A stretch of DNA of 34,974 nucleotides from contig NZ_CABFVA020000110.1 in the NCBI RefSeq assembly GCF_902143375.2, positions 1 to 34,974 on the forward strand, written 5' to 3'. A program made the translations under genes and the position numbers. The notes below the pieces were generated by a model. It was not told the DNA's origin, ran no database searches, and saw only the letters and a list, made by a program, of their open reading frames with translations. The stretch comes from Methylacidimicrobium tartarophylax (GTDB taxonomy: Bacteria; Verrucomicrobiota; Verrucomicrobiia; Methylacidiphilales; Methylacidiphilaceae). Below, piece after piece: positions 1 to 34,974 of the stretch. Within the stretch, counting starts at the first letter, position 1. Each line of letters opens with the position of its first letter.

Positions 1-247
1 ATCGGCGGCCGAGCCAATCGGTGAGCGGCAGGACGACCGCATTGGAGACGAGGTAGCTGGTGAGCACCCAAGTCGCTTGCGAGTTGCTCGCCGCCATCCC
101 GCCCGCGATATAGGGGAGGGCCACATTGAGAATGGTGGTGTCGAGCACCTCCATGAAGGTCGCTAGCATCACCGAGAGAGCGACGACCCAGGGACTGTGC
201 CTCGGACGCCAACCGCTGTCGGGATCGGGCTGAGGGTTGCCGGGCAT
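1..247 (-). CDS. MFS transporter, DHA2 (EmrB/QacA-like) family, N-terminal part
   Basis: The first ~82 residues of a gene that runs off the left edge. The translation from the ATG at 247 has a short polar N-terminus, then a first membrane helix with the family signature LDTTILNVALPYI, followed by ATWVLTSYLVSNAVVLPL and the start of the loop after helix 2 (DWLGRR). This pattern is characteristic of 14-helix DHA2 proton-driven drug exporters of the inner membrane. It is divergent from the sixA-like gene, with about 105 bp between the two starts. No strong Shine-Dalgarno is seen before this ATG, so a slightly different start is possible. The substrate cannot be told from this fragment. Confidence 0.85.
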   Translation of the reverse strand, partial: MPGNPQPDPDSGWRPRHSPWVVALSVMLATFMEVLDTTILNVALPYIAGGMAASNSQATWVLTSYLVSNAVVLPLTDWLGRR

Positions 248-352
248 GTCAGGGTTTGGAGCCTACCGCTCTCCCCCGAGCGATCCAAGGAGAAGATCAC
301 ACCTGGCGGTTTCCTCCTGGAAAGCTGGATTCGTCCTGGTATCGTCTTTCGG

Positions 353-841
353 GTGAATCTCTACCTCGTGACGCACGGAAGTGCCGTGGCGGGCGAGAAA
401 GATCCGGAAAGGCCTCTTTCGGAGGCGGGTGTCGACGAGTGCTCCCGGCTGGCCCGGCTCATGCGCAGTTGGGGGGTTCGCGTCCAAGGACTGGCTCATT
501 CCGAGAAGACGTGCTGTCGCCAGTCTGCTCAAATCCTCTTGCCTGCCCTCTTCCCGGGCGGACGCTTGACGCTTTGGGAGAGCTTGGATCCCCAGGACTC
601 TCCCGGCCGGGCCCTCAAGGCGATCCAAAGGGAAAAGGCCGACCTTCTTCTGGTCGGCCACGAGCCCAATCTTGCCAAGATCGCCACTCGGCTTCTCCTT
701 CCTAAAAAGGTGCCGCCCGTAGTCTCGCTGTCGCCCGGCAGCCTGCTCTGGCTTCAGCGCCAGCGCACTGAAGAAGGGAAGGTCTGGCGTCTTCTCGGGA
801 TGTTCCGGGCGGAGGCGTTGCGTGCTTGGAAGGGGATCTGA
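353..841 (+). CDS. sixA: SixA-like histidine phosphatase with altered active-site residues
   Basis: A histidine-phosphatase (phosphoglycerate-mutase fold) protein of 162 residues. SixA removes phosphate from phosphohistidine, for example on histidine phosphotransfer domains. The GTG at 353 is chosen because it begins VNLYLVTHG, the position where SixA proteins start with LYLxRHG; the open frame extends upstream to 197 with unconvincing sequence. The nucleophilic His of the RHG motif is kept, but Arg is replaced by Thr (THG). The arginine normally three residues before the Q-T/S-A motif also seems to be Cys (CCRQSAQ). The second conserved region VGHEPNLAKIATRLL is intact. Fold assignment is firm; activity is uncertain because two phosphate-binding arginines appear changed. 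The gene converges with the exonuclease gene. Confidence 0.75.
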   Translation: MNLYLVTHGSAVAGEKDPERPLSEAGVDECSRLARLMRSWGVRVQGLAHSEKTCCRQSAQILLPALFPGGRLTLWESLDPQDSPGRALKAIQREKADLLLVGHEPNLAKIATRLLLPKKVPPVVSLSPGSLLWLQRQRTEEGKVWRLLGMFRAEALRAWKGI

Positions 842-880
842 ACTCTGCGGCATCGATGTTTCCCGTCCGGCGGGGGACGT

Positions 881-1780
881 TTACGCATCGCTTTTGGGAA
901 AGAGTTCGGGTTGGCCCCGCTCGGCCGCTAAAGCTTTCTCCGCTTCCTTCGCAAGCTTCCGGAACTCCCATCGGTGGAAAAGCTCGGCTTGCTTCGCCAA
1001 GTCCGGGCGAATCGCCAACGCATCCAAAGGAACGGGCAGGGGAAGATCCGTACGCAACCCGACCATCCTTCGATTGCGGAGAATCCGCTCCCGTTGGACT
1101 TCCGTCAGCTGCCGCAGCTTGGCCGAAGCTGCCTGGGGAGCCTCCCGGAGGAGTTCCTCCAAGGAGCCGTAGTGGCGAAGCCATTCGGCCGCCGTGATCC
1201 TACCGACGCCCGCAATGCCGGCGATGTTGTCCGTCGAATCGCCGATCAACGCAAGCAGATCGGGGATTTGCGCGGGCGGAACACCCCATTTTTCGGTAAT
1301 CTCCGGCTCGGTGAGAAGATGAAAGCCTTTTTCGTTCTTCCGGTAGATCGACACTCGAGGCGAAACCAGGGACATCATGTCCTTGTCGCTCGTCGCCAGA
1401 ATCACTTCCCCCCCTTGCCGAACGGCGAAGGCGGTATAGCTGGCCATCACGTCATCCGCCTCCTCTCTGGCAACGCGCAATACCGGAATCCCCAGAGCCG
1501 CCATCAGCTCCTCGACCTGATCGAGTTGGGCGGAGAGCGCCTTGGGCATTTCCGGACGATTCGCCTTGTACTCCGGGCAAAGAGCGACCCGTTCCGCGCA
1601 CAGACCGTCGTCCATCGCCCAGCCGGCGAGCGTCGGTCGCAGATCGGCGAGCATACGGCGCAGCACGACGGTGAGCCCGTAGAGCGCATTCGTCGGCTTT
1701 CCCTCGCTCGTCTGCAGAGCCGGCATCGCATAAAAGGAGCGGTAGGCATAATAGCTGCCATCGACGAGAAGCAGACGCAT
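881..1780 (-). CDS. Stand-alone 5'-3' exonuclease (Pol I N-terminal type)
   Basis: A 299-residue FEN/PIN-like nuclease corresponding to the 5'-3' exonuclease domain of DNA polymerase I without the polymerase. It begins MRLLLVDGSYYAYRSFYAMP, the usual first metal-binding stretch, followed by NALYGLTVVLRRM and a helical-arch region (CPEYKANRPEMPKAL). The acidic metal ligands lie in AREEADDVMAS and ATSDKDMMSLV, and the GDSTDNIAGIAGVGRITAAEWL segment is the helix-three-turn-helix DNA-binding motif. The ATG at 1780 has a strong GAGGAGGA Shine-Dalgarno directly upstream. Such proteins trim flaps and RNA primers. No polymerase I gene is visible nearby, so whether it supplements a full PolA cannot be said. 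Confidence 0.9.
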   Translation of the reverse strand: MRLLLVDGSYYAYRSFYAMPALQTSEGKPTNALYGLTVVLRRMLADLRPTLAGWAMDDGLCAERVALCPEYKANRPEMPKALSAQLDQVEELMAALGIPVLRVAREEADDVMASYTAFAVRQGGEVILATSDKDMMSLVSPRVSIYRKNEKGFHLLTEPEITEKWGVPPAQIPDLLALIGDSTDNIAGIAGVGRITAAEWLRHYGSLEELLREAPQAASAKLRQLTEVQRERILRNRRMVGLRTDLPLPVPLDALAIRPDLAKQAELFHRWEFRKLAKEAEKALAAERGQPELFPKSDA

Positions 1781-1896
1781 TCCTCCTCTCTATCCTCTTC
1801 TTGCTCCGAAATCGAGCCGATCCCAGAACCGGGAGCCGTCCATCACTTTTTTCCTTGGAAAGAGGCATCCTGACTTACTAGATTTTCCTTTTCCAC

Positions 1897-1971
1897 TCCG
1901 GAGTAGCTCAGTGGTAGAGCGAGCGGCTGTTAACCGCTTGGTCGTAGGTTCGAATCCTACCTCCGGAGCCA
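1897..1971 (+). tRNA. trnN: tRNA-Asn (anticodon GTT), CCA encoded
   Basis: A complete cloverleaf. The acceptor arm pairs TCCGGAG (1897-1903) with CTCCGGA (1961-1967). The D arm is AGCTCAGTGGTAGAGC, the anticodon stem AGCGG/CCGCT carries the loop CTGTTAA with anticodon GTT, and the T arm is GTAGGTTCGAATCCTAC. The discriminator G is followed by an encoded CCA at 1969-1971. It lies alone between the exonuclease gene and an unrecognised gene. Confidence 0.97.
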
Positions 1972-2258
1972 TTCGCTCCCATTTCCGAACGACCTGCGCC
2001 TCGGTCTTCCGAATCTCCAGGACCGTCTTCTTCTGCTTCTTCTTTGTCGTCCCAACCCGCTTGTTCATTCCCGACCAGAGGAAGGCTAAACATAAACTGA
2101 ACAGATGCCGAACGGGAGACGTCGAACCAGTTAGATCGTGCGATAGGGCTTTCGGATTGGGCAATCCGGAAGGAACCGCGCAGCCTTGGTCTATCAGTTG
2201 GTTCAGAAACCGCTCATCCCAAGCCTGTCGGGAAGTAGAGCATGATCGAGAATCTCCT
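1972..2258. other. Gene-free stretch after tRNA-Asn
   Basis: About 290 bp with no supported gene. I see no convincing hairpin terminator, RNA gene or repeat here. Frames read leftward across the tRNA give the familiar false peptides GGRIRTYDQAVNSRSLYH and APEVGFEPTTKRLT, which are antisense tRNA artefacts. The promoter of the gene beginning at 2259 probably lies in the right part. Confidence 0.5.
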
Positions 2259-3047
2259 ATGATGTCGAAGAAAACGATCGATTTGATCCCTCTGGTCGCG
2301 CTGGTCGTGTTGGTCGGATCCCTGCTGGACGACTGGATATCCGACGGGCCCTCCGAGCGGCAGCCGATCTTCCACTCCTCTCTGATTCCGCCTCGAGAAA
2401 CGGACAACGGGAATGGTTTCGTGGAAGGGCATTGGCAGAGTGGGAAACACGATTGGCTTCCGGCTTCGAACGGACTGATCTGGTCGTGCCCCAAGGAACG
2501 CTATGCCAAGGAGTTAGGAGAGATCGTCCTTCAGCAGCTTCAAGGAAGATACTGGATTGGACCGAACGGGCATCTCTATTTGAAGGTGGCCAACCACGAG
2601 CCTCGGGCCCTGGTCCTGCGTTCTTTGCCGGGATCCGCCGGCTCCTGGGAAAGCGGGTCGTGGCTGGCGGAAATCGCCAACTATCATGGTCCCGAGGTCT
2701 GGTCGTGCTCTCGCGACATCTCTCCGGCGGAAAGGCGCGAAGGAGTGCAGTGGCGAGGGGGCTTTTTGCTTCTCCGGCGGGTTCTAGACCCGCTTACGTT
2801 TGAACCAAAAACGGCGGTTCGACTCTTTTCGCCGCAAGAGAGGAGTTGGGGCAACTGGCAGCCGGGCATGGTCGTCGTCTGCGCGGACGCGAGCAGGAAA
2901 AACGACCAGTGGCATATTCAGTGGAGAATGGAGGCGGATCGGGGCCGTTTCGTGCTGGCCAACGACCCTGGCGTCAATCCCGAGTTTGAGACCCTCTTCC
3001 GTGATCCCTTTTTCCTCCTGCCGATTGCCGCAAGCGATATCCCGTGA
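2259..3047 (+). CDS. Unrecognised membrane-anchored protein
   Basis: 262 residues from the ATG at 2259; a second ATG follows directly at 2262. The N-terminus has one hydrophobic segment (residues ~7-23, LIPLVALVVLVGSLL), suitable as a single membrane anchor or uncleaved signal. The rest is soluble, rich in Trp, Gly and Ser, with stretches such as GRYWIGPNGHLYLKVANHEPRALVLRSL and SWGNWQPGMVVVCADASRKNDQWHIQW that look like beta structure. I recognise no family or catalytic motif. The longer open frame back to 1911 passes through the tRNA and is not credible. It is transcribed in the same direction as the next gene, 113 bp away. Likely lineage-specific. Confidence 0.6.
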   Translation: MMSKKTIDLIPLVALVVLVGSLLDDWISDGPSERQPIFHSSLIPPRETDNGNGFVEGHWQSGKHDWLPASNGLIWSCPKERYAKELGEIVLQQLQGRYWIGPNGHLYLKVANHEPRALVLRSLPGSAGSWESGSWLAEIANYHGPEVWSCSRDISPAERREGVQWRGGFLLLRRVLDPLTFEPKTAVRLFSPQERSWGNWQPGMVVVCADASRKNDQWHIQWRMEADRGRFVLANDPGVNPEFETLFRDPFFLLPIAASDIP

Positions 3048-3160
3048 GCTTCTCAAACCGACGGCGTTGTGCGTTTTCCCTTGAAGCGTCGTCGGGAAAA
3101 GGTCGGCTTGCCAGGGTAGACGGAAAGCAGTAGACTCTATCGACTGAATTTGGAGGAAAT

Positions 3161-3793
3161 GTGAAACTTCGTTGTCTGGTTGATCCTGTGGAAGCTCTGC
3201 GCAGAGGCATTGATGCACCGGAGAGCGCCCTCCTGGAACTCAATCCGTCGGTTCTCTCTCCGGCGGAACGAGAATGGCTCGCCGGAGCGGTCCGGAAGGG
3301 CGATAGCGCTTCTCCCGATGAGCCGGCTCCATTGATTTTCCCCTATCCGATTCCCACCCCCTCCGTGGAGGGCTTGCGGGAGGCGATTGCCGCCCGGATC
3401 GCGAACCCCGTCTCGGCTCCGGAGCATGGTATCACGACTCGCTTCAATCAAGCAGTTCGGCAGGAGCGAACGGCGGCTCCCGCGCCGTCCGCTCCTGCCG
3501 CTTCCAATCCCGTGGGGGAAGTAGCGAAGGCCGCGGGCTTCCTGGGCTTGGGCGCGTTCATGGGAGGAATGCTCGACCGGGTGTTTGGGCAACAGCAGCA
3601 GCCGACCGAGGTTATCCTTGAGCAGGAGCCTCCGCGTGAGGGATCCTGGGGCGAGCCTCGCCGGCAGGAGGCAGCCGCCGATGAATCGACCTGTTGCGAC
3701 GGCCCGGAAGAGGGGAACGATTCTTCCGCAAACCTAGCCGATGACGGTTCGGATGACTTCGGAGGCTCGGACGGGGGCTATGATCTAGTGTAG
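3161..3793 (+). CDS. Unrecognised protein with Gly-rich segment and acidic tail
   Basis: 210 residues. The start is GTG at 3161, set by a strong TGGAGG Shine-Dalgarno at 3151-3156. Residues 1-60 contain short helical stretches (VEALRRGIDAPESALLEL, LSPAEREWLAGAVRKG), followed by a Pro/Ala-rich linker. Then comes a small glycine-rich hydrophobic patch, FLGLGAFMGGMLDRVFG, and a very acidic Gly/Ser/Asp-rich C-terminus ending DDFGGSDGGYDLV. The order (helical N-terminus, Pro/Ala linker, Gly-rich hydrophobic patch, DDFGG-like tail) resembles DUF2076-type proteins, but similarity in the N-terminal part is not evident to me. No enzyme motif is seen. Confidence 0.55.
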   Translation: MKLRCLVDPVEALRRGIDAPESALLELNPSVLSPAEREWLAGAVRKGDSASPDEPAPLIFPYPIPTPSVEGLREAIAARIANPVSAPEHGITTRFNQAVRQERTAAPAPSAPAASNPVGEVAKAAGFLGLGAFMGGMLDRVFGQQQQPTEVILEQEPPREGSWGEPRRQEAAADESTCCDGPEEGNDSSANLADDGSDDFGGSDGGYDLV

Positions 3794-3867
3794 CGGAGCA
3801 GGCTTCGACCAGTTCATCCACAGGGAACCTTCCAGGGCCGAAGGCCAGAGCGGTGCCCGCATCTCGC

Positions 3868-3896
3868 GGTACGAACTTTGTGGGACAGGCAGGTTA
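3868..3896 (+). repeat. Partial copy of a dispersed inverted-repeat element
   Basis: The stretch reading GGTACGAACTTTGTGGGACAG and continuing GCAGGTTAG matches, in reverse complement, the left end of the complete element at 8647-8770 (GGTACGAACTGTGTGAGACC, then TGCAGGCTGG). Only one end is recognisable here. It sits directly upstream of the ubiX start (9 bp), so it forms the leader of the quinone operon. Confidence 0.55.
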
Positions 3897-3904
3897 GACC
3901 GCCC

Positions 3905-4465
3905 ATGCGTTTGGTCGTTGCGGTAACCGGAGCAAGCGGTGCGCTCTATGCACAGCGGCTTCTTTCCTTTTTGGAGCAGGAGGATCACGAGGTCCATGTC
4001 ATCGTCAGCGACTCCGCGCGCCAAGTCGCACGGGAGGAACTGGAAAAAGGCAGTCTTCTGGTTCCTTCTCGTTTCGTTCTCCACGGGCAGCGGTCGATGG
4101 CGGCTCCGTTTCTCAGCGGATCGAATCCGTTCTCGGCGATGGTCATCATTCCTTGCTCGATGGGAACAGCGGGGCGGATTGCCCACGGAATCTCGGAAGG
4201 GGCGATTGGTCGAGCGGCGGACGTCTTCCTCAAGGAGCGAAGGAGGCTCGTCCTCGTTCCAAGGGAGACCCCTTGGAATCTGGTTCACGCACGCAACATG
4301 GTGACTCTCATCGAAGCGGGAGCGGTCGTGATTCCTGCCTGCCCATCCTTTTACGGGAAGCCTGCGAGCGTTCTGGATCTTGTGGATACCATCATTAGCC
4401 GCGTCCTCGATCAGTTGCAGATCCCAAACAGGCTGGCAACCCGCTGGAAAGAGGAGGGATCGTGA
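3905..4465 (+). CDS. ubiX: UbiX-type flavin prenyltransferase
   Basis: 186 residues, the usual size of UbiX/Pad1. UbiX joins dimethylallyl phosphate to reduced FMN to make prenylated FMN, the cofactor of UbiD-type decarboxylases. The N-terminal flavin-binding loop VAVTGASGALYAQRLL, the SDSARQVAREEL stretch, the PCSMGTAGRIAHGISEGAIGRAADVFLKERR core and VLVPRETPWNLVHARNMVTLIEAGAVVIPACPSFY are all typical. The ATG at 3905 is preceded by a repeat fragment rather than a clear Shine-Dalgarno. Its stop overlaps the next start (GTGA). Together with the UbiA-type enzyme and mqnE it most likely serves decarboxylation in futalosine-route menaquinone synthesis; the partner UbiD-like decarboxylase is not in this window. 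Confidence 0.93.
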   Translation: MRLVVAVTGASGALYAQRLLSFLEQEDHEVHVIVSDSARQVAREELEKGSLLVPSRFVLHGQRSMAAPFLSGSNPFSAMVIIPCSMGTAGRIAHGISEGAIGRAADVFLKERRRLVLVPRETPWNLVHARNMVTLIEAGAVVIPACPSFYGKPASVLDLVDTIISRVLDQLQIPNRLATRWKEEGS

Positions 4466-5325
4466 GGGCTCTTTCTTCGCCGAGGAGTCGAATTGCGAAT
4501 CTGCTGCGGCTGATCAAGTTCAGCCACACCTTCTTTGCGCTTCCCTTTGCCCTGTCCGCGATGTTGGTCGCGGCCCGAGGGTTACCCGCGGCCCCGATTG
4601 TTTTAGGCATCTTGATCTGCATGGTGGGTGCGCGGACCGCCGCGATGGCTTTTAACCGGTATGTCGATTGGGAGATTGACCGGAGGAATCCACGAACGGT
4701 GGAGAGAAGTCGGCTGGCCAGCCGAGGAGAGACCTTGGCTCTCTGCCTCGGCGGGCTCGTCGTTTTTGGCGTCGGGCTCTTGTTGCTCAACGATCTTTGC
4801 CGACTTCTCGCTTTGCCGGCCGTCGCCGTGATCTTCGCCTATTCGTATGCGAAGCGCTTCACTTCCTTCTGCCATGCTCTCTTGGGCCTCGCTCTCGCTC
4901 TGGCACCGCTAGGAGCCTGGGCCGCAGTGCGGGGAGAACTGACCAGCGTTGCCCCCTACCTGCTCGCAGCTTCCGTGCTTGCCTGGACCTTCGGGTTCGA
5001 TCTCATCTACGCCCTGCAGGATCGAGAGGTGGATCTTCGGCTTGGGCTCCACTCCTTTCCCGCCAGGTTCGGGACGAACGCCACGCTTCGAATGGCACAG
5101 GCTCTCCATGGGGCGGCCTGGCTCGGTTGGATTGCTTTCGGCTTGCAGGCCGGCCTCTCGGGAGCGTATTGGTTGGCTTGCGTGATCGCCGGGGCGGCGC
5201 TTCTCTACGAACATCGACTCTGCCGGAGGAAGGACGGGCGAGCCCTGAACATTGCATTTTTCGAGGTGAACGTGGCGGTGAGCATGCTTCTTCTATTGGG
5301 AGTGGTCGGGAGCGTGTCGCTGTGA
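4462..5325 (+). CDS. mqnP: UbiA-family prenyltransferase (menaquinone, MqnP-like)
   Basis: 287 residues with about eight to nine hydrophobic helices, an inner-membrane enzyme that attaches a polyprenyl chain to an aromatic acid. The first Asp-rich motif is FNRYVDWEIDRRNPRT and the second is YALQDREVDLRLGLHSFPARFG, the two magnesium/diphosphate-binding loops of UbiA. The start is GTG at 4462, overlapping the ubiX stop. The stop TGA at 5323 overlaps the GTG of mqnE, so the three genes are translationally coupled. The location beside mqnE argues for 1,4-dihydroxy-6-naphthoate as acceptor (MqnP role) rather than 4-hydroxybenzoate; this is inference from context. Confidence 0.88.
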   Translation: MRALSSPRSRIANLLRLIKFSHTFFALPFALSAMLVAARGLPAAPIVLGILICMVGARTAAMAFNRYVDWEIDRRNPRTVERSRLASRGETLALCLGGLVVFGVGLLLLNDLCRLLALPAVAVIFAYSYAKRFTSFCHALLGLALALAPLGAWAAVRGELTSVAPYLLAASVLAWTFGFDLIYALQDREVDLRLGLHSFPARFGTNATLRMAQALHGAAWLGWIAFGLQAGLSGAYWLACVIAGAALLYEHRLCRRKDGRALNIAFFEVNVAVSMLLLLGVVGSVSL

Positions 5326-6461
5326 CGGCGCTTTGGGACAGCTGTCGTAGGGAGGGGATAGCAGATATCGCCGAGCGCCTCGTCGAGGGGGGGAGAATCG
5401 ACGATCGATCCGCCCTGCGGCTCTTCGCCTGTCCGGACTTAGGGGCGGTCGGCGCGCTCGCCGACCTGGTTTCTCGGCGGAAGAATGGGGTGCGCGGCTC
5501 CTTCCTCGTGAATCGTTACCTGAACTACTCCAACATCTGTCTGTTGAGCTGCCGATTTTGCGCCTTCTATCGTCGTTCGGGGCAGCCGGGCGCCTTTCTT
5601 TATTCGGTCGAGGAGATGGCAGAGCAGGCATTCCAATCGTGGCGCAGCGGGGCAGTCGAAGTCCACTGCGTGGGAGGGCTTCATCCCCACTTGCCTTTTT
5701 CCTACTACCGGGATCTGATCTCCGCGATCAAGGAGCGCTGCCCCGGGATGATGATCAAGGCGTTTACCGCCGTGGAAATCCGTCATCTGGCTCGTCGGAT
5801 CGCCCGCCGATCGATTCCCGAAGTGCTGGAGGATCTGGCCGATGCCGGCCTTGATTCCCTCACTGGGGGTGGAGCGGAAATTTTTGACGCGGAAGTCCGA
5901 GACGAAATCTGCCGGGGGAAGGAAACGGCCGAGGAGTGGCTCGAGGTGCACCGGATCTGGCATCGGATGGGAAGAAAGAGTACGGCGACGATGCTCTTTG
6001 GACATGTGGAGAAACCGGCTCATCGCGTCGACCACCTTCGCCGATTGCGCGGGCTCCAGGAGGAGACGGGAGGGTTTTGCGGATTTGTCCCGTTTGCTTT
6101 CGAGCCGGCGAATACTAGGCTTTCTCACCTGCGGCGGGCCAGCGCTACGGACACCTTGCGCACGATTGCCGTCAGCCGCATCTATCTCGACAATGTCGAC
6201 CATATCACGTCTTATTGGATCAGCTCCGGCTTGCCGCTGGGCCAAGTGGCTCTTTCGTTTGGAGCGGACGATCTTCATGGGACGATCGAGGAGGAAAAGA
6301 TCTTTCACATGGCAGGCTCGAAGACGCCCATCTCTCAAACGGCCGACAATTTAGCGGCGGCAATTCGGGAGAGCGGTCGCGAGCCGGTTGCGCGTGACAG
6401 CTACTACCGGGTCCATCCCGAGGTTCGCTCACCCCGAGAGACGGCTGGAGTGGGAGCGTGA
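5322..6461 (+). CDS. mqnE: Aminodeoxyfutalosine synthase (radical SAM)
   Basis: 379 residues from the GTG at 5322, which overlaps the preceding stop. MqnE is the radical-SAM enzyme that couples 3-[(1-carboxyvinyl)oxy]benzoate with the adenosyl radical to form 6-amino-6-deoxyfutalosine, an early step of the futalosine pathway. The 4Fe-4S motif is CLLSCRFC (Cys73, 77, 80). MqnE-type stretches follow: GGLHPHLPFSYYRDLISAIKE, GGGAEIFDAEVRDEICRGKETAEEWLEVHR and TMLFGHVEKPAHRVDHLRRLR. The GGGAEIF...GK...EWL...GHVE pattern distinguishes it from the later cyclase MqnC. This points to menaquinone as a respiratory quinone. The gene ends the quinone operon; 88 bp separate it from ftsH. Confidence 0.93.
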   Translation: MTALWDSCRREGIADIAERLVEGGRIDDRSALRLFACPDLGAVGALADLVSRRKNGVRGSFLVNRYLNYSNICLLSCRFCAFYRRSGQPGAFLYSVEEMAEQAFQSWRSGAVEVHCVGGLHPHLPFSYYRDLISAIKERCPGMMIKAFTAVEIRHLARRIARRSIPEVLEDLADAGLDSLTGGGAEIFDAEVRDEICRGKETAEEWLEVHRIWHRMGRKSTATMLFGHVEKPAHRVDHLRRLRGLQEETGGFCGFVPFAFEPANTRLSHLRRASATDTLRTIAVSRIYLDNVDHITSYWISSGLPLGQVALSFGADDLHGTIEEEKIFHMAGSKTPISQTADNLAAAIRESGREPVARDSYYRVHPEVRSPRETAGVGA

Positions 6462-6549
6462 ACGTCCGGAGATCCCGGCGCGCGTTTGCTAGCCCGGAAG
6501 AGCGGTGTTATGCTCAAGCCGACACTCTGACGGAAGGAGAAAAAATACG

Positions 6550-8625
6550 ATGGCGCTGACGCCGACCCAATTTCCCGAACGAAACAAGCAGCCTCGAGGC
6601 AAGAAGAATGACTCTCCCTTACGCGAGCAAAAAGGGACAGGAGACGGCAAATGGAAGGGGTTGGTCTTCTTCCTGGGCGTTGCCTTTGTCTTTTCCGCCC
6701 TGCTCTATTTCGTGGGTGCGGGGCAGGCGCCTGCGGTGGAAGGGAAAACTCTGCCGCAGCTCGTCCGCCTGCTCGACCAGAAGCAGGTAAAGTCCGTTGC
6801 CTTCGTCCGGGATACCTCGAACGGACAGACGTATCTGGAAGGCCGCTATGCCAAGCCCTCGCCGGATTCTCCGGGAGGCTTGGTTCTCGTCCCATTTCGA
6901 ACGATCGTCGATCTCGATTTTAACCGTGATCTTCATGATCTTCTGGCCGCCAAGGGCTTCCCCGAAGTGGACATCCGGGTCGTCCACAACTTCTGGGGGC
7001 AGGCCCTGCTGAGCATCCTTCCTTTTCTCTTATTCATTTTGGCTCTCTACTTGTTATTCCGGCAGCAGATTCGCATGGCGGGCAAGACCGCGTTCAGTTT
7101 TGGCAAGAGCCGTGTGCGGCTTCTCTCTGGGGAAAAGACCAAGGTCACCTTCCAAGACGTGGCGGGAATCGAGGAAGCCAAGCAGGAGGTGCAGGAGATC
7201 GTGGAGTTCCTCAAGGACCCGAAGCGATTTCAGAAGCTGGGGGGGCACATCCCCAAGGGAGTCCTGATGGTGGGGCCTCCGGGAACAGGGAAGACCCTGC
7301 TTGCCAAGGCAATCGCGGGCGAGGCGGATGTCCCCTTCTTCAGCATCAGTGGCTCCGACTTCGTGGAGATGTTCGTCGGGGTGGGCGCATCGCGGGTCCG
7401 AGACATGTTCGAGCAGGCGCGACGCCAGGCTCCGTGCATCGTATTCATCGATGAGATCGATGCCGTCGGACGAAGCCGGGGCACCGGACTGGGCGGAGGT
7501 CACGACGAGCGAGAGCAGACGCTCAACGCTCTGCTCGTCGAAATGGATGGCATCGAATCGCAAGAAGGCGTGATCGTTATTGCCGCAACGAACCGTAAGG
7601 ATGTGTTGGATGCAGCCTTGCTCCGTCCGGGACGTTTCGACCGGGAGGTTCGGGTGAACTTGCCGGATATTCGCGGTCGCGAGGAAGTCTTGAAGGTGCA
7701 TTCAACGAAGGTGAAGTTGGCAAAGGAAGCTGATCTTCGCTCCTTGGCTAGAGGCACTGCCGGTTTTTCGGGTGCGGAGTTAGCCAATTTGATCAATGAG
7801 GCGGCCCTTTTGGCTGCAGGCCGCGAGAAGGAGTCGATCGGACAGCCTGAGTTGGAAGAAGCTCGGGATAAGGTGCGATGGGGGCGCGAGCGTAAGAGCT
7901 TGGCGATGAGCGACGAGGAGAAGCGGATCACGGCCTACCACGAAGCGGGTCACGCTCTTCTCAACGTGCTGCTGGAGCATACCGATCCCTTGCATAAGGT
8001 GAGCATCATCCCCCGAGGGCCTGCCCTTGGTGTGACGATGATGCTCCCAGCCACGGATCGGTATAACACCAAGAAAAAGGAACTGCTCGACAACCTGTGT
8101 GTCGCCATGGGTGGACGCGTGGCCGAAGAGATCTTTCTGGGCGACATCTCCAGTGGGGCCAGTGGCGATATCCAGCAGGCAACCTGGTACGCCCGGCGGA
8201 TGGTTTGCGAGTGGGGCATGAGTGAAAAGCTGGGCATGGTCCACTACGCAGATGATCCCACGATGACCTTTTTGGGTCGGGACCTGGGCATGTCGAGGGC
8301 GTATAGCGAGGCGACGGCCGAATTGATCGACGGAGAGGTCAAGCGGCTGATTCAAGAGGCTTATGATCGCGCGAAGGCATTGATTGGCGCGAATCGCATG
8401 CAGATGGACGCTTTAGCGAAAGCACTCTTGGATTACGAAACCTTGGATGCCCGGCAGGCGGAGGAACTGGTGAAAACCGGCCAAATGGTCTCTCCACCCC
8501 CGCGTCCGACTCCTCCAGAAGGTCCTTCTCCCTCCCCCGCCGGAGATACGGTTGCGCCGCCCACCCCCGCTGGTAAACCCGCGGCAGGAGGCCTCCTGCC
8601 CGGTCTGGAGGGATCGCCCGCCTAG
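6550..8625 (+). CDS. ftsH: ATP-dependent zinc metalloprotease FtsH
   Basis: 691 residues from the ATG at 6550, chosen for its AAGGAG Shine-Dalgarno at 6535-6540; an earlier in-frame ATG at 6505 lacks one. FtsH is a membrane-anchored hexameric AAA+ protease that degrades misassembled membrane proteins and some regulators. Two membrane helices are at ~37-58 and ~152-175, enclosing a periplasmic domain. Walker A is GPPGTGKT (242-249), Walker [12 protein letters not shown], the second region of homology [18 protein letters not shown], and the zinc site HEAGH (464-468). The C-terminus is Pro-rich ([15 protein letters not shown]). An 18-bp perfect palindrome lies in the last codons. The gene converges with the beta-propeller gene across an inverted-repeat element. 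Confidence 0.97.
8583..8600. other. Perfect 18-bp palindrome at the 3' end of ftsH
   Basis: GGCAGGAGG directly followed by its reverse complement CCTCCTGCC, inside the codons for the last residues of FtsH and about 25 bp before the stop. No run of T follows. It could fold in the mRNA or be chance in Gly/Leu/Pro codons. Confidence 0.4.
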
Positions 8626-8646
8626 ACGCCGTTTCTCGCGGCGGCC

Positions 8647-8770
8647 AGCCTGCAGGTCTCACACAGTTCGTACCCGAGGCGCGGCGGATGGGCCTAGATG
8701 CAAGGCGCAACGAAGGAGACAGGTCCATTTCACAAGCCGTAGAGGAGATCGCTTGTGAGACATGCAGGCT
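8647..8770. repeat. Complete dispersed inverted-repeat element (124 bp)
   Basis: Terminal inverted repeats of 17 bp with one mismatch: AGCCTGCAGGTCTCACA at 8647-8663 and TGTGAGACATGCAGGCT at 8754-8770. The interior (GTTCGTACCCGAGGCGCGGC, then GATGGGCCTAGATGCAAGGC and CAACGAAGGAG) matches the copy at 31697-31880, and the left end matches 3868-3896. No coding potential for a transposase. Small size, inverted ends and dispersal fit a MITE-like or REP/BIME-type element. It fills the gap between the convergent ftsH and beta-propeller genes, and its right end contributes the TAG stop of the latter, so it may act as a two-way transcription barrier. Confidence 0.7.
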
Positions 8771-10925
8771 AACCCTTCGCGGAGGCGCTCGTCACATTCC
8801 CGGCTTCGTCCTCAGCGCGGATGAACAAGGTTTCTCCCTTTAAGAGGGGAAGTTCGAACTCCTCTTCTTCGGAGTCGAGGATCCCGTCGACCGGTGGAAT
8901 CGGTAAGAACTCGCGCCCGTCCCGAGAAATCTGGACCGACCGGATGCCACTCGCGTATTCGCTCACGCGGAAACGCAACTTGCCTCCGCCGGAAGAGAGA
9001 ATCCGGATCTGTGGCGGCGTGTTATCGACGAGAAAAGGACGGCTGTTCAAAGAGGCTCTGAGCCCTTCCCCGGGCGCATTGTCCCGCGCGTCGGAGGCTT
9101 CGACCTTGAGGAGATAACGGCCATCCGGCCATCCCGAGGTGTCCCAGCTAAAGAGCGGCTCTTCCGAATCCTTGACGAGGAGGTGCCAGTCGGTCTCTTT
9201 CTCCGAGCGGAAGAAGACGGAATAACGGAGTTCGTCGCCGTCCGGATCTTCCGCTTTCCAAACCACCGTGCGGAGCCCTCGGGCTTCCTTCCCTTGATAG
9301 CGCGGCGGCATGGGGGAGAAGAAGTCGACGGGCTCAGGCTTGCCTTCCGGAGAGAGGAGCTGATCGAGGGTGCGGGCTTGCAGAGGCGCGGGGGGTGGAG
9401 GCAATTCCGAGTAGGCGATGCCAGGATGAAGGATCTGGAGCTTCTCAAGCTTGGGAGGCAGATTGTGGGGCAAAAAAACAGCCTGAACGCGATTGACGGA
9501 AGCCCCCTGGGCGAGGCGCAGCTCGAACTGAAAGTAACGGGCCGGAGGACTCTGGCAGCGGCCGTCCGGTGCGGGAGACCAGTCATACCAGGATTCGTCG
9601 GGCTTAGCGGTGTTCCCCGTGCGCGTGCGGACTGCGACCACGCCCGATCTCTCGACAAGCAACCGACCCCAGCGGGCGAAGCTCCCGGCGTCGAGAGGGG
9701 CTGAGCAATAGATCCCTTCTCGGGGTGGAGAGCCTCCCGCCAAGAAGACTCGCGCCGGGTTGCTCGCACCCAGGAGAAGCTGCTGCGAGGAGGTCAGGAC
9801 CGCAACCTGGACTGCGGGAGCGTCGATCTTGAGTAAGCGATCACTCCTGCCTTCCAGGCTGATGCGGTAGACGTAGCCGTCGCCGCTCATCCCTGCTAAA
9901 AGCCCCATGGGAGCTTGGAGTAAGGAATAGAGAACCTCGCGACTTCCCCAAATCATGCGGGGAACCAGAGAGGGGTTGATCGACCAGAGCTGGGAGAGCG
10001 GAGCGGACACCGTAGCCTTGATCATGCCGAATGGCAGCGCTCTTCCCGGCTCTCGAGGTGGTTCCTCCGACTCGGAAGCTTCCGGGGCGGAGGTCCAGAC
10101 CTCAGGAGTCGCAGAGCCCGGTTCGGAGAACGATCCCGGTGCGCGGGGAGGATGGCGTGTTCCGACGGCGGAAAAGAAGATCGAGCCGTCCGAGGAAACG
10201 ACAATCTGGTTCACCTCCTCCCTCTCGCTGTCGGCCAGAGCCACGGCTCGCCCTCCGGGTAGGATCCGGAGGAGCAGCCCTCGCGGGGCGCTGCCTGCAA
10301 GGAGCGTTCCCGGCTTTTCCCAGGCTAGGCAGCGTACATGCGTCTCCCCGGTCGCCGAGAGGAGAGTTCCCTTGAGCGAGCCTTCGATGCGAAAGATTTT
10401 GCCACCGGTCCCGGTCCCGGCGTAAAGGGTACCGTCGCGGTCGAAAAGAAGGGACCAGATGTACTTTTCCTTCGGATCGAAATAGACGACCGGGTCTCCT
10501 TTGGCCGGGACCCGATAGATCTTCCCGTTGGGGGAAGTCGCGGCAAAAAGCTCACCCTGCGGACTCCGTGCCATCGCGTAGATCTGGTGCTCATGAAATG
10601 AGGCGAGGAGGGTTACCTCGCGATGCAACCCGATGCGGAAGATTTTCGCGTCCGGAGAGGTTGCCACCAGCATGGTCCCCTCGGCTTCCGGGAGGATCGC
10701 CCAAAGTTGATCGGCAGGCAGCCGCGCCACCATCTCGACCGATAGAGCGGGCTGAAGCAGTCCCTCCTCGCCGAGCGTTACGCTCTCGGCTGTTCCCTGC
10801 GCGAAATCCGAATAGGTGTCCAGAACGATCCGCTGCGGATGGATCGCATAGCCACGCCGTGCGAGGCCATGCCACGTCAGGACTGCGAGGAAGAGAGCAA
10901 CGAATCGGCGGAAGGAGGGCCGCAA
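8769..10925 (-). CDS. Secreted beta-propeller protein with Ig/FnIII-like C-terminus
   Basis: 718 residues. The start is TTG at 10925 with AAGGTG just upstream, next to the stop of the cytochrome gene 9 bp away. A signal peptide is evident (RRFVALFLAVLTWHGLARRGYA). Residues ~55-400 contain repeated blade-like strands: WAILPEAEGTMLVATSPDAKIFRI, YAMARSPQGELFAATSPNGKIYRV and WSLLFDRDGTLYAGTGTGGKIFRI, a WD40/NHL-like propeller. The C-terminal third has beta-sandwich features (WKAEDPDGDELRYSVFFRSE, SWDTSGWPDGRYLLKVEASDARDN, FIRAEDEAGNVTSA). No catalytic motif. Probably periplasmic or surface scaffold; ligand unknown. It is the last gene of the hemL operon, and its stop codon lies in the repeat element. 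Confidence 0.75.
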   Translation of the reverse strand: MRPSFRRFVALFLAVLTWHGLARRGYAIHPQRIVLDTYSDFAQGTAESVTLGEEGLLQPALSVEMVARLPADQLWAILPEAEGTMLVATSPDAKIFRIGLHREVTLLASFHEHQIYAMARSPQGELFAATSPNGKIYRVPAKGDPVVYFDPKEKYIWSLLFDRDGTLYAGTGTGGKIFRIEGSLKGTLLSATGETHVRCLAWEKPGTLLAGSAPRGLLLRILPGGRAVALADSEREEVNQIVVSSDGSIFFSAVGTRHPPRAPGSFSEPGSATPEVWTSAPEASESEEPPREPGRALPFGMIKATVSAPLSQLWSINPSLVPRMIWGSREVLYSLLQAPMGLLAGMSGDGYVYRISLEGRSDRLLKIDAPAVQVAVLTSSQQLLLGASNPARVFLAGGSPPREGIYCSAPLDAGSFARWGRLLVERSGVVAVRTRTGNTAKPDESWYDWSPAPDGRCQSPPARYFQFELRLAQGASVNRVQAVFLPHNLPPKLEKLQILHPGIAYSELPPPPAPLQARTLDQLLSPEGKPEPVDFFSPMPPRYQGKEARGLRTVVWKAEDPDGDELRYSVFFRSEKETDWHLLVKDSEEPLFSWDTSGWPDGRYLLKVEASDARDNAPGEGLRASLNSRPFLVDNTPPQIRILSSGGGKLRFRVSEYASGIRSVQISRDGREFLPIPPVDGILDSEEEEFELPLLKGETLFIRAEDEAGNVTSASAKG

Positions 10926-10934
10926 AAGAACACC

Positions 10935-11966
10935 TTACGGCATCGGCTTGGGAGTCGAGAGGGAGGAAGGGGGTAAAACCGGCGGAGGGACAACGAGGGC
11001 AGGATCTGCGGAGAGGGTGTGGAGAAAGGCGACAATGCGCTTGGCCTCCGCGTCCGTAAGCGTGCGACCCAACTGGGCGTACGCCATGGTCTTGACGGCT
11101 TCTTCAAGGCTCCAGACGGAGCCGTCGTTAAAATAGGGTGCGGTCAAGGCAACGTTCCGGAGAGAAGGTACTTTGAAAACGTATTTGTCCGCCTCGTTCT
11201 TCGTCACCTCATATCGGCCCAAGTCTTTCAGCCAATCCACCTTGTGGATCGCGCCGAATTTCTGAAAGCTCCCCCCTCCCACATCGACGCCATTATGGCA
11301 GGTGGTGCAGCCGACGCTCACGAAGGTATTGAGCCCTTGCTTTTCTTCCTCCGTGAGGATCGCCGTGTTGCCCGCGATGAATCGGTCGAAGCGAGAGGGA
11401 GTCAGCAGAGTCCGCTCGAAGGCAGCAATCGCGTTTGCCGTATTGTCGAAGGAGACGGGATCCTTTTCCCCAGGAAACGCCTTGTGGAACGCATCCACGT
11501 ATTCCGGGATGCTCTTGAGACGCTGCACGACGAGTTCCTTCGTTGCCGCCATCTCCTTGGGGTTGACGATCGGGCCCTTGGCCTGCTCCTCCACGTCCTT
11601 GGCTCGGCCGTCCCAGAACTGCGTAAATTCCAAGGCAGCGTTGAGCACCGAAGGGGCGTTGCGTGGGCCGAGCTGCCAGCGATAGCCAAGGGAGGTGGAG
11701 AGACCGTCGGCACCAGCCATGCCCAGGTCATGACAGCTGCTGCAACTGATGGAACTGCTCTTCGACAACCGACGCTCGAAATAGAGAGACTTGCCCAGCG
11801 CGACCTTTTCCGGGGTTACGGGATTCTGCGGATTTTCGGCGATCCTGGGCAAAACGCCGAAGATCTGCTTGGCTTGGTCGGGATCGACCGTTTGTCCGAT
11901 TGCAGAACCAATCCCGCAGCCGTTCGTCAAAACGAGCGCGCATAGAAGCAGACGCCTCACGATCAT
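10935..11966 (-). CDS. Di-heme cytochrome c peroxidase / MauG-family protein
   Basis: 343 residues from the ATG at 11966, which has a strong AGGGAGG Shine-Dalgarno and begins a signal peptide (MIVRRLLLCALVLTNGCGIG); the open frame upstream to 12086 is not needed. Two c-type heme sites, CSSCH (75-79) and CTTCH (220-224), have the spacing of bacterial cytochrome c peroxidases. RNAPSVLNAALEFTQFWDGRAKDVEEQAKGP and KVPSLRNVALTAPYFNDGSVWSLEEAV are family stretches. These periplasmic enzymes reduce hydrogen peroxide with electrons from small cytochromes; MauG relatives oxidise protein side chains. The tail is Pro-rich. It lies in an operon with hemL, which supplies heme precursor, so co-expression is plausible. 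Confidence 0.9.
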   Translation of the reverse strand: MIVRRLLLCALVLTNGCGIGSAIGQTVDPDQAKQIFGVLPRIAENPQNPVTPEKVALGKSLYFERRLSKSSSISCSSCHDLGMAGADGLSTSLGYRWQLGPRNAPSVLNAALEFTQFWDGRAKDVEEQAKGPIVNPKEMAATKELVVQRLKSIPEYVDAFHKAFPGEKDPVSFDNTANAIAAFERTLLTPSRFDRFIAGNTAILTEEEKQGLNTFVSVGCTTCHNGVDVGGGSFQKFGAIHKVDWLKDLGRYEVTKNEADKYVFKVPSLRNVALTAPYFNDGSVWSLEEAVKTMAYAQLGRTLTDAEAKRIVAFLHTLSADPALVVPPPVLPPSSLSTPKPMP

Positions 11967-12092
11967 TCCGTCCTCCCTGTCGAATGCCACAAGAGAAGTC
12001 CGCACCGGCGGATTCTCCCGGTCCGCGATCTTCCGTAACCGGTTCCGCTCCATGTTTAGCGGCTTCCGCCGAAGGCCGTCAAGCACGGCTCT

Positions 12093-13859
12093 TTAGCGGA
12101 CGTCGATTCGAAGGCTCTGCTCGCCGTTGACGACCCCGGGAATCGAGAGGGAGGTCTCGCACCAGACCAGATCGTTCCAAGGCTCGGCCTTCTTGGAGGA
12201 GGTAGAGGGAGAAAGGGTGGTGCGGACCGTCGGCGGGAGAGCGGGCAGATCGGCGGCTTCCGATACCAGTCCAGACGACTCGGTGATGGCCTGCACGTAA
12301 AGCATGTCATTGGCATGCTGTTCATTGAGCAGGGCGATGAGCTCCTCCGGGCTTTCCGCGGAGGGCACTTTACGTAGAAGAGCTTGCGAATCGAGGGCGC
12401 GTCCGGAAGAGATTCGGATTGCCACCGGTTGATCATGAAGCCCCGGGGGGAGAGTGAGCGGGATCCTGCGCGAGATTCGACGACCATGTCGTTCTTGAAG
12501 CAGCAGGTTGACCCAGATCGTGCTTCCGGGATTGCATCGGGCGTTATCCACCGAGGCTCTTTCGATCATCCAGTTCTCTTCTTCCTCCGTCGACGCGGTT
12601 TTCAACTCGAGCGACTCGACGATCGGTTCGGTCCAAGGTTGTTGAAAGAGAAGCTGAAGCGGCTGCACCATCTCCAAGACGGCTGATGCCAGATCTCCGT
12701 CCTCGCCGGAGTAGATGCCTCGCAGGTGAAGAGAGGGAAGGTTCTGAAAATGAACGAGCCCATCGATCAAGAGAGTGAAGGTGCGTCCGAAGCTGTCCGT
12801 CGCCGAAAAGAGTTGGCCCATGGCCAAGTCCATGAGAAAGGGGGTCAGCAGGGGATGAGAGATGAACTCCCCCCGGAGCGTAGGCAGAGTCCGTCCGCGG
12901 TGAAGGCGCTCGATCCGGTAAGAGGCGAGCTTCGGCCTCTGTCCCACTTCTCCTCCAATCGCCGAAAGCCGGTCTTCCAGGATCGTTCCGACGACGCTTC
13001 CCACGTTCGTGAGCTTGTAGGGAGTCTCATAGCTGGGCACGGTCGTCACCACTTCCGCTGCGGCCATCGGAAGGGCGCTCTTGCCGAAGCCGAACATCGG
13101 GTGGCCGAAAGCGAGAACCCGATTGCCGCTGCGCCAAGTCAACGTGCCCGTTCCTGAGATGTTGATATCGCCCGTCATCATGACCGCAGCCAGCGGCGCT
13201 CCGGGCTCCAAGGTCGAGCCGCCTCCCGCGAGGGTCACGGTCCCTCCGCCCGGTACGGCAAGCACCGGCGTCCCGCGTAGGCCAAGCGCTTCCAAAAAGC
13301 GTGCCGCCACCCGCGGGTTGAGCCCCCCGACCGACAGGGGGATGCCCAAATAGTCCGCCCGAAGCATCGCTCCCCGCAGGGGACGTGGTTCGGCCCAATG
13401 CCAGGCGTCGCGCAACTGGGTCGGCAAGGGGCGCGTGGGATAGGAGGACGGCTCCTGCTCCACGCGCAGCATGTCCTCGATCGGAGTAAAGCCGCAATGA
13501 CCGTCCTTTTCGAAGGAGGCGATTCGTCGCGAAAGCGCGCCTACGAGCTTGCCATCGACGTAGAGCGGGCTTCCACTCATGCCATGGACCGCGCCGGTCG
13601 TCGCCGTTTTGGCGTCGATCAGCTTGGCAATGATCAAGTCGAGCCCCGGACCGACGTAATCCTTGGCAATTCCCAAGATCTCGGTCTGAAGCGGCTCGAT
13701 TTTGTGTCCTTGCAGCACGGTATAGGTGAGACCGTGCATCCCTGGACGTAACTGGCTCTTGGGGAAGATCGACTCCTGGGGAACGGAGGCCGGCAGCCGC
13801 ACGGGCAGGCAGCACCAGAAACAGAGGAGGAGAAGCGTGGGAAGCCGTCGGCTCCTCAT
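12093..13859 (-). CDS. SpoIVB-type (S55 family) serine peptidase domain protein
   Basis: 588 residues with an N-terminal signal or anchor (PTLLLLCFWCCLPVRLPA). The S55 domain follows: LRPGMHGLTYTVLQGHKIEPLQTEILGI, then the active-site stretch GAVHGMSGSPLYVDGKLVGAL with GMSGSP at 93-98. In SpoIVB the second serine of GMSGSP is the nucleophile. ISGTGTLTWRSGNRVLAFGHPMFGFGKSALPMA is another typical S55-family segment. The C-terminal half is beta-rich and lacks motifs I know. In sporulating Firmicutes S55 proteases trigger sigma-factor processing; here no sporulation genes are visible and the role is unknown, probably envelope-associated. The ATG overlaps the hemL stop (ATGA), so translation is coupled. 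Confidence 0.82.
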   Translation of the reverse strand: MRSRRLPTLLLLCFWCCLPVRLPASVPQESIFPKSQLRPGMHGLTYTVLQGHKIEPLQTEILGIAKDYVGPGLDLIIAKLIDAKTATTGAVHGMSGSPLYVDGKLVGALSRRIASFEKDGHCGFTPIEDMLRVEQEPSSYPTRPLPTQLRDAWHWAEPRPLRGAMLRADYLGIPLSVGGLNPRVAARFLEALGLRGTPVLAVPGGGTVTLAGGGSTLEPGAPLAAVMMTGDINISGTGTLTWRSGNRVLAFGHPMFGFGKSALPMAAAEVVTTVPSYETPYKLTNVGSVVGTILEDRLSAIGGEVGQRPKLASYRIERLHRGRTLPTLRGEFISHPLLTPFLMDLAMGQLFSATDSFGRTFTLLIDGLVHFQNLPSLHLRGIYSGEDGDLASAVLEMVQPLQLLFQQPWTEPIVESLELKTASTEEEENWMIERASVDNARCNPGSTIWVNLLLQERHGRRISRRIPLTLPPGLHDQPVAIRISSGRALDSQALLRKVPSAESPEELIALLNEQHANDMLYVQAITESSGLVSEAADLPALPPTVRTTLSPSTSSKKAEPWNDLVWCETSLSIPGVVNGEQSLRIDVR

Positions 13860-15145
13860 TGGGACTCTTTTAAGGCTTGGTCGATGGCAACGACGGTTTT
13901 CTCGAGGTCCGCCTGGGAATGTGCGGTGGAAAGAAAACAGGTTTCGAAGGGAGAAGGGGGGAAAAAGATCCCTTGCCGCAACAGAGAGTGAAAGAATCGG
14001 GCAAAGCGCTTCCGGTCGCTTCTGAGCGCAGTCTCGAGGGAGCAGACCGGCTGGTCGGTAAAGAAGAGGCAGAAAAGAGAGGATATGCGCTGGAACTGGA
14101 CGCCGCGTTCTCCCCGGCGCCGAAGAAGATCTCGAATTTCCGACTCTAAGAGCATACCCAACTCTTCGAGCTGCTTGTGAGCGCCGCAGCGCTCCATCTC
14201 CTCAATCTGCGCAAGTCCGGCGGCCATCGCCAGCGGGTTTCCGCTCAGCGTTCCCGCCTGATAAACATCGCCTTCGGGCGCCAGCCGCTCGAGAATGTCG
14301 GTCCGCCCCCCGAGGGCGGCTGCAGGCAAGCCTCCGCCGACGATTTTGCCGAGAATCGTGAGATCCGGCCGGATGGCAAATCGCTCTTGCGCTCCCCCCA
14401 TGCTCAAGCGGAATCCGGTGATCACCTCGTCGAAAATGAGCAGGGTCTCGTACCGGTCGCACAACTCGCGGATCTGGTTGAGGAACCCGGGCTGGGGAGG
14501 AAGAAGCCCCGCATTGGCGGGCACCGGCTCCAGGATGACCGCGGCGATCTCTTTCCCTTCTCGGGTGAAGAGATCTCTTGCGGCGACGGGATCGTTCCAC
14601 GGGAGAACGACTGTGAGGTCCGCCAGCGCCGCCGGCACTCCCGCGCTGTCAGGTTCTCCGTGGGTCAGGGCTCCGGAGCCGGCTTTCACCAGGAGAGAGT
14701 CACTGTGTCCGTGGTAGCAACCGGCAAACTTGAGGATCTTATTCCGGCCGGTAAAGCCGCGTGCCAAGCGGACCGCGGTCATGCAGGACTCGGTTCCGCT
14801 CGATGTCATTCGCAGCTTTTCAATGGAGGGGACGGAGGCGCGGATGGTTTTTGCCAGTTGGACCTCGCGAGGATTAGGGACGCCAAAGCTGGTTCCTTCG
14901 ACGATTGCCTCGCGTAAGGCAGACTCGATGGCAGGGTGAGCGTGACCAAGGGGTAAGGCACCCCACGAACAGACATAATCGAGGTAGGGCCGGCCGTCCG
15001 TATCCCAAAGTGTAGCCCCTCCCGCCCGCTGGGCGAAGAATGGCGCTCCGCCCACGGCGCGAAACGATCGAACCGGGGAATTGACCCCTCCAGGGAAGAG
15101 CTCCTTTGCCTCTTTCCAGAGGTTTGCCGATGAACGGTCTGCCAC
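13856..15145 (-). CDS. hemL: Glutamate-1-semialdehyde 2,1-aminomutase
   Basis: 429 residues, normal for HemL. This PLP enzyme converts glutamate-1-semialdehyde to 5-aminolevulinate, the last step of the C5 route to tetrapyrroles. Characteristic stretches are LFPGGVNSPVRSFRAVGG, DYVCSWGALPLGHAHP, RMTSSGTESCMTAVRLARG, FAGCYHGHSDSLLVKAGSGALTHG, LIFDEVITGFRLSMGGAQE and the PLP-lysine region LTILGKIVGGGLPAAALGG. The start is GTG at 15145. It leads a leftward operon followed by the S55 protein, cytochrome c peroxidase and propeller gene, and is divergent from polX (145 bp between starts, which must hold both promoters; I could not fix -35/-10 boxes). Confidence 0.97.
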   Translation of the reverse strand: MADRSSANLWKEAKELFPGGVNSPVRSFRAVGGAPFFAQRAGGATLWDTDGRPYLDYVCSWGALPLGHAHPAIESALREAIVEGTSFGVPNPREVQLAKTIRASVPSIEKLRMTSSGTESCMTAVRLARGFTGRNKILKFAGCYHGHSDSLLVKAGSGALTHGEPDSAGVPAALADLTVVLPWNDPVAARDLFTREGKEIAAVILEPVPANAGLLPPQPGFLNQIRELCDRYETLLIFDEVITGFRLSMGGAQERFAIRPDLTILGKIVGGGLPAAALGGRTDILERLAPEGDVYQAGTLSGNPLAMAAGLAQIEEMERCGAHKQLEELGMLLESEIRDLLRRRGERGVQFQRISSLFCLFFTDQPVCSLETALRSDRKRFARFFHSLLRQGIFFPPSPFETCFLSTAHSQADLEKTVVAIDQALKESQ

Positions 15146-15290
15146 CGTGTGAAGAGTCTACTCGACGCGGGGTCCCTGCGCAACGGGAGGATGAAGACGC
15201 CGGCCCCGAATCGGGCAGGGCCGTTCCTGAAAGCCTTGCCCTGCTTGGCGAAAGACTTTTGAGGAGATATGCTTGGCTTGTGGAGGCTCC

Positions 15291-17075
15291 GTGACAAAGG
15301 AAGAGGCGGTTGAGAAGCTCGAGGAGATCGCGACCCTGCTCGATTTGCGGGGAGAGAATCCCTTTAAATCCCGGGCATACCGAACCGCAGCGCGGGCGCT
15401 CGACTCGCTCTCCGAAGATTTCGACACCTTCGTTCGGGAAGGGAAGCTGGAGGGGGTCAAGGGCATTGGAGAAGGGATCCGGGCAAAACTTCAGGAGCTC
15501 GTCGCGACCGGCCACCTGTCTTATCTGGAAGAACTCAAGGGATCTTTTCCGGCGGGGGTGGTGGCGTTTCTCGATATTCCCGGGCTCGGACCCAAGAAGG
15601 CGAAGATTCTTTGGGAGAAACTAGGGATCCGGGATCTGGCCGGGCTCGAATCCGCATGCCGAAGCCACCGGGTGGGCAAGCTTCCCGGCTTCGGGTCGAA
15701 GACCGAAGAGAACATCCTCTCCGGCATCGAACAGCGACGCTCCTATGCGGCCTACCATCGGTACGGCGACCTGATCGGGCTGGCCGAGCAACTGGTCGAG
15801 GAGCTTCGAGCCCATCCCGAGGTCGTTCGCGTGAGCATGGGAGGCAGCTTTCGGCGGGGAAAGGAGATCGTTCGGGATCTCGATCTGGTCTGTTCTTCGC
15901 CGAAGCCTGCGGCGGTGATGGAGGGGTTTGTCTCTGCCACCGGGGTGCGACGCGTAGTCAACCATGGCGAGACGAAGTCGAGCGTCGTCTTGGAGGGCGG
16001 GCTCGCCTGCGACCTTCGGGTGGTGCCCGATGAGGATTATCCCTATGCGCTCCTCCATTTTACGGGAAGCAAGGAGCACAATATCGCCCTGCGGCAGCGT
16101 GCGATCGCGCAAGGGAAAAAACTCTCCGAGTGGGGACTGTTTCGCGAAGCCCGAATCCGCTTCTCCGAGGGATCGGAGGATGCCGCGGCCCAAGAGAAAG
16201 AATCCGGAGAACGAATCCGGTGTCGGGACGAAGCCGAGATCTATGAAAACCTAGGACTCGCCTATATTCCGCCTGAGCTTCGGGAGAATCTGGGCGAGAT
16301 CGAAGCGGCCGAAAGCAACCAGATTCCCCGGCTGCTCGAGTGGACCGATCTGCGCGGCACCTTCCATTGCCATACGACGGCGAGCGATGGGCACAGCACT
16401 CTGGTGGCGATGGCGGAAGCAGCGCAGGCCCTGGGACTGGAATACCTGGGAATCGCGGATCATTCGAAATCGTCTTTTCAGGCCAATGGCCTGGATGAGG
16501 AGAGAGTGGCCTGCCAGCAGGAGGAGATTCGAAAGCTAAACGGAACGTTTCGGGGGTTTCGGCTTCTTTCCGGGACCGAGTGCGACATCCTGCGCGACGG
16601 CCGACTCGACTTTTCCGATTCGCTGCTCGCCAGCCTCGATTACGTGGTGGCTTCCGTGCATGCGGGATTTTCCACAAGCGAGGAGGAGATGACTCGTCGG
16701 ATCATCCGCGCGATGGAAAATCCTTATGTCACCATGCTCGGTCATCCAACCGGACGGCTCCTGTTGATGCGGAAACCCTATCCCGTGAATCTGGAGAAGA
16801 TCATCGACTGCGCGGCCGAGACCGGGACCTGGATCGAGCTCAATGCGCAGCCCCTGCGGCTCGATCTCGATTGGCGGTGGTGGCACGCGGCGAGGGATAA
16901 GGGAGTGCGGTGCGTCATCAATCCCGACGCGCATCATACCCGGGAACTCGGGTTTGTGCGAATCGGCGTCAACATCGCGAGGAAGGGTTGGCTTCGCCGG
17001 GAAGACGTGATAAATACACTCACGCTGAAGCTCGTAGAAAGAGCATTGAGGAATAAGCGGGGAGGCGGCGGCTGA
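15291..17075 (+). CDS. polX: DNA polymerase/3'-5' exonuclease PolX (with PHP domain)
   Basis: 594 residues from GTG 15291, selected because GGAGG lies at 15282-15286; a TTG at 15273 is an alternative. Bacterial PolX combines a Pol-beta-like gap-filling polymerase and a C-terminal PHP 3'-5' exonuclease in base-excision repair. The N-terminal 8-kDa/HhH region (VEKLEEIATLLDLRGENPFKSRAYRTAARAL; GVKGIGEGIRAKLQEL; IPGLGPKKAKIL) is followed by the palm motif SMGGSFRRGKEIVRDLDLV with catalytic acidic residues. The PHP domain begins at DLRGTFHCHTTASDGHSTL and continues through GIADHSKSS, SGTECDI, VASVHAGF and NPDAHHT. First gene of the polX-folP-cdaA-glmM cluster; folP starts 4 bp after its stop. Confidence 0.95.
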   Translation: MTKEEAVEKLEEIATLLDLRGENPFKSRAYRTAARALDSLSEDFDTFVREGKLEGVKGIGEGIRAKLQELVATGHLSYLEELKGSFPAGVVAFLDIPGLGPKKAKILWEKLGIRDLAGLESACRSHRVGKLPGFGSKTEENILSGIEQRRSYAAYHRYGDLIGLAEQLVEELRAHPEVVRVSMGGSFRRGKEIVRDLDLVCSSPKPAAVMEGFVSATGVRRVVNHGETKSSVVLEGGLACDLRVVPDEDYPYALLHFTGSKEHNIALRQRAIAQGKKLSEWGLFREARIRFSEGSEDAAAQEKESGERIRCRDEAEIYENLGLAYIPPELRENLGEIEAAESNQIPRLLEWTDLRGTFHCHTTASDGHSTLVAMAEAAQALGLEYLGIADHSKSSFQANGLDEERVACQQEEIRKLNGTFRGFRLLSGTECDILRDGRLDFSDSLLASLDYVVASVHAGFSTSEEEMTRRIIRAMENPYVTMLGHPTGRLLLMRKPYPVNLEKIIDCAAETGTWIELNAQPLRLDLDWRWWHAARDKGVRCVINPDAHHTRELGFVRIGVNIARKGWLRREDVINTLTLKLVERALRNKRGGGG

Positions 17076-17079
17076 CGGA

Positions 17080-18096
17080 GTGGAGATCTTTGCTGCCAGG
17101 AAAACCGCTCCTTCTGTTCCCGGAAAGCATCTCAAAGCGAGCCGGCAATCAGACCAGGCGGAGGAGTCTCGCACCTGCGATTCGCCTGAGCGGGGAGGGG
17201 GGGCGGCTCAGAACAGGGTTGGCGCTGAGGTCGCAGAGGCTTTGGAGGCATTTCACCCCGCGCGATGGGTCACTTCGGCCCGAGCGCTGGCGCTCTCGTC
17301 GCAAAGACCGCTCATCATGGGGATCATCAATCTGACTCCCGACTCCTTTTCCGATGGAGGCCGGCTGCTCTCCGCGAGGGAGGCGGCAGAAGAAGCACGG
17401 CGCATGGAAGAGATCGGAGTCGACCTGGTGGATTTCGGTGCGGAGTCGACGCGACCCGGGGCGGATCCTGTCTCGGAACAAGAGGAGTTGCGCAGGCTTC
17501 TTCCCGTATTGCGGGCGGTTGCCGGAAGGCTCACGATCCCGATCTCGGTCGATACCTACAAGGGCGGTGTGGCTCGAGTCGCTCTTGCAGAGGGCGCAGA
17601 GATCGTCAACGACGTCTCCGGGGGAAAGTGGGAGACGGGTCTCTGGGAGGCAGTGAGGAATGCCGGTGCGGGGTATGTTCTGGTCCACTCCCGCGGGATG
17701 CCGAAAACCATGCAGGCGGATGCGGTCTATTGGGACGTCGTGCGGGAAGTCAAGGAGGAGATGAGCGTCCGCCTGCGCCAGTGCACGGAGGCCGGGATAC
17801 CCGGGGAGAGGATCCTGTGCGACGTCGGCTTTGGCTTTGCCAAGACGGTGGATCAGAATTGGGCGTTGCTGCGCGAACTCCGCGTTTTTGCGGAAATGGG
17901 ACGACCGCTTCTCGTGGGAGTTTCCCGGAAGAGCTTTCTCCGAAGATGGCCTCGCGTGAAAGATCAGGATGCGGCGAGCTTGGCCGTGGAAATCCTGGCC
18001 TCGATTAAGGGTGCGGCGGTCTGGAGAGTCCATGACGTGGACGGCGCGGTCGCGGCTCGGAATGTCTTTTCCGCTCTGCAGGGAGGGTTGCCGTGA
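17080..18096 (+). CDS. folP: Dihydropteroate synthase, possibly with extended N-terminus
   Basis: FolP condenses p-aminobenzoate with dihydropterin diphosphate in folate synthesis. All signatures are present: MGIINLTPDSFSDGG, DFGAESTRPGADPVS, ISVDTYKGGVARVAL, IVNDVSGG, LVHSRGMPKTMQ, DVGFGFAKTVDQN and VGVSRKSFL. The frame is open from the GTG at 17080 (338 residues), giving about 70 residues before the first motif where most FolP have 10-25. That region (KTAPSVPGKHLKASRQSDQAEESR) looks unstructured, so the true start may be later, for example TTG 17242. The stop overlaps the cdaA GTG. Confidence 0.93.
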   Translation: MEIFAARKTAPSVPGKHLKASRQSDQAEESRTCDSPERGGGAAQNRVGAEVAEALEAFHPARWVTSARALALSSQRPLIMGIINLTPDSFSDGGRLLSAREAAEEARRMEEIGVDLVDFGAESTRPGADPVSEQEELRRLLPVLRAVAGRLTIPISVDTYKGGVARVALAEGAEIVNDVSGGKWETGLWEAVRNAGAGYVLVHSRGMPKTMQADAVYWDVVREVKEEMSVRLRQCTEAGIPGERILCDVGFGFAKTVDQNWALLRELRVFAEMGRPLLVGVSRKSFLRRWPRVKDQDAASLAVEILASIKGAAVWRVHDVDGAVAARNVFSALQGGLP

Positions 18097-18836
18097 GGTC
18101 TTACGGGCTGACTCTCTCCTGGGTCGTGGAGATCTTGATCATTGCCGTGGTCATTTATCAGGTCTGGAAGCTTCTGCAGGGAACGCGCGGCGTGCAGGTG
18201 CTGACCGGACTTCTGATCGTCCTTGTCGTCCTCACTCTCTTTTCCGCCGTTCTTCACTTGCGGGTTGTCACCGAGCTCATCCGGCTCTTTTCTCCGTCCT
18301 TTTTCGTTGCACTGGTCGTCCTGTTTCAACCGGAATTGCGACAGGTGCTTGCGGAAGTGGGACGCCGGAGTGTCACCAGCTCGGGGCGGCAGCAGCAGGC
18401 GGAGGTGATCGAGCATATCGTCAACGCTGCCGAAATCTGCCAGAGAGAGCGTTTCGGAGTTCTGATCTCCATGGAGCGGGAAGACCTCTATCGACCCGCG
18501 CGGGACACGGGGACCCTCCTGGATGCCAAGTTAAGCGCCGATCTGCTGGTGACCGTCTTTTATCCCCGCACGCCGCTGCACGACGGCGGAGTCGTCATCC
18601 GGGACAATCGCCTCGTTGTGGCGGCCGCAGTTTTTCCTCTGAGCGAGACGGATCGGCTTGAGAGGCCGCTCGGACTGCGCCACCGGGCGGCATTGGGCTT
18701 GAGCGAGATGACCGACGCCATCGTCGTCGTGGTTTCCGAGGAGACGGGTGCCATCTCTATTGCCTTGGAGGGCAAGCTGGAGCGTCACTTCGATCCGAAC
18801 CGGCTGCGCGCACGATTGACGGAGATCCTTGTTTAG
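18093..18836 (+). CDS. cdaA: Diadenylate cyclase CdaA (c-di-AMP synthase)
   Basis: 247 residues from GTG 18093, which overlaps the folP stop and has GGGAGGG at 18081-18087. CdaA makes cyclic di-AMP from two ATP at the membrane. Three N-terminal helices (ILIIAVVIYQVWKLL, VLTGLLIVLVVLTLFSAVL, LFSPSFFVALVVLFQPELRQVL) precede the DAC domain. The domain shows GVLISMEREDLYRPARDTGTLLDAKLSADLLVTVFYPRTPLHDGGVVI and LRHRAALGLSEMTDAIVVVVSEETGAIS. The usual DGA motif is DGG here, a mild change next to the catalytic Asp; RHRAA is kept. It sits before a CdaR-like stub and glmM, the classical c-di-AMP cluster order. Confidence 0.95.
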   Translation: MRSYGLTLSWVVEILIIAVVIYQVWKLLQGTRGVQVLTGLLIVLVVLTLFSAVLHLRVVTELIRLFSPSFFVALVVLFQPELRQVLAEVGRRSVTSSGRQQQAEVIEHIVNAAEICQRERFGVLISMEREDLYRPARDTGTLLDAKLSADLLVTVFYPRTPLHDGGVVIRDNRLVVAAAVFPLSETDRLERPLGLRHRAALGLSEMTDAIVVVVSEETGAISIALEGKLERHFDPNRLRARLTEILV

Positions 18837-18869
18837 CCAGACAATGCGCTCGAAAGAGGGGAAGCTGCT

Positions 18870-19007
18870 ATGAGTTTGCTGTTGGACAACTGGAAACAAA
18901 AGCTCATTTCCCTGATCCTCGCGATCGCCGTCTGGGCGATTCTTCGAGAGTCGATCGAGCCGGGATCGATCGACCAGATTCTTTCTTCGCTTGGGCTAGC
19001 GAAGTAG
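18870..19007 (+). CDS. 45-residue CdaR/YbbR-like membrane stub
   Basis: A short gene between cdaA and glmM, in the place where cdaR (ybbR) lies in the classical cluster. It starts at ATG 18870 after an AGAGGGGAAG Shine-Dalgarno. The peptide begins MSLLLDNWKQKLISLILAIA and continues VWAILRES, which looks like the N-terminus and single helix of CdaR proteins (typically NNWxLKLLSLxLAIxLW), then stops after about 15 more residues. The extracytoplasmic YbbR repeats are absent. CdaR binds and regulates CdaA, so this peptide may keep only the membrane contact. Its position, Shine-Dalgarno and helix support a real gene; function is inference. Confidence 0.7.
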   Translation: MSLLLDNWKQKLISLILAIAVWAILRESIEPGSIDQILSSLGLAK

Positions 19008-19021
19008 CCTTGGAGCCTGAC

Positions 19022-20392
19022 TTGAGACAACCGACGGCGCGACTTTTCGGAACCGATGGCATTCGAGGCACGGCGAATCTACATCCACTGACCCCAACGG
19101 TTGCCGTTGCTGTAGGGGCGATCGCCGCCTCCGCTCTGGCGAGCGGAGGAAGGAGGAAGATCGTGGTCGGACGCGATCCGCGAATTTCGAGCGAGATGCT
19201 CGAATCGGCCGTGGTCTCGGGCATTCTTTCCGCCGGTGTGAACGTAGTGCGCTTGGGGGTGCTGCCGACCCCGGCGGTGGGTGAGCTGGCAAAACAGCTT
19301 GCAGCCGCGGGCGGGGTGATGATCAGTGCTTCGCATAACCCTTTTCCGGATAACGGCATCAAGCTCTTCGGCCCTGATGGGGCCAAGGTCCCGGAGGAGA
19401 CCGAGGAAAGCATCGCGAGCCGTCTTCCCGCCTATCCGTGGCTCTCTTCCGAAGGTCCGACCGGCGCGCTGGTGGGTCGGTTGCAATCCCTTTTGCAGGC
19501 GCAGAATCTCTATCTGGATGCCTTGCGCAGGCAGTGGCCGGAAGGAACCGACCTCTCCCGGCTCCGAATCGTCGTAGATGCCGCCAATGGGGCGGCATCG
19601 AACCTAGTAGGCCCCCTTTTTACCTCCCTCGGGGCAGAACCCTTCCTCTTTTCGGCGAACCCCAACGGAATCAATATCAATCGCGATTGCGGCAGCATGC
19701 ATCCGGAGAGACTTGCCGAGCTGGTCCGGCTGGCGGAAGCCGACATCGGCTTTGCCCTCGACGGCGACGGGGATCGACTACTCTGTTGCGATCATCGGGG
19801 AGAGGTTCTGGACGGGGATGATCTCCTGGCCATCCTCGCCCTGGACTACCATCGTCGTGGGGTGCTCGCCAAACAGGCGGTGGTCGCTACGGTCATGAGT
19901 AATCTTGGGCTCGATCGGATGTTGCAGGAGGCCGGAGTGCGGGTTCTGCGAACGCCCGTAGGTGATCGGCACGTTGCGGCCGCGATGCGCGCCCACGGGC
20001 TCAATCTCGGCGGGGAGCAATCCGGCCATCTTCTGCTCTTGGACCAGGCGGCGAGCGCCGACGGGTTGCGCGGCGCGCTGGAAATCCTCCGCATTGTCTC
20101 TACGACCGGCAACCCTCTTGCTGAGCTCCGCCGCTGCTTACGGAAATATCCCCAGCGTCAGCTCAACTTGGCCGTTCGGGAGAAGAAGCCGCTCAAGGAG
20201 ATGCCAAAGGTGGAAGAAGCGGTTGCCGAAGCCGAGCGGGTCTTGGGAGGGGAGGGCCGAGTCCTTTTGCGCTACTCGGGAACCGAGCCGAAGATCCGGC
20301 TGCTGATGGAGGGACCCGACCCGGGGGTCTTGGAGAAGTGGGAGGAGCGGATTCGTGCCGCGCTCCGGCACGAAGAGATCCTTACTTCCTAG
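19022..20392 (+). CDS. glmM: Phosphoglucosamine mutase
   Basis: 456 residues from TTG 19022, preferred over TTG 19010 because GGAG (19012-19015) sits 6 bp upstream. GlmM converts glucosamine-6-phosphate to glucosamine-1-phosphate for peptidoglycan and LPS precursors. Motifs: LFGTDGIRGTAN, the phosphoserine loop ISASHNPFPDNGIKLFG (active Ser about 104), the metal loop ALDGDGDRLLCCD, the sugar-binding GGEQSGHL and the phosphate-binding RYSGTEPKIRLL. In other bacteria CdaA and GlmM interact physically, fitting the shared operon. The TAG stop at 20390 overlaps by three bases the TAG stop of the convergent LolA-like gene. Confidence 0.97.
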   Translation: MRQPTARLFGTDGIRGTANLHPLTPTVAVAVGAIAASALASGGRRKIVVGRDPRISSEMLESAVVSGILSAGVNVVRLGVLPTPAVGELAKQLAAAGGVMISASHNPFPDNGIKLFGPDGAKVPEETEESIASRLPAYPWLSSEGPTGALVGRLQSLLQAQNLYLDALRRQWPEGTDLSRLRIVVDAANGAASNLVGPLFTSLGAEPFLFSANPNGININRDCGSMHPERLAELVRLAEADIGFALDGDGDRLLCCDHRGEVLDGDDLLAILALDYHRRGVLAKQAVVATVMSNLGLDRMLQEAGVRVLRTPVGDRHVAAAMRAHGLNLGGEQSGHLLLLDQAASADGLRGALEILRIVSTTGNPLAELRRCLRKYPQRQLNLAVREKKPLKEMPKVEEAVAEAERVLGGEGRVLLRYSGTEPKIRLLMEGPDPGVLEKWEERIRAALRHEEILTS

Positions 20393-21231
20393 CGATCAAG
20401 CCCATCGGCTACTTTCGGCGGCCGGGACGGAGCCCGGTTTCGCGATGAGTTGGCGCCCGTTTCGGGAGGAAGGGGCTCCCCACGCCGGATGTTGATCAAG
20501 GTGCGGGAGGAGCCTTCCTTCTTCGGATCGAAGGAGGAAACCTGCATTTCCTTAATGACATAGGCATCCCCGATGCGTTGGACTCCGTTGACTTCCAGCC
20601 TCTTGACCAGTGCTCCGGCTCCATTGTATGCATCGGCGCGCAAAAGAGCGTAATACTCGGCGGCGATCCAGTAACGAACCCGGGCGTAAGCGCTGGTTTC
20701 GCGAGGGGGAATGGCGTCGAACGCCCAGGCCGTCAATGTCTTGATACGGTCGGTCCCCAGGGGTTTCACCTGGTCCCACCTCATGAAGTCGAGGCAGAGA
20801 TCCTCATAAGTAATATCGGTGTCCAGGATCGGGCTCTGCCGGGCTCGACCGGCAACCGGCTGCCAGGCTTCCCTCTTCTGTCTGCGGCGTTCGATCAAGC
20901 TTCGCTCCGGCTGAATCTCGACTTGAACTTGGAAGGGAGGATTCTCGAAGTCATAGATCATCTTACGATCATGGAGAATGAGTTGGATGGGATAGCTTTC
21001 TCGTTCCGACTCGATCACTCCGTGAAGCGCGAAATCCTGGAGACGGAAGTTCTTCCAGAAGCGGCCTTGCAGGAACTCAAGTGGTGGACAAGGCTTGGCG
21101 GGATCCGGCGTGGCAAAAACCGAGTGGCTGAATCCGGATATCCAGAAAAAGCCGGCGAGAAGAAAGCCAAGTTTGGTCAGGCTGCAAAACGTGCGGGAGC
21201 GCTCCCCTTTTCGAGGCGTGATTTCTCTCAT
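20389..21231 (-). CDS. LolA-like outer-membrane lipoprotein-sorting protein
   Basis: 280 residues from ATG 21231 (MREITPRKGERS), followed by a hydrophobic signal segment LTKLGFLLAGFFWISGFSHSVFA. The mature part shows strand-rich LolA/LppX-type sequence: QDFALHGVIESERESYPIQLILHDRKMIYDF, the motif DTDITYEDLCLDFMRWDQ, ARVRYWIAAEYYALLRADAYNGAGALVKRLEV and GDAYVIKEMQV. Such periplasmic proteins bind lipid or lipoproteins in a half-barrel; the exact ligand is unknown. The C-terminal ~25 residues are polar and probably disordered. The gene lies 107 bp downstream of comM on the same strand and ends tail-to-tail with glmM. Confidence 0.75.
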   Translation of the reverse strand: MREITPRKGERSRTFCSLTKLGFLLAGFFWISGFSHSVFATPDPAKPCPPLEFLQGRFWKNFRLQDFALHGVIESERESYPIQLILHDRKMIYDFENPPFQVQVEIQPERSLIERRRQKREAWQPVAGRARQSPILDTDITYEDLCLDFMRWDQVKPLGTDRIKTLTAWAFDAIPPRETSAYARVRYWIAAEYYALLRADAYNGAGALVKRLEVNGVQRIGDAYVIKEMQVSSFDPKKEGSSRTLINIRRGEPLPPETGANSSRNRAPSRPPKVADGLDR

Positions 21232-21338
21232 GCGCAGATTAACCTGTAACCCGGGTTCCCCCCTTTTCCAAAAAGAAAGCAGAGGGATCGGTCGAACGGC
21301 CGGACTGGCCGGCGGAATCCCAAGGCCTCGCCGCCCGC

Positions 21339-22021
21339 TCACTCGCCCCAGATTCGCCGATCGAGCGAGCGAAAGCCGATCGCCTCGGCCAAGTCTTCTT
21401 CCCGCAACTCTCCTCGGCCGGCCAGATCGGCGATGGTCCGGGCCACCTTGAGGATCCGGTGAAAGGCTCGCGCCGAAAGACCGAGCTCCGAGAGGGCGGT
21501 GGCAAGGAAGTTTCCACACGCGGGGGAAAGGATACAGAAGCGCGCGATCTCCCGAGGGCCCATTCGGGCGTTGTTGTGGATCTTGCGCCGCCCCGACGCC
21601 AATCTTTGGGCCTGACTCGCACGCGCCTGTTCGACCCGGGACCGGATCGCCGCCGAGCTTTCTGCCGATTCCGATTGAAGGAGAAGCTGCCGGTCGACCG
21701 CAGGCACCTCGACGTGAAGATCGATGCGGTCCAGGAGCGGACCCGAGATCCGGTTGAGATAGCGGCGCATGGCCGCCGGGGTGCATTTCCCTCGGGCGGC
21801 GTCATCGAAACCGCCGGTCGGAGAGGGATTCATGGCTGCTACGAGCATAAAGCTGGCGGGAAAGGTAACGGTGCCCGCAGCGCGCGATAGGGTGAGCCTC
21901 CCGTCCTCCAACGGCTGCCGGAGCGCCTCAAGAGCATTTCTGCCGAATTCAGGAAGCTCGTCCAGGAAGAGAACCCCATGGTGAGCCAGGCTGACCTCCC
22001 CGGGCAAGAGGCGGGGCCCCC
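21339..22021 (-). pseudogene. comM: comM (YifB), 3' half only, interrupted by the transposon
   Basis: About 227 C-terminal residues of ComM, a hexameric AAA+ helicase-like protein that aids branch migration in natural transformation; the family is about 500 residues. The remaining part starts at RGPRLLPGEVSLAHHG and includes Walker B VLFLDELPEFGRNALEALRQPLEDG, the AAMNPSPTGGFDD segment, RYLNRISGPLLDRIDLHVEVPAV and the C-terminal helical region to RIWGE. The N-terminal domain and Walker A are missing because the transposon end begins at 22022. The missing half should lie beyond the far end of the element, outside this window. The first codons of the open frame (MIAKND) are transposon sequence. 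Confidence 0.9.
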
Positions 22022-22046
22022 TGTCATTTTTGGCAATCACTGCAAC
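22022..22046 (+). repeat. Transposon left terminus with TnsB-binding site 1
   Basis: TGTCA terminus followed by GCAATCACTGCAAC at 22033-22046, the first of four similar motifs. Its position at the comM junction marks it as the outermost transposase site. Confidence 0.75.
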
Positions 22047-22088
22047 TGGATGTGCGCCATTACCAGGGGCATGCCAAAAAAGAAGCTA

Positions 22089-22103
22089 GCAATCGATGCA
22101 ACG
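22089..22103 (+). repeat. TnsB-binding site 2 (presumed)
   Basis: GCAATCGATGCAACG, 56 bp inward of site 1, same orientation. Differs from site 4 at two bases. Confidence 0.7.
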
Positions 22104-22112
22104 AAAATAATA

Positions 22113-22127
22113 GGAATCGGTGCAACG
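22113..22127 (+). repeat. TnsB-binding site 3 (presumed), upstream of the tnsA start
   Basis: GGAATCGGTGCAACG, 24 bp after site 2. It lies 10 bp before the ATG of tnsA, so transposase binding here could block tns expression (autoregulation, as in Tn7); this is inference. Confidence 0.65.
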
Positions 22128-22137
22128 CAATCCGAAA

Positions 22138-22830
22138 ATGGATAGCAATGGCTGCAACGCCGTTCGTCCGGTGCAGGCGCGCCGAATCGGTCCAGCCCGA
22201 AGGAGCGTTGCGGGCATCTACGCTTTTCGCGGCAAGAAGGCGATTCCCTACGAATCGACCCTGGAACGCGACTTTCTCATCCGATGCGAATTCTCCCTTG
22301 CCGTGGTCGATGCAATCCCCCAACCAGTCCAGATCCCCTTCGTCTCCGGCGGCAGATCCTACGTCTATACGCCTGACTTCCTCATTTACTATCAGTGTGT
22401 CGGCCAAATCTCTCCTGGTGGCCCTCGTCCGTCGCTGATCGAGGTCAAGCCGGAGGGGGAATGGCGAAAGCACTGGCGCCGCTGGCTTCCGAAATGGAAG
22501 GCGGCCTACCGGTATGCCAGAGGGCAGGGCTGGGAGTTTCGCATTCACGACGAAAGCCGGATCCGGGATCAAACCTTGCGGAACATCCGTTTCCTGGAGC
22601 GATACAAGCGGATGAGGTTCCCTCCCAAGGAAAGTTGCCTGGTGTTGGAGGGTGTTCGGGAAGCGGGGGGAGCGGCCTTCCGGGACGTCCTGGCGCGTCA
22701 ATTCCCTAGGCTGTCGCGCGTGGAAGGCGCCGCTCGCATCTGGCATCTGCTCGCAACCCGCCAGCTCGACTGCGACATCGGCAGGCCACTCGGCGATTTC
22801 ACTGAACTATGGGTTCCTGGCGATGAGTGA
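22138..22830 (+). CDS. tnsA: TnsA-like transposon endonuclease
   Basis: 230 residues from ATG 22138; a GTG at 22120 inside binding site 3 is an alternative, and neither has a clear Shine-Dalgarno. TnsA cuts the 5' strands at transposon ends, giving cut-and-paste movement together with TnsB. The restriction-enzyme-like catalytic residues are present: Glu43 in YESTLERDFL, Asp80 in YTPDF, and Glu102-Val-Lys104 in SLIEVKPEG. The C-terminal half matches the winged-helix region that contacts TnsC (SCLVLEGVREAGGAAFRDVLARQ, IWHLLATRQLDCDIGRPL). It corresponds to TniC in Tn6022 naming. The stop lies 8 bp inside tnsB. Confidence 0.88.
   Translation: MDSNGCNAVRPVQARRIGPARRSVAGIYAFRGKKAIPYESTLERDFLIRCEFSLAVVDAIPQPVQIPFVSGGRSYVYTPDFLIYYQCVGQISPGGPRPSLIEVKPEGEWRKHWRRWLPKWKAAYRYARGQGWEFRIHDESRIRDQTLRNIRFLERYKRMRFPPKESCLVLEGVREAGGAAFRDVLARQFPRLSRVEGAARIWHLLATRQLDCDIGRPLGDFTELWVPGDE
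22145..22159 (+). repeat. TnsB-binding site 4 (presumed), inside tnsA
   Basis: GCAATGGCTGCAACG, 32 bp after site 3 and within the first codons of tnsA. The N-terminal residues of TnsA (MDSNGCNAV) are therefore dictated by the binding site. Confidence 0.65.
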
Positions 22831-24736
22831 CGAGAACAAGAGCGGAGTTCCCAGTCGGGGCATTCCGTCCGATCGGAGGAACATCTGTCTCCGCGAGGGG
22901 GAATTCGTGCAGGTTGAAAACGCGGTCTATCAGATCGAAAAGGTTTTGGATTTCAAGTCGGTCGTCGGTGTCGACGTAAAGAGCGGACGCAGCTCCCTGC
23001 TTCGCGTAGGCGAACTACGTCCGATGGACTCTGGCCCGATGCCGCCCGTCCCCGACTTGTTGGAGATCATGGAGGAGGAGTGGCGGATCGCCCAGGAACG
23101 ATTCAATGCCATTCGTCCATTCGTCGATTGCCACAGGATCGGGCGAAGCGAGGTGGAAAACAGGGCGAAAGATCTCGGCGTGGACCCCGTAACGATCTAC
23201 CGCTGGCTGCGGCGTTACCGGGCGCAGGGCCGGTTAACGGCCCTCATTCCGATGAAGAGCGGATGGAGGAGAGGAAGAAGTCGGATTCCCAAAGACGCCG
23301 ATGGGGTCATTCAGGAGGTAATCCGAGATTTCTATCTGTCGCCGCAACGGCCGACGGCCCAGAAAACCGTCGACGAGGTCCGCCGCCGTTGCTGGGAGCG
23401 AGGAGTGAGTCCGCCATCGCCTTCCACCGTTCGCGCCAGGATCGCCGGGATTCCGGAAAGGGAACGTCTCAGGAGGCGCGGCTTCCGGGAGAGGGCGCGG
23501 AACAAGTTCCGGCCTGCCGCCGGTAGCTTTCCGAACGCCGACTTTCCGCTCTCGGTTGTGCAGATCGACCACACGCCCGCGGACATCGCCCTGGTGGACG
23601 ACCTCTACCGGAAGCCGATAGGCCGTCCCTGGATCACCCTGGCGGTGGACGTGTTCAGCCGGGTGGTAACTGGCTATTATCTATCCTTCGATCCGCCGTC
23701 CGAAACGTCGGTCGCCCTGTGCGTGGCGCATTCCATTCTCCCGAAGGAGGAGTGGCTTCTGGCGCATGGGGTGAAGAGCAGCTGGCCGGTCTGGGGCTAT
23801 CCGAAGACGATCCACGTCGACAACGGCGCGGACTTCCGCTCCGACGACTTCAAGAACGCTTGCCTGGACAACGGCATCAATCTGGAGTTCCGGCCCGTGA
23901 AACGGCCGAACTTCGGCGGCCACATCGAGCGACTCTTCGGCACGCTCCTCGAGGAAATCCACCACTTGCCCGGAACCACGTTTTCGTCCGTCGCGGAGAG
24001 GGACGAGCACGACCCGGAGAAGACTGCGGCGATGACCAAGACCGAATTCGAGGAGTGGCTGGTCCGGATCATCTGCGAGGTTTACCACCAGCGCATCCAT
24101 TCCGAGATCGGCATGACGCCCCTGCGCAAGTGGGAGATCGGGATCTTCGGAACTGGCGGAGTTCCCGGCATCGGCGTTCCTCTGCGTCCCGCCGATCCGA
24201 TGAAGCTGCTGCTGGACTTCCTGCCGTCCTTCCGGCGCACCGTGCAGGCGTTTGGGGTGTCGATCGATGGCTTGACCTATTACGCGGAGGTGCTGCGCCC
24301 TTGGATCAACGCTACGGATCCGATGACCAAGAGAAAGCGGGAGTTCATCTTCCGCCGGGATCCGCGCGACATCAGCGTCATCTGGTTCCGCGATCCGGAG
24401 ATCAAGCAGTACTGCAAGGTTCCGTTCGCCGACCAGTCCCGGCCGCCCTTGAGCCTGTGGGAGTACCGAGAGGTGAGGCAGGAACTCCGGAAGGAGGGAA
24501 TCAGGAGCGCGAACGAGCACCAGATCTTTCGCGCCCTGACGGAACTGCGCGAGAAGGTGGCCGAGTCGCAGGAGAAGACGAAGAGGGCGCGGCGGCAGGC
24601 GCAACGGCGAAGGGAACACGAGCGGAAGGCTTCTCCGGCGGCTGCGGTCGATCCGCCAGTCAAAACGACTACCGAAGCCCTGCTCGGGGGACTGTTATCA
24701 GACGAGAACATCGAGCCCTTCGAAGACATCGCATGA
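22823..24736 (+). CDS. tnsB: TnsB-like DDE transposase
   Basis: 637 residues from ATG 22823, overlapping tnsA. TnsB binds the end repeats and joins 3' ends to target DNA. N-terminal helix-turn-helix domains are visible (ENRAKDLGVDPVTIYRWLRRYRAQGR; KTVDEVRRRC). The RNase-H-fold catalytic triad is Asp249 (VVQIDHTPADI), Asp333 (TIHVDNGADF) and Glu369 (GGHIERLFGTLLEEIHHLPG), a DD35E spacing as in TnsB/TniA/MuA. The C-terminal tail is charged and helical (RREHERKASPAA...), where TnsB normally contacts TnsC. The stop overlaps the tnsC start (ATGA). The key residues are intact, so the enzyme is probably functional. Confidence 0.95.
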   Translation: MSDENKSGVPSRGIPSDRRNICLREGEFVQVENAVYQIEKVLDFKSVVGVDVKSGRSSLLRVGELRPMDSGPMPPVPDLLEIMEEEWRIAQERFNAIRPFVDCHRIGRSEVENRAKDLGVDPVTIYRWLRRYRAQGRLTALIPMKSGWRRGRSRIPKDADGVIQEVIRDFYLSPQRPTAQKTVDEVRRRCWERGVSPPSPSTVRARIAGIPERERLRRRGFRERARNKFRPAAGSFPNADFPLSVVQIDHTPADIALVDDLYRKPIGRPWITLAVDVFSRVVTGYYLSFDPPSETSVALCVAHSILPKEEWLLAHGVKSSWPVWGYPKTIHVDNGADFRSDDFKNACLDNGINLEFRPVKRPNFGGHIERLFGTLLEEIHHLPGTTFSSVAERDEHDPEKTAAMTKTEFEEWLVRIICEVYHQRIHSEIGMTPLRKWEIGIFGTGGVPGIGVPLRPADPMKLLLDFLPSFRRTVQAFGVSIDGLTYYAEVLRPWINATDPMTKRKREFIFRRDPRDISVIWFRDPEIKQYCKVPFADQSRPPLSLWEYREVRQELRKEGIRSANEHQIFRALTELREKVAESQEKTKRARRQAQRRREHERKASPAAAVDPPVKTTTEALLGGLLSDENIEPFEDIA

Positions 24737-25623
24737 CGAACGCGGAGCATATTCATCCGGATCTTCGGCATGTTCTCGGGCTGCCGGACAAGGAGCGGAT
24801 CGCCTTTATGCGCGAACCGAGATGGGTCGGATACGAGAGGGCCGTCCGCATCCTGGACACTCTCCGGGACCTCATGAACCAGCCACCCCGGCCCCGGATG
24901 CAGAGCCTGCTGATCGTCGGAGAGCCGAATAACGGCAAGACGACCATCATCAGAAGGTTCCAGGACCTTTTCGGCCGAGGCTACGTCAACGAGGATGCGG
25001 ATCCGGTCAAGCCGGTCGTCGTGGCCGAGGCGCCTCCCAGCGCCGACGAGAAAGGGCTCTATATCTCCATACTGGAGTGTTTCCACCCATCCTATCGGGC
25101 GAGTGCCCCCGCGGCGAAACTCCGCTACCAGACGACCACTTGGCTGCAAAGCTGCCACGTCCGGATCATCGTCATTGATGAGTTCCACTCGCTCTTGACT
25201 GGCTCCTCCCGCGAGCAGAGGAAAGCGATGAACGCCATCAAGTTTATCTGCAACGTGGCCGCCGTCCCCATTATCGGTGTCGGCACGCGGGAGGCCGTGC
25301 GCGTGCTGCACACAGACGAGCAGCACGCCAGCCGGTTCGACGTCGCGACCTTACCGCTGTGGGAACTGAACAAGGACTTCCAGCGCCTTCTCGCCTCCTT
25401 CGAGAAGATCCTGCCGCTGAGGAAACCCTCCGGATTGCACCGGCAGGAGCTGGCGATTCCCCTGCACGCGATCTCGGATGGAAACCTGGGAAATCTCCAT
25501 CGGCTGTTGACCGAATGCGCCGCGGAAGCCATCAAGAGCGGCAAAGAGCAGATCGACAAGCAGATCATTGAAAGCAAGGCATGGGTGCGCCCGACGAAGG
25601 GGATCCGGGAGATCGCCGCATGA
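24733..25623 (+). CDS. tnsC: TnsC/TniB-like AAA+ target-selection ATPase
   Basis: 296 residues, close to short TniB-type regulators rather than the ~555-residue TnsC of Tn7. Walker A is GEPNNGKTT (63-71), Walker B RIIVIDEFHSLL (Asp149, Glu150), with sensor region VAAVPIIGVGTREAVRVL and an arginine-containing ASRFDVATLPLW. These ATPases form filaments on DNA and link the TniQ-bound target to the transposase. The ATG overlaps the tnsB stop and the TGA overlaps the tniQ start, showing tight operon organisation. Confidence 0.93.
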   Translation: MTNAEHIHPDLRHVLGLPDKERIAFMREPRWVGYERAVRILDTLRDLMNQPPRPRMQSLLIVGEPNNGKTTIIRRFQDLFGRGYVNEDADPVKPVVVAEAPPSADEKGLYISILECFHPSYRASAPAAKLRYQTTTWLQSCHVRIIVIDEFHSLLTGSSREQRKAMNAIKFICNVAAVPIIGVGTREAVRVLHTDEQHASRFDVATLPLWELNKDFQRLLASFEKILPLRKPSGLHRQELAIPLHAISDGNLGNLHRLLTECAAEAIKSGKEQIDKQIIESKAWVRPTKGIREIAA

Positions 25624-26708
25624 TCCGCCCTTGGGGCTTTCCAATTCCGCTGCTTCCCGACGAGCTTTTCTCCTCTTGGCTGGTGCGGGCGGCGCTCGTC
25701 CAAGGATGCGATCCGCTCGTGTTGACCGGCAGCGTCTGGCCGCGCTGGAGGGTATGGACGGGCGACCCGGATCGCGGCATTGCGGCTGACCGGCTCGCGG
25801 CGCTCGCCCGGGCGTCGGGAATCGCGGCCACGGTCTTTGAGGCGGCGACGCTGCGGACGATCGCCTCGGCTCCAGCCGGAGGCTTCCCGGACGGAAAGGC
25901 GGTATGGCCGTGGGTGCTCGCCGCCGGCTCGCGGAACCGGAGGAGACGCGGCGGGCTCCAGTATTGCCCGGCCTGCCTCGCCGAGGACAAAAAGCCCTAT
26001 TACCGCCTCCGATGGCGGCTGGCCTGGCACACGGCATGCCTGCGGCACGGGCGCATCTTACGCGACTGCTGCCCGCATTGCGGCGGGACCGTCGAGCCGC
26101 ACCGGCTCTCTGCCGAGGACAGGCACCTGGCTCTCTGCGCCCGCTGCAAGGGCGACCTGCGAAAGGCGGACGAAGCGCAAGCGGACGGCGATGCGCTCGC
26201 CTTCCAGTCGGCGGCAGACGAGGCGGTGCAGCGGAGGGAAGGGATCTACGGCCAGGAGCGGATCTCCTGCGAGGAATGGTTCGCGCTGTCCCGATACTTC
26301 GTCGGGCTGTTGCGCAGGGCGGCCATGGGCAAATCGGATATTTTGAATGAAATGCTCCGGGCGTTCGATATTGACGCGGGCGATCTCGAAGCGCCGGCCA
26401 CGGGGCTCGTCCTGGAGCTTCTGCTGACCCGGGAGAGGGCGGCCCTTCTCGGCCGGGTTCGGAGGATGCTCGGTGCCGGCCCGGAGGCGTTCGGACGCGC
26501 GGCGAAGAAAGCCGGAGCGTCGGTCCAGACGCTTTGCGAGATGCGGCAGAAGCTTCCGCATTGCCTCGAAAAGGCCGTAGCCGGGTTGCCGGACCGGAGC
26601 CCGGAAAGGCTGCGCAGGAAGCGCGCGGCGACGGGGCGACCGCGTTCTCGGCGGTCGGTGGCCCGCATGTGGGCCAGGATGAGGCGAGCGATGCTCGCGG
26701 ACTCATGA
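25620..26708 (+). CDS. tniQ: TniQ-family target-selection protein
   Basis: 362 residues. The N-terminal TniQ domain opens with IPLLPDELFSSWLVRAALVQG, the family hallmark (PxxxDELLSSWLxRxA). A zinc-binding part follows: QYCPACLAEDKKPYYRLRWRLAWHTACLRHG, CCPHCGG and ALCARCKGDL. The C-terminal ~120 residues are basic and helical with many Arg/Lys, probably DNA-binding (RKRAATGRPRSRRSVARMWARMRR). TniQ/TnsD proteins recognise the attachment site; here the expected target is comM. By position it corresponds to tniD of Tn6022-type elements. The stop overlaps the start of the zinc-ribbon gene. Confidence 0.9.
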   Translation: MIRPWGFPIPLLPDELFSSWLVRAALVQGCDPLVLTGSVWPRWRVWTGDPDRGIAADRLAALARASGIAATVFEAATLRTIASAPAGGFPDGKAVWPWVLAAGSRNRRRRGGLQYCPACLAEDKKPYYRLRWRLAWHTACLRHGRILRDCCPHCGGTVEPHRLSAEDRHLALCARCKGDLRKADEAQADGDALAFQSAADEAVQRREGIYGQERISCEEWFALSRYFVGLLRRAAMGKSDILNEMLRAFDIDAGDLEAPATGLVLELLLTRERAALLGRVRRMLGAGPEAFGRAAKKAGASVQTLCEMRQKLPHCLEKAVAGLPDRSPERLRRKRAATGRPRSRRSVARMWARMRRAMLADS

Positions 26709-28123
26709 ATGCGGAGAGGACCAGGACCTGCGACGAGTGCGGCCGTCCGATGCAACGGGCGTTCCGGCGGCGCAAGGGCGTCGCGTATTGCCCCGCCTGC
26801 TATGCCCGGGTGTTCAAGCGCAGGATGTGTCCCAGATGCGGGAATTTCGCCCGGCTCCCGAAGAAGGAGCCGGAAGCGGTCTGCCGGAGATGCGAGAACG
26901 CGAAGCCGTGCTTGCGGTGCCGAAAGACCGAGTACGAAGTGGGAAAGATCACGCCCTACGGCCCCGTCTGCAAGGCCTGTTCGGTGTACTTCCGGGAACC
27001 CGAGCCCTGCGAGGCCTGCGGAAGGCCGTCGTCCAGGTTGACCCGGGTTCGACGGCTCGGCCATGGCCTGCGGCTTTGTCCCAAGTGCGCTCGCGCCGAT
27101 CACGGAACCTGCCCGGCGTGTCGCCGCCACCGGCTCTTGAGCGCCGGGCCGGACGGCAGGCTGCTCTGCCGGGTCTGCCGGGAGAAGGGGGAGATCCCTT
27201 GCCCGTCTTGCGGAAAGCCGATGCCCGCCGGAAGGGGCAAGGTCTGCGAGACGTGCTATTGGACGGACACGTGCCGCAAACGGATCCGGCTGGATCGGGC
27301 GGCGTTCTCGACGGCCGGAATGGAGAAGGATTTCGGCGAATTCGGGGAATGGCTGATCGGCGACAAGGGACCACACAAGGCCGCATTGACCGTCCATCGC
27401 TATCTCTCCTTCTTCCTGGAGATCGAGCGGGAGTGGAAGAACGTCCCGCCGTACCGGGAGTTGTTGGCACATTTCGGGGCGGAGGGGCTGCGGCGCGCAA
27501 GAATCCCGATGCGGTGGCTTCGCGAAGCGAAGGGCGTCAAGGTGGACGCGGCGGCGCGGGAAGAGGATTCGGAGCGGCGGCGAATCGAGGGGATCGTGGG
27601 GACGTTCGGCCAAGGGACGGAAGCGCATCGGATCCTGGTCGACTATGCGGGAAAGCTTATGCAGCGAGTCGAAGAAGGGAAGACCTCGTTGCGCTCGGTT
27701 CGCCTGGCGCTGACTCCGGCAGCCGCATTGCTGCGGAGGGCGGCACAGAAAGGAGGAGGGTTGCCGGACCAGACGCTTCTCGATCGTTATCTGCTTGATG
27801 CTCCGGGGCAGAAAGCGGCCGCCACGGGGTTCGCCAACTTTTTGAGGAAGACACGCAGCCTAAAACTTTCGGTGCGTACCGACGCGAAAAAGGCTAAAGA
27901 AGCGCAACGGCGCACACTGAAAAAGAAGATCGTAGCCATGGCGAGGCATCCCGAGGAGGGGGAGGATTTCATCAGGCGATGGATAGCGGCGGGGTTGGAG
28001 TATTTTCACAGTGTTAAATTCAACCGGAAGGCTCTGGAGGCTGTTTCGGCGAAGGTGGATGAAGGGGGCTTACGGGTGGTGGCAGGGGGGAGAACCTATT
28101 GGCTGCCAAATTGGCGGGAATGA
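26705..28123 (+). CDS. Multi-zinc-ribbon protein, fifth gene of the transposition operon
   Basis: 472 residues from ATG 26705, which overlaps the tniQ stop (ATGA). Residues ~9-184 contain twelve CxxC pairs (CDEC, CPAC, CPRC, CRRC, CLRC, CKAC, CEAC, CPKC, CPAC, CRVC, CPSC, CETC), enough for about six zinc ribbons in tandem. Residues ~190-472 have no Cys pairs and look helical and basic (FLRKTRSLKLSVRTDAKKAKEAQRRTLKKKIVAMARHPEEGEDFIRRWIAAGLEYF), possibly a second DNA-binding domain. I do not recognise the family. The position equals that of tniE in Tn6022-type transposons. Coupling to tniQ suggests a role in target choice or in the transposition complex; that is inference. Confidence 0.75.
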   Translation: MNAERTRTCDECGRPMQRAFRRRKGVAYCPACYARVFKRRMCPRCGNFARLPKKEPEAVCRRCENAKPCLRCRKTEYEVGKITPYGPVCKACSVYFREPEPCEACGRPSSRLTRVRRLGHGLRLCPKCARADHGTCPACRRHRLLSAGPDGRLLCRVCREKGEIPCPSCGKPMPAGRGKVCETCYWTDTCRKRIRLDRAAFSTAGMEKDFGEFGEWLIGDKGPHKAALTVHRYLSFFLEIEREWKNVPPYRELLAHFGAEGLRRARIPMRWLREAKGVKVDAAAREEDSERRRIEGIVGTFGQGTEAHRILVDYAGKLMQRVEEGKTSLRSVRLALTPAAALLRRAAQKGGGLPDQTLLDRYLLDAPGQKAAATGFANFLRKTRSLKLSVRTDAKKAKEAQRRTLKKKIVAMARHPEEGEDFIRRWIAAGLEYFHSVKFNRKALEAVSAKVDEGGLRVVAGGRTYWLPNWRE

Positions 28124-28260
28124 ACGTGCATTTTCAGAGTTCGAAGATGCCGTTCGTGGGGATTTAATCGTCCCTCGACGCACATCTGTACCGGCCTCAC
28201 ATCGCCATGATCTTTGTCTGGAACTTGCTAACGCCTGCTTGGCTAAAAAAGGTCCTAAAT

Positions 28261-28543
28261 GATGAAGCTAGCCTGCAGCAAGGCATGCCAGAGGAAGTTG
28301 CTCTCATTCGCGGGTGACTTCCGGCGCTTGCAGAGGCGGCAGAAAAGCTTCCGAGAAATTGCCGATTGGTTACGGGAGCGTGGCGTTCAAAACTCTCGCC
28401 GACTGGCGTGTTGCTTTTCTTCCGGCTCAAAGCGTATAAAGCCGACGGGTGGGTGGCTCTGCAAGGCCATCTGGCGGATGCACCAAAGAAGAAAGCGCAA
28501 GGCTCGCCATACAACTACGATCGGCTGCCGAGCGAGAGCGATT
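28261..28543 (+). pseudogene. Frameshifted small helix-turn-helix-like gene
   Basis: Protein-like sequence moves between two frames. One frame gives VLNDEASLQQGMPEEVALIRG, a TGA at 28315, then LPALAEAAEKL. A second frame gives KSFREIADWLRERGV. The first frame then resumes with KLSPTGVLLFFRLKAYKADGWVALQGHLADAPKKK and ends PYNYDRLPSESD-stop at 28543. Joined, SFREIADWLRERGV plus KLSPTGVLLFFR reads like a helix-turn-helix. The uninterrupted frame across this region is Cys/Arg/Trp-rich and looks non-coding, although it is formally joined to the methyltransferase frame. At least one stop and two frameshifts imply decay; no family recognised. The upstream boundary is uncertain. Confidence 0.5.
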
Positions 28544-28561
28544 GAATGGGGCGCCGAACGT

Positions 28562-30766
28562 TTGAGGGAGGAAGGTTTAAGCGCACTGCTCCTTCAGTTA
28601 CCCCCTCGTCTCAATCTGCCTCAAAATCATGCTTGTTGCGCCAATGGATTGGCTGAGTCCGTACCGAATGTAGAAATTCCGCAGCCGCAGCCGCTCATCT
28701 CTGCTCCTGCGCTTAGTTTGGCGATTCCGCGGCGTGGGCATGTCCTTTCGTCGGTCTCAGAATTGTTTGGCCGTCCTATTCGGGAAGCGGTTGCTATGCT
28801 TTCAGTGTCTGTGGCACGAGCAGGGGTCGCAGATGTGACGAGCGCCCTCCACTCTCTTCGTCCTTGCACGCACGAATCGCCGATCCATCGGTCCGACGAC
28901 GAGTTCGTTGCGTGGCTTATCGTCTCGATGTGGATCACAGGCGTAGCCGCCAGAGCAATACCCGTGTCCAGTTCGTTGCCGCAGGCCGAAGAATGGTTCC
29001 TAGGCAGCAAGAAAGATCATCGTCTGACGACATTGGTATCCGCTCGCTCGATCCAGGAGGCGGAGAGCGCGCTTCGGGTACGGGCGGATGCGGCAGCCTA
29101 TCTTGATCTGCTGCCTTACATCCTTGATCCCCATGGACCGGGAAGTCGCCTCAGTGTAAGGCGCGACCCTTCGACCAGGGCTGTCCGTTCGCGTAAGCGG
29201 GAAGAGGGAGTGTTCTATACCCCAGCAGATGTTGCTGACTACATGGCTAACGCCTGCGTTAGCGCCTTCGTCGGGGACATACCGACAATTTTGGATCCTG
29301 CTTGCGGGACTGGAGTTTTTCTTCGGGCCGTACTGGGCGCGTTGCGGCAGCACTATCCGGAGGAAGACGCCGTGTCGCTCGCAGCAAAGTTCTTGTTCGG
29401 AATTGATATTGATCCATTAGCGCTTGATGCAACGGCCTTCGTCCTATTGGCAGATATCTGGACATGTACGTCGGTGTCCCCCGTCGCCCTGTGGAAAAGT
29501 CTCCGCCGCCATCTCGCCTGTATCGACACCTTGCGGATTGACCCTACTAACGCTAAACCGTCAACGCTATTCCAGGAGGAATCATCACGTGTTGCCCTCT
29601 CTTCGATTTTTCCTGACCTGCCACATGGGCCAGTGATTATTCTCGGGAACCCTCCTTATGCGAATCTCGGGGTACGTTCCGACCTCCATGCACTTGAAGG
29701 CGTCTTCCGCACAATCGCTGCCAAACCGCAGCCCAATGCCGAAGTTTATCTTGCCTTTATTGAGCAGATGGTTCGGCTAGCTGATGCAAAGAATTGCGCT
29801 GGCGCGCTCGTCATCCCGCTCTCGATTGCTTGTAATGTTGGTTCCCAATTTACGTCCGCACGCCAATTGATCGCCGAAACGCCCGGTCGGTGGCGCTTCG
29901 CTTTCTTTGATAGGGAGCCTCACGCGCTTTTTGGCGAAGACGTGAAGACGAGGAATGCAATCGTGCTATGGTCCAGTAATTTGGATGATAAGAATGCGCA
30001 TCTGGAAACGGGTCCTCTGCGCAAGTGGCACGGCGACAGTCGGGCGCAAATGTTCAGGAGTCTGCGGTTTACGCGGATAAACACCGATGTTCGCAGCGGT
30101 ATCCCAAAAATCGAGGGAGATTGCCAGGCCATTGCAGTGAAGGTGCTGAGCAGCCGCTGCGATCAGCTTGAGCAGGCGCTGAAGGATATCGGTCGATGCC
30201 CCCTTGCTGCTTTGCCAAATGCAGATGACCGGACGGTGTTTGTCGGACCTACCGCTTACAACTTTCTCAACGTCTTTCTCAAACCATCGCGCAAGATATT
30301 TGGCAAAGACTCGATCCTTTCAGAGCACACCTTGCACGTCCTCACCTGCGCGTCGCGCCAAGACGCTCTTGTGGTGTTCGCAATACTTTCAAGCCATCTT
30401 GCTTTCTGGTGGTGGCATTCGCATGGCGACGGTTTTCATGTGTCACGCCGGTTTCTCTGCAACTTCCCCTTTGGTTTAGACGCTTTGAGCGGATCAGCGG
30501 CAGAAATGCTTGCGTGCGCCGGAGAGGCGCTTTGGTCAACGATCAACACCCGCCCGATCATCAGCCTCAACCGGGGGCGGACTTCGCTCGCCTTCACACC
30601 CAATGGGCATGACAGCATACGCCGTCAGATCGACCAAATACTGGCCGATCTCGCTGGCCTGCAACCCGCGTTTATCGATGATCTCCAGCAATTCACGGCG
30701 TACACCATCGCAGCGACGTGGCGCAATCAGGAAAATTCACGAATCGACGGCAAGGAGGGGGTATGA
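28562..30766 (+). CDS. N-6 adenine DNA methyltransferase (Eco57I-like)
   Basis: The methyltransferase core is clear: the substrate/SAM entry segment EEGVFYTPADVADYMANACV, motif I TILDPACGTGVFLRAVL, the acidic motif FGIDIDPLALDAT and catalytic motif IV IILGNPPYANLG. These describe a gamma-type N6-adenine methylase of a restriction-modification system. The frame is open from 28259 (835 residues), but the first ~100 residues overlap a frameshifted different gene and look non-coding. I therefore begin at TTG 28562 (734 residues); ATG 28796 is also possible. The C-terminal half (NFLNVFLKPSRKIFGKDS, AFWWWHSHGDGFHVSRRFLCNFPFG) resembles a target-recognition region. Its stop overlaps the start of the second methyltransferase. 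Confidence 0.82.
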   Translation: MREEGLSALLLQLPPRLNLPQNHACCANGLAESVPNVEIPQPQPLISAPALSLAIPRRGHVLSSVSELFGRPIREAVAMLSVSVARAGVADVTSALHSLRPCTHESPIHRSDDEFVAWLIVSMWITGVAARAIPVSSSLPQAEEWFLGSKKDHRLTTLVSARSIQEAESALRVRADAAAYLDLLPYILDPHGPGSRLSVRRDPSTRAVRSRKREEGVFYTPADVADYMANACVSAFVGDIPTILDPACGTGVFLRAVLGALRQHYPEEDAVSLAAKFLFGIDIDPLALDATAFVLLADIWTCTSVSPVALWKSLRRHLACIDTLRIDPTNAKPSTLFQEESSRVALSSIFPDLPHGPVIILGNPPYANLGVRSDLHALEGVFRTIAAKPQPNAEVYLAFIEQMVRLADAKNCAGALVIPLSIACNVGSQFTSARQLIAETPGRWRFAFFDREPHALFGEDVKTRNAIVLWSSNLDDKNAHLETGPLRKWHGDSRAQMFRSLRFTRINTDVRSGIPKIEGDCQAIAVKVLSSRCDQLEQALKDIGRCPLAALPNADDRTVFVGPTAYNFLNVFLKPSRKIFGKDSILSEHTLHVLTCASRQDALVVFAILSSHLAFWWWHSHGDGFHVSRRFLCNFPFGLDALSGSAAEMLACAGEALWSTINTRPIISLNRGRTSLAFTPNGHDSIRRQIDQILADLAGLQPAFIDDLQQFTAYTIAATWRNQENSRIDGKEGV

Positions 30767-31695
30767 CAACACAGCCAATCAGCCAGTGCATCAAGGAAAA
30801 GAGCAAGTTAACGAAGGAAGAATGGCGAGAATATACAAAAACCGTCTGGACCATAGCAAATACCAGTCGCGACGATCATCCTGCTGTTTTTCCGGAAGAG
30901 ATCCCGCTACGCCTTGCCAAACTCTTTAGCTTCTACGGCGAGACTGTTCTCGATCCTTTCGCCGGGACGGGAACAACGGCCCGTGCGGTGATCCCTCTCG
31001 GTAGGCGCGCTGTGTGCGTCGATCAGAACGACGAGTACGTCCGCATAATCCAAAACGATTGCCGCAATCTTCGCAATGGTCACGGCCCGGAGTTTGAGCC
31101 TCTCTTGGCAGTTCGGGCTAATAGCCGAAAACTCGATTTCATTGAGGAGAATTCGGTTGGCCTGGTAATCACCAGTCCGCCGTACTGGAACAAGGCCGAC
31201 TACGGGATGGGAGAGGACAATCTCGGCAACATCGCTCCGTATGGGTCCTTTCTGGCATCGACGCGCTCTGTATTTGAGGAATGCTTCCGAGTCCTCGCCC
31301 CAGGGCGCAAGATCTGCATCGTAACGGCAAACGTCAATCAGCATACGGACCATGGGCTCCTTACGTTTCCGATCGCTGCTGATTTCGCAATCCTCCTCCG
31401 CGACATCGGGTTCGTGATGATCAGCGAGATCATCTGGTCGAAGGATGGATCAGGCGGAAAATGGGGCTCGCATGGCGCGCAGCGGCCAATATTCGGCAGC
31501 TACCCGTATCCACCCAATTTCCTGTTCAAGAATGTTCACGAGTACATTCTCATTTTTGCGAAACCGCCTTTAAGCAAAACTAAAGGGCCTAAGGTGAAGC
31601 AATACAAGGATCTCATGACGGGCATGCAGCGGCTGGTTAATTCAGACGCGTTGGCCGCCGATGGTCGACTGCCGCGTCTCCCTTTACAGTTGTAG
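30763..31695 (+). CDS. Second DNA methyltransferase (DPFAGTGTT / TSPPY type)
   Basis: 310 residues from ATG 30763, with AAGGAGGGGG just upstream and overlapping the previous stop. Motif I is TVLDPFAGTGTTARAVIPLGRRAVCVDQN, motif IV VITSPPYWNKADYGMG, followed by GSFLASTRSVFEECFRVLAPGRKICIVTANVN and PYPPNFLFKNVHEYILIFAKP. Motif I precedes motif IV (gamma-like order); TSPPY is common among N4-cytosine enzymes, so the modified base is unresolved. The last ~30 residues (SDALAADGRLPRLPLQL) look atypical and the stop lies just before a dispersed repeat element, so the C-terminus may be truncated. It is probably the modification partner of the nuclease gene downstream. Confidence 0.85.
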   Translation: MTTQPISQCIKEKSKLTKEEWREYTKTVWTIANTSRDDHPAVFPEEIPLRLAKLFSFYGETVLDPFAGTGTTARAVIPLGRRAVCVDQNDEYVRIIQNDCRNLRNGHGPEFEPLLAVRANSRKLDFIEENSVGLVITSPPYWNKADYGMGEDNLGNIAPYGSFLASTRSVFEECFRVLAPGRKICIVTANVNQHTDHGLLTFPIAADFAILLRDIGFVMISEIIWSKDGSGGKWGSHGAQRPIFGSYPYPPNFLFKNVHEYILIFAKPPLSKTKGPKVKQYKDLMTGMQRLVNSDALAADGRLPRLPLQL

Positions 31696-31696
31696 C

Positions 31697-31880
31697 TAAT
31701 CTCCATGTCTCATAAAGGTTGTACACGAAGCGCGGCGAATTGGCCTGGAGGCAAGAGGGGACACAGGTGTCCCTCTGGGGTTGCATGACGACAGACTGCA
31801 AATAGGACAATCAAGCTCCAACGAAGCAGCCGGATCCGATGCGCAAGCCGCAGGACAACGCTTGTGAGACAGGCAAACTA
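31697..31880 (+). repeat. Dispersed inverted-repeat element, copy with a ~60-bp insert
   Basis: Left end ATGTCTCATAAAGGTTGTAC and right end CGCTTGTGAGACAGGCAAAC correspond to the ends of the 8647-8770 element. The interior GAAGCGCGGCGAATTGGCCT and GGAGGCAAG, then CCAACGAAGCAG, also aligns with it. Relative to that copy about 60 bp (31756-31817) are extra and include GGGGACACAGGTGTCCC, itself nearly palindromic. It separates the second methyltransferase from the nuclease gene, and the ATG at 31839 lies inside it. Confidence 0.6.
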
Positions 31881-33047
31881 AAGCGCGAGATAGCTTGGTT
31901 TTACAACCAGCCTTTAGCCATCCGGCTCGGTACTAAGTTACAGGGCGATGTGGATCGGATGGACAATGTCGGTCAATGCTGGGACACGCTCGATATTGCC
32001 GTGGCCTGGGTTCGTGAGTCCGGGATGAGACATCTCTCGGAACGGTTGGCAAGCTTTCTGCGAAACGGAGGGGAGCTCTCTGTGATCGTTGGTATCGATC
32101 TCGAGAACACGACGCGCGAGGGCTTGCAGGCGCTTCTCAACCTGGAGTGCTGCGGACAATGTGAGACGTTCGTGTACCATAATGAAGCGGGAAGTGTCTT
32201 CCACCCGAAGGTGTATCTTTTCCGCAATGAAGAGGAAGCGCGTCTCATCGTCGGATCGAACAACATTACGGAATCCGGTCTCTACGTCAATGTGGAAGCA
32301 GGCCTGCAGGTCGATGCCACAGCGGATGCAGAAGTAGTAGTCGAAGTGCAGAAAGCATTGTCCTCTTGGAAGGATACGACGAGCGGGCTGGCCAAGCGAC
32401 TGGACAAGGACTTTCTCGCCAATCTCGTGCGGGAAGGTTATGTGCCCGATGAGGCGGCAGCCAGAGAGAAAATCCGCCGTGAAAGCACCATCCGGCCGCG
32501 CAAGGGCGCGGCCGCCCTATTTGGGTCAAGGACCTTTGAGCCGCCGCCACCAATTCGCAGCGAAACTAGTCCAGTTGGTCCATCCGGTGTCCGGGCACTG
32601 CGGCCTTCCACTCCAACCCCGGTTATGTCCGCCGGGCAAATACCATCGGGAACAGTGCTATTGATGCGCCTTCGAAAGGCGTCAGCCACGGCGTCAGCCA
32701 CGGGTCGGCCAACCCAGACGCAGATTCCGTTTCGTGTGGTTAACACCTTTTTCAATGGAGCCACTGAGGTGCGAAGCATCCACTCCGGCGTCGCCCACGG
32801 CATACACGAGGCCTCGGCCCGAGGTAACCCTAATACGACCAAGCTCGAAATTCCGGAAATGCGAGATTTCGCGCAGCCCGTTGCACGCTTCGAAAAAACC
32901 TCCCAAGGAATTGTGTACGAAGCTTACGATGTAGATTCACCAAAAGGACATCAGATCATGGAGAGCCTTGAGGAAGGAAGAAATGACGGCTCAACCCAAT
33001 TGTCGATAGGAAACCCTGAACGCGCAACCTGGTGGCGCTTTATTTGA
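31839..33047 (+). CDS. PLD-fold restriction-type nuclease
   Basis: 402 residues. The phospholipase-D-type catalytic motif is FHPKVYLFRNEEEARLIVGSNNITESGLY (HxK ... GSxN), preceded by DIAVAWVRESGMRHLSERLASFLRNGGELSVIVGID. Metal-independent PLD nucleases of this kind occur as restriction endonucleases (BfiI, NgoFVII) and in defence islands. The central part has a Pro/Ser-rich linker (EPPPPIRSETSPVGPSG, RPSTPTP), and the C-terminal ~130 residues (IPFRVVNTFFNGATEVRSIHSG ... ATWWRFI) may be the DNA-recognition domain. The first ~16 residues come from the inverted-repeat element, so the native start may be lost. The two upstream methyltransferases make a restriction-modification cassette likely. 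Confidence 0.8.
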   Translation: MRKPQDNACETGKLKREIAWFYNQPLAIRLGTKLQGDVDRMDNVGQCWDTLDIAVAWVRESGMRHLSERLASFLRNGGELSVIVGIDLENTTREGLQALLNLECCGQCETFVYHNEAGSVFHPKVYLFRNEEEARLIVGSNNITESGLYVNVEAGLQVDATADAEVVVEVQKALSSWKDTTSGLAKRLDKDFLANLVREGYVPDEAAAREKIRRESTIRPRKGAAALFGSRTFEPPPPIRSETSPVGPSGVRALRPSTPTPVMSAGQIPSGTVLLMRLRKASATASATGRPTQTQIPFRVVNTFFNGATEVRSIHSGVAHGIHEASARGNPNTTKLEIPEMRDFAQPVARFEKTSQGIVYEAYDVDSPKGHQIMESLEEGRNDGSTQLSIGNPERATWWRFI

Positions 33048-33054
33048 GGATCGG

Positions 33055-33066
33055 GCTCACGTGAGC
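33055..33066. other. Perfect 12-bp palindrome downstream of the nuclease gene
   Basis: GCTCACGTGAGC, 8 bp after the nuclease stop. No T-run follows, so it is not an obvious intrinsic terminator; it may be a protein-binding site or chance. Confidence 0.3.
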
Positions 33067-33104
33067 AGTCCTGATCTTTATAGGGCTATAGCGTAGACAC
33101 ATAA

Positions 33105-33161
33105 CGGATCTTCCGCATGCGCCGTGACCAAGGTGCATCATCCATTGGAGAGGGAATCGCC
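33105..33161 (+). repeat. Direct repeat, copy 1 (about 76% identical to 34735-34791)
   Basis: Shares CTTCCGC, TGCGCCGTG, AGG, GCATC and TGG-GAGGGA in the same order and spacing with the stretch at 34735-34791. The ATG at 33117 and the first ~15 codons of the YwgA-like gene lie in it, so that N-terminus may not be native. Confidence 0.45.
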
Positions 33162-33650
33162 TCGCCCGGTAACTATTGCTCCAGGCGGAAGCACTCGGTT
33201 CGGCTGCTCATCCTGACACTGCTGGCAGAAAAGGAAAAACGGGTAAGTTGGACCGCAGTGGAGGTACCGGTGACGGCGCTGGCGAAGAATGAATTTCTTC
33301 TCCAGATGAAGGACAACGCCGCGGGTAGGCTTATCTACTACTTCATCGCCTACCATTATGGCCCGTTCGCCAAGGAACCCTACGACGATCTCCAAGCGCA
33401 ACAAGGAAAGGGCTTGGTGCGCATGGAGAGCGATCCGGAGGAGGACAAGACAAAGATCATTCTGTTCGATCCGGCGAAGGCCCAGGAGGCACTCTCCGAG
33501 ATACCCGAGGATCTTAAAAGTACTCGACAATGATCATCGATACCTACGGCAATCTCGAGGCCAACGTGCTGCTCCGGCGCTGTGTGCGAGAGGTATCCGG
33601 ACTACGCTCGCGATAGCTGGCTGAAGCGGAGGGGTCCAACTGCAGGATGA
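33117..33650 (+). pseudogene. YwgA-like gene with two compensating frameshifts
   Basis: Frame one gives residues up to EIPEDLKSTRQ-stop at 33533, containing LIYYFIAYHYGPFAKEPYDDLQAQQGKGLVRME, similar to the YGPFS-type core of YwgA/DUF4065-like proteins. The protein-like sequence continues in another frame as MIIDTYGNLEANVLLR (from 33530), then returns to frame one near 33579 as AVCERYPDYARDSWLKRRGPTAG, stopping at 33648-33650. Together IIDTYGNLEANVLL plus AVCERYPDYARDS matches the usual C-terminal pattern of this family. The restored stop overlaps the ATG of the DUF3644 gene (ATGA), showing the two were one coupled operon. Either the gene is broken or two sequence errors are present. Family assignment is moderate. 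Confidence 0.6.
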
Positions 33651-34606
33651 AGTCACACTCCCGCAAACTCCTAGACTGTTCCGTTGCTGCGATGGTGGCT
33701 GCGATTGACGTGTACAACAAACCCGATTTCCGCTATCGGGCCGAATCCTTCACAATCCTGGCTCTGAACGCCTGGGAGCTTTTGCTCAAATCCAAGTGGC
33801 TGGTGGGAAACGGGAATCGTCTTAGCAGCCTTTATGTCCGCGAAGGCGGAGGCCGCAAGCGGCCGCGCTACAAGCGAACGCGCTCAAGAAGCCCCTTCAC
33901 CCATAGCGTGGACTATCTTGCTAAGAAGCTCACAGAGATGAAGGTCATGAACGAGGCTTGTAGCAAGAATTTGGAAGCTCTTGCTGAACTTCGAAATACA
34001 GTGGTTCATTTCTACCACAAAAGCCCCCAACTTGCGGAGCGAGTTCAGGAGATCGGGATGGCGACCGTCAAGAACTTCGCCTCAGCTGCGCAGGACTGGT
34101 TCGAGGAGGATCTTTCCTGGTTCAACTTTTACCTCATGCCGCTTTCGTTTGTGACTCCGCCCTCGGCAACGGAGGTAGTCGAGCTCAATAAGGAAGAAAA
34201 GAACTTCTTACGCTATGTGAAGAGCCTTGATGATCAATATGCTGACCCCAACGCTCGGTACTCGGTATCGATCAATGTCGAGGTCCACTTCGTGCGTTCG
34301 AAGTCGGTAGCAGCAACGCCGGTTCGAGTCACAAACGATCCCACCGCCACGGAGGTGCGGCTAACCGAGGAGCAAATCAGCGAGCGATATCCGTGGGATT
34401 ACCGCAAATTGAGCGATGAGTGTCGGAAGCTCTACTCCGGCTTTAAGGTCGATCGGCGATATCACGAGCTTCGTCGTGAATTAGAGCGTGACACACGATT
34501 TGCGCATGTTCGCCGCCTCGACCCTCGAAAAGCCAAGTCATCGAAAAAGACGTTCTACAGCCCGGCAATACTGCAAGAGTTTGATAAGACGTACAAAACG
34601 ATCTGA
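33647..34606 (+). CDS. DUF3644 domain protein
   Basis: 319 residues. The N-terminal ~190 residues match DUF3644: LLDCSVAAMVAAIDVYNKPDFRYRAESFTILALNAWELLLKSKWL, then LAKKLTEMKVMNEACSKNLEALAELRNTVVHFYHKSP. The C-terminal part PWDYRKLSDECRKLYSGFKVDRRYHELRRELERD, ending KKTFYSPAILQEFDKTYKTI, resembles a helical DNA- or partner-binding module. DUF3644 proteins are frequent in defence islands but their biochemical activity is not known to me. The internal AWELLLKS and RNTVVHF motifs recall HEPN-like helical folds, which include RNases; this is a structural guess. Coupled to the YwgA-like gene by a start/stop overlap. Confidence 0.75.
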   Translation: MKSHSRKLLDCSVAAMVAAIDVYNKPDFRYRAESFTILALNAWELLLKSKWLVGNGNRLSSLYVREGGGRKRPRYKRTRSRSPFTHSVDYLAKKLTEMKVMNEACSKNLEALAELRNTVVHFYHKSPQLAERVQEIGMATVKNFASAAQDWFEEDLSWFNFYLMPLSFVTPPSATEVVELNKEEKNFLRYVKSLDDQYADPNARYSVSINVEVHFVRSKSVAATPVRVTNDPTATEVRLTEEQISERYPWDYRKLSDECRKLYSGFKVDRRYHELRRELERDTRFAHVRRLDPRKAKSSKKTFYSPAILQEFDKTYKTI

Positions 34607-34608
34607 GC

Positions 34609-34734
34609 ATCGGCGTGGTCTGGCACACGCAGGACTTGAGCAAGAGCTTGATGATGGTCTTCTCTGCGGGACAGATCATCCGGCACCCAGAGGTGGAGAA
34701 CCGGACAATTCCAACTTTGCGACCGTCAACCTAG
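34609..34734 (+). pseudogene. hsdR: Remnant of type I restriction enzyme HsdR (motor domain)
   Basis: The frame after the DUF3644 stop reads IGVVWHTQDLSKSLMMVFSA and continues GQIIRHPEVENRTIPTL before a TAG. Intact HsdR proteins have GVVWHTQGSGKSLTMVFxAxKIIRHPEMENPT at the Walker A of the translocase. Only about 40 residues remain and the Walker A GSGKS is changed to DLSKS, so this is a dead fragment. No start codon or further HsdR sequence is visible on either side. Confidence 0.75.
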
Positions 34735-34791
34735 CCGAACTTCCGCGTGCGCCGTGGGAAGGGAGCATCGTCCAGTGGGGAGGGAGTTATC
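34735..34791 (+). repeat. Direct repeat, copy 2
   Basis: Partner of 33105-33161, beginning directly after the HsdR remnant stop. An internal echo, CCGAACTTCCG, is repeated about 50 bp downstream. Confidence 0.4.
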
Positions 34792-34854
34792 CGAACTTCC
34801 GTCGCGTGGTATCGCAAGTGCTTGCAGCAGAACATTATTACTTTTTCGTTCTGC

Positions 34855-34974
34855 CTACACGGCCCATTTGGGCGGGCGGACGAAGAGCGGGAGCAAGTCG
34901 AGCTTTTGGAGCAGTGCGTTGATGTCGGCGGGGATCTTGGAGAAGAACCCGATCAAAGGCCGTCCGTTCGGGGC
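34855..34974 (-). CDS. C-terminal end of an unidentified protein (window edge)
   Basis: Thirty-nine codons on the minus strand ending in TAG (34855-34857): NGRPLIGFFSKIPADINALL followed by QKLDLLPLFVRPPKWAV. The composition is protein-like and it runs off the right edge. It could be the C-terminus of an insertion-sequence transposase or another cargo gene; I cannot identify it. Opposite orientation to the rest of the cargo. Confidence 0.4.
   Translation of the reverse strand, partial: APNGRPLIGFFSKIPADINALLQKLDLLPLFVRPPKWAV

Follow-up and report, generated by a model that had tools for sequence, protein, structure and literature searches.

Which factor guides a Tn7-type transposon into comM is the question raised by the locus described here, in which a gene for a cysteine-rich protein lies directly downstream of tniQ in the window (the whole 34,974-nucleotide stretch of DNA that was analysed). 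The first-pass annotation, made from the sequence, regarded this protein as an undescribed target-selection factor. The epithet did not survive a homology search: over its full length the protein matches TnsF, or TniE, a factor already known from the work of Faure et al. 2023 (PMC10293859), who gave the name TnsF to orf3/tniE of Tn6022. The product of 26705-28123 is almost certainly TnsF, the described comM target selector of the Tn6022-like Tn7-type transposon, and what is new here is a further copy of it, in a methane-oxidising host that probably belongs to the phylum Verrucomicrobiota.

The tnsF gene and the tns operon

The features of the element are listed below; L007 denotes the locus on C132, another contig of the same genome.

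21339..22021, minus strand: interrupted comM, 3' half (Pfam Mg_chelatase 7.4e-45, Mg_chelatase_C 2.7e-29)
22017..22021: GGGGG, the 5-bp target site duplication, whose second copy is at L007:649-653
22022..22160, plus strand: left (tnsA-side) element end, 5'-TGTCATTTTTGG with TGCAAC repeats at 22041, 22097, 22121 and 22153
22120..22830 (ORF limits), plus strand: tnsA endonuclease (Pfam TnsA N and C domains)
22652..24736 (ORF limits; the start is perhaps further in), plus strand: tnsB, DDE transposase (Pfam rve, Mu-transpos_C)
24790..25623, the domain part of ORF 23719-25623, plus strand: tnsC, TniB-type AAA ATPase (Pfam TniB 6e-67)
25620..26708, plus strand: tniQ of the short type, with about 362 aa counted from the ATG at 25620 (Pfam TniQ 7.6e-23)
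26705..28123, plus strand: tnsF (tniE), 472 aa, translation without a stop
28259..34606, plus strand: start of the cargo, with DNA methylases, a PLD-type nuclease and a DUF3644 gene (Pfam, PADLOC)

The start/stop coupling of the gene to tniQ that had been read from the sequence was borne out as an ATGA overlap at 26705-26708, in which the ATG of tnsF occupies 26705-26707 and the TGA of tniQ 26706-26708; tnsC and tniQ overlap likewise as ATGA at 25620-25623. The gene is, as proposed, the final one ahead of the cargo; the long ORF that follows begins at 28259 and encodes a DNA methylase. The encoded TnsB is 39-64% identical to other TnsB proteins, TnsC 46-70% identical to the TnsC of Tn6022-like elements, and TniQ about 30-49% identical to TniQ encoded upstream of other tnsF genes.

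The about six tandem zinc ribbons ascribed to the 472-residue protein were also upheld. Residues 9-184 contain 24 cysteines arranged as 12 CxxC motifs (9,12; 29,32; 42,45; 60,63; 69,72; 89,92; 102,105; 125,128; 136,139; 155,158; 166,169; and 181,184), enough for six zinc ribbons. None of the 24 varies in alignments of 8 and then 27 homologues, so that the CxxC array is no chance pattern.

That the ribbon protein itself is TnsE was considered and rejected, as the first-pass annotation had also held. A TnsE homologue of 590 aa is encoded by a separate gene, L007:734-2506, reading inwards at the far end of the element and opposite to the tns operon, and ORF-wide BLAST found no similarity between it and TnsF. 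This homologue is 48% identical to a Halomonas copy and about 26% identical to Acinetobacter copies in TnsF-holding records, and gave no TnsE-type Pfam match at E<1. The TnsE of Tn6022 has been described at the same far-end position, in divergent orientation (PMC10293859).

Element ends and insertion into comM

The 5' half of comM and the other end of the element reside on contig C132, which is not joined in the assembly to contig C110 carrying the left end. At both junctions (in the window and at L007:654) the element begins with TGTCATTTTTGG followed by TGCAAC repeats, and the removal of one GGGGG copy renders the comM frame open again. The Walker B codons (VLFLDE) start 14 codons (42 bp) past the insertion point, duplication excluded. 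The Walker B region of comM is the target of Tn6022, in which a requirement for it was shown (PMC10293859).

Relationship to the TnsF of Tn6022

TnsF of A. baumannii Tn6022 aligns with the window protein at 36-38% identity over ~97% of the query (E down to 9e-99); these figures refer to the A. baumannii copies, the experimentally tested protein being A. johnsonii AjTnsF. A translated search of plasmid records retrieved end-to-end relatives in Acinetobacter, Halomonas, Methylobacter and Pseudomonas at 36-53% identity, and among GTDB genomes the Halomonas and Alcaligenaceae copies reached 52-58%, with the Alcaligenaceae copy at up to 58%. Searches of Pfam and NCBIfam gave weak, sub-threshold zinc-ribbon matches and no strong family, which explains why the protein looked new. 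In the tree the window TnsF falls into a broad, poorly resolved group with copies from Pseudomonadota, in which neither its nearest relative nor a firm union with the TnsF of the congener G002 (see below) was recovered.

Faure et al. described TnsF as comprising multiple zinc fingers in an N-terminal region of about 199 aa, two core-binding domains and a truncated tyrosine-recombinase catalytic domain. They reported that TnsF removal impairs Tn6022 transposition and that the A. johnsonii protein binds both TniQ and a comM fragment (PMC10293859). The host group of the window TnsF is not named in that paper, and the numbering of the salt-bridge residues published there, E427/D476, fits none of the Acinetobacter TnsF copies compared. 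The present element shares with the Tn6022/AbaR-type elements of Acinetobacter a TnsF with zinc ribbons, a core-binding domain and a partial catalytic domain; in both, tnsF immediately follows a short tniQ, the insertion occupies the same comM position, the element ends start with TGT, and tnsE lies in divergent orientation at the far end. It differs in the length of TnsF (472 aa here and 498 aa in Acinetobacter, besides the modest identity given above) and in its host, here a methane oxidiser probably outside Pseudomonadota. The Tn6022-like elements of Halomonas/Vreelandella and Alcaligenaceae, with their more similar full-length TnsF, have the same operon and the same comM site but differ in host phylum and cargo.

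Predicted fold of TnsF

An AlphaFold model of the full protein, built with the alignment of 27 homologues, attained a pLDDT of 87 and shows zinc ribbons and helical domains, with a short beta sheet at the C-terminus; a model of the C-terminal half made without an alignment (pLDDT 59) was left out. The following domains were assigned.

Residues 9-184: zinc ribbons (AlphaFold model, sequence)
Residues about 182-298: helical domain at the position of the first core-binding domain, CB1 (AlphaFold model)
Residues about 302-392: CB2 core-binding domain (AlphaFold model, VIA-align)
Residues about 394-472: partial catalytic domain, pCAT (AlphaFold model, VIA-align)

Structural comparison with PDB chains by VIA-align matched residues 303-392 to the core-binding domains of tyrosine recombinases, led by 5vfz (Z 8.4) and including XerA (5hxy, Z 7.5), an integron integrase (7.3) and lambda integrase (1z19, 6.9), a Z of 7-8 being modest for a helical domain; the first ten rows were all recombinases. 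XerH (5jk0), the structure named for comparison with TnsF by Faure et al. (PMC10293859), aligns to residues 302-472 with Z 7.1 at an rmsd of 11 over 149 residues, for which reason the core-binding domain is to be taken as the solid part of the match. The helical domain at the CB1 position found cyclin-fold proteins rather than recombinases among its listed matches. Beyond residue 394 the model has two long helices, one short helix and three strands, and ends at 472; as modelled, the short C-terminal beta sheet leaves no room for the helices that bear catalytic residues, and TnsF is thus predicted to have no catalytic chamber. The likeness is one of fold: XerH, XerA and lambda integrase are recombinases, whereas TnsF is a target selector without a catalytic domain.

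The recombinase likeness stood out by VIA-align and not by plain Foldseek, which returned weak PDB matches (E above 0.05) with LIM domains at the top, and PDB sequence searches, including one with a profile, yielded chance zinc proteins and no tyrosine recombinase. The structure prediction of the protein alone that had been suggested with the first-pass annotation accordingly amends two of its statements. The basic helical C-terminus is helical in the model, but in place of merely basic helices it holds a core-binding domain followed by a catalytic domain that is truncated. The proposal that a ribbon array reads DNA is incomplete in crediting the ribbons alone, given the tyrosine-recombinase core-binding domain in the C-terminal half.

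TnsF loci in GTDB genomes

A scan of GTDB genomes found 38 TnsF loci. Orthologues are not mainly outside transposons, for tniQ lies directly upstream of tnsF in 37/37 loci with enough upstream sequence. Of the 34 loci whose sequence extends far enough past tnsA, 28 carry a comM 3' fragment beside the tnsA end; the junction falls on the same base as that of the window element except in L014 (one base shifted) and L032 (diverged end sequence). The remaining 6/34 include plasmid copies, whose location away from comM is expected from TnsE-directed transposition. The scan patterns derive from the ribbons of TnsF of the Tn7 type, so that relatives of the Tsy type are probably underrepresented. Phylum-wide, TnsF was found in 2/289 genomes, one of which holds a degraded remnant. 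One ribbon-only weak match was also recorded, in the actinobacterium Rugosimonospora africana (L052, 10001-10825), with no tns genes nearby.

All 13 genomes of the host family encode a pmoA-type protein, and the family probably comprises the acidophilic verrucomicrobial methanotrophs Methylacidimicrobium and Methylacidiphilum. Among seven congeners, comM is split only in the window genome (G000) and in G002, and is intact, with frames of 533-534 aa, in the other five. The G002 element is complete, measures 24,334 bp (L057:7930 to L056:13263) and occupies the same comM base with the duplication GAGGG. The two genomes share 59% identity in TnsF, 49% in TniQ and 80-84% in comM; because the Tns proteins are far more diverged than comM, the two insertions are likely to be independent.

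In the sister genus g2, one genome (G008) contains a degraded tnsF remnant with stops at L058:10344-10937 and is itself without a strong comM match. Four of the five genomes of that genus (G007, G008, G010 and G011) gave no strong comM (Mg_chelatase) match, and neither did G012, the lone genome of a third genus, g3; comM may have been lost in these five.

Alternative readings

The unfamiliarity of the protein by library search, its Pfam and NCBIfam matches being weak and below cut-offs, would suit a new zinc-ribbon selector, distinct from TnsF, that arrived at comM targeting independently. This is very improbable, since homology to the Acinetobacter Tn6022 TnsF runs from end to end with every cysteine kept, and gene place, fold and target are all the same; the full-length homology refutes a distinct selector. 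About equally improbable is that the protein descends from TnsF but has since taken on a different function, the comM insertion being an ancient remnant. A degraded tnsF remnant does occur in the sister genus, but here the tnsF frame is open, with its cysteines and its start/stop overlap intact, the transposase genes are open, the element ends match, and two diverged elements within the genus have inserted at an identical base.

There is scarcely any chance that the gene encodes an active recombinase that mobilises its own element rather than a Tn7-like helper. Such proteins exist: the TnsF-like protein of Tsy (ZooTsy) elements shares the ribbons and the core-binding domain and also inserts in comM, yet it has an active catalytic domain and is partnered by YRec and HTH proteins, not TnsABC-TniQ (PMC10293859). 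The window gene, by contrast, sits in a tnsA-tnsB-tnsC-tniQ operon with cargo on its other side and no adjoining YRec/HTH pair, its product stops after the short beta sheet with no room for catalytic helices, and the ends and 5-bp duplication of the element are of Tn7 type.

Proposed mechanism

With TnsF as the preferred identity, orthology, fold, gene coupling, element ends, target duplication and cross-species site identity are supported by this analysis. The need for TnsF, its binding of comM DNA and TniQ, and the Walker B requirement were shown for the Acinetobacter orthologue (PMC10293859), and we infer by analogy that the window TnsF works in the same way; the role in target selection envisaged from the sequence, reading comM and bridging to TniQ, would then hold here as it does in Tn6022. 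TnsF would bind double-stranded comM DNA around the Walker B codons, with ribbons and core-binding-like domains presumably sharing the DNA contacts, while its C-terminal partial catalytic domain would dock with the short TniQ at the C-terminal helix of the latter. The signal would pass from TniQ to TnsC and lead to the recruitment of TnsA and TnsB, and insertion would follow at one comM base, which lies about 42 bp away from the Walker B codons, and would duplicate 5 bp of the target.

Cargo and significance

The contig ends inside the cargo, whose methylases, PLD-type nuclease and DUF3644 protein look like defence genes. The DUF3644 protein (33647-34606) matches the candidate phage-defence family PDC-S19 (E 1.8e-124). 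The N6_N4 DNA methylase at 30718-31695 aligns with its Pfam profile in two stretches, the N-terminal part of the protein pairing with the C-terminal part of the profile, which suggests a permuted enzyme. On C132, a short ORF (L007:2748-3167) is weakly similar to PglZ and BrxA and is followed by a methylase-like ORF (L007:3167-4411); the two are possible remnants of a BREX-type system.

The known mechanism is unchanged by the window TnsF. As no Pfam or NCBIfam model recognises TnsF, such proteins stay annotated as hypothetical. The present copy widens the host range of comM-targeting TnsF elements and, as a diverged TnsF accompanied by its own target site, is useful for mapping the contacts with DNA and TniQ. 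It is conceivable, if somewhat doubtful, that the element entered acidophilic methanotrophs outside Pseudomonadota at least twice and that its comM contacts perhaps adapted to a distant comM; were that so, comparison with the Acinetobacter TnsF would map the recognition code.
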